Below are positions 1 to 64,000 of a stretch of 64,000 bases of DNA, piece after piece. Under the pieces are notes generated by a model that had not been told where the DNA came from, ran no database searches, and was given only the letters and a program-made list of their open reading frames with translations. Source of the stretch: Paracyclopina nana (Eukaryota; Arthropoda; Copepoda; Cyclopoida; Cyclopettidae); assembly GCA_019096065.1 (NCBI GenBank), contig JAGUCH010000002.1, positions 7,762,501 to 7,826,500 on the forward strand, written 5' to 3'. How positions within the stretch are numbered: the first letter of the stretch is position 1; each line of letters starts with the position of its first letter. A program made the translations under genes and the position numbers.

Positions 1-836
1 TCAAAAGCATCCCCTAAGCTGGAATTTTCTTCTTCTTCCTCCATTTGGTCTGGCTCTTCCACAATGGCCATGTCAACATGGTTGAAAAAGTCATGGCTCG
101 CAAAAAAAGGCAAGTGAAATGAGTTAATGGTGGTCTGATCCTTTACTTTCCATTGTTTCGAAGGGGACTCCCCATAAGCTCTACTAAGCTCAGGATTCAA
201 AACGAGATAAGGTTCATCCTCAGAATTCACAGCCTCAGTGCAGCAGCCATCCATGAAGCACTTGAACTCGCCCAGCATTTCTTCCATTTCTGACACGACT
301 GCTTTGAACTTGCGCACATTATCTTTGGGTAGCTTTTTAGATTTCGTCTCGTAGAAGTAGGCAAATGCTGCTTTGTCCAATAACAGCTCCCATATTTTGT
401 ACTGAGACAATATTTTCTCACGCACAGCGTCCCATACCACACTCGCTTCAGACACTTCTGACAAAACTGATCTCAGCCTGTCACACGCAGCCGATTCCAT
501 TTTTACTTTGACATAATCACTGCCAGCGATGGGTTGCACAAAAGCGTCATCTTGAGACGAGGAATCAAACCTAGAAGTCATTATGGGACTAACACCCATG
601 TTCGCATTGCCAGAATACGAAGGCAATATTTCTCTTTTGGTTGGTGTCATATTTGGCTTTGAGGCAGCTTGTTCCAGCGTGAATGTTTGCTCGAGAGGCT
701 GTTGAATCGTGATTAACGGAGCCGTTGCGTGAGATGCGTAAACGAAATTTTGATTGTTCACGTGACCAGCAATTCTGTTGGAAGCTTCAGGCGAGGACCC
801 AAACGACGAAGGCCTGGTCGAGAGAGGAGAGGCCAT
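1..836 (-). CDS. Unrecognised protein, N-terminal part (runs off the left edge)
   Basis: An open frame runs leftwards from an ATG at 836 to the window edge without a stop (278 codons plus 2 nt), so the C-terminus is missing. The protein starts MASPLSTRPSSFGSSPEASN. A low-complexity Ser/Gln-rich segment (about residues 1-85) is followed by a more structured, probably helical stretch (about 95-190) containing SVVWDAVREKILSQYK and FYETKSKKLPKDN, with several Cys near FKCFMDGCC. A run of Glu (MEEEEENSS) lies near residue 270. I do not recognise a family. Consistent codon use across the whole frame and the absence of stops support a real gene. It is divergent from Mcr, so 837-1565 may hold both promoters. 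An intron could be hidden inside the frame. Confidence 0.6.
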   Translation of the reverse strand, partial: MASPLSTRPSSFGSSPEASNRIAGHVNNQNFVYASHATAPLITIQQPLEQTFTLEQAASKPNMTPTKREILPSYSGNANMGVSPIMTSRFDSSSQDDAFVQPIAGSDYVKVKMESAACDRLRSVLSEVSEASVVWDAVREKILSQYKIWELLLDKAAFAYFYETKSKKLPKDNVRKFKAVVSEMEEMLGEFKCFMDGCCTEAVNSEDEPYLVLNPELSRAYGESPSKQWKVKDQTTINSFHLPFFASHDFFNHVDMAIVEEPDQMEEEEENSSLGDAF

Positions 837-1565
837 CGCAAACCAAGTATTGCGCTTTCCTTGTCAATTTTGTGTTTACGTTTTCACTTCAAAACTGTAA
901 GAGATGGATCAGAACTTAGCCGAAAAAGCAACAAAGAGGCTCTCTCGATCTAGAAAGTTATATTTCAGTCCATGCATCCACATAAAAAATTGTACCTAAA
1001 AATGATGGCACTATTTACACCACGAAACTTTTCAAAAGTGTGAGAACGTTTCGCCAAATGTCATTCTGCGAATTTTTATTCGCCTAAAATTATTGTTCGG
1101 GCTCCTTTAGTCACCCATCTTTTTGACTTGCGGAACTTTAGCTTAATAAGGGACTTTCACGCAACCCTTCAACGGACAAACATTAAAATTCATAGCAAAG
1201 TATAACAAACGATTTTTAAAGCTAGTTATGCAAAAAATGCCACTTTTGGTGTCTTCATCAATTTCAAGGAAAAGGGTACCATCATGGCACTACTGCTTTT
1301 ACAGGATCGTCCCCCAAAAGAGAGTAGTGAGATCTACCTGTCCTTTACAGGTATGAAGCAGAATTTTTACCTGGTGGCTTTACGTGATCTGTGTAGCGTC
1401 ACGTGACCAAGGCAGGTAAGCTTGTTGGGCCGAATGCACGCAAGGCGGGATCCTCAGTCCAAATTGTTGCTTACCTTAAACCTGCTACCACCACCGCCCA
1501 TCAACGGATATTCTTTTAGTACAAAATTGGAGCAGTGATGACCTGAGGCCGTCTGACGCATCATT
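837..1565. promoter_or_regulatory. Divergent intergenic region and probable Mcr 5' UTR intron
   Basis: No coding sequence is seen. On + a good donor (GCAG|GTAAGC after 1415) and an acceptor (TTCTTTTAG before 1520) suggest a small Mcr 5' UTR intron at about 1416-1519. A two-codon upstream ATG (ATG ACC TGA at about 1536) precedes the Mcr start. The region separates two divergent genes and should hold both promoters, but no TATA box or Inr stands out. Confidence 0.35.
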
Positions 1566-4500
1566 ATGGCCATTTACAAGCAGTTCGGCCTCAACGTCGG
1601 CCTCGTGGTCCTCGTCTACTTGGTCACGGTGGTGCCAGGCCAGAGGCAGATCTTGGGCGATATCAGAGAGCAGAAAATATCGCAAGTGCTTGATGAGGAC
1701 GTCCGAGAAGACAAAGTGTACCGGAGGCCACCCACTTATCTCATAATTGCCAGCGAAATAGTGCGGCCTTCCACCATTTATCAAGTCGTGGTGTCGCTCC
1801 TTGAAGAGGCCAAGCCCATGAGGGTGAGGGCTGCGCTCTCAAGGGATGGCGTCGAGGTCTACGGCGACCATGTGAACATGAACCCTCTCGAGACGTCCTC
1901 AATCTTGCTGCAGGTGCCTCCCGGCAACAACATTGACTCGATTTACAGGCTGCGCGTGGAAGGAGCTGGCATCGGCGGGGGTGCTATCATTTTTGAAAAT
2001 GAGACCACCCTCTCCTTCTCCAGGCAGTTTTTGTCAGTCTCCATCAGCACGAACCGAGCTATTTACACCGGCCTGCAGACCATCGAAATCAGAGCCATTA
2101 TGCTCACCACTGCACTGCAGCCTTACACTGGCATTGCCGATTTGTTCATCATCGACCCTGACGGCTACATCATTAGGAAATGGCAATCGAAAGAGCTCAA
2201 CGTGGGCGTCCTCTCGGGCAGCTTCGTGCTGCCAGAATATCCCAAAGTGGGCTTTTGGAAAGCGCGAGTCGAAGCGCAGGGACAGATAAACGAAAAAGTG
2301 ATCAAAGTGGAGAAATACTACGAGCCAAAATTTGAAGTGTACGTGCGTATGCCCACGTTTGTCATGGACACTGACAAGTACATTGAAGCTGACATCAGTG
2401 CATTTTATCCGTTCGAGAAAACCGTGCGAGGTGACATACAACTCAGATGGTTTGCCAAGAAGGTCGATTATTCAACTCCGCTCTACAACGACTCTGTCCT
2501 CTATCGCGAAGAGTACTCGTACTACCACAACATCTCCAACACATACAGGAGCAATCTTTACAACACAAGGGACGGAATTCCAATTAGAAACTTGAGCCTG
2601 ATCTCTCAGCCCTCCAGATACGGATACCTAGACCCCTACGTCGTAAGTTCAGCTCACTATTTTGCTTTCAAAATAGTTCTTATAAAATTCCCTCTCTAGA
2701 ACAACACTGGAACTCCCATCAGGCCCATTTTTCAAAACTGGACCTACATCAGATCAGATAGAAGAGAATTCAGGCAGATCTATGAGCGAAAAGACCCCTT
2801 CATACTGTACATGTCTGAAATTGAGGACGAAATAGGCACTGTCCATGGTGTGCAAGTTCGAGCCGAGGCTTGGGTCACTGATTTTTTCTACAACAATACC
2901 CAAAGAGCCTTCTGCGAAACTCGTATTATTAACCAAACTCTGAGTCTACGGTTTGTGGGCTCAAATCCAATGGTTTTCAAGCCGGGAATGCCGTTTGAGG
3001 CGCAAATCGCGGTAAGATACCACGATCAAGTGGCGCTGACGCAAGAGCAACTCGAGTCATCGACATTGCTCATAAAGGCCTCAGCAAGGCTGGAGACAGG
3101 AGGGGTCGTGGAGCTTCCTGAAATAAAAGTGCCAAGAAAACTAGAAGGCTTCTCGCAGTTCCAAGACATCGACAGATTGCGTCATTATGGCCAGGTAAAC
3201 CAAATCACAATATCTTTCATGCGTGACCAAAATAGTAAAATATCGTGATTTCAGCTGTATGGAAGTAGCGCTACCAGTGACGTTGATGGCTCCTACTCAA
3301 TTAATCCCGCCGCATTTTTCACCGACGATGTGGAGAGCAACACTCAATTGATAATGGAGATGTATGCTAAGGAAAAGTCGTATGAAGAGTATAGGAGCAC
3401 AGGCGTGCACCGCATCCAAATTGACATCCCTGAGAAAACTGAGGAAGTAAAACTGGTGGCTTACTACAAAGATACCGATCAAGGCCAAGCCTATACAGAG
3501 ACAACAGCATATGCAGCCTACGCTCCTCTGGACAGGCACATCCATGTGCGTTCAAGCAATCGCAAAATCAGCGTTGGCCAATATGTGGTCTTCCACGTGA
3601 AAAGCAACTTTGCCCTTACCTCTTTTGATTGGATCATCATGAGCAAAAATATCATCTTGAAGTCAGGCCGAGAGTACGCGAGCGACATCCATGCTGTTGT
3701 GACCACGTTCAGCGTCGTCGTATCCTCTGAAATGGCCCCAGGCTTCCACATCCTCATCTACACCGTGACTCCTGATGATTATCTACTGTCCGACTCTTCC
3801 TACTTTCCAGTGCAAGCCATCAACAGGCATAAAATGGAGTTTAAACTGAACCAAATCAAGGACCATCAAAAGAATACAGTTGAAGCCACTTGCAGAGGTG
3901 ATGCTGGAGCAGTCTTCCTTTCATCTACTGTCAGAGCTGCAGTTTATGCTACGCAGGGCAAAAACTTGATCACTAAGGCTTCCATTTTGGAGAGCTTGCA
4001 CACTTTCGAGAATGACAAGAGGCACATTCACAGAGTCTTCTGGACTGACCGAGAAGGAACCCATCCGGATGAGGTCAGTTATTATCCCTCCATGGACTAT
4101 GGCATTGACACCAATAGAACATTTGGTCTCAAAGAGCTGATCATATTCACCGACAACCTGGAAATCCCCCAGACCAGATTTACAAGGCAGTGCAACATCA
4201 CAGCTGGGCAGTTTCCATGCCTGGTCAAGGGCTGCTATACAGAGGATGAAATTTGCAATGGTAGAAACGACTGTGAAGATGGCTTTGACGAGTCCAATTG
4301 TGGTGACTCTGCTGTTTGGCAGCAAGAGCAAACATTAAGGTTCAGGCTGTCAAGGTTCAACAGATATGTCGATTACTATGACTTCTCAGGAGATTGGGGG
4401 TGGTACACTGTCAACATTGACGAAGACAAGGAGCAGTTCTACAACCTCGAAATCCCATTGACCACAGATAATTGGTACTTCAACGTCTTCACAATTAGCA

Positions 4501-6932
4501 AGCTGAATGGCATCGGCATCTTGGATGAGCCCGTACCTTTCAGTTCAGTGCGGCCAATTCACTTCTATTGTGAGGGTCCAACTGAAATACACCGAGGAGA
4601 GTCAGTTGGTATTCGCTGCATGATTATGAACCGATCTCCATACGAGCTGGAGACTGTTATCATCCTGCGAGGTTCAGACGAGTACAAGTTCATCCATGTG
4701 GAGGAGTATGGTTACGTAGTGAGCTATGCACCGAGAATGTCCTCCGGAGATCATCACCATTTCCTCTACGTACGAGGCGAGTCTGAAATTGAGGTTCATC
4801 TACCCGTGGCTCCACAAGTCGAACAAGGAACCATCACTGTGACCATCGACCTGAACACCCAAATCATGTCGAGCAGTCAGGCATTGGAGATCACCATTTT
4901 GCCCGAAGGTAGCATTGTGCACCGTCACACTTCAGCTTTGTTGGACTTGAAAAGTAGGGCAAATGTGCTACGTTTCATGAACATCATTGTCGACGAAACA
5001 CCCATCATTCCATACGAAGTGTACAGGCGATATGTCTCGGGCTCTCCATATGCTCATGTAACGGTATGCGGTGACGTCATTGGCCCAGCTTTCCCAGGAG
5101 GCAAACCGGTCAACGTTGAATCCCTTTTCCCGACTGGACATGGTCGCTTTGGCAAAGGCACAGAGTATCACGCCTTCAACTTAGCTGCCAACACGTGGCA
5201 GCTCCACTATTTCCGTCTCACCAATCAGCTGCAGGTCCATTGGGACTTGGCCAAACAGGTGTTTGAGCAGATGAACGTTGAGTATGCCGGAGTTATGAGA
5301 CGGTTCAGCTCCCATGGCTGGGTTTCCAACTGGGACAACTCTAAGCCGAATGTATGGTTGACAGCTTGGGTCATCCGGATTTTCAGCCATGTCAGCTTCC
5401 AAGATTGGGAAGACTACATTTACATTGATCCTTTGGTCGTTGGCTCTGCCGTGATGTGGCTAATCAACTATCAGACGCCAGATGGCAGCTTTGCTGAAAC
5501 CGAATACTACCCACATCCATTGCACAAGCCTATGGATGGTCGATCCCGATTCCCTGGGGACCAAGAGGGTGTCATGAGAAACATCTCCTTGACTGCCCAT
5601 GTTCTCATTTCCCTTGAGGTGACAGCCCCTAATCTGCAAGGTGACCAAAAGAAGTTTTCAGCAGCTGCCAGGCAAAGAGCAGTGAACTACCTGGAAAGGC
5701 ATTTGCCCAAGTTGGAGGACTCGTATGAGTTGGCTATCACGGCTTACGCTTTGGCCGTATCAGGCAGCGCAGAGGCAGATCTAGCATACGGAAAACTCAT
5801 GCAGGTGATGAAAGAGGAGGGCGGCATGGCCTATTGGAGTCGAAGCCCCATCAAAACCAACAGGGTCAGATACGAGTACAACAGACCTTTCCTGGAAGCC
5901 AAAGACTACCAAGATGACGACGCGTTGGCTGTCGAAGCCACGGGCTACGCACTCCTCACCATGTTCATGGTTGAAGGTGGTGGCGTGACAATTCTGCAGG
6001 ACCAGATTGTCCAATGGCTGAACACAATGCGTCTTGGCGATGGAGGCTTCATCTCCAACGTTGACACAATTGTTGCCATGGAGGCCCTCGTGCGCTACTC
6101 GTACAACTCGCGTATCAAGGACATCACTGATCTCACTGTCGAGGTTGACATACCCGACAGCAATATGACCCACTACTTCCACATCACAGGAGACAACATC
6201 TCCAAGATGCAGAGAATAGATATTCCAAACGTGTGGGGTCACGTGAATCTTGTCGCAACTGGGGCTGGCCAGGCAATAGCACAGCTGGACGTCAACTGGG
6301 GTGTGGACTATGAGCCTTTCAAAGACCACCCGGCCAGAGATTGCTTCAACTTGACGATTCAGGAGTACTTCTACGGGCGGAACAAGTCCGAAATTGCAAT
6401 CAAAAGTTGCTTCAGCTGGACTCTGGTGGAGGAATCCCCCACCTCGGGCATGGCCATGCTTGTCGTGGATATTCCATCCGGCTACATCATGCTTCAGCCC
6501 GATGCCAACAAGTTGGTGAGGCAGAGGGTCATTCCCGAGTTGAAGGACGCGGATGTGACGAAGGTGGGAAAGACCATTTGGTACTTCGACCACATACCTG
6601 CCTACACTCAGTGCTTTGAGCACGTGGTGCGCAGGTATTACCCAGTGGCCAATCTGACCAGGACTCGCCAGGCAGTGATTGTTGAGCCACTGAGGCCAGA
6701 GAGGTTCTTTGTGAGGACTTTCAACGCCACCTCTTTGTACATATTGAGTATCTGCGAGGTGTGCGGCTCGTACCAGTGCCCATATTGTCCATTCTACAGC
6801 TCGGCTAATCTTCCGGCAATCAATTGGGCTATTCTGGTTGTCTCGACCATCATCACGCTGGTGGTGAACTCTTCGTCAACGAGAAGTTCAGCAGCGAGAA
6901 GAGACACTTCATGGTTCGCCGTCTTTCGGTGA
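1566..6932 (+). CDS. Mcr: Macroglobulin complement-related protein (TEP/alpha-2-macroglobulin family, LDLa-bearing)
   Basis: Join 1566-2642, 2700-3194 and 3255-6932 (both introns GT-AG, phase 0; 57 and 60 nt) gives 1749 aa, close to the roughly 1760 aa I recall for fly Mcr. In order: signal peptide (1-26, LVVLVYLVTVVPGQ), macroglobulin domains, an LDL-receptor class A domain at about 843-872 (six Cys, ending CEDGFDESNCG), CUB/TED regions, the C-terminal receptor-binding domain, and a hydrophobic segment near the C-terminus (INWAILVVSTIITLVV, about 1715-1732). The LDLa domain inside a TEP is diagnostic of Mcr. The canonical thioester GCGEQ is absent; the matching place reads CGDVIGPAFPGG, fitting the thioester-less status of fly Mcr, a septate-junction and phagocytosis factor. 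Whether it is secreted or membrane-held is inferred. Confidence 0.93.
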
Positions 6933-7139
6933 ACAATGTGTGATTGCAATTGCAATGCGAGTGTGTGTGCGCGCGCGAAAATCAAAAGGGGCTCGTGAAA
7001 GAATCTCAAAAACACTAAAATATCCATTTTGGCAGTAAAATTTGCGAGAACTATTAAGAAGAAGATGGCATTACATGGATCATTGATGCTATGCGATTAT
7101 TTTCTGTCTGTCGGCGGCTGACAGTTATATTTTTTCGAT

Positions 7140-7145
7140 AATAAA
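7140..7145 (+). terminator. Poly(A) signal AATAAA for Mcr
   Basis: AATAAA lies 208 nt after the Mcr stop and just before the convergent MTG2 gene, whose stop is at 7163. The two 3' ends therefore almost meet. Confidence 0.5.
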
Positions 7146-7162
7146 GGTACCACAGAAAATAC

Positions 7163-8424
7163 TTACGGGCTCCTGCTGAACGACATTTGCTCGTCATACA
7201 TGCGCCGGATAAATCGTAGCAAATCCTCGATGTGGATACCACATTTGGCTGAAACAGGTATCAGGTGATAAAATCCTCTCCTTTTGTGCCAATCCGAAAA
7301 GGCAGCCAAATTCGACCGAGCCTCTTCCAGGTCAATTTTGTTGGCAATAATGGCACGAGGCCTTTTGGCTAATTCTGGAGAGTATTGCGAAAGCTCATAA
7401 TCGAGACATTCGAATTGCTCATGCGGGTTTGTAAGAGATAGGTCGATCACGAAAAGAAGGCAGCTACACCGTTCTACGTGTCGGAGAAATGTCACTCCAA
7501 GGCCCCTGTTCTTGTGAGCGTCTGGTATGATTCCAGGAATGTCCGCCACAGCCAGTTGAACACCATCTTCATATGGCACCATTCCAATATGAGGCTTGAT
7601 AGTGGTGAAAGCATAGGAAGCTACCTTTGGTCTTGCTCGTGATATTGCTCTGAGCAAAGTTGATTTTCCAGCGTTTGGAAATCCTATGAGGCCAACATCA
7701 GCAATTGTGCGGAGCTCTAGAGAACGAGATAAGTTACGATGCTCTCCTAATTGACGATATATTTTGCTGTACCTATTTCGAAAGTAAAGCTTTCTCCTTT
7801 TCCTCCAATTTCAGCACACATCGGCCTTTGTCTATCGGAGGACTTGAAAAATGCATTGCCTTTACCGCCCGCACCTCCTTTGGCTGCAATAAACATCGAG
7901 CCTTCTTTTGTGAGCTCTGCCACTATCTCTCTGTGAGAATTTCTAAATATTGTGCCCACGGGAACGTCTATGATTTTGTGGGCTGCATTCTTGCCATCTA
8001 GGTCGTACCTCCCTCCACTTTTCCCTGGCTGCGCTTCCTCTATTTTGTCTAGATGAGACAATGACTTTTCTTGGGTACAAGCTCTGAATATAACATGACC
8101 ACCATTGCCTCCATTTCCTCCATCTGGTCCAGCAAATTCGTTTGCATAGAGGCTGAAATAAGCGAAAACTGAAGAGTCATGCAAATAGTAGCCACTTTTT
8201 TTCCCAATCGTATTTCAAATGACTTACCTTAGTAACGAGATTCCCCCATTGCCACCATCTCCACCTTTGACTTTCACGCGCATACAATCAACAAATGCAA
8301 ACCGTTGATCTTTGTCCTTCATTTTGGTTGCTTTTGTAATGAAAGCTGGTGACGATGATTGTTTTCTGCATGCCCTTCCTGTATGCAACAAGCATCTTGA
8401 CGCTAGAGTGCCTAAAATCGTCAT
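7163..8424 (-). CDS. MTG2: Mitochondrial ribosome-associated Obg GTPase (MTG2/GTPBP5-like)
   Basis: Complement of join 7163-7716, 7773-8152 and 8228-8424, 376 aa; all splice phases agree. A short basic N-terminus fits a mitochondrial presequence. The glycine-rich Obg fold follows (KVKGGDGGNGGISLL, GPDGGNGGNGGHV, AAKGGAGGKGNAFF), then the G domain: G1 GFPNAGKST, G3 DIPG, G4 NKID, G5 SAKCG. Obg GTPases act in large-subunit assembly, and GTPBP5 does so for the mitoribosome. The TAA stop lies inside a consensus donor (GTAAGT, 7161-7166). Splicing to CAG|CC at 7117 would replace the last residues with a short basic tail ending at 7054, so the exact C-terminus is open. It starts 49 nt after the lipoyl synthase stop on the same strand. 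Confidence 0.9.
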
Positions 8425-8426
8425 TC

Positions 8427-8470
8427 CTGAAACAAGTAAACAGCTGTCAATTAGAGAACATGATCATCAC
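8427..8470 (-). other. 44-nt intron-like gap between LIAS stop and MTG2 start
   Basis: Reading on -, the LIAS stop TGA is followed by AAG|GTGATG and, 44 nt later, by TTGTTTCAG|GA-ATG, where the ATG starts MTG2. Donor- and acceptor-like motifs therefore bracket nearly the whole gap. Either MTG2 has its own promoter inside LIAS with a tiny 5' UTR intron, or both are made as one dicistronic transcript. This is inferred from motifs only. Confidence 0.4.
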
Positions 8471-8473
8471 CTT

Positions 8474-9664
8474 TCACTCTGAAGGAGGTTTATTTTCAGA
8501 GAGTTGCTTCCGTTTATGAACAATATTCTTGAGGAAAAATTCCCCAGCTTTATAAGAGCTACGAACGAGAGGACCAGATGCAGTGTACAGGAAGCCCATT
8601 TCATTGCCTCGCTTCTCCCAATGGGCATACTTTTCTGGCGTGATATATTCAATCACTTTCAAGTGCCTTTTAGTCGGCTGCATATATTGGCCCAGAGTTA
8701 AGCAGTCTACCCCAACTTCTCTTAGATCTTTCATGGTTTGTTCAACCTCTTCGTCTTTTTCACCTTTGAAAAGAAAAATTGATGAGTAATCAGGAGTAAT
8801 ATCAAAATAGAAAATTATACCAAGGCCAAGCATTATTGATGTTTTCGTGACCATTTCCGGATTCACCTCCTTGACTCGCTGGAGAACCTTAAGTGTCTGC
8901 CTGTATTTAGCGCGTGGATCTCTCACAAAAGGAGTGAGTCTTTCGATGGTTTCAATGTTGTGGGCAAAAACGTCTAATCCGGACGTAGCAACCAGATCCA
9001 CGCATTCTTCGCTTCCGGCAAAGTCTGGTGTCAAAACCTCCACCATCTGCTCCGGCCGAAGTCTCTTTATAGCAGCCACTGTCTGGGCAATGTGTGCTGC
9101 TCCAGCATCAGGCAAATCATCTCGGTCCACGGAAGTGAGAACAATGTAGTCTAAGCCCCATTTGGACACAGCAAGAGCCGTTTTTTCGGGCTCATGAGGG
9201 TCCAACGGGGGAGGAGCTCTGGAGGTTTTGACAGAGCAAAATCTGCATCCACGGGTGCAAGTGTCGCCCATGAGCATGATGGTGGCCGTGGACGATTCCC
9301 CACCCCAACATTCGCCAATATTGGGACATCTCGCTTCCTCGCACACTGTTGCAAGGCCAAGGCCCCTGACGTCACTTTTGATCTTGGAAAAATTCTTCCC
9401 CATGGGAATTTCTGTCTTCAGCCAAGGAGGAAGTCGCAAACGTCCACCCTGGCCCTTCGCTAGCTTCAATTCGCCTTGATATTTTTGCCACGTCGAGTCC
9501 CTGGGAACGACCCCAGCTATGAAGTCGCCTAAATCTGGGCCTTCAGACAACTTGGCCTTCAGGCCATCTCGATCGGCCTTGCGTCCATGGACTGAAGCAG
9601 TGTGCAAGCAACTACAGCTGGCTGGCCTAAGTAGAAGCGAGCAACATTTCTCAAAGCGGAGCAT
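8474..9664 (-). CDS. LIAS: Mitochondrial lipoyl synthase
   Basis: Complement of join 8474-8763 and 8821-9664, 377 aa. Radical-SAM enzyme that inserts two sulfurs into octanoyl groups on lipoyl proteins in mitochondria. Visible: an N-terminal presequence, the auxiliary-cluster motif [13 protein letters not shown], the radical-SAM motif [32 protein letters not shown] and the C-terminal [13 protein letters not shown]. The frame stays open across a 57-nt stretch (8764-8820) that would add [13 protein letters not shown]... between MLGLG and EKDEE. That stretch begins GTATAA, ends TTTTCAAAG, and breaks a segment that is continuous in the family, so it is a stop-free, frame-neutral intron. The upstream neighbour of MTG2; both products are mitochondrial. 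Confidence 0.95.
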
Positions 9665-10126
9665 TCTTCACAGGTTGATGAAAGGCCTCAACCTTCCAAC
9701 ATTGAAACTGGTTTCTTAACTTTCTTGCAGTAGAATAATTTGTTTACGTAAAACAGCTGATATGCGAGGTTGCAGCGGAACATTTAACAAAATACTCACA
9801 TGCACCAAGATCAAGTAGCAAATATTTTCACCAAAAAAATGTCAAAATACGAAGCCAAGCCTAATTTTAAAACAGGATACAGTAATATAAGTTCTCCTAA
9901 TAAACCTAACGAAAAACACAAATAAATGGAGCGTAACGTTTGAGATGGTCATTGAAATAGAAATGCTGGATACAAGATTGCTCGATACAATTTTCATTTA
10001 ATGGCTCTTCAAACGCTAAATGAGCTTGTTTGCAAGAAACTCGCTTGATAGCGAAGTTCCACTACAAAGCAAAAACAACTTTTAAACCAATTGCTGATGC
10101 CTTGTCATGAAGTAGAGAATGGAAAA
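9665..10126. other. Intergenic, LIAS upstream region
   Basis: AT-rich sequence upstream of LIAS. I see no ORF of note, RNA gene or repeat. It presumably holds the LIAS promoter. Confidence 0.3.
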
Positions 10127-10752
10127 ATGAAAGTGCACCTTTTTGCCGCCACTTTGCTAATTACAGCAATAGTTCACCAGTCAAGAGCTTCTAACTTCTA
10201 CATTAAGTTTTTGCCAGAGGAAGGAGAACGAAGGTCAGCATCGCAACAAACTAGATTTCACAACTCACCAAGGTAATAACTTGAGCAAGAGCGATATACA
10301 ACCAAAATTAACTAATTCAGCATTCCATAGCAGTGCCAGCATGGTTCATTTCAACTTTCTGCTACGGATTCCTGTCGTCATAGAGTCTATTTCTCTGCCA
10401 ATTCTCTCAGAAAAGGGGTTTCACCACGATAAAGGTCTTGTCTACTATGCAACCGTGCAAAATATAGTTTCAAAACTAGTGCAAAAGCTTGTTATCAAAA
10501 CGGATATTAATACGGCAGAAATATAAAAAGGTACTCACATTCAAAGTTTCAATGACGCCACTGAGGAAGAATCCGCACTCCGCATTTTGTTCACTTCAAA
10601 AAGATGATGATGAGTTTCACTTTTTAGCATTTCCGCCATTTCATGTCCATTTTTGATTCAAGCATAACTTCTGTCTTCTGAATAATTCCTCAATTTTCTT
10701 TTCTCACAGGCCACAGCGCACGTCGCTCAGCTGGTCTTGGCTCATGAGATAG
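10127..10752 (+). CDS. Candidate small secreted peptide gene (two exons)
   Basis: Join 10127-10272 and 10710-10752 gives a 62-aa protein. The first exon starts MKVHLFAATLLITAIVHQSR, a convincing signal peptide, then SNFYIKFLPEEGERR with a dibasic site. A donor (CCAAG|GTAATA) and an acceptor after a pyrimidine tract (TTCTCACAG|G) match in phase and add RPQRTSLSWSWLMR before TAG. I recognise no family. Small secreted or neuropeptide precursors look like this, but a short ORF with a hydrophobic start can arise by chance, and no classical Gly-Lys-Arg amidation site is present. An in-frame ATG at 10097 would extend the N-terminus. It lies alone in a gene-poor stretch. Confidence 0.28.
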
Positions 10753-11295
10753 TGATTTCCGATTGCATGAATTTGAAACTTAAGCACGACTTGAAAGCTC
10801 GAACCGGTTTTGACCCGTGTACTATTTTGAGCTAGAAAAAGCACGGCTAGTTAGAGCACAAAAACGAAAGATACAACTTACAAGTTTGATTGGCCAGGTA
10901 TTTCCGCCTCGTCTCGACCCATCCCTAAATTGAGATTTGAGAGGCATTTAAAAAATTGTAAGCTGCAAAATCTTAGCTGAGCCGTCAGCTGAGTGAACAA
11001 GGTTCTACTAATTTACATTGTATACGGCCAAAAAATTCTCAAAAATGCCAAAAATCAAATCTTACCATCGCTTTCCAGATGGTCGTTTTCTCGGGCTTGC
11101 TGATAAATGGGGTTCTAGCGAGTTCCGAGATGCGGAAAATTTTTCCGAGCTAGTTCGAGTTGCCGCTTATGGAAAACTGGATCGGTCGAGATGATTAGAG
11201 GCTTCTGAGTTCATCCGATTTTGCCTGAATTTACTCAATTAAGTTGACGATTTTTCTATTGAGCGAAGTGGGCGGAGTTATATCTAGAACACAAA

Positions 11296-11685
11296 GGGGC
11301 TTTCCATGTGGTGCTTTTTTGACACTAAGTTACCAAAATTCGACACGACAATCAGTGCTAAATTTTCCAAGTTACCGAAATTTGTCACATCACAGCACAG
11401 CACAGCACAACACAAGCCAGATGGACAAAAGCATAAAAGTTTGTTTTTCATCAAGAGTTACCAGACTAAGCAGAAAGTCATGTAGCTTAAATTGGTGTTT
11501 TTTTGTAAGAAAAGGGGATAAATGAAATAAGGTATGAAATAAAGTGTGTTTTGGTTGCTTGTTACATGTCCATCTGCCAGTCACTCCTTGACACTGTCAC
11601 TATTGCGCATTACATAGCACACAGTTACCATTTTTTGACACTATCACTAATTTACTGTTTGTTGACACACCACATGGAAAGGCCC
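11296..11685. mobile_element. MITE with CTTTCCATGTGGTG terminal inverted repeats
   Basis: The left end GGGGCTTTCCATGTGGTG is mirrored by the right end CACCACATGGAAAGGCCC, about 390 bp apart, with TTGACACTA-like subterminal motifs inside each end and a short CACAG microsatellite in the middle. There is no coding capacity. Flanks AAG and TAG could be a decayed 3-bp duplication. The ends resemble the MITE at 19380-19607, so both probably belong to one non-autonomous DNA-transposon group, possibly PIF/Harbinger-like. Confidence 0.6.
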
Positions 11686-12154
11686 TAGTTAAAGCTTGCC
11701 TTATTCTGTCGCATGTTGATAAGTGGCCAATGCAGTGCAGTGTATTTTGTCAAAAAAGTCAGCAACAAGAAACCATCGTTTTCCAGAGGTAATTATGCCT
11801 CTTCCTTTCTATTTTGTCAATTGTTATTATGTGTAGGATTAGTTTTTTATGGGCTGACTTTGAAATGGAGTCGACGAAATGCGTTCGAAATTCACTCTTT
11901 ATCATGTTATTTGCAACTTATAGCTTGTTTTGCGCATTTAGGACCTTGCCGTTTTCAGTGCCACAAAATTTTTTCACCTCATGCATAAAATCATATTTAA
12001 AAGCTTAGTACTTTTAAAATTAGTATCATGCGTGATTGTTTTTTTTTACAATAATTGGTCGAAAACAAGTGCCGCCATGTCATTGAATGTTAAAAGGGAA
12101 CACTGTGAAAAGTCCGCAATGTCAAATGTCATAATAAATTAAATGACGTTTGAC

Positions 12155-12260
12155 GTTTTTGCCAAAATTTCTTTCTCGCCTAGGCGAAAATGTCAGAAAA
12201 AAATGGAATGTCATCAAAAATAGCAAAAGTCCTCGCCTAGACGAGGATTTTGGCAAAAAA
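12155..12260. repeat. Inverted repeat around TCGCCTAGGCGA
   Basis: The left arm (about 12156-12186, GCCAAAATTTCTTTCTCGCC then TAGGCGA) pairs with the right arm (12233-12260, TCGCCTAGACGAGGATTTTG then GCAAAAA). The spacer holds ATCAAAAATAGCAAAAGT, which recurs at about 12820 beside another GGGCAAAAAAG stretch. This looks like remnants of a dispersed hairpin repeat. Confidence 0.45.
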
Positions 12261-12417
12261 ACCGAGGAATAACATAAAAAAAAGCAGAAGCCCTCGCCGT
12301 GGCTATTTAAGTACATTAAGATGCGATTTATAGTTATTTATTTCGAGCTGGGGCACGTAAAGTAGGGTCATTAAATGGCTGAGCGAGGATTTTAAAATGG
12401 GAAAACTCGAGTACAGC

Positions 12418-12500
12418 TTAACTAGCCCGAGCCTGCGAGGGCTGTAATTGTACGAGTGTTGTACGATCCAACTGTCTGAGGTTCGAATCTAGGAGGATGA
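12418..12500 (+). other. tRNA-like / SINE-head-like stretch
   Basis: GCCC...GGGC could form a D stem, TGTAC-7nt-GTACG a 5-bp anticodon-like stem, and GGTTCGAATCT is a good RNA-polymerase-III B box. The T stem and acceptor stem do not pair and position 33 is not U, so this is not a working tRNA. At best it is a relic of a tRNA-derived SINE. Confidence 0.2.
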
Positions 12501-12979
12501 TCCTCTCATTTTTCTAACTTTTTTGGAATTTGTAATAGTTCCATGGAATATGAGGGGCATTAAACTACTTAAAATCCCTCAAAATTGATTTCAGGGCCGT
12601 TAAGTATTTAATATCCCCCAAATTGCTTAGAAAGAACTGTGATATAAAAGAGCTGAGTCGGATCGGTTAACTGAATTATAACACTAGGAAATTGTATATA
12701 AAATACATTTTATGCTGTGAGGTATTTTTAAAAATAGCGTGACTGTCTAAAACTAGCGAATGACTAAGCCCATTAAGGTCAAAAAGGGTTCGCCTTCGCG
12801 AGAGATTTGGGCAAAAAAGCATCAAAAATAGCAAAAGTTTACCTATTGGGACTTACGACAACCAGTAAATTAAATTCAAATAAAAGATTTACTAGACTTT
12901 ATGCAAGGACTTCTAATATCTGGTCTTAAATAATACGAGCGGACTTTAAGTATCAGGTCTTTTTTTAACCGGACTTATA

Positions 12980-13217
12980 GGGTGTTCATCTATGCCTCGT
13001 TTCCTTAAATTCTTACGACAGCCTTTTACGAAATGCCTAAGTTTTCGTACTTCTGATTAATCAAAACACTTCTAGCTAATATGACCAAAAGAGGTAGGAA
13101 AAGTGGTCTGATAGAAGCTATGAAAAGTGAGTAAAAATGGTCAGTTCTGAAATAGGAAGCTTAGATAAAACGCAATTTAACGGAAGGAAAAATTTTCCTT
13201 GATAGGTGAACACAGCA
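12980..13217. mobile_element. Probable MITE with GTGTTCA-CTAT ends
   Basis: The left end GGGTGTTCATCTATGCCTCG and the reverse complement of the right end (TGCTGTGTTCACCTATCAAG) agree over most of 15-20 bp, 238 bp apart, and neither side codes. Arms are imperfect and no clear target duplication is visible, so this is an old or uncertain element. Confidence 0.35.
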
Positions 13218-13465
13218 TTAGTTTTTCTGGACATTTCACATAGCGTCACAGTACATCCTGTTAATAACAGCCTAATGATTCCACACATAAAAGAGCCTGC
13301 TTGAGAAGCTAATTTTGTCCCTGATTGAACAACGGAGTCATTAGCGCCCTTTAATTTTCCCGTGTTGGAATATTTATTCGAATCTAAGAAAGGAAGAGCA
13401 AATAGCGTTTGTTAGAATTGTTCTATGGCTTGCTTAATATGGTGAAAGTTGAAAAAGCCACCGAT

Positions 13466-16400
13466 TTATTTGTAGATGTAGTAGCGTGGACTGTGCTTTG
13501 GCTCTCCGCATTTGCCATAATACTTGATTTGTACTCCTCCAAGCGACCTTGCCTGGCAATTCTCCATCTCCATGAAGCATTGGTTGGAGTAAGTCTTCAT
13601 GTCAGTTCCACACACAGGGTCATACTCGTCGGGGCACACGCGGCCGCAGCCATTGAACAAAAACTTGAAATTTTGCAAGCATTCCGCAATCGGGGCTACG
13701 TAGACGTGTTTGCTGCAAATAAGGAGCTGGAATTAGGCTTGGCTCGAAAAAATTGGCTATGCAGCTACCCGCAATTTTCCCTGTGCATTTCGCATTCGCT
13801 GCTGTAAAATTGACCGTTGGATCCACAAATCATCTTTTTCTTTGTCGTTGGACACTTGAGGCCCCGTTGGCAAAATTGGGTAGCCTTGCAGTGCGACAAT
13901 GGGGCCTCAACGACATGCTGACCGCAGGTTTTTCGCTTCATCTCGCACACCGACCTTTAATTTATAATTAAATTATGCATTGATCCATTTTTTCAATTGA
14001 TGCTTACTTGTATGCGTTTCCGTCCGAGCCGCAAAGCACCTTTTCTTCCTCCTCCTCTTTGCAATTGGACGGACAAATTTCCTTCGCTTTTGCGTTTTTC
14101 AAGCATTCTCCCACGTGAGCCAGCTGAATTCCCGAAGTGCAAGTCGCTTTTTGCAAGTGGCACATATTTCGGTAGGAAACCGCGTCGTTGCCGCACACTG
14201 GGCTGCTTTCCAAGCCGCAAACCAACTTTTCGCACATGGCATTTTTGGAGGCGCAGTTTTTGAAATTAACTTTGGTGATGAGCTCGTAACGCGTCAATGG
14301 ATACCTAGAAAAAGCTTGATTCTCGGAGACTGATGCCTCAGGTAATGATTACCCGCAAGTGAGTTTTTTCAGCTCGCATTCGCTCCTGTAAATGTTCCCA
14401 TCGCTTCCGCACACGGGGTCCTCTTTTTCCTCTGAGCAATCGACCGGACAGTTGGTTTTGTACATTTTGTTCAAGCAAAACGGCACCGGCATTTCGTAGA
14501 TATGGCGCCTATTTTTAAAACATTCTACATGCCTGCTGGCCTCAGTTCAATGAATTAATACCCGCAATTCTTCCGGTGCATTTGACATCCGTTATTGTAG
14601 AGCTTCCCATCGGATCCGCACGTGAGCCTTGAAATTTTCCAACAGCCCGAATCGCAATGCTCAGTCGTCTGGCAATGGCGTCGATCGACGGCAACAACTC
14701 CTTGGCTGGATAAGATTGGTTAAGAGCGTGTTTTTTGCTGCTACGGCCCTTCCAAGCATCATTTATCTTACCCGCAAGTCTCCCTTTTCATGTCACACTC
14801 CGAGGGGTAAACGTTCCCATCCGAGCCGCAGACTGCCCCACTCAGCAGAGACCTTGCGCACGAGGTGGGACAGGTTTCGGTGGGAGCCGAAGTGTTTAAG
14901 CAGGGTCCATAATGGGAGAACTCAATTCCATGCCTGAAAATTGACTTTGAAGTCTCGAGCCTGCAAGCTATTTATGAGCGGGTCATAACTTACTCACAAT
15001 ACTCTACTTGAAGGTAGCATTTGTTCAAGTATGTTCGGCCATCAGTCCCACATACCAAGTCCCTCTCTTTGTCACACTTATGGTCACAACGGGCTCCATT
15101 ATGTGTGGTGCATTGCTCTAGATCTAGCTGTTGATCGTCTGGATAAAGAAGCAGAAATTTCCTCTCAAAAAATGTGTACATCATTTACAGCTGGGTATGA
15201 CGACTCTACTCCCATATTAATGCGTTAAAAGAATTTTTGCCCTCAAAGTACTACCATTTTCCTTTTTTAGCAACACTTGGATAAGTTTGACTTCAAAGTC
15301 GACAACCGTTCCAATAGTGCCACAATTTAATGGAGATTGCATAGCATGACTTGTGCCAATCGATGAGGCGAAACCGAGCTTCTTGGTAGAAAATGCGTGC
15401 TAAAACAGTGCTATTTCCAAAGTAATGTAGGACTTCGTAGCTTTGATAAAGTCATATTTGTGCCCCTAAGTATTTCCCCCTTCAATGTGGAGAGGTTTCA
15501 CTTTTACAATTTAGGAGGAAAGTGCCACAGTTAACCTTTGGCGTGACAATCGGTCAATATATATGTGTGTGCTCACAGCAGCATCCTAAAAGCGTATTTT
15601 ACATTTTCTAATGACTTGTCTGGTTTTACGCAATGTAACCCTCTGTGCGGAGTAAGTAAGTACTTTGCCGTGAATTAGGAGTGAAACGGGCGGAATGTGA
15701 AATGAAGTGACAAAAGCACTCTGCAATTTCCTTCCCTCTCCTAGCTTAGACGAGGAGGAAGAAAAGATTGCAGTTATGGCAATTTTCTTTTGTTTTGCAA
15801 ATTACCACTTCCAGGTTAAACCGAGCCCCGGCCGTACCTGTGACACCACACGTTCGTTTTCTGCGATCACAGTCGTTTTTATAGATGATTCGGTCCGATC
15901 CGCACACCGGATCAATGGGATCATTGCAGTAATTAGGACAAGACAATGACCTCCATCTTCCTCCGAGGGCTAAAGCGGTAGGCCCTAGAAAAAAGAAGTT
16001 TCGCTGGTTCAAGCATAGCTAACTAATTAAGCATAACTTATTGTTTGACCCTGGATTTCACAATATTACTGCAGGTGGAGAAACCTGCCAATTTTTTCGT
16101 GCCTAATTTTGAAAAATTGCCAGGCCCCAAATAATCTATCTTTAGAGTTTTGTAGTGGAAATCACTACGCTGCTGCTAATGGACCGTGCACACAATTTTA
16201 TTACTTGGGTCGTTCATATCTTCCGCTGGAGCTTGCACAGCCTGCAGGCTTCTATTGGTGAAAACTAAGTAAGGCTCTGCGGCGTTGGTCCAAACAGAAG
16301 CTTTGGTTGTGCTGACAATGGGCGTGGTAGTGGTCGATGTTGTGGTATAGGGCATATACTCTGGCCTCCATTTTTTGAGGCTTGACACTACTGAGCAGTA

Positions 16401-17982
16401 CTTCTTGCACAAAAGGCTCAAATAGTGAACGCTAACCAAAACGGTCACAACCTGCGTGGACAAGTTTGTCGCAGCTGAGCAATCACAGAATTGGTGCTGA
16501 GGTGCTAATTCAGGCTTGATGCTTTGCTCAATGTCTAGAAGATGCATTTGGTACGAAAATATTGACATTTTCTAATGTTTCTTACGCATATTTCTCTCAT
16601 ATTTCTCGGCGCGTTGAAATCACTGAAAGCAGCAAATTACTCTATTAAGAGGAAAATGCTGGAGAAGACTGAGTGGACTAGCAATTTTGCCGTCATATCG
16701 TGAGAAATCTGAAATATTGCGGTGAATCTTCCAGCATGTTGGAAAATAGACGGGGCCCGCTTTTTCTGGACAACAATAGGTTTTTTGTGAGAGCTACGGC
16801 CTGAGAAACTATTATGAAATCAAATAGTAGTGATGTACCAATAGTAATATGCATGACGAGCAAAAAAAAAAAAATGTTTGGGTTTCATTTTTACCACAAC
16901 GTGATGTGGTGGTGACATGGCCGGCTGGATTAGCATTTGTAAAGCTAAAACCGGGGCATTTAAAGTTTACGGCCTGAGAAATGGCTTCTTGCAAGCCATT
17001 TACTCAAAATATGGCACATTTTTTTCTGGTGAACATTTTAGCTAAGCTGCTGCCATTTGGCGAAAAATAGCAATGTCGTTTCCTTCGTAACAACGCTTTT
17101 ACATTCAGAAGAATTTCATGCTTCGAGGCATCTTAATGTTTTATTTCTAAATAGACCATAACCGCATTTCCACATCAACGATATGCAATATAAGAAAGTA
17201 ATTGCCGAAACAGCATTTATAAGATTTGCTCGCTTTTTCAGAGACGCAACAATAGCAAATTCCCTAGTTTCCTGTCTGGTGGCAGTATAACGAAAATGGT
17301 TTGTGAGAACGTCCAGTTATCATGCAAACCTTTAACCACTAATGACATCTTGATTGAAAACAACAGCAATTGCATTAGAATGAAGCGCATACTTCGCTGG
17401 ATAAAAGTTAGGCTTGATCCGACACAGTTTCATGCTCTGTCTTCCTTTCTTGGAAGACACATTACTCAAGTTGGTTCTTTTATTCTGCACATCTAGGCCA
17501 ACTTCACTTTGTTCATGGTAACAGCAGCTAATACGTCAAGCCAGCAAAATATGTCGCTGCACTGTAAGGATCAGCCGACCCTTTTAAATAGGATCCATTT
17601 TTTCGTGTAATGCAGGTCATAAATCTTTAAAAGCAGTACCGCGGTACCACACTGGATTAGGGCAAGTGGTCCACGTTAATGATGCAGTTTTTGCCACCAC
17701 AGAGCCAAGTGAAGCAGCGTTTTGAGGAAAGCTCGTCTCTCAATCTTAAAACTATTAAAATGCACCTGGTCTACTTAGCTCATTAGTACTGCGTAATGTC
17801 TTTAAAAATATGTGTGTTTCGCTTTATTATTTTCCCTAAGCACTAATTTCTATGGCCCGAGCGAAGTGAAGAGGAGCTAGATCTCTAAATCCCATTGTTC
17901 TTCTTACCCCTGTATCAAAAGTCTTACCATGCAGCAGGAGAATAAGCGCAGAAAGCTTGAGTAAATCTTGTCTGACATCCAT
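13466..17982 (-). CDS. Secreted multi-domain Kazal-type serine protease inhibitor (nine Kazal domains)
   Basis: Complement of join 13466-13712, 13769-13954, 14008-14304, 14353-14508, 14562-14705, 14772-14933, 14994-15138, 15838-15984, 16205-16534 and 17928-17982: 622 aa, every junction GT-AG and phase-consistent. The first exon encodes a signal peptide (MDVRQDLLKLSALILLLHG). The 330-nt second exon is Ser/Thr-rich and Kazal-free. Nine Kazal modules follow, most with the VCGSDGxxYxxxC core (PVCGSDRIIYKNDC, LVCGTDGRTYLNKC, AVCGSDGNVYPSEC, LTCGSDGKLYNNGC, PVCGSDGNIYRSEC, PVCGNDAVSYRNMC, VLCGSDGNAYKSVC, MICGSNGQFYSSEC, PVCGTDMKTYSNQC). Introns usually fall just after the CG that follows the core, the classic exon-shuffling pattern. 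Varied P1 residues suggest several target proteases. The first two exons are inferred from phase and signal peptide and are less certain. Confidence 0.85.
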
Positions 17983-19853
17983 ATCTGTGGAACACAAACC
18001 ACCACACTGAGCTGTATTTGGGAAAAAATGTGAATGAAGCCTGCATGAGAATTTAGGGGGCGAAACCAAAGCTGGAAACGTTCGCCCTCAAAACAAAAAG
18101 GAGCGAGCGATTTTAAGCGCAAAGGTGCACACTATACACAGTGCACGCCTGCTTTAAAAAACACTACCTTTCATATCTGGCTCGAGATCAAAAGACCCCT
18201 TCTGGTTTCGCCACCAATAAACACTTCGTGGGAGCTGCACGCACTTATTTTAACCCTTGCTTAGCAACTGTTGCTTTACTTTAGTAATTCTTATGCCAGA
18301 CCTGCACGGTTGCGTGATAAAACAAGAAGTATAATTCCTTATTTTAGGTCTGTACTGCAGGTAAATTCAGATGCCTCAAATAGCCATGTTTTCGCCTATA
18401 TTTGAAGTGAATATAGATGCGCAATTTTTTTTTACTTCAAGCTATATAGCTGTAACCTTAAAAACGTTAAACAGCAATGAGGTAAAATATTGAAGCTGAA
18501 TTTTTTGTTGTTGTTAAAAAGGCTGTCCCTGTAAACTAAATGAACTGAACTTCCGACAGCCAAAAATTGCCTTACGGAACGCATATTTTGTAAATGTCAG
18601 AGCCTTGGTAGATGAAAAAAATTTCATGAGCCTCAATACGCGCTATTTCAATCTAAAAAATATAGCGAATACACTCTTCATGACAAATTCAGTGCGAAAA
18701 AAAGGGTCATGAATTGGATGAATGTTCAATTAGTTTGGCTACATTATTAGCGGAAAAGCTTGGCAAAATTCCAATTTGCATGTCTCCTCTTCTGAGAAAT
18801 GTTGGGTTTCTTCTTGTCTGTTGGCAGCTTTCCCACTTTTGACACTTTTGCAGTAGAGCTGATTCGAGGAAATAGGTGACTCTTCTCGCGCGGGAAACGG
18901 TAACAAGATCGAAATTTTAAGATCGAAATGACCATGGGATTAGTCGAAGCTTTTATGGACTCTGGGCCGAAAGGATAGGGTAACAAGTCCGAAAGATTTT
19001 AGAGAAAAGGGTACAAGGATCGAACAGTAATTTAGAGCACTAAACCTTGATTTTTAATATCAATTCACCTGAATTCAATTATTAAATACTATGACTTTTA
19101 CAAACTTTAATACAAAACCATTATTAGGAACCTTTTACTTTTATTCATCGTATTTGCCAAGAACATTTGAGCAAAAAAATAGCTTTTTTCGCAAAAAAAA
19201 TATAAGTCATTAGGCTTTTTGCTAATTTGCTCTATGTATCATGACCCCAATTACATAGGGACAATTTAGGTTGCACAAGTCTAAAATGTAGGTGTTTCGG
19301 CTTTAAAATCCTGGCACTGTTTCATTTTATATGTTCACCATGGATCTTATTATCCTGTAGTAATATCAGTTCAATCTTAGGACCTTTCCATGCGCTTGTA
19401 GTAAAAATAAAACTCAAAAACGGTTTTAGATGGTACAAAAAATTGGTCTTTGGCAAGTAGCAAGAGAAGTAAACAAATAAGTAAACATCCAGTACGCAAA
19501 AAGTAAACAAAAACGTAAATATACAATGAAAACGGTCTTGCAAAAACAGTTTTGCGTGGTACATTTTTTTGTACCTCAAAACCAAAAGTGAGCACATGGA
19601 AAGGACCTTAAAGTCTAGTTGATTCAAAGTCCCGTTTCAATTCGGCTTTAAAATACCCCCTAAATTCGATCTTATTAGCAGCACCCCTTCTAGCAGAGTG
19701 GCTTTCGTCAAAATATTTTATTTATCATCATTTATCTTCGTGGCTCGCTAAAAAAAGCACCAATTTTATATTGCATAGTGACAACAATAAAAAGGGTAAA
19801 TTTGTTAAGCATACAGAAAGGCAACGATACATTATAACAATTCTCTAAAATAG
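17983..19853. other. Intergenic between Kazal gene and Dorsal-like gene
   Basis: Contains the Kazal upstream region and the 3' side of the Dorsal-like gene, with a minus-strand AATAAA at about 19717-19722. One MITE lies at 19380-19607. No other gene or RNA is seen. Confidence 0.4.
19380..19607. mobile_element. MITE, GG(A/T)CCTTTCCATG ends with TTA target duplication
   Basis: The 228-bp hairpin element starts GGACCTTTCCATGCGCTTG; its right end reads in reverse complement GGTCCTTTCCATGTGCTCAC. Internal arms also mirror each other (AACGGTTTTAGATGGTAC versus its counterpart GTACCACGCAAAACTGTT). TTA flanks both sides (19377-19379 and 19608-19610). TIRs starting GG with a TTA duplication are typical of PIF/Harbinger MITEs. 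It shares the CTTTCCATG end with the element at 11296-11685. Confidence 0.7.
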
Positions 19854-22373
19854 CTACTTGTCAACTTTTGCGGGCTCATTACCGTTATTGTTCCCTTCAG
19901 CGTCATGTTCCATAGTAGGGTCATTCATGTACTCTTTCGCAAACTCTGTAACCATATTGTCCAGCTGCTCAAGATTGCCCGCATCTATGAAATCCTGGAG
20001 CTCCTTCATTTCCTCTAGGTTTGAATCATCATTTCCATTCGTGTCTCTATGTGCTGGTATTTCAGGGCTCAAGCTCTCAACTGGGGATTTGGGCTGGTCA
20101 ACAGACTTTGACCGGCTGAACAGCCTTTGAAACAGCGAGGCCGGTTTATTTCCTTGTTCCCCCGGTGCTTCGTCTTTCTCCCCAAGAGTTGTCATTTCTT
20201 GCTTCGCTTTTTTACCCTTGTTGGCAAGCTTTTCCTTTTTGTCCGACTTGAATTTTGAGATCAAGGATGACTTTTTGGCCGGCGTCTCCGGAAGGGGTCG
20301 ATTCACGGGCTCTTCGATCGGCGTGGGTGGCACGGTGCTCACCGTCAGAGGAGTGGGCCTTTTCCGAATTGGAGGCTGGGGAGGGTCGGTAAAGAAGTCT
20401 ACTCCATCGTATTTAGTGTCCACATCGTCGTAAAGCTCGTTATTCCCGTTGAGCTCCGCAGCCACGTCTTGAGTACTTGTGGCCTGTTCAGCTTCCGGAC
20501 TACCCACGGACATATTAGAAGACAGCGGTCTCAAGTTCATGGTGGCTGCTTTTGGAGGCACAGAAAGGTCGGGCTCTTGTGGAATAAGTGGAGTTGGTGG
20601 GGGCGGCAAATCTGGGGTTGAACAGCTCACAGCTCCAGCCCCATTTGTCGGCGAAAGGGGAGGTGGAGGGTATACAGAGGCGTGAACAAGTTGAATTGGC
20701 TGCGTAATCACTTGCGATACAGAGTTGTTCGTTGAGTCTGGTGACATCAAGCCGGAAGATGTTGCAATTTTTCGCCGTGGGTCTTCAGTAGTCAAGGGTG
20801 AGAATCCAGAGCTAGAAACCATGCTAAAGCTTCCTGCGCTTTTTGCCATCTGGTCTGCGGATAGAATGTTGTTGAACACTGCGTAGTTCGTTTTCAGCCT
20901 CTTGGCAGCCCAGAATCCCCGGCCCCCATCAATTGGGGTGAGCTCAAATGGCCTTGGGTCGGAAATAGCTCCATCGGAAGGCCTCCGCAAGTGTATTTTC
21001 ACATGTATATTCTCTTCCACCTCGAGGTCGTGGTAGCGGGGCGTGCGCAAGCAAATTCCGTACTGCTTATGCACATCCGATGGCTGGAATTCGCCCAGGC
21101 CCTCCCATACAACTTTGCCGTTTATCTCTTGGTAGAACCTGACTTCGATGTCATCTTTGGTGACCTTTTCAGTAAAAAGGAGAATCTCCTTGCCTCCTGC
21201 CACCGAAGCAGTGCATTCAGTCATTCTGCAAATGGTCAAATCGCTCCTCGCTTCTGAAAGTGAACAATAAGAGAATCAACCGTTTGATATTTTTAAGGAT
21301 GCATGGCATTCTTCTTACTTTTGTCGTAAATGGGATCAGACACGACAGGCTTCAACGCAAAAGTGAAAGCTCCCCTCTCAGCACCTTCTAGGAAGACTTG
21401 GAAGCATAGCCTCAAGCTGTTCAAATCTATGGATTGATGAGCATCCTTGTGCTGAAAACCAGCTTAACAAAAAAACTTGATTAATTTCATGGTCGCCTAA
21501 GGAAAGCTGGAAAGTAATACTTTGAAAGGGATCGACGCGAATTTGCTGTCTGAGCTTGAGCGATTCTTCAATCTCTTTCTTCTTAACACATTGTATTCCC
21601 AGGCTTGGGAAAGAGCATGTCATCGTTTCAGAGTCCATTTCTATGGTGCAAACACCCTTGCTGCAACCCTCTTTGCCAACCAAATTGTGGGGATGAGGCC
21701 GGTAAGGTGAGTCGATCGTGACAGTCGAGACCACTACGACTGCGCGGCCTTTATAACCTACAACCTGCTCATGAAACATATATTTACAAGTATTGCTTCA
21801 ATAACAGCTAAAGTCGCATGACATATGCGTGCGCGCGCACTCTAAATGTAAGGCCCTAAATAGAAAGCTGCTATAAATAGCCTTGGATGGTCGTGCATGA
21901 CTCACACGTGGTTCCAAAAATGATTCAGGCAAATGTCATAAAAAATGGTTATTGCAATACCTGTATTGAAGGAAAGGTTTTCACATCTGCTGTGCTCGAA
22001 ATTCCTGGGATTGAACCGGCTGACCTTCCTTCGCACTCATATCGAAATCTTAGCCCCTTGGATGCCGGTTGCTCAGTGATTTTCACATAGGCTTGTTTTT
22101 TAGCCCGCAACGTATCCATGTTGGCTACTTTGGCTCCATTAACCGGCGCGGCTGGAGGGAATGAGGCTGACATTAACCCTGTAGCCTCAGCATTGCCGTT
22201 CGCTTGAAAGCTTTGAAATGTCGCCGGGTCCGTTTGCCGGATCGCATCAACTAGAATGAAAATGCTTTCAATGCCTATGTCTATCATGAGATCAAATTTG
22301 GTTACTTACTGACGTCATTTAGGTTAATGTCAGTTGGCGTGAACGGCTGAGGCACTGAAGTCAATCCCCTCAT
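19854..22373 (-). CDS. dl: Dorsal-like NF-kappaB/Rel transcription factor
   Basis: Complement of join 19854-21253, 21319-21462, 21521-21764, 21961-22250 and 22310-22373, 713 aa, phases consistent. The Rel-homology DNA-binding half (about 75-250) carries the recognition loop [13 protein letters not shown] and [13 protein letters not shown]. The IPT dimerisation half (about 251-355) contains [27 protein letters not shown] and [17 protein letters not shown]. The C-terminal half is Pro/Ser-rich ([20 protein letters not shown]) with a basic cluster and an acidic tail, and has no ankyrin repeats, so the class is Dorsal/Dif rather than Relish. In this family Cactus/IkappaB holds the factor in the cytoplasm until Toll signalling releases it. 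Gene symbol by family; Dif-like alternatives cannot be excluded. Confidence 0.92.
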
Positions 22374-22750
22374 TGTTAGTGTTCCAGAAGGGGCCTATGA
22401 ACTCATGTCTTTCCTGGCGGAGGTCTAAAACTGTATTGGGTGTAGCTTTCCTCAGTTACGAATTTCGGCTACTGATTCCGACTGGCCTATAGAGAAAGCT
22501 CTCCCAGTTTTCTAAGCCCGGCCTTTTTGGCTTTCGTCCACTGTTGCACCTCGGCGAGTGCATTTTGGCTTGCGCATCAACGATGAGCTCATTCTGCAAG
22601 CCATCAGAGATGCTTGGCTCACAAGGACATGAATCATTCTATCTTCTTAGGGCCCATGGGCCTGCTTACAAGTTTACTATGATGTCACCACTTGCTGACG
22701 CGGCAGCCAAGCGCGGCTTTTTATTTTAACACTAGTAGGTATGAATAAAT
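22374..22750. other. Intergenic, Dorsal-like upstream and NDUFAF6 3' side
   Basis: 377 bp with no coding signal. It should contain the 5' leader and core promoter of the Dorsal-like gene and the 3' UTR of NDUFAF6. I see no kappaB palindrome clear enough to call. Confidence 0.3.
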
Positions 22751-23863
22751 TCAATAGGACCTAGTTAATTTTTTCCAATATAGAGCAGCAGGTAACCAAG
22801 AGTCTCTTACTTGTAATCGAGGATCAAATATGTCGCACTCTACTCTGCTTAGCCTCGTCAAGAAGCGGTCAATTGTCACAGCAGGAAGGAGCACGCACTT
22901 TTCTTCATGGCTAAGATATTTGGAGCGGAATCTAGCATTGTTTAAGCTTTCTTCAGCAACTGCTGCCAATGATTCGACCAACGTTTGCATTTGGTTGGGC
23001 TCATATGATCTTCTGACGATGCTTTCCGTTGAAACCTTGTGTTCAGCCAAGGAAGAAATGGGAAGATATACTTTTTTCAAAGCAGAGGCGTTGTGCGGAA
23101 TTCCTCTTAGAAGAGTGACAATGCCCTCAGCGACTCCTAACTACAAGTAAGGGGTCCAGTTTAGATTAATTATTTTGAGTTATTTGTGAGCGAGATGACA
23201 AACCTGTGTTGCGGCATGTCGAGAATGGCCTTTCATTGCATTATCAGATGATGCATCTAAAATTGATTCCAACAAAATATAATACAAAGATGAGAACGCT
23301 GCTTTACTATAGACGTTTACATCTTCGACGGTATCAAATGGTGGCCTTAAGTCATCATTAATGAAAACCTCTCTTGCTTCTATCATTCGCAGAAGCAACT
23401 CTTGAGAAAGAGAATGCTATAAGAACGTATTATTTTCTACTGAATGAATGGGTACGAAGAGCACAAACCTGATGGACTGCAAAATACAGCTCTTTGGCTA
23501 CAGGGTGACTGGGAATTGGCTTCTCCTTGATGTAGATATTATTTACAAGTTCCCTCCAGAACACCATTCTTCCAATTCCAGCATGTTTTTGAGACACTTG
23601 ATCACGAATGGATGAAATCTCCACATTAAATGCCCTTGCAAAAAAATGGGAAATAAGCGTTTCTTCAAAATATGACAATTTTAAATAGCATACCTAATGG
23701 CGAATCCACATCTCCGAATTTTAGGTGGCAACAATAGTGTTGCCAAATATTGCTCGTAGGCCCTCTTTTGGACCAGATTGATGCAGTAATCAATAGTCGA
23801 AGGTTTAGCATTTGCGTTACTGGAAAGGCTTCTTGAACAACGGAAAATCTTATTTAAGTTCAT
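22751..23863 (-). CDS. NDUFAF6: Mitochondrial complex I assembly factor, squalene/phytoene synthase fold (NDUFAF6/sicily)
   Basis: Complement of join 22751-23140, 23204-23416, 23469-23634 and 23694-23863, 312 aa (human about 333), phases consistent. A short presequence leads into YCINLVQKRAYEQYLATLLL, then RAFNVEISSIRDQVSQK, GRMVFWRELV, GVAEGIVTLLRGIPHNAS, VYLPISSLAEHKVS and the C-terminal DIFDPRLQ...LPAALYWKKLTRSY. Order and motifs follow NDUFAF6, a catalytically inert isoprenoid-synthase-like protein needed for ND1 assembly into complex I. A donor-like CAA|GTAAGA near the end is ignored because the sequence beyond it still aligns with the family C-terminus. It shares a 204-bp divergent promoter region with the GEN-like nuclease. 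Confidence 0.9.
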
Positions 23864-24067
23864 ATTTCTTAGTGAATTTGTCCGTCAAAGTTTGTTTACT
23901 TGCAGTTACATATGATGGTTACCAGAGCATGAGGCATTTATTTATTGGCATGTTGGCATTTTTGATAGCAAATAGTCGTATTTTGTTTCCCAAATCTCGA
24001 CTTTGCTTAGTAGAATTTCAATGATAAACAAGCGTGAATTCAAATCTTGGCGGATCTTCGATTCAAA
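23864..24067. promoter_or_regulatory. Divergent promoter region, NDUFAF6 and GEN
   Basis: 204 bp separate the two divergent start codons, so one compact bidirectional promoter is likely. No TATA box is obvious. Confidence 0.45.
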
Positions 24068-25888
24068 ATGGGAGTGAAAACTCTATGGACGGTTGTGTCT
24101 GGAAGTGGAGAAATGATCGATTTACGGGAATTGCAAGGCAAATGTGTTGCTGTGGACCTCGCTGGATGGATCGTCCAGAACAACACTTGTAAAGGAATGT
24201 ATGGTGTATCAAGGCCTCATTTGCGCAATTTGTTCTTCCGGACCGCAGCTCTGATCAACTTGAACATTCGACCGATTTTTGTTCTGGATGGTGACGCTCC
24301 CGATCTAAAGAAAGAGACTCTGGCTGCAAGACGCCGAGCGCTCTCACAAAACGACGAAGTGAAAAGTTTTTCGAGAACGAGGCTCAAAGGCCTGATGAAC
24401 GAGTGTAAAGCTTTATTGGAGGCGTTAGGAGTTGAAAGCGTCAAAAGCACGGGGGAGGCGGAGGCTCTTTGTGCTCAGCTCAACGCAGATGGCATCGTTG
24501 ACGCAGTGATTTCCGATGATTCAGACGCATTTTGCTACGGCGCTAAAGTCTTGCTACGAAACTTTTCCATCTCAGCCTCTGGAAACGGAGCGACCGTTGA
24601 AAAATTCGAGATTAGCAAGTTCAGTAAATCGTACAAGCTTGACAGGAGCCGACTGATAGTTATGGCGATCATGCTTGGGTGTGACTTTGTACCGAGCGGA
24701 GTGCCAGGAGTTGGCAAAGAAAGTGTTCTACATTTATTTGAAAGTTGGCCTATGAGCTGGGACGTTCTGGGTGCATTAAGGTTTTGGGTAAAGCAAAAGT
24801 TTACCTCCGACTCCAAATACTATAAGGGAAAATCTGCCCAAAAATCAAGCTATTCCTGTAGCGAGTGCGATGAGAATGCTGGATTACATTGCGATAATTG
24901 TGAAGCATGGTCGCTTGCTGTCAAGTCTTGGTCTGACTGCCATTGCTCAATGTTGGCAAAGGACAAAGTTTTGCTAAAACATGAGGAAACTATCAAGAGA
25001 AAGTGTGCAGAAATGGACCAAGAATGTGACTTTTGGGAAAACGTGTTTGAAAAAGTAATTTCTGAATTTCTCACTCTTTCTAGAGAAAGCTTTGATCACT
25101 TAAGCCTCTACAATTTCAAGTGTCCTAATATTGAGGCTTTTGTTTCTCTATGCATGAAGAAACTTGCATGGACGGAGGAATACTGCATTGAAAAAATCTT
25201 GCCTCTCATTTCAAGGTGGCAGGTTCAAACGACTTCGTCTCAGTCTGTCATCATACCAATCCGTGTTATAAAGCAAAGGGTCGTTGGTGGGATGCCCAGT
25301 TTTGTAGTGCAATGGAAGTGGAACGGAGAAAAGCCAGACATTGCCCCAGAAGTATTTGAAACATGTGAACCCCGAATATTTTTGGAAGGGATCTGTGTTC
25401 AAGCCATCAAAGAGTTTGAAGAAAGCAAAAAGAAACCTGCTAAGAAGGCAGCAACTCGAAAGAGAGCACCCAAGGAACCCAAGAAAAAAGAGGAGGAAGG
25501 TTTGCCAACCACCCATAAGCCCATTACCTCTTACTTCAATCAAAAGAAGCAAACAAAAACATTCAATTTTAAGAAGTCCGTGGATCGTTTAACAGCTGAA
25601 AAAGTCGCCACTGATGACCAGAGCTCAACTTCGTCTGACGAGGAAGCACTTCCCGATAACTTGAGCTTTTTGATCGACGACATTCTTAGCTACAACCTGA
25701 AGAGAAATTTGAGCATTTGTCAACCAAAACCCGAAGAACAGCTCACGTCCACTCCAGTCAACAAAGGCCCAAGAAAGAAGATAATTACTCCATCGCGGAT
25801 ATCCGTATTCCCAACCGAAATTAACGTTGAAGGAAGTGTCGACCAAAATGAAGAAGATGAAGATTCCTTCGATAGGATGTGCAAATAA
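24068..25888 (+). CDS. Gen: GEN1-like XPG/Rad2-family Holliday-junction resolvase
   Basis: Intronless, 606 aa from MGVKTLW, the canonical family start; the in-frame upstream codons (24047) are not conserved. N-domain: MGVKTLW, VAVDLAGWIVQ (metal-binding Asp), FVLDGDAPDLKKE. I-domain: GEAEALCAQLN, AVISDDSDAFCYG, MLGCDFVPSGVPGVGKE (helix-two-turn-helix). A Cys-rich insert (CSECDENAGLHCDNC) follows, then a chromodomain-like module at about 393-450 (RVVGGMPSFVVQWKWNG), a GEN1 hallmark, a Lys-rich linker and HKPITSYF (about 483-490), which resembles a PCNA-binding box. GEN1 cuts four-way DNA junctions. Poly(A) signal AATAAA at 25894-25899; the tail faces RpS5. Confidence 0.92.
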   Translation: MGVKTLWTVVSGSGEMIDLRELQGKCVAVDLAGWIVQNNTCKGMYGVSRPHLRNLFFRTAALINLNIRPIFVLDGDAPDLKKETLAARRRALSQNDEVKSFSRTRLKGLMNECKALLEALGVESVKSTGEAEALCAQLNADGIVDAVISDDSDAFCYGAKVLLRNFSISASGNGATVEKFEISKFSKSYKLDRSRLIVMAIMLGCDFVPSGVPGVGKESVLHLFESWPMSWDVLGALRFWVKQKFTSDSKYYKGKSAQKSSYSCSECDENAGLHCDNCEAWSLAVKSWSDCHCSMLAKDKVLLKHEETIKRKCAEMDQECDFWENVFEKVISEFLTLSRESFDHLSLYNFKCPNIEAFVSLCMKKLAWTEEYCIEKILPLISRWQVQTTSSQSVIIPIRVIKQRVVGGMPSFVVQWKWNGEKPDIAPEVFETCEPRIFLEGICVQAIKEFEESKKKPAKKAATRKRAPKEPKKKEEEGLPTTHKPITSYFNQKKQTKTFNFKKSVDRLTAEKVATDDQSSTSSDEEALPDNLSFLIDDILSYNLKRNLSICQPKPEEQLTSTPVNKGPRKKIITPSRISVFPTEINVEGSVDQNEEDEDSFDRMCK

Positions 25889-25893
25889 TTTAG

Positions 25894-25899
25894 AATAAA
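25894..25899 (+). terminator. Poly(A) signal AATAAA for GEN
   Basis: AATAAA begins 6 nt after the GEN stop codon (TAA at 25886-25888). Confidence 0.5.
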
Positions 25900-25974
25900 T
25901 GTTGTTTTCAAGCCTTCTATTAGACGTGTGACAATAGAGGCATTAGAAATAGCAACATACACTCGATTTTCTGT

Positions 25975-26792
<818 letters not shown>

Positions 26793-27287
26793 TATGTTGC
26801 CTGAAAAAGCATGGAATTATGTATCGGACTGTTTCCACTCCCAAATAGATAGACATCAACCATGAGGGAAGGATAGAGAACGAAATAATCTTCCCGTCAC
26901 AAATGAGTACTAGGGCCAAAGTAGAGTCCTAGTCCAACTGCGGTGAAGGGAATCGGGCGAAATCACAACAATCCTAGCGACTTTTACGATGAAATGGCTT
27001 ATGGTAGTCTCTACCTCACTCGAGGAAATGTATGCAATACGCAAAAAGCATGTTACAATCCAAGAATTTCAATTTAATTCACCAATAAACGAAGCACAAC
27101 TCTTCCTTATGTCACAATAATGATTCTCATATAACTTTCACACAATAAGCGAGAATAACAATAAAGCTTTTACTTTAGGTCAAGCTTAATGATGCACTTG
27201 ATAATATGCCTCAACAACCAAAAGCCATTACAGATCAAAATCGCTGGATTTAGAGGAAAACAAAGGATGGTAGCTAAAATTTCTTAC

Positions 27288-27318
27288 CGTTGTTGTACAA
27301 ACTCGAACCGGAAAAGGG
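27288..27318 (-). promoter_or_regulatory. RpS5: RpS5 TOP transcription start and non-coding exon 1
   Basis: On -, the polypyrimidine run CCCTTTTCCGG resembles a ribosomal-protein TOP initiator. About 30 nt later AACAACG|GTAAG is a good donor, pairing with the acceptor beside the RpS5 ATG (intron of about 480 nt). SNAPC4 starts on the other strand about 150 bp away, so the promoter is probably shared. Confidence 0.5.
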
Positions 27319-27465
27319 CGAGAGAGGAAACGCATCAGCTGACGAAAATAAAAACAAACTGACCGAGCCAAAATTTGAATCGAGCATAATATCTGGTAAC
27401 GATTCAAAAAAAATCTGACAAAAACAAAAGTGCCAGTAATTGCTAAGTTTCTGAAAACAGCAGGA

Positions 27466-30400
27466 ATGGCGAGTGACGACAAATCTAACGTTTTGTCTGA
27501 TCTTGAGAAATTGAAAGCAGTTCCGGTTCGTGATGAAGAAATTGGAATGGATGATGACTTATCAGATTTTGGTGGAGAATCCTCTAATGAGGACGAGGAC
27601 GAAGCTGCTAGTGCTGAGTCAAAAGTCCAACTCGATACGAATCACGAAGAGTCCCCCGCTTCTTACAGAGATGTTCTTAGCGCATTAAAGTCAGCCGAAC
27701 AAGGCGAGGATTTAGCCTTAAGAAACAATGCCGATATTCTCCAATTGTTGGACGTTGTTGAGGTCCCCATGGTCGCCGAAGATGCTTCGAATACTCAAGT
27801 AATAACTGACGAACTAGAGCCAAATATGTACAACACGGAGTCAAGGAGCGATTTTCCTTACGAGAGCTTTCAGTTTGCTGAGGAATCCTCATCTAATACT
27901 TTCGCCCCTACTGGTAATTTTTTGCAACGTTTGAAATGCAGCTGGCAATGCGTAGATTATTTTTGGCTATTTAGAGCAGGTGTACGTTGTTGAAGATAAT
28001 GATATGGAAATAGAGTCGGACGACGAATTTGGCTTGTTGGCCGAAGATGAACTCGATGAGGACGATGATATACCTGTTTCGTACAACAATGCTCTTATTC
28101 TAAACGAGGTAATTTAACCTATTCCAATATAAAATCAGCTATTTGTTGATGATTTCTTTATTTCAGAATTACCAACAAGACATTCGCGTATTGATTGAAA
28201 ATCTCGAAGAAGCATTAAGAGAAAATGAAGAGCGTCAAGCAAGTCTGACAGCTGAAATAGAATCTTTCTCCCCTGGGATTCCGGTATGCAACCACAAAAA
28301 GCAGCGCGAAAACTCTGTCATAGCCAGAAATCCATTGACAGTTTACTATGCTCCGTATTTCAAAGACGTTAATCTGTACACCCACCCACCAAACGAGGAT
28401 ACTCTCCGAAAGAGAGCCAATGGGGAACTTGATTTGTACCTTATAAATCCAAGGGAACTTAATGATACTGAAAAGTCAACCTTGGTTGTTGCTGTCAGGG
28501 AAGATGCAATCGACAAAAGACTCAAGTCGCTCATTGAGGAGGAAAAACACGTGCTTTCTCAAATGAGAATAGCTGGCTTGTCGAAAGCAGACAAGGATGG
28601 TCTCAGAGCTAGACTGCGAAAGCTCATTTCTCAAGAAACCGACATTAAAAGCCTGACCGATGATCTTCTATTTGACAACGTCGACGAGGAGTACGACTGG
28701 CTCAAAATTACTGCCCAAGCATTTAATCGAACAATATCACCTGAGTCTTGTCGACTAATGTGGAAAAATCATCTGCACCCTTTGGTGAACACAGGAAAAT
28801 GGACCAGGCAGGAAGACAAAATGCTTAAAGAGCTTGTTTCCAATCCCGATGAAGATGGCTTGGTCAGGCCGAGGAAAGACTGGGATAAAATTTCGACTCA
28901 GCTTGGTACCAATCGAAATGCGTTCTTATGCTTTGCCCGCTATCAAACCAAGCACAACAAAGCCTGTGATAATCGACGATGGACTCAAGCAGAGGATGAT
29001 AGGCTTCGTGAGTTGGTACGTCAATGCCGGATCAATCGCTTTGTCCCATGGAACAAGGTGGCGTACTACATGCACAACCGCACTAAAGACCAATGCTATC
29101 AACGATACATGTACTCTCTGAGGGACGAAGTACGACAAGGTTTGTTCGAGGAAGTAGAAGATTACGTTATCATTGTTGGAGTAAAGCTCTTCGGAACGGA
29201 CTGGATGAGAATCTCCCATTTTATCCCTAATCGAACACCTATGCAGATTCACTCGAGGTACAACACTTTCCTCAAAGCTAACTTTGACAACTGGACCCAA
29301 GACGAGGATTGTCGCCTTTTGAATGCCGTCAAAACAACCGGAAACAAAGACTGGAAGTCGATTGCAAAATTGTTTGATGGGCGAACTAGATCTCAATGCA
29401 GGCAAAGATTTTACTACATTTTCAAAACGTACCAGAAGAGCAGCCACTTTTCGCTGCAACAACTACCTTACCATTCGGAAGATTCCAAGCGAAAAATTCA
29501 CCAAGAGGAGCTCTACCGAAGACTCGATGCCAAAGTGGAAGAGTTTTTGAAAAACAATGCGGTCTGCAGGAGCACACTTGAGCTGAGTGACGATGATGAC
29601 GATGATACGGACGAGGAAGGCAAAAATGTGGATGGCCTCAACTTCAGCTTTAACCCTGCCAAAAATTTTCACATCACTCCCGAGGGTGAGCGGATTCCCA
29701 TGAAGGCCCTCTTGGAATTTATGCGTCAGCTCGGTTCTGATTTACCGAAGCCACCAAAAGTGAACCAGCCATTGGCGAGAAACGTGGGCCTGCTAAAGTC
29801 CAAATTCACTACTGTGGATCGCGATGGAAATCTGCGTTCTTCGGCCCTAGTGCCAATTGCAGACTCTGCAACTGTGTCATATATGAACAGTCGTTACGGA
29901 AAGTTGTTCATATCAACTTGGCCATCGAGGCAAGGCAGGGAGAAAGGTGAGCTGACCCTGGATAGGAATACCATCGTGTACATTATTTTTTCTTTTTCAT
30001 ATCTTTAGAGGTCTACAGGACCGTCAAAGATGTCAAGGTTGTAAGGCAGGTGGGGAGAACCTTTTGCAACATTCTTCAAGCTTCTTACTTGTATAGCAAT
30101 GGGCCTCAATGTGATATGCTACTGCAAGATACGCTCAGAAAGGCAAACGAGTGCAAGGAAAATCGCCGTTTCGAGCGCCAGAAGCAATTCCTGGAAATTT
30201 TAAGGGCCAAGAGTCAAGATGGAGTTATTTGCAAGTCTCCTCAAGTCCTTGTCTGTCAGCAAACGTCACGACCTGTGATTAAAACGTATAGCAGAAAATC
30301 GAAGCAAAAGTCAGCCTTCAAGCCAACGAACTCGTCCGATGAGCAAGTTCTGCCACCATCAACGCTTAGTAATGTAGGATACCTGAAATTTATCGCACCC

Positions 30401-31619
30401 AACCTGAAAACATTGGTGGGGCTAAGATCATTGCTTTTGCGCACAAGAACTCTGAAGGAGAACACGAAAAAGTTTTTCATGCCCTCGTCGAGCAAAATTG
30501 AAATACTTAAGGCGCCATTCAGGGACCCAGTCTTCTTCGGTATAAGACGCTCCGATCCTAGAAGCTTATCCAACGAGTCTAAAAATGGTCGTTTGAGCGC
30601 ACAAGAAGCTGAAAGAAGACTGAGAGACAGGTTTTTGTCTCTCTTCTTCTGGCCAGCAGTCATGGCCACCATCAGGCCCAACGAGAGGAAGGACGTGTTT
30701 GATATGAATGAGGAAGATGAGGTTGTCGCGGCGAGCAACCCCATGGACGTATCAGCGATTATAGAGGATGCAAAAACTAAAGTGGCTTCTGCTCCAAGGG
30801 TCGTGGTTGTTCGCAAGAGGAAAGCCATCAAACCAATTGTGATTGCTACAGGGTAAGGCGAATGCTTTTATCAAAATACTATCTAGAACCCTTGTTCCAT
30901 GGTATTTCTTATTTGATAGTATCTAAATTCACCTTTTAAAATTAAGGCCATTGGGAAAGAAGTTCATTTACATGGAATTATTTAAAATCAAATATAATCT
31001 TGCTAAAAATTAACGCATTGGCCTGGTAGAGTTCTTGACCCAAACTCTCAACCATCCAAAAGTTATACTTATTCTGAACGCTTTTCGTGAGGACTTGCAA
31101 GGTGTTTATTTTAAAATCAATTAAAAGTACATTGGCTTGCCATAATATAAAAATTTTCTCAAGTCAATTAGTTAAGTAAGCTTACTGAAAATCAAATAAT
31201 CTTATTTCGAATAAAGTTTGCTTATTGAAAGTGAAATGATCGTAATTAAAATAGTATAGGCTTATTGATAACCAAGAAAATTTATTTCTAATGAAAATAT
31301 ATTTTGTAGATCAATTAACACGAGGTAGGCTTAGCTAGATAAAAATATTTTTTTCTGAAGTCAGATAATTTTCTATCAAAAATTAGCTGCAGGTTTCGGT
31401 GAAAGTGAGTTTTAAATTGTTGCGAGCGCTTATACGTACACTCTTTTTTCTATTTCACATGAAAAATGAATTGGTCGATCCTATACCAAGAAGCTCCAAT
31501 TCGCTCATAAATTATTAATTGCCATTTTTTCTTGCAGAGATGAAGTTGCCCCACCGCCAATCAAAAAGAGGATTTTGGCTGAAGAAAAGTCCGCGATGAG
31601 TCAAGACGAACTCGTATAA
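27466..31619 (+). CDS. SNAPC4: snRNA-activating protein complex subunit 4 (SNAP190-like, Myb repeats)
   Basis: Join 27466-27913, 27975-28108, 28167-29946, 30009-30852 and 31538-31619, 1095 aa, phases consistent. The first true ATG is 27466 (MASDDKSN). The N-terminus is acidic. A basic, helical part precedes a tandem of Myb/SANT repeats (about 340-620): W-containing units at KWTRQEDKMLKELV, RWTQAEDDRLRELV, DYVIIVGVKLFGTDW and NWTQDEDCRLLNAV, with RTKDQCYQRY and RTRSQCRQRF recognition helices. SNAPc binds the proximal sequence element of snRNA promoters for RNA polymerases II and III. The last intron is 685 nt and AT-rich. The stop is only 12 nt from that of WDR6 on the other strand. Confidence 0.9.
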
Positions 31620-31631
31620 TTGAAAAGGATG

Positions 31632-34514
31632 CTATTCACTTAGCGTTACAAAAATAATTTCCATGCCATTACCAACCACCAATATTTCATGAGCACCATC
31701 CTCTAGAAGCTTCCAAGCCTTCATATCTTGAATATTTGAAACGTGGCTGAAAGACTGAGCTAAAACTTGGAGCTGTGATCTGTCTCTCAATGTCCATATG
31801 GTGATGCGCTGGTCGATGGAACAAGAAATGAAGTGATTCTTGCCTAATTTGCAAATCCCCGTCACATGGGCTGCATGGCATTGCACCTTTTTCGTTACAA
31901 TCTTTTTTTCACGTATGCTGGTCACCGTAATAGTCCCGTCATCTCCGCCAGTAATGAGGGTGTCATCGTCAAAAATGCACATCGCGTTAACACCAGACTG
32001 GTTGACCCCTAAAACTTCGCTTCTTGGTCTCAGTTTTTGACTCCATACCGTGATGGTGCCACTTGTACTTGCGGTAATGATGCTGTCTTGAATGAAATCA
32101 ATCTTCAAAATTGCATGGGAAAGCGTTGAGGTTTCTTGCAGCAGAGTTATTTTTTTGGCCAAAAGATCAAAGCTAAAGGCACGGATCACCCCATCTGAAC
32201 AAGCTGCGTATAACTTGATGATTTGGTGGTTTTCTGGCAAGCAGCAAAGGCTGAGGTAACGAGTTTCAACGTCGTCGATGATATCGTGGCTCCTCCACGA
32301 TTTTTGGCGTTGCTTGTCATTGCCTTTGAGCAAGTGCGACCCCAATTCTACTACTTTTAGGGTTTGATGCACCAAACTCAATTCCCACACTTTCAGCTGG
32401 GCTCTTCCACCTGATGTGACCATGAGTTTCGCATCTTCAAGCGTAGGATGGCTACATACATGAATGCTCTTAATGCTTGAAATGTGGCTTCTTAAGGATT
32501 GAACCATCTTAATCTTGCCCTCGGACCATGACCAAGCTTTTATAGTTGTGTCTTCGCTGCCAGTAAATAAAAACTGATGACTAGACAACTGCACAGGGCA
32601 GGTGCAAGTGATTTCTCTATTGTGCACTGAAGGTCTTAGTGACTTTAAGGTTGAATTGGTGAGCAAGCCAGTAGCCACCATCACTGTTTTGTCCTTCACA
32701 AATACCAAGCTATCACCATCAAAGTCCCATGATCGGTGTCCTCCTCCGCATTCAACTTCTGCTAAACTCACTCCATTTGACACTGTATGTACCACAAACT
32801 TGTTGCCTTGAAAGCCCAATAAGATATCCTCACCGCTGTCTTGGTGAAGACATTTTTCCAACCAGTCAATTTTAAAGTGTCGGCTAACTTCTAAGATGGC
32901 ATTGTCTGAGGTCTCCTCTTCAAATGCAAACAATTTTAAAAAACCGTCCCTTCCAGTGGAAATAAAGTGCCGGGTATTAAGTACCAGAACAGATGCCACT
33001 CCATGCTTGCCATGAATCTTGTTGAGGCTTTGAACGAACTCTCCTTCGTTGGAATAAATGTGAATATTGCCACATCTGTCACCAATTATCAATCGTGAAT
33101 CAGTTTCAGCAGCGCAAGAAAACCATGGCTGCTCTTTTACCGGGGGCAGCTTGCATTTGAAAGCGGTGACAATTTTGTCTTCTTGCGTATGAAGGAGAAC
33201 AATCATTTCCCCGGCTTTCCCACAAACTAGCAGCCTGCAACTTGGCCTCAAAATAGTCAAGGCAAAAATTTTGCCATTGAACAGGATAATTTCTTGAAGT
33301 TTGAAGTTTGACCCAATGTTTCCCCACATAAGCTTTCCATTAAGCGTTCCTAAATAAACAGTATTTCTGGTGGTCGTCATAACAGCATAATTCTCTAGCT
33401 GAGCGTCTTGAGCAAGAACGTCTACCAAGACATTGTTGTCAACGCTGCACAGGACTCCTCTTTGAGACAATACTAGGAATTTGTCAGCCTCTGGCACAAA
33501 TTGAACAATCTTGGGAGCATCACGCTTGTCATGCAGGGTAATTTTGGTTGCACCAACTGTACCCTTGTTGCTCAAAGTGATTCTTTTCACGGAGCCATTT
33601 CCACCGCCACCGATTACGCACCCTTTGCTTTCTGCGAGGCTCCAAATAGGACTACCATCATTTGCAATCTGTTTCCATTTACATGCACCCGTTGCAATAT
33701 CCCAGGCTGCGATAATAGAATCCTCTCCGCCTGTGATCACCAAAGAAGCCTCAAATGACAGCAAACAGCGGAAAACTCGAGCAGTGTGCGCATAGCTCAA
33801 AATATGTGATGGCGTAATTGAGCCATGTTCCCAAGCAACAGATGTGTCCACTTTCCATAGTCGAGCTGAACGGTCATCAGATGTGGAACAGATCAGCGAT
33901 AACTTGCGGTTGAATTGTACAGAGAATATCACCCCCTCGTGTCCTCTCAATCGATGATAAACCTTTCCTTGATTTCGCTCGGAGCAAGACCACACAATTA
34001 CTTCTTTAAACACCGTACCTCCAATCACAACGGATTCATCTTGGTTATGTATAAGGCAAGCTGAATAGAGAATGCAATTTTCATCCAAGCAACGGACAGT
34101 GGACTCTTGACCGTTCGCCAAATTGACGCGAAGAACACTGTTGTGGGCTGTCACGGCGAGAATATGGGAATTGTCCTTGATAGGAACTATGTCATGCGCC
34201 CAGTCAGCAAAAATGTGACCAAAAGTTGGGCTCAACTTAAAGCCAGCATTATCGCATTCAATCGATGCCAATGATTTGCCACCAAACACAAGAATGCAGC
34301 TCTTGCCCAAAGGCCTGAAACCATGCACGGAATCTGAAGTGTCCTTAAACACATGAAGTAGCTGGATTTGTACACCATTTTTGATCACTTCAACGAAGCC
34401 TCCAACACCAACCAGCACAATGTCTTCATCTTTAAATGCATGAAGAGCTGTGACAGCAACATTCAAGTTCAAGCTCTTAAACTTTTTCATTGTAGCTAAA
34501 TTTCCGCCGTGCAT
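31632..34514 (-). CDS. WDR6: WD-repeat protein 6 (tRNA 2'-O-methylation cofactor)
   Basis: Intronless, 960 aa from the first ATG (34514). It consists of many WD40-like blades throughout: GHEGVIFSVQFNRKLSLICS, SDDRSARLWKV, GGEDSIIAAWDIATG, STGRDGFLKLF, GSEDTTIKAWSW, GGDDGTITVTSI and CSIDQRITIWTL. The length and the divergent N-terminal propeller fit WDR6 (yeast Trm734/Rtt10), which partners FTSJ1/Trm7 in methylating the tRNA anticodon loop at position 34. Long single-exon genes are common in this cluster. It is convergent with SNAPC4 and divergent from ORC2 (243-bp gap). Confidence 0.85.
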   Translation of the reverse strand: MHGGNLATMKKFKSLNLNVAVTALHAFKDEDIVLVGVGGFVEVIKNGVQIQLLHVFKDTSDSVHGFRPLGKSCILVFGGKSLASIECDNAGFKLSPTFGHIFADWAHDIVPIKDNSHILAVTAHNSVLRVNLANGQESTVRCLDENCILYSACLIHNQDESVVIGGTVFKEVIVWSCSERNQGKVYHRLRGHEGVIFSVQFNRKLSLICSTSDDRSARLWKVDTSVAWEHGSITPSHILSYAHTARVFRCLLSFEASLVITGGEDSIIAAWDIATGACKWKQIANDGSPIWSLAESKGCVIGGGGNGSVKRITLSNKGTVGATKITLHDKRDAPKIVQFVPEADKFLVLSQRGVLCSVDNNVLVDVLAQDAQLENYAVMTTTRNTVYLGTLNGKLMWGNIGSNFKLQEIILFNGKIFALTILRPSCRLLVCGKAGEMIVLLHTQEDKIVTAFKCKLPPVKEQPWFSCAAETDSRLIIGDRCGNIHIYSNEGEFVQSLNKIHGKHGVASVLVLNTRHFISTGRDGFLKLFAFEEETSDNAILEVSRHFKIDWLEKCLHQDSGEDILLGFQGNKFVVHTVSNGVSLAEVECGGGHRSWDFDGDSLVFVKDKTVMVATGLLTNSTLKSLRPSVHNREITCTCPVQLSSHQFLFTGSEDTTIKAWSWSEGKIKMVQSLRSHISSIKSIHVCSHPTLEDAKLMVTSGGRAQLKVWELSLVHQTLKVVELGSHLLKGNDKQRQKSWRSHDIIDDVETRYLSLCCLPENHQIIKLYAACSDGVIRAFSFDLLAKKITLLQETSTLSHAILKIDFIQDSIITASTSGTITVWSQKLRPRSEVLGVNQSGVNAMCIFDDDTLITGGDDGTITVTSIREKKIVTKKVQCHAAHVTGICKLGKNHFISCSIDQRITIWTLRDRSQLQVLAQSFSHVSNIQDMKAWKLLEDGAHEILVVGNGMEIIFVTLSE

Positions 34515-34757
34515 TTGTTTATTTTTCGCCACATTTATTGAACAGGGCTACCAGAGTTAGATAATTACCACACTACAGAGTTGCTATGTGCGCTTTGTAA
34601 TCTTCACTCTTTCATTAAGGCGTTTAGAGGAATATTTTGGCCTCAAAGATTGGTGATATTCGAGTGGCCATGATTTAAATGCAACAGCTGTTTGTTGATG
34701 GTTTTCCGCAGATGAGGACAACGAGTGGCGGGATTTTGCCTTTTCGCGGAGGTCAAA

Positions 34758-37182
34758 ATGACAAGAACACGAAAGTCAAACAGCGAAAACTCGGCAAAAT
34801 CGTCACCTGTCAAAGATTCAACGCCGCGCAGAAGATCACTCAGAGCTGCTCTGAAGGAAGAGGACGATGGTGATACACCCAGCAAACGAAGGTCCAAGAC
34901 ATTTAGGAGACTCATTTCTGTTGATAGCGATGAGGATTTCAACCCTAAAAAGCCCAACGAAGAAGGGAGAACGCCGATTAAAGGCAAATCTAGGTCTTTT
35001 AAAAGTCTTGTAGCTGAAGAATGCAGTGATGACGATTTTAAGACAGAAACACCTAGAAGGTCTGTTGCCCCATTAAAGCTGACAGGCATGGAAACTCCCA
35101 AACGGTCACGAAAATCAACGCCTCTGAAGAAAATTGCAGAAGAAGAATCAACGCCCAAGAAAGAGTCACCGAGGGTTGGACGTCCAAGAAAAAGCAAGCC
35201 TTCAGCGGATGCTGACAAGTTGGAAGGAACGGTATTAAAGAAAAATGTGTCGACACCTTCAAAAAGCGAGACTCCAGCCAAGCCTCGTTCCCGCCAAGCC
35301 ACGCCGCTCAAAAGGACTCTAAGCCTTGAAGCTACTTCGTCTTCAGTAGCAAAAAAGTCAAAGCTCGATTCCTCTAAAAAGTCTGTTGCAGTAACCATTT
35401 TTGAAGAGGATGATGATAAGCTAATAGAAGACATAAATATCTTTAAAGTCGTATCTCGCAAAAGGCGGAAGGCATCTTCCGCCCCAAAGCTGGAGGACGT
35501 CACTGAAGTTTCTACGGAGGATGACGACGAAGACACTCGGGAGACATTATCGGTAATTGCATTTTTTAAATGAGTTTCCTAATTAAACGACAATTTCTTA
35601 ATTTTAGATGTATGGAAAATATGGGAAAGTCATGGGAAAATCAGCTCGCGAAGCCAGTGTGCCTGCATTCGGTTTTGCTACCCCGAAGAAAAGAGATTCA
35701 ATGATCGAGCGCACAAACTTGATTCTGTCGGCAACCAAAAAAACGCCTGTGACTAAACTCCTTGAACGGCAGACACCCAGCAAAAGTTGCCGAAAATTAC
35801 TTTCTGCTCCCAATACTCCTACCTCCACCACTAAAGTAGACACGCCGTTACGGAGACTCCGACTTACCGGTGATGCTCCCCCAACCCCCAAAATCGTTCG
35901 AAAGAAGATATCTAAAGAGATTGAGAAAGAGGTGGCCGAGGAGGAAACCAGCTCTGAGGAGGAAGATAGTTCGGAAGACGAGGAGGAAGAAGACGAAGAT
36001 GATCTTGGAATCAAGCCATTAGATGAAGAGTCAGTGGTGCCCCGAAAGTCCAGATCCCAAAAAGAAGCGCTTACTTCTGTCAACACTGATGACTACTTTG
36101 AACGCCAAGCAAGTGCTCGTATTGTTACTTCTGACAAAACTTTGAGCCAACTGAAGACTCCTAGGCTATCACCCGAAGCCTTAAAGAGCATTCTAGATGG
36201 AGAACCCATGAAATACGAGACTGAAATACTCAAGGCTGTTGAAAGTCACAGGAAGATGTTTCCGAAATGGATGCATCTGCTGAGCGAAGATTTTAATGTT
36301 GTGCTGTTTGGCCTTGGTTCCAAGCAGCAACTGCTAGGTGATTTTCAGGCAAAAATGCTACACGATAGGGATTGCATTGTTGTCAACGGATTCTTCCCTT
36401 CCCTGACAATCAAGCATGTCCTCAGCTCAATTTTAACGGACATATTAGATTACAAAGGAAACACTGGCTCGTCTCAAACGGAACAGACCGAATGCATTCT
36501 CAGAGCCTATTCTTCTGATGAAGTTGTCGATGACCTCTTTATAATTGTGCATAATATTGATGGGCCAATGCTGAGGAACGATGTGTCTCAGACAATTTTG
36601 TCAAGGCTTTCCGGCCATCCGAAGATACACACTATTTGCTCTGTTGACCACATTAACGCTCCTTTGCTGTGGGACCAGCATAAGCTTGCCAAATTCAACT
36701 TTATCTGGCACGACGCAACAACCTTCTTACCTTACACAGAGGAGACCTTAAATGAAAATTCTCTCATGGTGAGATCTGGGGGTGGAAATTTGGCATTGCA
36801 CTCGCTCTTGCGAGTATTCGAGTCGCTCACTCCGAATGCCAAAGAAATTTACTCGCTGATCGTCAACTATCAATTGAAAGCAGTGGAAGCGGAAGGACTG
36901 GCCTTTTATCAGGGACTCTCTTTCAAAGACTTGTACAGGTATATTTTTTTTCATGTCGTGGTCTAATAGCATAGTAGCCTTGATCGTCCCATTCCTTCCA
37001 GGCAATGTCGACCAGCATTTTTGGTCAATTCGGATCTAACTCTACGAGCCCAACTAACTGAATTCATCGACCACAAGCTCATTCGAAGCAAAAAAGGCAC
37101 TGATGGAATGGAATACCTTGTAATTCCTCTTGAAAATGCCACTATTCTTGAGTTTCTGGAGAAGTACAAAGGGTCCCAGTAG
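34758..37182 (+). CDS. Orc2: Origin recognition complex subunit 2
   Basis: Join 34758-35552, 35608-36938 and 37002-37182, 768 aa, phases consistent. The ATG in GTCAAAATG (34758) is preferred. The N-terminal half is disordered, rich in Lys/Ser/Thr-Pro sites ([26 protein letters not shown]), typical of CDK-regulated ORC subunits, with acidic runs near residue 380. The C-terminal ORC2 core has [70 protein letters not shown] and [20 protein letters not shown], then a winged-helix end. It functions in the nucleus to license replication origins. Poly(A) AATAAA at 37200-37205. Confidence 0.95.
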
Positions 37183-37199
37183 AAAAGACAGTCATTGCG

Positions 37200-37205
37200 A
37201 ATAAA
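37200..37205 (+). terminator. Poly(A) signal AATAAA for ORC2
   Basis: AATAAA begins 18 nt after the ORC2 stop, in the 43-nt gap before the convergent NSE4 stop. Confidence 0.5.
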
Positions 37206-37225
37206 TTGTTTATGGAGGAAAAGTA

Positions 37226-38116
37226 CTAATCTTGTTGTGCATATCCCGGAAGATTGATGATAGGCTCACTTATATCCAAAATTTCCACCCACTTGAGCCA
37301 TTGTCGTCTTGTGATTTGCATGGCGACTTGATTTCCAGCTGCTGCTCGACTGCCTTTCTCAAAATGCCTTGGCAAGCCGATATGGGGAACATCATCGATG
37401 AAGCGAATGGAAGCCTTGTTTTCTTTGACAAGAAAACTGGCATAGAACATTGCCTCGACAGTAGCCGTGAAAGATTGAGGATGGATGACAAATTTGAAGT
37501 AGTGTATGTAGTCAGAGTCCAACTTACGACATGCCCTTGTTAGTGCCTTTTCCACTAATTTAACCAGTTCATCCACTGACAAGCCTTTTTTGGCTGCTTT
37601 CGCACTCGTCTCGGCAGTTTGCATTGTAAGTTTTGAGGCAACCAATGGCTCATTACTTTTTGCCACGATCCTTCTCCGCTTTTTGGCAGGGCTCACTTCA
37701 TCACTTTCACCTTTCTCAATTGCGCCATACAGATAGTCCAAGGGGACAGGGCGCTTTATTTTTCCTTGCACATCTTGGCCGATCTTTATCCAGTGTTTGA
37801 TTGACTCGTAGTCGCACAGTTTGGCTGCAAATTCGTGAGCCTGAAACAGGCTCGTCTTGCCTCTGCGCATATCAGCATTTTCAGAGTATTTTTGAACTAC
37901 TTCTTTGAAAACTTTAGAGTCTAAATGAGCCTCTTGCGGCTTTTTCACTCCAGCAAGAAGTTTGTTGGCCTCGTCCAAGATCTCGGTAGTTTCTTCGACA
38001 GCGGACACCGCATGGATTTTATCAAGCAGGATATGATACCTTCTGCGAGTCTCTTTCACTTCTTCCTCATTGATCTCTGGGTATTCTGGCTCCTTTTTTG
38101 ATTTCTTGGAAGACAT
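37226..38116 (-). CDS. Nse4: SMC5-SMC6 complex kleisin NSE4
   Basis: Intronless, 296 aa. The N-terminus (RRYHILLDKI, TTEILDEANKLLAGVKKPQE) is the kleisin region that would bind the SMC6 neck. DSKVFKEVVQKYSENADMRR follows, and the C-terminal winged-helix part contains HYFKFVIHPQSFTATVEAMF, ASFLVKENKASI and RRQWLKWVEI, which match the Nse4 C-terminal domain. A basic KKRRRIVAKS motif around residue 147 may be a nuclear signal. NSE4 closes the SMC5/6 ring used in recombination repair. It lies tail-to-tail with ORC2 (43 nt between stops). Confidence 0.9.
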   Translation of the reverse strand: MSSKKSKKEPEYPEINEEEVKETRRRYHILLDKIHAVSAVEETTEILDEANKLLAGVKKPQEAHLDSKVFKEVVQKYSENADMRRGKTSLFQAHEFAAKLCDYESIKHWIKIGQDVQGKIKRPVPLDYLYGAIEKGESDEVSPAKKRRRIVAKSNEPLVASKLTMQTAETSAKAAKKGLSVDELVKLVEKALTRACRKLDSDYIHYFKFVIHPQSFTATVEAMFYASFLVKENKASIRFIDDVPHIGLPRHFEKGSRAAAGNQVAMQITRRQWLKWVEILDISEPIINLPGYAQQD

Positions 38117-38903
38117 TATGAACCTGGTACCTTTTTTTTGACGCCTGACGAGAATTGAGTCAATTGACCGAAATCACCGAATATTGTGTTTTCAACAAAA
38201 GTGGGACTAGAGAGTTACTGCAGTTTGTCACCAAATCGAACTTTGCAAATGCCTCAGTTTATATTTTCTTGAAATTGAGGCATTCAAAATCCTTTTGAGA
38301 CCAACCTTTTTTCTCATGAGAAAATGAATATTGTTCTTCTTTTGGATTTAACTTTGTAGCATTTTTCAAGAGCAAATTCTGGCTACTCTACCCATGACAA
38401 CCCGATACAGTCACCACCGGCCATTGCAGTAAGCTCAATACTGACTTATTAGTGCATTGTATATTTAGTCCTCAAATTAATTTAACTTTACATTTAATAA
38501 TAGAATTCTTAACTCGCGTCAATCAGTGTCAACCCTAAGGCTTTTTCTGGAAAACTTGTCAAACTAAACGAGCGCATCTCATGTCCCATGTGGCAACCGC
38601 AAAAATCCAAGTTTGGCACTTAACTATTTAGATCAGTGATGTTGAGAAATGCTTTCGTCTGAGTGTTGAGGGTCTTGGGGGCGTTTCAAGGAAAATTGAA
38701 GGAAAGCTTAAGTCGATCTGGTAACGCCGTTTTTTAAATGCCTAGCAGCTGACTTTGAGCTGACACGCAAACTCAGTTCTTGTGTGAGTCTACTTTATTC
38801 AGTTGTCCTTTCTTAAGGCTTTCGCACGCAAGGCCTTGGTGGTTTTTCAGTTGGAGAGAGAAAGTCCTATCATAAAGATCATCAAGGGACCTTTCCTGAA
38901 AAA
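38117..38903. other. Intergenic, NSE4 / NRBF2 divergent region
   Basis: 787 bp between divergent genes; no coding signal, RNA gene or repeat is evident. Promoters of both genes are expected here. Confidence 0.35.
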
Positions 38904-38924
38904 ATGGACGACGTCAAGCCTTGA
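38904..38924 (+). promoter_or_regulatory. Upstream ORF (MDDVKP) in the NRBF2-like leader
   Basis: ATG GAC GAC GTC AAG CCT TGA, in the good context AAAAATGG, ends 11 nt before the main ATG and lies in a different frame. It could lower translation of the main ORF, or mark a 1-nt indel that cut off the true N-terminus. Confidence 0.45.
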
Positions 38925-38935
38925 AATCGGAAGCA

Positions 38936-39877
38936 ATGCTAAATCGAGCCCATTGGTTGCATCGACAAGCTGAAAAGGCCACTCGAAAAGGGCGAGTCGA
39001 GGAGGCGATCAAATATCACAAAGAGGCCACTGACATCCTCAATCAACTGTTGCAAAACATCCTTGACGAGAAGGCAAAGGAGTCAGTTCGGCTGCAGGCT
39101 CAGTTACACGAAAAGGAGAGGTTGATCTTGAGGCAGCAGCGCAGACGTGCCGAGCAAGTCTATCGAGATTTGGAGAGCCTTCGGAAAATGACCACTGTCA
39201 AGCCTCCCACAGGAGACGGGGACAGCCTCCAGCTCAGCATCTATCGCAAATTCGAGGAGACCGAGTGCCTTCTCGATCAGCTCAGAATTCATGACGACAT
39301 TGGCAGTGACGATGTGTCCTCCTTGTCCTCCATGAGGCCGCCTTCTGATCGCAGTTTTACAGCAGTGCCCATTAATGGAAATCAACCAGCCAGGCCACTA
39401 GATGACTCACGCAAAGGTGCAGACAATTTCGTCGTTGGCACAGCCTCAAAGAAGCCTAAAGACGAAAAGGTCATCATTGAGGAGCTCCAGGTAGCTAACA
39501 GCCACTTGAGGAAGATGGTAGACTCCTTGTTCTTCGAGCTGAGCACCTGCCAACGCGAGAATCTGGAGCTGAAGGCGCGACTTCGCTATTTCGAGGGACT
39601 CCACTGCAAGCCTGTGGCCATCCAAACTCAAGGCCCCCCTCGGCCGCTGTTGCAATCGATGTCTGCACAGGCCAGTCCCCAGCATGGATTCAGAACCTTC
39701 AAGCCGGACCTCACTCCCGTTCGCGTACCCACAAACAAAAAGACGCCTCAATTTGCCTTGACTGATGACGACACTTCTTTGCAGTCATCTTCTACCATCA
39801 ACGAGGAGTGCGATTTGCCGCCGTTGCCACCTCTGGACCTACCCAATTTCGTTTATGATAAGCGCCCCGAAGCATAA
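38936..39877 (+). CDS. NRBF2: NRBF2-like autophagy protein (MIT domain)
   Basis: Intronless, 313 aa from the ATG at 38936. The N-terminal MIT-like three-helix domain (about 1-75) shows NRAHWLHRQAEKATRKGRVE, EAIKYHKEATDILNQLL and HEKERLILRQQRRRAEQVYR. The middle is disordered, and a coiled coil sits at about 180-225 (VIIEELQVANSHLRKMVDSL...FELSTCQRENLELKARLRY), then a Pro-rich tail. NRBF2 joins the ATG14-Beclin1-VPS34 complex and stimulates PI3P synthesis at autophagosomes. A 6-codon uORF precedes the start. Poly(A) AATAAA at 39973-39978. Confidence 0.82.
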   Translation: MLNRAHWLHRQAEKATRKGRVEEAIKYHKEATDILNQLLQNILDEKAKESVRLQAQLHEKERLILRQQRRRAEQVYRDLESLRKMTTVKPPTGDGDSLQLSIYRKFEETECLLDQLRIHDDIGSDDVSSLSSMRPPSDRSFTAVPINGNQPARPLDDSRKGADNFVVGTASKKPKDEKVIIEELQVANSHLRKMVDSLFFELSTCQRENLELKARLRYFEGLHCKPVAIQTQGPPRPLLQSMSAQASPQHGFRTFKPDLTPVRVPTNKKTPQFALTDDDTSLQSSSTINEECDLPPLPPLDLPNFVYDKRPEA

Positions 39878-39972
39878 GTGATATGATCATTACTCCTCCC
39901 ATCACCTTGGTTGTTGCAATTATAATTCTCACCCCAATAAGCACACTATACCATAATAATGTAGACTAGAGA

Positions 39973-39978
39973 AATAAA
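39973..39978 (+). terminator. Poly(A) signal AATAAA for NRBF2-like gene
   Basis: AATAAA lies 96 nt past the NRBF2-like stop and 12 nt before the convergent WARS2 stop region. Confidence 0.45.
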
Positions 39979-39989
39979 TCGCTATTTAT

Positions 39990-41138
39990 TTACTCAACTC
40001 CTGTTGTGAAACCAATTGTTCGCTTAACCTCATCCAAGGTTTCAGTTGCTATTCGCGATGCACTCTCTGTACCCTTTTGCAAGATGGACTCGAGATGGTC
40101 TTTGTTGGCCATTAAATATGAAATATGCTTTTGCATGGGGGAGAAATACTCCACAATGACATCTGCCAAAATAGCTTTGTAAGCTCCAGTGTCGATGCCT
40201 TTGATCTCTTCACAAATAACCGAGGGCTCCTTGCCAGTGATTTGACTATGAATACACACCAAATTTGACACACCTGGCCTTTCGATTGGGTCATATGTGA
40301 CTTCGGATCGCAAGTCTGTAACCGACTTTTTAATTTTCAGCCTGATCAAATCGGCACTGTCGGTCACATAGATGCAACTTTTGCCATCTGGGTCAGACTT
40401 TGACATTTTTTTATCTGGATTTCGGAGGCTCCTTATCCGCCTGCTAGACTCTTCGGTTACCAAGACAGACTGCGGTATGGGAAAAACTTGCTTCTTGAAT
40501 CTACTGTTGAAGTTTCGAGCAATTTGTCGAGTGACTTCCACATTTTGCAAATTGTCCTCTCCCACTGGCACTCTAGTTGCCTTGTACAATAGAATATCAG
40601 CAGCTTGTAGAACGGGATAGACGAAGAGTCCCAATGGAACCTCTCTCAGATTTCGAGACTTGTCTTTATATTGTGAGAGCCTTTTCAAGTTGGGCACAGT
40701 GAAAAGACACCCTAGAATCCAGCAGAGTTCAGCATGCTGGTGCACTGTAGATTGTTGGAACAAAATAGCTTTGTCAGCATCTAGTCCGCAGCCTATGAGC
40801 GTAGCTGCCATGTTCAAAGTATTCTCCCTCAATTCTTTTGGATCTTGGGGAAGAGTGATGGCATGCATGTCAACTATGCTGAACACGCGTTGATCTTTTT
40901 CTTGGGCCGATTTTACGCTCTTGATGTCGTCCACCCATTGCTGTACGGCCCCAAAATAATTGCCAAGATGCAGAGACCCGGTCGGTTGGATGCCTGAGAA
41001 AGTCCTTAAAGGGGCTGTTTCTGATGAAAAAGCACTGACAGCTCGTTTCAAAACGCCGGTGAGCCTCATTTTGGGAATGACAAAAAAGTTAAATAATGCA
41101 CCACAGGTTGCGTGATTTTGTCTTCCCAAAGTTCTCAT
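39990..41138 (-). CDS. WARS2: Mitochondrial tryptophanyl-tRNA synthetase
   Basis: Intronless, 382 aa from the first ATG (41138). A second in-frame ATG at 41069 (MRLTGVLKRAVSAFSS) has a better context and begins an ideal Arg/Ser-rich mitochondrial presequence, so it may be the real start. Class I motifs: TGSLHLGNYFGAVQQW (HIGH equivalent), DMHAITLPQDPKELREN, GCGLDADKAILFQQS, GEDNLQNVEVTRQIA and KKMSKSDPDG (KMSKS loop). The C-terminus is short, as in bacterial and mitochondrial TrpRS. It charges mitochondrial tRNA-Trp. It is divergent from MRG15. Confidence 0.95.
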   Translation of the reverse strand: MRTLGRQNHATCGALFNFFVIPKMRLTGVLKRAVSAFSSETAPLRTFSGIQPTGSLHLGNYFGAVQQWVDDIKSVKSAQEKDQRVFSIVDMHAITLPQDPKELRENTLNMAATLIGCGLDADKAILFQQSTVHQHAELCWILGCLFTVPNLKRLSQYKDKSRNLREVPLGLFVYPVLQAADILLYKATRVPVGEDNLQNVEVTRQIARNFNSRFKKQVFPIPQSVLVTEESSRRIRSLRNPDKKMSKSDPDGKSCIYVTDSADLIRLKIKKSVTDLRSEVTYDPIERPGVSNLVCIHSQITGKEPSVICEEIKGIDTGAYKAILADVIVEYFSPMQKHISYLMANKDHLESILQKGTESASRIATETLDEVKRTIGFTTGVE

Positions 41139-41412
41139 GTATCGAGTTAGCAATTCTAGGAAAAATCGCCGATTTGTAAGTGGAAAAAATGGACCTGTAC
41201 TTTAAGCACAACTCAATAGGCTGGTTAAATATCGTGGTTGCAATTACAGCTCTTCAAAATGAGCAAGTTTGACCATCAGAGGGATAAACGAATAGTTTTT
41301 GGGATAAAAATGCTTGGGAGAAGAAAGATTGGGATTGTTTATCCATTGACCGGGCATAAACAAAACAATTGGCAGCTTATAATTTTGAACTGAAAAGCGA
41401 AAATAGTTGTCC

Positions 41413-42718
41413 ATGATGCCCTCAGCTCCTAAAGGCAAATTTTCCGAAGGAGAAAAGCTCTTGTGCTTTCATGGCCCATTGCTGTATGAGGCCAAGTGTG
41501 TGAAGATTAAAAAGGAAAATGGGAACCTGATGTACTTTGTACACTATCAGGGATGGAACAAAAACTGGTAATAAAAAAAAGCGTCGTTATTGAAAACAAT
41601 TATTTTACCTAAATTAGATTCATTTTGTGCCCAAGCCTATTAGATATTCGATAAATGTGTTGAGAAGCATGAAAAGGAAATTGCTTTGCTCTACACTGAC
41701 GTAATCCACACTAAGCCTTTTTTATTGATGTAACGTTAGGAAATGCGTGGGTTGTTTGAATGCTTTCTTTTGGTGATCAAGGTTCATTTTCCTTTTCAGG
41801 GATGAGTGGGTGAACGATACTCGTATTTTAAAAATAACTTCTGAAAACCTAGAGCGCAAGGAAAAGCTACTGAAAGAGCACCATGCGGCAGTTCGAGAAA
41901 AGAAAAAAGCTTCCAGGGAAAAGGGTCCACCTGGAACTCCAACCATGTCTGGAGGCAAAAAGAGCAGCGGTGGGGGTAGTGCCAACACTAGCAGGGCGTC
42001 TACACCCGTCAGTGAAAGTTCGTTCAAGATTGCCCCACCCTCCTTGAAACGATCCTTGGCTGATGATGAACGATCAACCTCATCTCGCGAGGATGATGCG
42101 TTGTCCTCCAGGCGAGGCCCAGGCAAGCGAACCAGGCTCTCCGAGTCCATGAATATGATGGACGATGTCGACTCTTACAAGTTTCGCATCGACATTCCAG
42201 AGGAGCTCAAGTTTGTCCTGGTCAGTGACATGGACCTTATCACCTGCAAGAAGTCTCTCTTTGGACTCCCTGCCAAAATCTCTGTTGCCAGCATACTACA
42301 CGAGTACGTAAAACATGTGGAAAAAACGCAGCTTGACAACGTGGGAGCTATATCAGAGGTCATGCTCGGAATAAAGGACTACTTCGATGCGACTCTGGGA
42401 TCACAGCTACTTTATAGTGTGGAAAAGGCGCAGTTTGCTGAAAAAGTGTCCAAAGAAGACCTTCAGCCTTCTAATGTATACGGGAGCGCTCACTTACTGA
42501 GGCTTATGGTCAAACTTGGTCCCCTTCTCAACAAATCCAATATTGACACTTCTATTGAATCTAACGTGACCCTTATCGAAAACATAATTGGCGACTTTTT
42601 GCTCTACTTGGAAGCCAATAGGTCGAGGTTGTTCACTTCAAAGAACTATACGGAGGCACCAGATGAATATGAGGGGGCTTCTACCAGCACTAGTGGCGAT
42701 GCAACCACAACTGAATAA
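41413..42718 (+). CDS. MRG15: MRG15/MORF4L1-like chromatin protein
   Basis: Join 41413-41567 and 41800-42718, 357 aa; phase 2 junction splits a Trp codon in WNKNWDEWV. N-terminal chromo-barrel: GEKLLCFHGPLLYEAKCVKI, YFVHYQGWNKNWDEW. The Gly/Ser/Lys-rich linker (SGGKKSSGGGSANTS) precedes the MRG domain: FRIDIPEELKFVLVSDMDLI, LPAKISVASILHEYVKH, GIKDYFDATLGSQLLYSVEK, VYGSAHLLRLMVKLG. The chromo-barrel reads H3K36 methylation; MRG recruits NuA4/Tip60 and Sin3 complexes. The poly(A) signal overlaps the stop codon (42717-42722). Confidence 0.95.
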
Positions 42719-42722
42719 TAAA
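42717..42722 (+). terminator. Poly(A) signal overlapping the MRG15 stop
   Basis: AATAAA starts within the TAA stop (42716-42718) of MRG15, which implies a 3' UTR of only 10-30 nt in the 65-nt gap before the convergent SMYD gene. Confidence 0.45.
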
Positions 42723-42783
42723 ACAAGATGCACATTCTTAACAACTGTTTATTGCATTTTATATAAAGAGGAACTTTGTCTTT

Positions 42784-44160
42784 TTATCCTGATTTTGCCC
42801 AACTTATTTTTTGCTTGAGACCGGAAGCCAAGTCTCGGTTTTCCATGGTCCCAAGCTTGATGTCGTTCATTATCTGCTTCACTGTGAATGACACCAAGGG
42901 ATGTGACTCTCCGTGGGTCACTTCGAAGCAATCTTTGGCACGCAGCAAGTGCTGGTTAGCTTCAGTCATTTTGTTCAAGTATGATGATAGCTTCGCAGCT
43001 TTGAGCTCCATCAGACCAACATTGACATCATACTCGGGGTAGTTTCTCCTGTAGTGCAGCAAAAGCTGTAAGCATATTTCTAGGCAGCCTTCGTAATTTT
43101 CAGCCAGTATGCGCTGCTCGTACAGCAGTTCCAAGAGGTCCAAATATTTTTTGTCATAAATGTGGCAAACCTTGGAGACATCGGCATAGATCTCTTCGCA
43201 TTGCTCTTCGGGCTCGGGGTGTCCTCCCACATTCTTAAACAGCCTATTTTCAAGATCTGTCATCACAGTTTCATACCGTTCCACAAGGTCATTTTTCACG
43301 GGATGACCGCATTCAATGCAGCGCCTCAGAGAAATGGGGACGCACCCTTTGCATTCAGTGCCAGAGCAAACAGTAGAGGCCTTTTCAAGATCGATTTCCT
43401 CATCTTTGCACCTAAGACAGCCACACGTGAAGTAGTATTGGCTATACAAATTTCCCCTGCGAACCTCATTGGTATCCAAGAGGTTGGTGTAAGAAATTCG
43501 TAAGTCAGAAAAACTCTTGACAGGCTTAATCGTTCTGAGCAGGAGCTGACGACCGTCAAAAACAACTGTGGCATTGGGATAGCATGAATGATCCAGAATT
43601 GAGGCCTCTAAGTAGAGGCCGATTCCTATGGGTTGGTAGTCGTTGTTCATGATGTTGAACGAGTTGATCAAAATCTTGCCATAGATTTCGAGAACGTCTG
43701 GTTTGGGTGGTAAGGCTTCTCCAAAGCAGTCTTGTAATACTGCATAAAATGATTGAAACGCTTCAATTCTGTCTTCGTCACGAACAATATCTTTTTGGTG
43801 GCTCATGAGGTCTTCGAAGTGACGAAGCTGTCCATCAGGTAACTTGGCTGCAACGCGCAGTCCTCCAGACCTTAGCTTCATGATGATTCTAGCCATCAGC
43901 CTTACTGTATCAGTCGGTATTTTGGGCATTACTTTCCTCAAATAACCGCACTCATCGCGATGGACAGACAGCCAGGAGCGTTTTTGGCAGTTTACACTGC
44001 AATAATAGACATATTTGCATCCCGAGCATTTCATGAATGTCTTCTCCTCATTTTCAGATGATCGAAGGCATTGGTCACAAATATTGTGGCGAAGACTTTG
44101 AGATACGACATAGGCAAATGGATCGCATCGGAAAACCGTCACGCCCCGTTGGAAAGACAT
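42784..44160 (-). CDS. SMYD3: SET and MYND domain lysine methyltransferase (SMYD3-like)
   Basis: Intronless, 458 aa. A split SET domain encloses a MYND zinc finger (about 28-72: CDQCLRSSENEE, KCSGCKYVYYCSVNCQKRSW, HRDEC). The SET core has GIGLYLEASILDHSCYPNA, where SMYD proteins usually have NHSCxPN, and RISYTNLLDTNEVRRGNL. Post-SET cysteines (YFTCGCLRC) follow, then a TPR-like C-terminal domain (LLELLYEQRILAENYEGCLE, AKLSSYLNKMTEANQHLLRA). SMYD3 methylates MAP3K2 and histones. The Asn-to-Asp change in the SAM-binding NHSC motif is the only oddity. Assigned to SMYD3 by overall layout; other SMYD members are possible. Confidence 0.85.
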   Translation of the reverse strand: MSFQRGVTVFRCDPFAYVVSQSLRHNICDQCLRSSENEEKTFMKCSGCKYVYYCSVNCQKRSWLSVHRDECGYLRKVMPKIPTDTVRLMARIIMKLRSGGLRVAAKLPDGQLRHFEDLMSHQKDIVRDEDRIEAFQSFYAVLQDCFGEALPPKPDVLEIYGKILINSFNIMNNDYQPIGIGLYLEASILDHSCYPNATVVFDGRQLLLRTIKPVKSFSDLRISYTNLLDTNEVRRGNLYSQYYFTCGCLRCKDEEIDLEKASTVCSGTECKGCVPISLRRCIECGHPVKNDLVERYETVMTDLENRLFKNVGGHPEPEEQCEEIYADVSKVCHIYDKKYLDLLELLYEQRILAENYEGCLEICLQLLLHYRRNYPEYDVNVGLMELKAAKLSSYLNKMTEANQHLLRAKDCFEVTHGESHPLVSFTVKQIMNDIKLGTMENRDLASGLKQKISWAKSG

Positions 44161-44814
44161 TTTTCAAACCTAGATTAGATTACGGAAAATCAGTAAATTG
44201 CGTGTGTATATGAAAATCTATTCTTTAGAAAAAAAAACCGTGGTTTTTTTCATTTTTGTCGCAGAAACAAACTTCACGAAACTAAGAACTCTTGAAATTA
44301 CCCTGATATCAGATCTAAAATGAAGATCGCATGGGCATTGAATTAACCAAGAAGTGAAGAAGACGAATAGACTAACAGTTCATTTTATACAATGCATAGT
44401 CATAGTATTCTTTTTTCTATCGCTGAAAGCTAGGCAAATTTTCTTTGCTTCCAATTTGTTTCTACCCTTTAAATAGGAAATATGGGAGTTCTTATACTTA
44501 CAGATAATCCAACTCAACTTGAGGACAATTAGACCCTTTCAACATGAATGAAAAGCTTTTTCCAATTTCTTTGTTTGGAACGTTCAACCACCGCAAGCAA
44601 GTTCGCGAACTCTCGATCAACAACAACAAATTGTCACCGGCGCGGCGTTTATTGAAAGCGCGCGAAATTTCAAAAGTTATTGAAAAAGTTAAAAAAATGC
44701 GATAAGACTTTGCAATTTTGCTTAGGCTTCAGAACGCACTTCCTTCAAGCTACAGAGGAGGAAGCAACTAGCAAAAAGATAACATCTTCCATTTTCCACC
44801 TCGTAGGTTCACCA
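44161..44814. other. Intergenic, SMYD3-like upstream region
   Basis: 654 bp. It holds the SMYD3-like promoter side and the 3' region of the next minus-strand gene, including a minus-strand AATAAA at 44648-44653. Nothing else is seen. Confidence 0.35.
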
Positions 44815-45978
44815 TCAAGCCTTGTCGCTACACTCCAGTGAATAGGGTGAATCTTGAATGCGACACTGAGGCAAATCATCAGGGTGAAACTCGCCTTTCG
44901 CCGATAGGGTGGCCGCCCTCTTTGACAAAGTCCTTTTATCATAGTAGAGAGGGTTGGCGTATGGAACCACTTTCGGAGGAGAACCCTCATTAAATGATGG
45001 ATATAAAGGTGGCACATCTTTTTGGAAAAAGTAACCTTGGCCATAAACAGCCTCAAAGTCTTTGATTTTTCTGCAATCTTCAGGAGAGTTGCACGTCTTT
45101 TTGTCTATCACCGTCACTAGACAAGTGAATCCAAACAGTGGCTCATAGACAGGCACATCGATGAGAGGTTGAGGATGGTGCAGATGATGAAACTGTTTTC
45201 TACCGATAACCTCATTCCCATTCTTCTCCATTATACGTCTTTTTGTGCCCTTTCTCAGGGATCTTTTTACTTTTCTCTTCTTCCGATATGGATCGTAGGA
45301 GAAGTATGGGAGGTTGACAAATGGATCGGGCTCAGTAAAGACGACACATTCGGTAGGCGTGTAACCCGTCAGCCCTCCATAATGGAAGTGAGAGGGAAAC
45401 ACTGCCACTGGCTGTAGGCCATATGGGACGAGACTGAGGATTTTGTGGTGCTGAATGGGATCGGGAGCATATCCGCCTCCAGGTTGGCCAGGTTTCGGTA
45501 CATAATTGGGGATGATGGGCGGCGGAGGGGTATCGTAGATTATTTCAGGCGGGGATTCTACGATAGTGTATGATTCTTCTTCCAGTTCTTGCAAGTGCTT
45601 TTGCCTCCTCAAGGATGCTAAGAACATGGCTGACAGAATCAGAAGCGGAACTCCAGCCATCAATAAGGGGCTGTTGCCATTGAAAATGCTCGTGGCAGAT
45701 TCAGCAACTATGCCTTCCGCTTGCCTCTTGTGCCTTTTACTATCGGCGGATGGCATTTTGTCCAGAGCTATTGCATTCAGATACTCTCTCGAGTGAATGA
45801 TGTGGAGTATCCTCGTGTAAGGTAGGCCCCTTCCGGTGATTGTCTGCTCACATATTTTTTTCAAGCACTGGACATGTGGGTGAGCATAGTGTCCATAGAA
45901 ATGGTGACTTTGAGCATTAGCACGGATGAGTAGAAGTGAGAACAGCACGAAGAAAACTTTAGCATAATTAGATCTCAT
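44815..45978 (-). CDS. Unrecognised secreted or membrane proprotein
   Basis: 387 aa from the first ATG (45978), intronless. A signal peptide (RSNYAKVFFVLFSLLLIRANA) is followed by a His-rich stretch with two Cys, a furin-like site KRHKRQ (about residue 82), a second hydrophobic segment (SPLLMAGVPLLILSAMFLAS, about 103-122), a Pro-rich part (PPPEI... to YVPKPGQPGG) and a strongly basic patch RKKRKVKRSLRKGTKRR (about 226-242). The C-terminal domain has six Cys, including CLVTVIDKKTCNSPEDC and CRIQDSPYSLEC. No family comes to mind. An arthropod-restricted cell-surface or cuticle-related protein is a guess. Codon use and length support a real gene. Confidence 0.75.
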   Translation of the reverse strand: MRSNYAKVFFVLFSLLLIRANAQSHHFYGHYAHPHVQCLKKICEQTITGRGLPYTRILHIIHSREYLNAIALDKMPSADSKRHKRQAEGIVAESATSIFNGNSPLLMAGVPLLILSAMFLASLRRQKHLQELEEESYTIVESPPEIIYDTPPPPIIPNYVPKPGQPGGGYAPDPIQHHKILSLVPYGLQPVAVFPSHFHYGGLTGYTPTECVVFTEPDPFVNLPYFSYDPYRKKRKVKRSLRKGTKRRIMEKNGNEVIGRKQFHHLHHPQPLIDVPVYEPLFGFTCLVTVIDKKTCNSPEDCRKIKDFEAVYGQGYFFQKDVPPLYPSFNEGSPPKVVPYANPLYYDKRTLSKRAATLSAKGEFHPDDLPQCRIQDSPYSLECSDKA

Positions 45979-47449
45979 TGTGTGCACTACGATGAATAAA
46001 CTGCCCCTTTAAGGAAAAATAAAGGATATATGCGTACGCATTTGTGACGGCTACATCGCGCAGTGTTGCGTTAACAAAGATAACATACGCAAGACACGAA
46101 GGTCTCTGCAGGAACTTTAACAGATATGAAGTGTTGCCATTGCAACGCGCGCATCGAAAGTGTTAAAAAACAGAAAATCACCAGCTAATGAATTAGTTAT
46201 AAAGGGGAAGCATTTTTTTGTCCAAAAATCTAGCTGTAAAATCTTCCAAAAGTAGAGCAATTTTATCTCCGAAAAGTTTAGCTTTACTTTGTCCGACCAG
46301 TTATGCACAGTTGTAATTAGTCCGAACTTGCCTAGTTGTACTATCTCCGAAATTATTTGTTTCGAAATAAAATATCCAAACCATTCTAGTTGTACCTCCG
46401 AATTAAGTTATCCTAATTTGCCTTGTATGGAACTACATCCATCATTATTACAAACCTAGGCCTAAACACAAGTAAACAACAAGTGGCTTTACGAGTTCAG
46501 CTAGGGGCCGAGCAGCGTTCTTAGTGGCAATTTTTGCTATTTTGTCTCATGGTTTTCTGCTTATTTCCAAACAAAACTATCTTTCATCACATTTCTTTGA
46601 TAAAGGGTGAAAACTATTGATTTTGCTCAAAAGGACTAAAATGTGGAGCACTTAATAGGCAAAATTAGATTTGTTTACTTTCAAGTTGGCTCAAAGTCGA
46701 TCTGATTTTTTTAGTATGCGCTGGCGCTTTTCATTAGACTCCTTTCCTTGAGGTGTTTTTCTTGCATTTTCCCAAGGAGCTTGGGGCGTACATGAACAGG
46801 ACTTTCAGAGTTAGTACATCTATAGATAGATTTGGTCAAAGATAGTGTTTTACCTGGCACCAAAAATGAGTCGGACAACAAACAACTAGGCAATTTTTTC
46901 AATTAAAATAAAATAAATGCCACAAATTTTCGGACAAAATGATGGCGCCCAATATAAATCACAATAACTTTTCTCTCTCGAGTAGTTTATAGATGAGATT
47001 TGAATGCTAGTAATAGCAAACAATTGAAATATAACACGAGGAAATCGTGCTTACAAAACTAATGAATTACATAAGGATTTGTGGTGGTCAATTCTCACTA
47101 ACTATATAAACATGCAAAATGCATTGCTACTGCTTATTTAGTAAGCAGCTGATGCATATTGATGGCAGATGTGCCGTTCATCTACTCCCTGCGTCAGTCA
47201 GTCAAAGAGGAAAGCAGTGCAGTTCAGCTGTTCTTCCCATAGGGTGCATGCGCACCAGCAGCAGTTATGCAACCTTGCCATTTGGTTCCATAGAAATATG
47301 TTCCAACGTTTTTCGCTGGGCTGCTAACTCAGGTACATTCATTTTAATCACACTCAACATCCTGCGCCACTACAAACAACGTGCGCCAACAGCACACTCA
47401 CTCAATAAATTCACATTTGGGACACTTGTGAACGCTGCCAAAGACTGAC
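45979..47449. other. Intergenic upstream of the Patched-related gene
   Basis: About 1.5 kb of AT-rich sequence. A degenerate tandem with TCCGAA words occurs at about 46265-46420. TATATAA lies at 47102 and an Inr-like TCAGTCAGTC at about 47190, 250-350 bp before the start codon of the Patched-related gene; either may belong to its promoter. No gene or RNA is recognised. Confidence 0.3.
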
Positions 47450-47859
47450 ATGACGCAAACAACTCACTTAACCAATTTAAGGGAGGAAGTTGCCATGATC
47501 CCGCGGCCTTCAGAGGAGGCCGTGGACTCGGCCACAGCCTACATCAAAAAGGAACCCGATTGCTGCCACCGATGCATCCAACGCTTACAGGTATGTGTGA
47601 TTACGTAATTAGTGCATATGTAAACCTTGACCGTTCATGAATGTAGGAAGCTATAGTGGGAAGCATGGAGAGGTTTTTCTTTTGGTATGGCAAAAGCATA
47701 GCCCAGCGTCCCGGTCTTTTCATCCTGCTTTGCCTTGTCATCACTGGTGTTGCCAGCGTTGGAAACCTAAAAATGCGCATGGAGACCAACGGGCTGAAGC
47801 TGGGCAAAGTCTGCAGAGCCAGCCTACAAATGCAACCAAATCTTAGACAAATTCATTGA
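47450..47859 (+). CDS. Ptr: Patched-related / NPC1-like transporter, 5' part cut by an insertion
   Basis: Exons 47450-47590 and 47647 onwards (phase 0). Encodes MTQTTHLTNLREEVAMIPRP, a cytosolic N-terminus with CCHRC, then EAIVGSMERFFFWYGKSIAQ, the first membrane helix (PGLFILLCLVITGVASVGNL) and METNGLKL, the start of the first extracellular loop. At 47802 a 14.5-kb repeat element interrupts the exon. Translation would run into the element and stop at 47857-47859. The remaining exon resumes after 62321 (LKL|WIPKDSS), exactly where families of this type continue. The copy in this assembly therefore looks disrupted unless another allele exists. Function by family: RND-type, sterol-sensing-domain transporter of the Patched-related group. 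Confidence 0.75.
47795..47802 (+). repeat. Left target-site duplication TGAAGCTG
   Basis: TGAAGCTG precedes the element start (GGCAAAG) and recurs right after its end at 62314-62321. Joining the flanks at one copy restores a continuous coding exon (AAG CTG TGG ATC). The duplication could be read as 9 bp because a C precedes both copies. Confidence 0.85.
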
Positions 47860-47915
47860 ATAAGCAGGTTCCACACAGCCTACTTGTACCAATCAAGTAA
47901 GTATGTTTTCTGTGA
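47803..47915 (+). repeat. Left terminal inverted repeat (unique outer part)
   Basis: Matches the reverse complement of about 62199-62313 with a few substitutions and small indels. It contains a perfect donor-like AA|GTAAGTATG (from 47897) and an in-frame TGA (47857) when read on from the interrupted exon. Confidence 0.85.
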
Positions 47916-49682
47916 CCAGTGTGTTCACTGTGAACAGTGTGATCAGAGTGAACAGAGCGAACAAAGTGATCAGTGTGTTCATGTGTGACCAGTGTGGTCA
48001 CTGTGAACAGTGTGATCAGGGTGAACAAAGTGATCGGTGTGTTCGTGCGACCAATTTTTTCACTGTGAACAGAGTGAACAAAGTGATCGGTGTGTTCATG
48101 TGTGACCAGTGTGTTCATTGTGAACAGTGTGATCAGAGTGAACAAATTGAACAAAGTGATCAGTGTGTTCATGTGTGACCAGTGTGTTCATTGTGAACAG
48201 TGTGATCAGAGTGAACAAAGTGATTGGTGTGTTCTTTGTTAGCATTGTGTTCACTGTGAACAGTGTGATCAGAGTGAACAGAGTGAACAAAGTTATCAGT
48301 GTGTTTGTGTGTGACCAGTGTGTTCACTTAGAACAGTGTGAACAGAGTGAACAGAGTGAACAAAGTGAACAGAGTGAACAAAGTGAACAGAGTGAACAAA
48401 GTGAACAGAGTGAACAAAGTGAACAGAGTGAACAAAGTGAACAGAGTGAACAAAGTGAACAGAGTGAACAAAGTGAACAGAGTGAACAAAGTGAACAGAG
48501 TGAACAAAGTGAACAGAGTGAACAAAGTGAACAGAGTGAACAGAGTGAACAAAGTGAACAGAGTGAACAAAGTGAACAGAGTGAACAAAGTGAACAGAGT
48601 GAACAAAGTGAACAGAGTGAACAAAGTGAACAGAGTGAACAAAGTGAACAGAGTGAACAAAGTGAACAGAGTGAACAAAGTGAACAGAGTGAACAAAGTG
48701 AACAGAGTGAACAAAGTGAACAGAGTGAACAAAGTGAACAGAGTGAACAAAGTGAACAGAGTGAACAAAGTGAACAGAGTGAACAAAGTGAACAGAGTGA
48801 ACAAAGTGAACAGAGTGAACAAAGTGAACAGAGTGAACAAAGTGAACAGAGTGAACAAAGTGAACAGAGTGAACAAAGTGAACAGAGTGAACAAAGTGAA
48901 CAGAGTGAACAAAGTGAACAGAGTGAACAAAGTGAACAGAGTGAACAAAGTGAACAGATTGAACAAAGTGATCAGTGTGGTCACTGTGAACAGTGTGAAC
49001 AGAGTGAACAAAGTGATCGGTGTTTTCTTTGTAAGCAGTGTGTTCATTGTGAACAGTGTGAACAGAGTGAACAAAGAAATCAGTAATCAGTGTGTGTTAT
49101 CTGCGATTGGTGTGTTCTTTGTTAGCACTGTGTTCACTGTGAACAGTGTGATCAGAGTGAACAGAGCGAACAAAGTTATCAGTGTGTTCGTGTGTGACCA
49201 GTGTGTTCACTGTGAACAGTGTGATCAGAGTGAACAGAGCGAACAAAGTGATCAGTGTGTTCATGTGTGACCAGTGTGTTCACTGTGAACAGTGTGATCA
49301 GGGTGAACAAAGTGATCGGTGTGTTCGTGTGACCAATTTTTTCACTGTGAACAGTGTGAACAGAGTGAACAAAGTGATCGGTGTGTTCTTTGTGAGCAGT
49401 GTGTTCATTGTGAACAGTGTGAACAGAGTGAACAAAGTAATCAGTGTGTTTGTGTGACCAATTTGTTCACTGTGAACAGTGTGAACAGAGTGAACAAAGT
49501 GATCGGTGTGTTCTTTGTGAGCAGTGTGTTCATTGTGAACAGTGTGAACAGAGTGAACAAAGTAATCAGTATGTTCGTGTAACCAATTTGTTCACTGTGA
49601 ACAGTGTGAACAGAGTGAACAAAGTGATCGGTGTGTTCTTTGTGAGCAGTGAGTTCACTGTGAACAGAGTGATTATAAGTAA
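47916..49682 (+). repeat. Minisatellite A, left arm (GTGAACAGA/GTGAACAAA family)
   Basis: A 9-bp-based array of GTGAACAGN, GTGATCAGN and GTGTTCANT words, arranged in higher-order blocks of about 40-120 bp. The inverted counterpart is at 60645-62205. A homogeneous 18-bp block lies inside it. Confidence 0.9.
48338..48966 (+). repeat. Homogenised 18-bp block (GTGAACAGAGTGAACAAA)n
   Basis: About 35 near-identical copies of GTGAACAGAGTGAACAAA, with one doubled GTGAACAGA near 48540 and one AGATTG variant at the end. It is absent from the right arm. All three frames stay open, which yields false EQSEQS and VNRVNK proteins. Confidence 0.95.
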
Positions 49683-49997
49683 CGTGAATAATATGCCATG
49701 AGAGGGACAAACTTGTTCGCTAAATGGAATTTTTTAGGCAAGTTTATTTGGAAAAACTGTTGCGCTCAAAACTTGTCACGTGACCACAAGCAGCAATTTG
49801 ATTGGCTGATCAGAGTAGGCAAAGTTTTTCATTTTTGTCTCTAGATTCCAAAACTGCAAATAAATCAAAAATTGGAGCATTTTTTTAATTTTAGCATGCT
49901 TACCGAGTTTACGAAAAGTGGCAGTTGCCAGATAACCAGCGCACAGAAATCCCGAAATCACACATAGCAAATAACAGCCTCATCAGCCATAGGAACA

Positions 49998-50195
49998 CAC
50001 AGAGATCACCTCACTCACCTCACAATCCTCACCCACCTCATCAGCCTCACTCACCTCATCAACCTCACAATCCTCACCCACCTCACAATCCTCACCCACC
50101 TCATCAACATCACAATCCGGCCTAACCCACCTCATAAACCTCACCCACCTCATCAACCTCACTCACCTCATCAACCTCACTCACCTCATCAACCT
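49998..50195 (+). repeat. CCTCAC/CCTCATCAA microsatellite, left arm
   Basis: Tandem CACCTCACTCACCTCATCAA and CACAATCCTCACC units over about 200 bp. A short inverted match (GAGGTGAGTGAGGTTGATGA) sits at 60308-60352 in the right arm. Confidence 0.85.
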
Positions 50196-50860
50196 CGGAC
50201 TTGGACTTGTAATAAACCTTGTAGAGGAGGTTGCCCTGACTTCACAGGTTCAAATTGGAGCCAGAAATCTGGTCTAGAACCGGAGATATCGCTCGCCAAA
50301 GATTACCGCGAAATAGTAGCCTGACTGATGAGTTTTACGGAGGCTTCTAGCTGAGATACCTTGTTTACTATTTAATAAAAAGTGTTCAGTTTGGCCTCCC
50401 ATTTCCAAAACTGTAAAGAGCTATAAAGTCGGGGCATTTTTCAAATTTTGGCATTGATTTGACGGATGAAACGCAGCCTTATGTACTACGTACTACATAG
50501 GGCTTTTCGTTCAGAACTAGCGGCAGTAAAAGTGGAAATATCAATTTTTCTATGAAGTAAAAGTAGTTTCTGCTGAGTCTCAGGATTCCAAAAATGTAAA
50601 CAGATTTAAGATCGGACAACTATGAGCGGAGATAGCGCTGAGCGCTCAGCAGTACAGAACTTCGTTAACAAAAATGCGCTGAGGGACTTTGAGTACTAAT
50701 AATTGTTATAGAGAATGTCAAGACGAATTCATAGCCGCAAAAAGTAGTGAGCTGGGACGCTCCGTTGCGGAGATATGGCTCCCCGAAGTTTACTACATAG
50801 AGGCTTTGTTTACTTTTCATTTTGGGCCCGAATTTGGCTTGTTTTGGGGGCTAAAACTAC
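50196..50860 (+). repeat. Spacer family E, left arm (direct orientation)
   Basis: It contains AAAAAGTGTTCAGTTTGG, CCAAAACTGTAAAGAGCTA, CTGGTCTAGAACCGGAGATA and CGCAAAAAGTAGTGAGCTGG, all of which recur in the same orientation at 59100-60250, unlike the arrays, which are inverted. A smaller related piece lies at about 49790-49920. Confidence 0.75.
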
Positions 50861-51059
50861 TCGAAATGGGCAGTGGCCAGATATCCAGCGCACAGAATCC
50901 CCGAAATAGGCACGCCCGCATTCATTGAGCATCACAAATGCAAGAAGTCACAGCACACAGAATGCCCGAAATGGGCTCGCCCGCAACTGAGCATCACAAA
51001 AAGGAAACACAGGAATCCCAAGAAAAACGGGCTAACCCAGCGCCACCAAAAGCTTACCG

Positions 51060-52830
51060 GGCGCGCGCTAGCGGTTGCGAGGGCCCTCAAACAATAAAAA
51101 AAACTTTGTCTTTCCTTCCGCGTCCTCACTGTGCTCACCCAGAGCCGCTTGAAGCGACCCGGGCTGGCGTCCTCACCAAACGCCGACCAAAGCTTCCCGG
51201 GCGCGCGTGCGCGCGAGGGACCTGTAGCAAAAAAAAACTTGGTCTTTCCTTTCGCGTCCTCACTGTGCTCACCCAGACCCGCTGGAAGCGAGCCCGGCCG
51301 GCGTGCGCACCCAACGCCGACCAATGCTTCCCGGGCGCGCGCGCACGAGGGACCTGTAGCAACAAAAAAACTTGGTCTTTCCTTTCGCGTCCTCACTGTG
51401 CTCACCCAGACCCGCTGGAAGCGAGCCGGGCCGGCGTGCGCACCCAACGCCGACCAAAGCTTCCCGGGCGCACGCGCACGAGGGACCTGTAGCAACAAAA
51501 AAACTTGGTCTTTCCTTTCGCGTCCTCACTGTGCTCACCCAGACCCGCTGGAAGCGAGCCGGGCCGGCGTGCGCACCCAACGCCGACCAAAGCTTCCGGG
51601 GCGCGCGCGCGCGAGGGACATGTAGCAAAAAAAAAACTTGGTCTTTCCTTTCGCGTCCTCACTGTGCTCACCCAGACCCGCTGGAAGCGAGCCGGGCCGG
51701 CGTGCTCACCCTACGCAAGCAAAAGCTTCCCGCGCGAGCGCGCGCCCGGCGCTCTAGCGAAAAAAAAACTTGGTCTTTCCTTTCGCGTCCTCACTGTGCT
51801 CACCCAGACCCGCTGGAAGCGAGCCGGGCCGGCGTGCGCACCCTACGCAAGCCAAAGCTTCCCGGGCGCGCGCGAGGGAGCTCTAGCGAAAAAAAAACTT
51901 GGTCTTTCCTTTCGCGTCCTCACTGTGCTCACCCAGACCCGCTGGAAGCGAGCCGGGCCGGCGTGCGCACCCAACGCCGACCAAAGCTTCCCGGGCGCGC
52001 GCGCGCGAGGGACCTGCAGCAACAAAAAAACTTAGTCTTTCCTTTCGCGTCCTCACTGTGCTCACCCAGACCCGCTGGAAGCGAGCCGGGCCGGCGTGCG
52101 CACCCAACGCCGACCAAAGCTTCCCGGGCGCGCGCGCGCGAGGGACCTGCAGCAACAAAAAAACTTAGTCTTTCCTTTCGCGTCCTCACTGTGCTCACCC
52201 AGACCCGCTGGAAGCGAGCCGGGCCGGCGTGCTCACCCTACGCAAGCAAAAGCTTCCCGCGCGAGCGCGCGCCCGGCGCTCTAGCGAAAAAAAAACTTGG
52301 TCTTTCCTTTCGCGTCCTCACTGTGCTCACCCAGACCCGCTGGAAGCGAGCCGGGCCGGCGTGCTCACCCTACGCAAGCCAAAGCTTCCCGGGCGCGCGC
52401 GAGGGAGCTCTAGCGAAAAAAAAACTTGGTCTTTCCTTTCGCGTCCTCACTGTGCTCACCCAGACCAGCTGGAAGCGAGCCGGGCCGGCGTGCTCACCCT
52501 ACGCAAGCCAAAGCTTCCCGGGCGCGCGCGAGGGAGCTCTAGCGAAAAAAAAACTTGGTCTTTCCTTTCGCGTCCTCACTGTGCTCACTCAGACCAGCTG
52601 GAAGCGAGCCGGGCCGGCGTGCGCACCCAACGCTGACCAAAGCTTCCCGGGCGCGCGCGCGCGAGGGACCTGCAGCAACAAAAAAACTTAGTCTTTCCTT
52701 TCGCGTCCTCACTGTGCTCACCCAGACCCGCTGGAAGCGAGCCGGGCCGGCGTGCGCACCCAACGCCAGCCAAAGATTCTCGGGCGCGCGAGAGCAGTCG
52801 CGAGGACCCTCTAGCAACAAAAAAAACATT
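51060..52830 (+). repeat. GC-rich 133-bp tandem array, left arm (about 13 copies)
   Basis: Each unit carries CTTTCCTTTCGCGTCCTCAC, TGTGCTCACCCAGACCCGCT, GGAAGCGAGCCGGGCCGGCG, AAGCTTCCCGGGCGCGCGCG and a poly(A) run. Two subtypes alternate: CAACGCCGACC with GGGACCTG, and CTACGCAAGC with GAGCTCTAGCG. It is very CpG-rich compared with the AT-rich surroundings. Long overlapping ORFs in it are artefacts of stop-poor GC repeats. The inverted counterpart is at 56780-58365. Confidence 0.92.
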
Positions 52831-52894
52831 GACTTTCCTTCTTGCCTGTATAAAATATGTAATTTTTATCAGTGAATGGTCACATAACCGGAGT

Positions 52895-55285
52895 TTCGCA
52901 CTAGGAGACTAGTTCTGTCAAAACTAGATGAACAGGCCAAACATTACGCGAAATATTGCTTCTAGCTCAAAAAAGTGGCCAAAAAATATGCTACATTTCA
53001 GCATTTTGCACTGGAAGACTAGTCTGGTCAAAACTAGGTGAAACAAAGACCAAAGTTTGGCCTTTGTCAAAAAATGCAATTTCACTCTGGCAATTTTTCA
53101 CGTTACGCGAGTTCCGCTCCTAGCTCAAAAAAGTTGCCAGAAAATATGCAAGTTTCAGTTTGTCTTTGCACTAGGAGACTAGTCCTGTCAAAACTAGGTG
53201 AAACAAAGACCAAAGTTTGGCCTTTGTCAAAAAATGCAATTTCACTCTGGCAATTTTTCACGTTACGTGAGTTTCGCTCTCAGTTCAAAAAAGTCGCCAA
53301 AAAATATGCTAGTTTCAGTTAGTTTTTGCACTAGGAGACTAGTCTGGTCAAAACTAGGAGAAGCAAAGGCTTAATTGGCCTTTGTCAAAAAATGCAATTT
53401 TGCACCAGTAATTACTCACGTTACGCGAGTTTCGCTCCCAGTTCAAAAAAGTTGCCAAAAAATATGCTAGTTTCAGTTAGTTTTTGCACTAGGAGACTAG
53501 TCTGGTCAAAACTAGGAGAAGCAAAGGCTTAATTTTGGCCTTTGTCAAAAAATGCTATTTTGCTCCAATAGTTATTCACGTTACGCGAGTTTCGCTCCCA
53601 GTTCAAAAAAGTCGCCAAAAAATATGCTAGTTTCAGTTAGTTTTTGCACTAGGAGACTAGTCTGGTCAAAACTAGGAGAAGCAAAGGCTTAATTTTGGCC
53701 TTTGTCAAAAAATGCAATTTTGCTCCAATAGTTATTCACGTTACGCGAGTTTCGCTCCCAGTTCAAAAAAGTCGCCAAAAAATATGCTAGTTTCAGTTAG
53801 TTTTTGCACTAGGAGACTAGTCTGGTCAAAACTAGGTGAAGCAAAGGCTTAATTTTGGCCTTTGTCAAAAAATGCAATTTTGCTCCAGTAATTATTCACG
53901 TTACACGAGTTTCGCTCTCAGTTCAAAAAAGTCGCCAAAAATTATGCTAGTTTCAGTTAGTTTTTGCACTAGGAGACTAGTCTGGTCAAAACTAGGTGAA
54001 GCAAAGGCTTAATTTTGGCCTTTGTCAAAAAATGCAATTTCACTTTGGCAATTTTTCACGTTACGCGAGTTCCGCTCCTAGCTCAAAAAAGTTGCCAAAA
54101 AATATGCTAATTTCAGTTAGTTTTGGCACTAGGAGACTAGTCCTGTCAAAACTAGGTGAAACAAAGACCAAAGTTTGGCCTTTGTCAAAAAATGCAATTT
54201 AACTCTGGCAATTTTTCACGTTACGCGAGTTCCGCTCCTAGCTCAAAAAAGTTGCCAAAAAATATGCTAATTTCAGTTAGTTTTGGCACTAGGAGACTAG
54301 TCTGGTCAAAACTAGGTGAAGCAAAGGCTTAATTTTGGCCTTTGTCAAAAAATGCAATTTTGCTCCAGTAATTATTCACGTTACACGAGTTTCGCTCTCA
54401 GTTCAAAAAAGTCGCCAAAAATTATGCTAGTTTCAGTTAGTTTTTGCACTAGGAGACTAGTCTGGTCAAAACTAGGAGAAGCAAAGGCTTAATTTTGGCC
54501 TTTGTCAAAAAATGCAATTTTGCACCAGTAATTACTCACGTTACGCGAGTTTCGCTCCCAGTTCAAAAAAGTTGCCAAAAAATATGCTAGTTTCAGTTAG
54601 TTTTTGCACTAGGAGACTAGTCTGGTCAAAACTAGGAGAAGCAAAGGCTTAATTTTGGCCTTTGTCAAAAAATGCAATTTTGCTCCAATAGTTATTCACG
54701 TTACGCGAGTTTCGCTCCCAGTTCAAAAAAGTCGCCAAAAAATATGCTAGTTTCAGTTAGTTTTTGCACTAGGAGACTAGTCTGGTCAAAACTAGGAGAA
54801 GCAAAGGCTTAATTTTGGCCTTTGTCAAAAAATGCAATTTTGCTCCAGTAATTATTCACGTTACGCGAGTTTCGCTCCCAGTTCAAAAAAGTCGCCAAAA
54901 AATATGCTAGTTTCAGTTAGTTTTTGCACTAGGAGACTAGTCTGGTCAAAACTAGGTGAAGCAAAGGCTTAATTTTGGCCTTTGTCAAAAAATGCAATTT
55001 CACTTTGGCAATTTTTCACGTTACGCGAGTTCCGCTCCTAGCTCAAAAAAGTTGCCAAAAATATGCTAATTTCAGTTAGTTTTGGCACAGGGAGACTAGT
55101 CCTGTCAAAACTAGGTGAAACAAAGACCAAAGTTTGGCCTTTGTCAAAAAGTGCAATTTTGCTCATGCAATTATTCACGTTACGCGAATTCCGCTCCTAG
55201 CTCAAAAAAGTTGCCAAAAAAAAAATGCTAGTTTCTGTTAGCATTTTGCACTAGGAGACTAGTCATGTGAAAACTAGGTGAAAAA
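52895..55285 (+). repeat. Core array 1, about 160-bp unit (about 15-16 copies)
   Basis: The unit contains GCACTAGGAGACTAGTCTGG, TTTTGGCCTTTGTCAAAAAA and TTCACGTTACGCGAGTTTCG. Copies recur every 159-161 bp. It has no inverted partner elsewhere in the element, so it belongs to the asymmetric core. Confidence 0.9.
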
Positions 55286-55289
55286 AAAG

Positions 55290-56770
55290 CAAAACTTGCG
55301 CATCGCAGTATACTTCTGCTTAACTGCAGGGGAAAACGCGAAATTCTTGACCTAGTCAAATTTGAGTCAAAATGTCAGTTGCAGCTGTTACTTTGAGGCA
55401 AGTTGACCCTAAATGTGAGGCAAAGTAAAATATTTGACTCATTTTGAATTCGCAAGAGCGAAAACTTGCGCATTGCAGTAAACTGCTACTAAGCAGCAAA
55501 GAAGACACGTAATTCTTGCCCTAGTCTTTGAGTCAAAATGTCAGTTGCAGCTGTTACTTTGAGGCAAGTTGACCCTAAATGTGAGGCAAAGTAAAATATT
55601 TGACTCATTTTGAATTCGCAAAAGCGAAAACTTGCGCACCATGGTATGCTTCTGCTAAACTGCAAGGAAAACGCGAAATTCTTGCCCTAGTCAAATTTGA
55701 GTCAAAATGTCAGTTGCAGCTGTTACTTTGAGGCAAGTTGACCCTAAATGTGAGGCAAAGTAAAATATTTGACTCATTTTGAATTCGCATTCGCGAAAGC
55801 GAAAACTTGCGCACCGTGGTATACTGCTACTAAGCTGCAAAGAAAACACGAAATTCTTGACCTAGTCAAATTTGAGTCAAAATGTCAGTTGCAGCTGTTA
55901 CATTGAGGCAAGTTGACCCTAAATGTGAGGCAAAGTAAAATATTTGACTCATTTTGAATTCGCATTCGCGAAAGCGAAAACTTGCGCACCGTGGTATACT
56001 TCTGCTAAACTGCAAGGAAAACGCAAAATTCTTGACCTAGTCAAATTTGAGTCAAAATGTCAGTTGCAGCTGTTACTTTGAGGCAAGTTGACCCTAAATG
56101 TGAGGCAAAGTAAAATATTTGACTCATTTTGAATTCGCATTCGCGAAAGCGAAAACTTGCGCACCGTGGTATACTTCTGCTAAACTGCAAGGAAAACGCA
56201 AAATTCTTGACCTAGTCAAATTTGAGTCAAAATGTCAGTTGCAGCTGTTACTTTGAGGCAAGTTGACCCTAAATGTGAGGCAAAGTAAAATATTTGACTC
56301 ATTTTGAATTCGCAAAAGCGAAAACTTGCGCACCGTGGTACACTTCTGCTAAACTGCAAAGAAGACACATAATTCTTGCCCTAGTCAAATTTGAGTCAAA
56401 ATGTCAGTTGCAGTTGTTACTTTGAGGCAAGTTGACCCTAAATGTGAGGCAAAGTAAAATATTTGACTCATTTTGAATTCGCAAAAGCGAAAACTTGCGC
56501 ACCGTGGTATACTGCTACTAAGCTGCAAAGAAAACACGAAATTCTTGACCTAGTCAAATTTGAGTCAAAATGTCAGTTGCAGCTGTTACATTGAGGCAAG
56601 TTGACCCTAAATGTGAGGCAAAGTAAAATATTTGAGTCATTTTGAATTCGAACAAGCGAAAACTTGCGCACCGTGGTATACTGCTACTAAGCTGCAAAAA
56701 ACGAAATTCTTGACCTAGTCTTTGAGTCAAAATGTCAAAATGTAAGCTGTTACTTTTGACTCAATTTGAA
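55290..56770 (+). repeat. Core array 2, about 163-176-bp unit (about 9 copies)
   Basis: The unit contains GCGAAAACTTGCGCACCGTG, GAGTCAAAATGTCAGTTGCA and GTTGACCCTAAATGTGAGGC. Units differ by small indels; the last one (about 56720) is degenerate and merges into the GC-rich array. It is present once only. Confidence 0.9.
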
Positions 56771-56779
56771 TTCGCAAGA

Positions 56780-58365
56780 GGATGGCAAAAGGAAAGACCA
56801 AGTTTTTTTGTTGCTACAGGTCCCTCGCGCGCGCGCGCCCGGAAAGCTTTGGTCGGCGCTGGGTGCGCACACCGGCCCGGCTCGCTTCCAGCGGGTCTGG
56901 GTGAGCACAGTGAGGACGCGAAAGGAAAGACTAAGTTTTTTTGTTGCTGCAGGTCCCTCGCGCGCGCGCGCCCGGGAAGCTTTGGTCAGCGTTGGGTGCG
57001 CACGCCGGCCCGGCTCGCTTCCAGCGGGTCTGGGTGAGCACAGTGAGGACGCGAAAGGAAAGACTAAGTTTTTTTGTTGCTGCAGGTCCCTCGCGCGCGC
57101 GCGCCCGGGAAGCTTTGGTCAGCGTTGGGTGCGCACGCCGGCCCGGCTCGCTTCCAGCTGGTCTGGGTGAGCACAGTGAGGACGCGAAAGGAAAGACCAA
57201 GTTTTTTTTTCGCTAGAGCTCCCTCGCGCGCGCCCGGGAAGCTTTGGCTTGCGTAGGGTGAGCACGCCGGCCCGGCTCGCTTCCAGCGGGTCTGGGTGAG
57301 CACAGTGAGGACGCGAAAGGAAAGACCAAGTTTTTTTTTCGCTAGAGCGCCGGGCGCGCGCTCGCGCGGGAAGCTTTTGCTTGCGTAGGGTGAGCACGCC
57401 GGCCCGGCTCGCTTCCAGCGGGTCTGGGTGAGCACAGTGAGGACGCGAAAGGAAAGACTAAGTTTTTTTTTGCTGCAGGTCCCTCGCGCGCGCGCGCCCG
57501 GGAAGCTTTGGTCGGCGTTGGGTGCGCACGCCGGCCCGGCTCGCTTCCAGCGGGTCTGGGTGAGCACAGTGAGGACGCGAAAGGAAAGACTAAGTTTTTT
57601 TGTTGCTGCAGGTCCCTCGCGCGCGCCCGGGAAGCTTTGGTCGGCGTTGGGTGCGCACGCCGGCCCGGCTCGCTTCCAGCGGGTCTGGGTGAGCACAGTG
57701 AGGACGCGAAAGGAAAGACCAAGTTTTTTTTTCGCTAGAGCTCCCTCGCGCGCGCCCGGGAAGCTTTGGCTTGCGTAGGGTGAGCACGCCGGCCCGGCTC
57801 GCTTCCAGCGGGTCTGGGTGAGCACAGTGAGGACGCGAAAGGAAAGACCAAGTTTTTTTTTCGCTAGAGCGCCGGGCGCGCGCTCGCGCGGGAAGCTTTT
57901 GCTTGCGTAGGGTGAGCACGCCGGCCCGGCTCGCTTCCAGCGGGTCTGGGTGAGCACAGTGAGGACGCGAAAGGAAAGACTAAGTTTTTTTGTTGCTGCA
58001 GGTCCCTCGCGCGCGCGCGCCCGGGAAGCTTTGGTCAGCGTTGGGTGCGCACACCGGCCCGGCTCGCTTCCAGCGGGTCTGGGTGAGCACAGTGAGGACG
58101 CGAAAGGAAAGACCAAGTTTTTTTTTCGCTAGAGCGCCGGGCGCGCGCTCGCGCGGGAAGCTTTTGCTTGCGTAGGGTGAGCACGCCGGCCCGGGTCGCT
58201 TCCAGCGGGTCTGGGTGAGCACAGTGAGGACGCGAAAGGAAAGACCAAGTTTTTTTTTTTGCTACATGTCCCTCGGCATTGGGTGCGCACGCCGGCCCGG
58301 GTCGCTTCCAGCGGGTCTGGGTGAGCACAGTGAGGACGCAAAAGGAAAGACAAAGGTTTTTTTCA
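56780..58365 (-). repeat. GC-rich 133-bp tandem array, right arm (about 12 copies)
   Basis: Reverse complement of the array at 51060-52830 with the same two subtypes mixed in (GCTTTGGTCGGCGTTGGG and GCTTTGGCTTGCGTAGGG forms). Marker words AGTGAGGACGCGAAAGGAAA recur about every 130 bp. Confidence 0.92.
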
Positions 58366-58595
58366 ATTGTGGGCGGGCCCATTTTGGGGATTCTGTGTTT
58401 TGTGCAGTCATGATGCTAATTGGATGCGGGCGTGCTTATTTCGGGAATTCTGTGTTCTGTGCTTGATTCGTTTGTGATGCTCAATGGATGCGGGCGTGCC
58501 TATTTCGGGGATTCTGTGCGCTGGATATCTGGCCACTGCCTCGAAATGAGACAATTCTTCCTTCCAAGGCTTCCTCTTATTGTTTTCTTTGACTT

Positions 58596-58981
58596 TAGCT
58601 TGTTCTCATAAACATTTCTATAAGGTAAGCAAGGCACTTTGCGCGCTTATATCTCAGCATCTACTCGTCCGATTGGAACCAAATTTGGAGGAATTCATAA
58701 GGACGTATTGAAGAATCTTCATGCCAATTTTCATCCGGATTGGAGGACGCTGAGGCCGCCTTACTGAAAGTGAGGCAAATCAGTTAAGCAAAGGAGAAAA
58801 ATCAGCCACCTCCTTAGAGTTCTCCGATCCGGATGAAAATTGGCATGAAGATTCCTCAATATGCTCTTATGAATCCCTCCAAATTTGGTTCCAATCGGCT
58901 CAATACTTACTGAGCTATGAGCTTCCAAAGTGCCTTGCTTTGCTTACCGCCTGCCTTACTGAGTTTTATGAGAACAAGCTA
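58596..58981. mobile_element. Nested hairpin MITE in the right arm
   Basis: TAGCTTGTTCTCATAAA at the left is mirrored by TTTATGAGAACAAGCTA at the right, and most of the 386 bp folds on itself: GATTGGAACCAAATTTGGAG and CATGCCAATTTTCATCCGGA each have an inverted partner. It is absent from the left arm, so it inserted after the arms formed. The target duplication is unclear. Confidence 0.75.
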
Positions 58982-58984
58982 TTT

Positions 58985-60307
58985 TCATGAATTTGAAAAC
59001 TTTATAGCTTTCTAGAGTTGAATTTTCCACGAATAACGGATCGCGTCAAATTTTGAGCGATCGATTTAAAGTTTAAATGCGGACTTTGCCTACTAATAGA
59101 GGTTGTAAAGCTGATTGCCCTGACTTCATAGTATCAAATTGGGGCCAGATATCTGGTCTAGAACCGGAGATATCGCGCCCCAAAGTTTACCGCTAAATAG
59201 CAGCCTTACTGCTGAGTTTTGCGGAGACTTCTAGCTGAGTTGCTTGAATGATTTACAAATAAAAAGTGTTCCATTTGATCTCCTAATTCCAAAACTGTAA
59301 AGAGCTCCAAAATCGGAGCATTTTTCGAATTTTGGCATTGATTAGACGGATGAAACGCAGCCTTATGTACTACGTACTACATAGAGCGTTTCGATCAGAA
59401 CTAGCGGGTGTAAAAGTCAAAATATCAACTTTATTATGATATAAAACTTTAATCTGCTGAGTCTCTGGATTCCAAATATGTAAGCAGTTTTAAAATCGGA
59501 CAACTACGAGCGGAGATAGCGCTGAGCGCTCAGCACTACAGATCTCCGTAAATGAAAATGCGCTGAGAGATTTTGAGTGCTAATAAAAGTGATTGATAAT
59601 GTCAAGACGAATTCATAGCCGCAAAAAGTAGTGAGCTGGGACGCTCCGTTGCTGAGATATCGATCGTCAAAGTTTACTACTGCTGAGCCCCAAGAAAAAG
59701 TGCACTTTTTCGCTGAGTTCTCCGGAGATATCGCGCGCCAAAGTTTAGTGCTTAACAGCAGCCAAACTGCTGAGTTTTATGGAGACTTCTAGCTGAGTTG
59801 CTTAAATGACTTAAAAATAGAAAGTGTTCAGTTTGATCTATAGATTCCAAATTTGTAAATAGATCAAACACTGGAGCATTTTTCGAATTTTAGCACTGAA
59901 TACGAGTTTGAAACAGCAGCTTTCTTTCAGTAATACCCACAACATAGCCTAACTGCTGAGATTTACGGAGACAAGGCGCTGAGATATCTTGTTTACTTAG
60001 TAATAAAAAGTGTTCAGTTTGGTCTCCCATTTCCAAAACTGTAAAGAGATACAAAATCAGAGCATTTTTCGAATTTTAGCACTGAATACGAGTTTGAAAC
60101 AGCAGCTTTCTGTACTACGCACTACATAGCCTAACTGCTGAGTTTTACGGAGACAAGGCGCTGAGATATCTTGTTTACTTAGTAATAAAAAGTGTTCAGT
60201 TTGGTCTCTAGATTCCAAAACTTAAAAGATCAATAGTCAGAGCATTTTCAAATTTTGGCATCATTACCGAGTATTATAAGCAATGGGTTATGTACTACAA
60301 GGCGAGT
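58985..60307 (+). repeat. Spacer family E, right arm (several tandem units)
   Basis: Units of about 180 bp with AAAAAGTGTTCAGTTTGG, GGAGCATTTTTCGAATTTT, CACTGAATACGAGTTTGAAA and GCTGAGTTTTACGGAGAC recur at about 59265, 59825, 60010 and 60190. Orientation is the same as in the left arm (50196-50860). Confidence 0.75.
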
Positions 60308-60644
60308 ACAGTGAGGTGAGTGAGGTTGATGAGGTGAGTGAGGTGAGTGAGGTCTCTGCTGGGCAGGGTTTTATGCTGAGCATATCTGGCTAAATATGTC
60401 CGCTGCTGAGCGGCACAGCACCAAATCCTTTGGTGTGCTGAGTCATGGCATCTAGTAGATCATTTGTGCCAAGTCTCAGCCCAACCGGAGAACTCAGCAG
60501 AAAAGTGCACTTTTTCAGAGGGCTCAGAAGTAATAAAATTTGATGATCAATATCTCAGCAACGGAGCGTCTCAGGAAGAATCTATTCACTGTTCTGAAGT
60601 CGTGCTGAGCTCCTCTACATGTTTGCATGTCATAGTCAGAGAGA

Positions 60645-62205
60645 TCACACTGATAACTTTGTTCACTCTGTTCACACTGTTCACAGCTAGTGAAGCAATT
60701 GGTCACAAAGAACACACCGAATACTTTGTTCACTCTGTTCACACTGTTCACAGCGAACAAATTGGTCACGCACGAACACACTGATTACTTTGTTCACTCT
60801 GTTCACAATGTTCACACTGTTCACAGTGAACACACTGCTCACAAAGAACAAACCGATCACTTTGTTCACTCTGTTCACACTGTTCACAGTGAACAAATTG
60901 GTCACACAAACACACTGATTACTTTGTTCACTCTGTTCACACTGTTCACACTGCTCACAAAGAACACACCGATCACTTTGTTCACTCTGTTCACACTGTT
61001 CACAGTGTTCACAGTGAACACACTGCTCACAAAGAACACACTGATTACTTTGTTCACTCTGTTCACACTGTTCATAGTGAACACACTGCTCACAAAGACC
61101 ACACTGATCACTTTGTTCACTCTGTTCACAATGTTCACACTGTTCACAGTGAACACACTGCTCACAAAGAACAAACTGATCACTTTGTTCACTCTGTTCA
61201 CACTGTTCACAGCGAACAAATTGGTCACGCACGAACACACTGATTACTTTGTTCTCTCTGTTCACAATGTTCACACTGTTCACAGTGAACACACTGCTCA
61301 CAAAGAACAAACCGATCACTTTGTTCACTCTGTTCACACTGTTCACAGTGTTCACAGTGAACACACTGCTCACAAAGAACACACTGATTACTTTGTTCAC
61401 TCTGTTCACACTGTTCATAGTGAACACACTGCTCACATAGACCACACTGATCACTTTGTTCACTCTGTTCACAATGTTCACACTGTTCACAGTGAACACA
61501 CTGCTCACAAAGAACAAACTGATCACTTTGTTCACTTTGTTCACTCTGTTCACACTGTTCACAGTGAACAAATTGGTCACACAAACACACTGATTACTTT
61601 GTTCACTCTGTTCACACTGCTCACAAAGAACACACCGATCACTTTGTTCACTCTGTTCACACTGTTCACAGTGTTCACAGTGAACACACTGTTCACAATG
61701 AACACACTGATTACTTTGTTCACTGTGTTCACTATGTTCACACTGTTCACAGTGAACACACTGGTCACAGATAACTCACTGATTATTTTGTTCACACTGA
61801 TCACTTTGTTCACTATGTTCACTCTGTTCACAGTGAAAACACTAGTCACACACGAAGACAATGATCACTTTGTTCACTCTGATCACAATGTTCACAATGA
61901 ACACACTGGTCACAGATAACACACTGATTACTTTGTTCACTCTGCTCACTATGTTCACACTGTTCACAGTGAACACTCTGGTCACAGATAACACACCGAT
62001 CACAATGTTCACAGTGAACACACTGGTCACAGATAACACACCGATCACTTTGTTCACTTCGTTCACTCTTATCACAATGTTCACAGTGAACACACTGGTC
62101 ACAGGTAACACACTGATCACTTTGTTCACTCTGATCACACTGGTTACACATGAACACACTGATCACTTTGTTCACTCTGATCACACTGTTCACAGTGAAG
62201 ACACC
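60645..62205 (-). repeat. Minisatellite A, right arm (inverted)
   Basis: CACTGTTCACAGTGAACACA, ACTTTGTTCACTCTGTTCAC and GATCACTTTGTTCAC words in higher-order blocks, the reverse complement of 47916-49682. The homogeneous 18-bp block of the left arm is missing here. Long ORFs rich in VNSVNRVNK or TLFTLFT are artefacts. Confidence 0.9.
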
Positions 62206-62283
62206 GGTCACAGAAAAAACACATACTTGATCTATACAAGTAGGCTATGTGCTTATTCAATGAATTTGTCTAAGTTTTGGTTG

Positions 62284-62657
62284 CATTTGTAGGCTGGCTC
62301 TGCAGACTTTGCCTGAAGCTGTGGATCCCAAAAGATTCTAGCCAAAGGATCAACACCGACTGGCTGTGGGACAATTACCCACCTGAGCTAAGGTTCTCGT
62401 CAGTCATATTTGTGGCTGACAACGTGCTGGAGCCTGACGTGATCAGAGCAATGTACTCACTGCACAAGGGCATTTGTAGGCTGGCTCTGCAGACTTTGCC
62501 TGAAGCTGTGGATCCCAAAAGATTCTAGCCAAAGGATCAACACCGACTGGCTGTGGGACAATTACCCACCTGAGCTAAGGTTCTCGTCAGTCATATTTGT
62601 GGCTGACAACGTGCTGGAGCCTGACGTGATCAGAGCAATGTACTCACTGCACAAGGG
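62284..62657 (+). repeat. 187-bp tandem duplication spanning element end and host exon
   Basis: 62284-62470 and 62471-62657 appear identical. Each copy starts CATTTGTAGGCTGGCTCTGC (the last 30 bp of the element), then TGAAGCTG and the exon from TGGATCCC to CTGCACAAGGG. GGGCAT/TTGCAT microhomology lies at the joins. Because 187 is not a multiple of 3, reading from the first copy into the second shifts frame and ends after PEAVDPKRF. Confidence 0.92.
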
Positions 62658-64000
62658 CATTGACGCAATTGTCACTGAGAAAGGGTTCAGATGGAAAGAT
62701 TTGTGCATGAAAGCCCCCATCGTGAAGCCGCCAGATCTTACCACCATCTTCAACTTTGGTCGTCGAAGGCGAAAACGCCAAGATGACTTTGACTTTGATG
62801 GCTTCAATGATGACGACTTTTTTGATGAGGCAGAGTCCGACATCTTTTCCAACGAGACCACAGAAGTCGATGATGCCAGCGCCTCGGGAGAGTATTTCAA
62901 CGTGGCCTTCTATCCACAACCTTATTGTGATATAGTTGAAAAGCTGGAATATGCATGTCTAGAGACCAGCATTGTTGAGCTTTGGGCCAACGACGGAAAG
63001 TACGATGAGGCCACCGATGCAGCTATGGAGAGCTTGACCCTAGAAGATGTGCTTAGTGTGATAAATGGGAGGAACAAGTCCGGAGTCTTCCTCTTGGAAA
63101 AAGACTTCACCAGCCTCCTCTCTAAAATCACGAGGGACGAAAGTGGTCGGATCATCAAAGCAGAGGCTGCCACCATGAGGTGGTTCGGCAAGATGAACGC
63201 AACAGATGCGAGGGAAAATCCAGTGCCTGGTCGAGGCGAACCGATCGACATAGCAACTTTTGATTTCGAGGCTGAAATGCTCAACGTGATGCTGAACACG
63301 AGCGCCTATCCGGAAGGCTTGGAGTCATTTCCAAACGTGAAGCGAAGCTTTGGTGACATTGCAGGCTCCACCATTTTGGGCGATGTCAGCATGATGGTGA
63401 TTGGGTACATGCTAGTGTTCTTCTATGTCATGATAATGCTTGGCAGGATGAATAGCATTGAACAGAGATCATTCCTCTCAACAGTAGGAATAGTATCCAT
63501 CATCATGGGCATCGTGGTCTCTTATGGATGTTGCTCCGCGGTCAACCTTTTTTTCGGTCCGATGCATTCTGTGTTACCGTAAGTGCTAAATGGAACCGAT
63601 GCATATCTCCCAAGTATAACTGACTTATTTCTAATTTCAATTCCAGGTTCTTGTTGCTGGGTATTGGAATTGATGATATGTTCGTGATAGTTCAGTGTTG
63701 GGATACTCTTGAGGCTCAACGCAAGAACAAGCCTAGGAATCCGCAGCAGAGCGAGCTCAGCTTACCCGATCGTATAGGAGAGACTCTTTCTCAAGCCGGA
63801 GTGGCAATAACCATTACGTCAGTCACAGATATCATAGCCTTTGGGGTAGGTGGGACCACAGTGCTGCCAGCCTTGATGTCATTTTGCTTGTACGCATCTG
63901 TGGGCATTGTGGCCACATTTTTCTTTCAATGCACCTTTTTCGTGGCCTGGTTCTCGCTGGACATCAAACGAGTAGAAGCCAACAGAAATGCGTGCATCCC
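62509..64000 (+). CDS. Ptr: Patched-related / NPC1-like transporter, 3' part (continues past the right edge)
   Basis: Open from the second exon copy: 62509-63578, then 63647 to beyond 64000 (phase 2 junction, GTAAGT...TTCCAG). Starts WIPKDSSQRINTDWLWDNYP, then the first extracellular loop (VFVADNVLEPDVIRAMYSLH-like segment, FRWKDLCMKAP, an RRRRKRQ basic stretch and an Asp-rich run). The sterol-sensing-domain helices follow: GDVSMMVIGYMLVFFYVMIM, FLSTVGIVSIIMGIVVSYG, FLLLGIGIDDMFVIVQCW with the family GIGIDD motif, AGVAITITSVTDIIAFGVGG and SFCLYASVGIVATFFFQCTF. This matches Patched-domain-containing proteins (fly Ptr, nematode PTR) more than NPC1 proper, which has a longer luminal N-terminus. 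It joins 47647-47802 across the inserted element. Confidence 0.85.

What the first reader, a model, noticed from the sequence alone, without database searches (positions are those of the whole stretch)
47795..62321. A 14.5-kb Foldback-like element sits inside a coding exon with an apparent 8-bp target duplication
The flanks rejoin at TGAAGCTG to restore LKL|WIPKDSS of a Patched-related gene, and the element ends are mirror images (GGCAAAGTCTGCAG). A near-pristine, very large, satellite-built element in an exon suggests recent movement and probably an insertion polymorphism. No transposase is visible, so an autonomous partner should exist elsewhere. I know of no arthropod element with these ends and this array content.
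Basis: partly seen in the sequence, partly recalled or inferred. Interest (0 to 1): 0.88.

Follow-up and report, generated by a model that had tools for sequence, protein, structure and literature searches.

The report
Nested satellite-built transposons in an exon
A stretch of 14.5 thousand bases that breaks a Patched-related gene turns out to be one jumping element with a second one inside it, and the inner one belongs to a recently spread family, some copies over 30 thousand bases long, that looks as if it carries blocks of satellite DNA around this animal's genome.

Summary
TGAAGCTG flanks 47803-62313, the tips mirror each other, and removing the insert restores a Patched-related frame; six of 32 homologues cover the site in one stretch of equal length. 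But it is not one element. It is a nest: an outer foldback-like element (about 6.4 kb of its own), an independent inner element (50869-58540, 7,672 bp, own tips, own 8-bp duplication TCGAAATG, uninterrupted site in three other loci) and a 384-bp foldback repeat. A perfect 187-bp tandem duplication across the right junction also shifts the frame. The genome holds 141 inner-type and 60 outer-type tips (up to 3 mismatches; 0 in controls). Of 40 tip pairs examined, 35 have perfect 8-bp duplications, four of them on spans of 30-53 kb; eight of 15 exact outer tips had no partner in reach. Four inner-family copies read in full have ends 98-100% identical while a core array varies more than fourfold. 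Best reading: recently active, non-autonomous, cut-and-paste elements that carry satellite arrays. Diverged arrays also occur outside mapped spans. No transposase was found in the window element or the mapped spans; a Mutator-like donor is favoured but unproven. Not tested: empty allele, long reads, expression.

The parts
47646..47802 (+). 5' part of a coding exon of a Patched-related gene, up to and including the left TSD copy
   Evidence: In-frame translation MERFFFWYGK...NGLKL; homologues P0001 and P0020 align from their first residue. The exact exon start is inferred from the splice-like context.
47795..47802 (.). Outer 8-bp target-site duplication, left copy (TGAAGCTG)
47803..62313 (.). 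Outer foldback-like element with everything nested inside it (14,511 bp; about 6.4 kb of its own)
   Evidence: sister copies at C8:1123391-1129398 and C2:2254063-2264392
47803..49673 (+). Outer left arm: tip, then degenerate 9-bp and 125-bp tandem arrays
   Evidence: TRF; arms 76% alike over about 1.7 kb
49920..49957 (+). Solo relic of an inner-type tip inside the outer element, also present in two sister copies
50861..50868 (.). Inner 8-bp target-site duplication, left copy (TCGAAATG)
50869..58540 (.). Inner element, 7,672 bp, tips GGCAGTGGCCAGATATCCAGCGCACAGAAT
   Evidence: uninterrupted site (up to 3 mismatches) in L027, L029 (=L2829) and L034
51035..52790 (+). Inner left arm: 133-bp satellite, about 13 copies
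52967..55282 (+). 160-bp core satellite, about 14.5 copies, shared with the 110-bp-arm subfamily
55285..56737 (+). 175-bp core satellite, about 8.6 copies (169 bp in the 110-bp-arm subfamily)
56788..58275 (-). Inner right arm: the 133-bp satellite inverted, about 11 copies
58541..58548 (.). Inner 8-bp target-site duplication, right copy (TCGAAATG)
58597..58980 (.). 384-bp foldback repeat (MITE-like), absent from the C8 sister copy
   Evidence: fold z-score -19.9 against 100 shuffles for 58590-58990
60727..62313 (-). Outer right arm (9-bp and 72-bp tandem arrays) and right tip
62314..62321 (.). Outer 8-bp target-site duplication, right copy (TGAAGCTG)
62283..62656 (+). Perfect 187-bp tandem duplication: the last 31 bp of the element, the TSD and 148 bp of exon, twice; GCATT shared at the breakpoints
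62500..63555 (+). 3' part of the Patched-related exon, open and homologous to 32 proteins, many with precomputed Pfam PF02460 and PF12349

Best explanation
The insertion is a nest of non-autonomous cut-and-paste DNA transposons of foldback architecture. The outer element (tips GGCAAAGTCTGCAGAGCCAG, arms of short tandem repeats) entered the exon of a Patched-related gene and duplicated 8 bp. A second element, from a larger family with tips GGCAGTGGCCAGATATCCAG and four satellite arrays (inverted arm array, 160-bp array, 175-bp array, arm array), inserted into the outer element and duplicated its own 8 bp. A 384-bp foldback repeat inserted as well. A transposase supplied in trans is inferred to recognise the roughly 50-bp tips, excise everything between them and rejoin it at an AT-rich 8-bp staggered cut. 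Between jumps the arrays inside gain and lose copies. Shown: tips, 8-bp duplications, uninterrupted sites, sister copies, shared architecture. Inferred: trans-mobilisation, loss of gene function, array growth by unequal exchange or slippage, and a Mutator-like rather than Merlin-like transposase. The order (inner landed before or after the outer entered the exon) is open.
For: Perfect 8-bp duplications in 35 of 40 tip pairs examined: inner family 25 of 29, GGCTGCG-tip family 7 of 7, outer family 2 of 3, GGCYAAG-tip family 1 of 1. The site of the inner element is uninterrupted in three other loci, in two of which it lies in an outer-family copy with paired tips. Tip counts are 72+69 and 22+38 against 0 in the reversed-pattern controls. 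The last 200 bp at each end are 98-100% identical among four inner-family copies on three contigs that have four different duplications, while their 159-bp arrays run from 4.5 to 20.5 copies. The order tip, arm array, 160-bp array, 175-bp array, inverted arm array holds in those four and in the window, with L069 in reverse and with an extra block of other repeats in the left arm of L070. The listed part of 464 matches to a 159-bp monomer, grouped by eye into 13 clusters, lies in 12 inner-family spans. Host homologues run across the outer insertion site.
Against: No transposase was seen in the window element, and none of the 5 MULE and 9 of 11 P-type positions compared lies in the 39 mapped spans. 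Five of 40 pairs lack a perfect duplication: two at 7/8, one at 4/8, one at 2/8, one with a rearranged right end. Of 15 exact outer tips, six make the three pairs, one is the window's duplicated copy, and eight have no partner outer tip in the roughly 9-10 kb fetched on their inner side. The pairs were chosen by me as neighbouring convergent tips; only 100 of the 141 inner-type places were listed, and some listed candidates (for example C1:10204277/10204731 and C4:9525993/9553291) were not examined. Six other fetched loci hold diverged 160-bp arrays (80-87% identity) outside the mapped inner spans: L034, L038, L039, L046 with an outer-type tip in the same locus, L041 and L044 without a tip at 3 mismatches. 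The exact 187-bp duplication could signal an assembly error. No reads were available.
Confidence: 0.92

Rival explanations
1. A single 14.5-kb Foldback-like element jumped into the exon as one unit, and all the satellites are its own.
For: One pair of outer tips and one outer 8-bp duplication bracket everything.
Against: The inner 7,672 bp has its own tips and its own 8-bp duplication. The C8 sister copy is about 99% identical over the three best stretches outside the left arm and has the site uninterrupted. The inner family has many copies at places where the outer search found no outer end.
Confidence: 0.05
2. The structure is an assembly artefact: satellite-rich reads were misjoined into the exon.
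For: A perfect 187-bp tandem duplication sits across the right junction, and long arrays are hard to assemble.
Against: Exact 8-bp duplications at both nested levels, and 33 further pairs with exact duplications, are not what misjoins give.
Confidence: 0.04
3. The donor transposase is of the Merlin (IS1595-related) superfamily rather than Mutator-like. This rivals only the inferred enzyme; the anatomy stays the same.
For: Merlin elements are described with conserved terminal 5'-GG-3' and 8- or 9-bp duplications, and some hold internal tandem repeats (PMC8101967, passages).
Against: No match in this genome to PF12762 or NF033547, although both rang in one of 14 control genomes, a prokaryote; no genome with a eukaryotic Merlin was tried as a control. 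MULE PF10551 gives 5 hits over the cut-off in open frames of 252-537 aa.
Confidence: 0.25
4. The satellites are ordinary genomic satellites into which short tips happened to insert; the arrays are not carried by the elements.
For: Array lengths differ between copies. The 464 monomer matches were not all listed and 84 of 124 candidates were not scored. Six fetched loci hold diverged 160-bp arrays outside the mapped inner spans.
Against: The listed monomer rows, the ones most alike, lie between paired tips. The same four-array order recurs in five copies with different duplications. Four of the six diverged loci have an outer-type tip too.
Confidence: 0.07

Closest known systems
Tetris, a foldback element of Drosophila virilis (PMC4079207; abstract and the section 'Characterization of Tetris' read)
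   Same: Apparently non-autonomous; long inverted arms holding tandem repeats; 8-9 bp duplications in complete copies (9-10 in rearranged ones); no conserved ORF; linked to satellite arrays.
   Different: Tetris has one repeat of about 220 bp in its arms. Here the centre too is made of two satellites without strong likeness to each other, spans reach 30-53 kb, and I could not compare the end sequences themselves.
Cg_HINE non-autonomous Helentrons of the Pacific oyster (PMC7492417; abstract and outline read)
   Same: Mobile elements that scatter satellite-like arrays of one, exceptionally two, clusters through a genome.
   Different: Those are classed as Helentrons. Here there are inverted tips and 8-bp duplications, as in cut-and-paste elements.
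Tm1, a Mutator/foldback family of root-knot nematodes (PMC3169594; abstract and the TIR-motif section read)
   Same: Composite inverted repeats with a variable number of tandem motifs; non-autonomous members beside a Phantom-like Mutator transposase.
   Different: 9-bp duplications, 8-21 bp motifs and other termini; no satellite core mentioned in what I read.
Merlin DNA transposons (PMC8101967, passages read)
   Same: 5'-GG termini, 8- or 9-bp duplications, tandem repeats in some families.
   Different: No IS1595-type transposase was detected in this genome.

Membership tests
Foldback-type (structural class) DNA transposon | Long inverted arms composed of tandem repeats | tested here: met
   Outer arms about 1.7 kb at 76%, inner arms about 1.8 kb at 86%; nine of nine elements tested show inverted arms from the tips inward, 76-86%
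Foldback-type (structural class) DNA transposon | Target-site duplication of near-constant length (8-10 bp in Tetris, 9 bp in Tm1) | tested here: met
   8 bp, perfect in 35 of 40 pairs; papers
Mutator-like elements (MULE) | Duplication of 8-11 bp | tested here: met
   8 bp; range from PMC6446971 (passage)
Mutator-like elements (MULE) | MULE transposase between tips of the same family | tested here: not met
   5 PF10551 hits in the genome, none inside 39 mapped spans. Not filed as a MULE; works like one.
Mutator-like elements (MULE) | The genome's MULE copies share these tips | not tested
Merlin | Terminal GG and 8- or 9-bp duplication | tested here: met
Merlin | IS1595-type transposase present | tested here: not met
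   PF12762 and NF033547: 0 hits in this genome, each rings in 1 of 14 controls, a prokaryote
hAT and KDZ | Transposase present in the genome | tested here: inconclusive
   0 hits, but no control rang either; the termini do not look like the hAT termini I recall
P superfamily (including Galileo) | P-type transposase between these tips | tested here: not met
   11 hits, no control rang; 9 of the 11 positions compared, none inside 39 mapped spans

The most novel reading that the evidence does not exclude
This genome's 160-bp and 175-bp satellites exist mainly as cargo of 'satellite transposons': cut-and-paste elements with no genes whose whole interior is four satellite arrays in a fixed order, still moving, able to move as units of 30-53 kb and able to nest inside one another. 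The diverged arrays found outside mapped spans would then be decayed copies.
Probability: 0.3. Interest if true: 0.78.

Novelty: new variant of a known kind. Interest (0 to 1): 0.6.

Why it matters
How satellite DNA gets from one chromosomal place to another is an old question. Here the vehicle, its ends, its landing scars and many copies with different array lengths are all visible in one small genome. Comparing copies with near-identical ends but arrays of 4.5 to 20.5 units can show how fast arrays grow and shrink after, or between, jumps. The exon insertion is a natural loss-of-function candidate and may well be polymorphic if it is recent.

Tried and rejected
Single-element reading: rejected (inner tips, inner duplication and uninterrupted sites).

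The insert as a spliced intron: looked at by eye only. Reading on from LKL into the element meets a stop (TGA at 47857) after 18 codons, before the best-looking donor, so I did not pursue it. No splice test was run.

Identifying the species by its assembly size in the literature gave nothing usable. The homologues carry no organism names.

Transposase hunt: Merlin 0, MULE 5, hAT 0, KDZ 0, P-type 11, IS1595 0; none inside 39 spans (9 of the 11 P-type positions were entered, the other two being pieces within 0.5 kb of an entered one). Ten ORFs picked by me from fetched loci (one search lists more) gave three with ordinary gene families and seven with nothing in Pfam. One MULE hit (C1:17718506) lies 4.4 kb from an inner-type tip (C1:17714056), but that tip faces away from it, so I gave it no weight.

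Prior description: in the titles and abstract openings listed I saw no description of these tips or of this four-array architecture; one search found no paper. Full texts were not read for this beyond the sections and passages named in the report. Repbase and Dfam could not be searched.

Full report
What was checked. TGAAGCTG stands at 47795-47802 and at 62314-62321, the tips are GGCAAAGTCTGCAGAGCCAG on both sides, and joining the flanks with one TGAAGCTG reads through as NGLKLWIPKDSSQRINTDWLWDNYPPEL. Six of the 32 homologous proteins found cover the insertion site in one stretch of equal length on both sides (95-100 residues, 40-72% identity); the others start beyond the site, match weakly elsewhere or gave no match to this stretch. 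So the insert is foreign to the gene. Random 8-mers from the window agree in 12 of 400,000 draws.

It is a nest. A sister copy at C8:1123391-1129398 is 6,008 bp long and has its own duplication CAACTGTT. It matches the window element at 98.9-99.5% over the three best stretches outside the left arm, and at 93% and 84% in the best two of the left arm. It lacks 50869-58540. At that point the C8 copy reads ACTACTCGAAATGAGACAATTC, whereas the window has TCGAAATG, then GGCAGTGGCCAG...CTGGCCACTGCC, then TCGAAATG. The same site is uninterrupted, with up to three mismatches, in the third outer copy at C2:2254063-2264392 and in a locus on C9 (L034) that has one outer-type tip. The third copy is diverged inside (best stretches about 78-80%) and carries part of its interior in the other orientation. 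So 7,672 bp of the 14,511 are an independent inner element. A further 384 bp (58597-58980) form a near-perfect foldback (z -19.9) absent from C8. About 6.4 kb remain as the outer element itself.

The right junction. 187 bp from the last 31 bases of the element into the exon are repeated in tandem without a mismatch, with GCATT shared at the breakpoints. 187 is not a multiple of three, so this adds a frameshift to the insertion. It may be a real later duplication or an assembly fault; only reads can tell.

The families. With up to three mismatches the inner tip occurs 141 times (72 and 69 on the two strands) and the outer tip 60 times (22 and 38) in 92 Mb, against none for the reversed patterns. 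The outer-tip list includes two related tip families, GGCTGCGTCTGCAGAGCCAG and GGCYAAGACTGCACAGCCAG. I examined 40 convergent pairs of neighbouring tips, chosen; the list stops at 100 places and not every candidate pair in it was examined. 35 have a perfect 8-bp duplication: 25 of 29 of the inner family (9 of 11, one of one, 10 of 10, 5 of 7), 7 of 7 of the GGCTGCG family, 2 of 3 of the outer family and 1 of 1 of the GGCYAAG family. The five others are two at 7 of 8, one at 4 of 8, one at 2 of 8, and one with a rearranged right end. Of the 15 exact outer tips, eight have no partner within the stretches fetched, so the outer family is less tidy than the inner one. Inner-family spans run from 1,112 to 53,430 bp with a median of 7,334 and a sum of 313 kb. 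The 53-kb span (CCATTTCA) and two 30-kb spans (TATTAATA and TAAGTCTG), and one 33-kb span of the GGCTGCG family (ATAAAAAA), have perfect duplications. I did not read their interiors, so later nested insertions may account for part of their length. The 35 perfect duplications average 30% G+C with an AT-rich middle, against 43.5% for window 1-47000.

The architecture. In the window the inner element is tip, 133-bp satellite, 160-bp satellite, 175-bp satellite, inverted 133-bp satellite, tip. Four other copies read in full (L067-L070) have the same order, L069 in reverse, with a 110/140-bp arm satellite in place of the 133-bp one, a 159-bp and a 169-bp core satellite, and a 197-bp spacer between the core arrays that the window copy lacks. 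L070 has an extra block of other repeats in its left arm. Their outermost 200 bp are 98-100% identical and the spacer is 99-100% identical, although the duplications of L067, L068, L069 and L070 differ (CATTTTGG, AAAATATC, GGAATTTT, GATAAATC). The 159-bp array has 5.5, 20.5, 4.5 and 14.5 copies in the same order. So the ends moved recently while the arrays changed length. A 159-bp monomer from L068 has 464 matches; the rows that were listed, grouped by eye into 13 clusters, fall into 12 inner-family spans. The unlisted rows, and the 84 of 124 candidates that were not scored, could lie elsewhere. Indeed six other fetched loci hold 160-bp arrays at 80-87% identity to the window's monomer outside those spans: L034, L038, L039 and L046, which also have an outer-type tip, and L041 and L044, which have no tip at three mismatches. 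These may be decayed or related elements, or satellite that was never in an element.

The enzyme. By eye none of the 39 stop-to-stop ORFs of 100 aa or more in the window element reads as a transposase, and the eight that I put through Pfam gave nothing above a curated cut-off. The genome has 5 MULE hits in open frames of 252-537 aa and 11 P-type hits, and no Merlin/IS1595 hit; hAT and KDZ gave none, but their controls were silent too. None of the 5 MULE and 9 of 11 P-type positions compared lies in the 39 mapped spans. GG termini and 8-bp duplications suit Merlin (PMC8101967, passages); 8-bp duplications also suit Mutator-like elements, for instance one complete Spectre element with 8 bp and Phantom with 8-10 bp, Phantom being recorded from crustaceans among others (PMC6446971, passages and one section). 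I favour Mutator-like, at about even odds, because among the types tried only that one combines a fitting duplication length with uninterrupted open frames at every hit and working controls in this search. This is inference.

How it most likely works. A transposase in trans cuts at the tips and pastes the whole interval at an 8-bp stagger (scar shown, enzyme inferred). The interior need not encode anything, so arrays can drift in number by slippage or unequal exchange (copy-number differences shown, process inferred). Elements land in each other (shown here) and, in this case, in an exon (shown), which should abolish the gene on this haplotype (inferred). Whether the inner element landed before or after the outer one entered the exon is not settled.

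Known kinds. Tetris of Drosophila virilis is the nearest in build and in its link to satellites (PMC4079207, abstract and one section). Oyster Cg_HINE elements carry satellite-like arrays but are Helentrons (PMC7492417, abstract and outline). Tm1 of root-knot nematodes is a Mutator/foldback family with variable tandem motifs (PMC3169594, abstract and one section). Two reviews were seen in passages only (PMC12628747; PMC6431247). What differs here is the centre of two satellites with inverted satellite arms, the size, and the evident recent spread of the inner family. I call it a new variant of a known kind. The listings showed no description of these families; transposon databases could not be searched.

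Noticed in passing
window 62283-62656: A perfect 187-bp tandem duplication spans the right junction of the insertion (element end, TSD and exon), with a 5-bp microhomology GCATT at its breakpoints; it shifts the frame.
   Followed up: partly
window 58597-58980: A 384-bp near-perfect foldback repeat, absent from the C8 sister copy; no clear target-site duplication was worked out.
   Followed up: partly
window 49920-49957, L027:2623-2660, L029:2054-2091: A solo inner-type tip (GGCAGTTGCCAGATAACCAG in the window) lies at the same place inside three outer elements, in reverse orientation in L029; an old nested relic without a partner found.
   Followed up: partly
G000 C2:209723-219266, C2:5590746-5594645, C2:10832741-10839670, C2:13852639-13859917, C3:4934729-4940545, C4:1129858-1162979, C4:3105974-3112216: A further family with tips GGC(T/A)GCGTCTGCAGAGCCAG: seven pairs, all seven with perfect 8-bp duplications, one span of 33 kb. 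Interiors not read.
   Followed up: partly
L037:3419-8826 (G000 C2:16649918-16655325): A fourth related family (tips GGCYAAGACTGCACAGCCAG, duplication TATTTTCA), 5.4 kb, holding a diverged array of the 175-bp satellite.
   Followed up: partly
G000 C2:196938, C2:514575, C2:258041 (ends of L038, L039, L046): Three outer-type tips are followed within about 20-55 bp by diverged 175-bp and then 160-bp satellite arrays instead of the usual outer arm, suggesting exchange of interiors between families.
   Followed up: partly
L044:5103-8556 (G000 C7) and L041:6706-8370 (G000 C2): Diverged 160- and 175-bp arrays (with a 110-bp array in L044) at places without a recognisable tip at 3 mismatches.
   Followed up: no
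G000 C4:3621964 and C4:3651200 (L018, L019): Two outer-type tips 29 kb apart have identical flanks, so they look like a local duplication rather than two insertions.
   Followed up: no
G000 C1:7813061, C5:1232660, C3:7186108: P-type transposase homologues, each with one stop inside the match.
   Followed up: no
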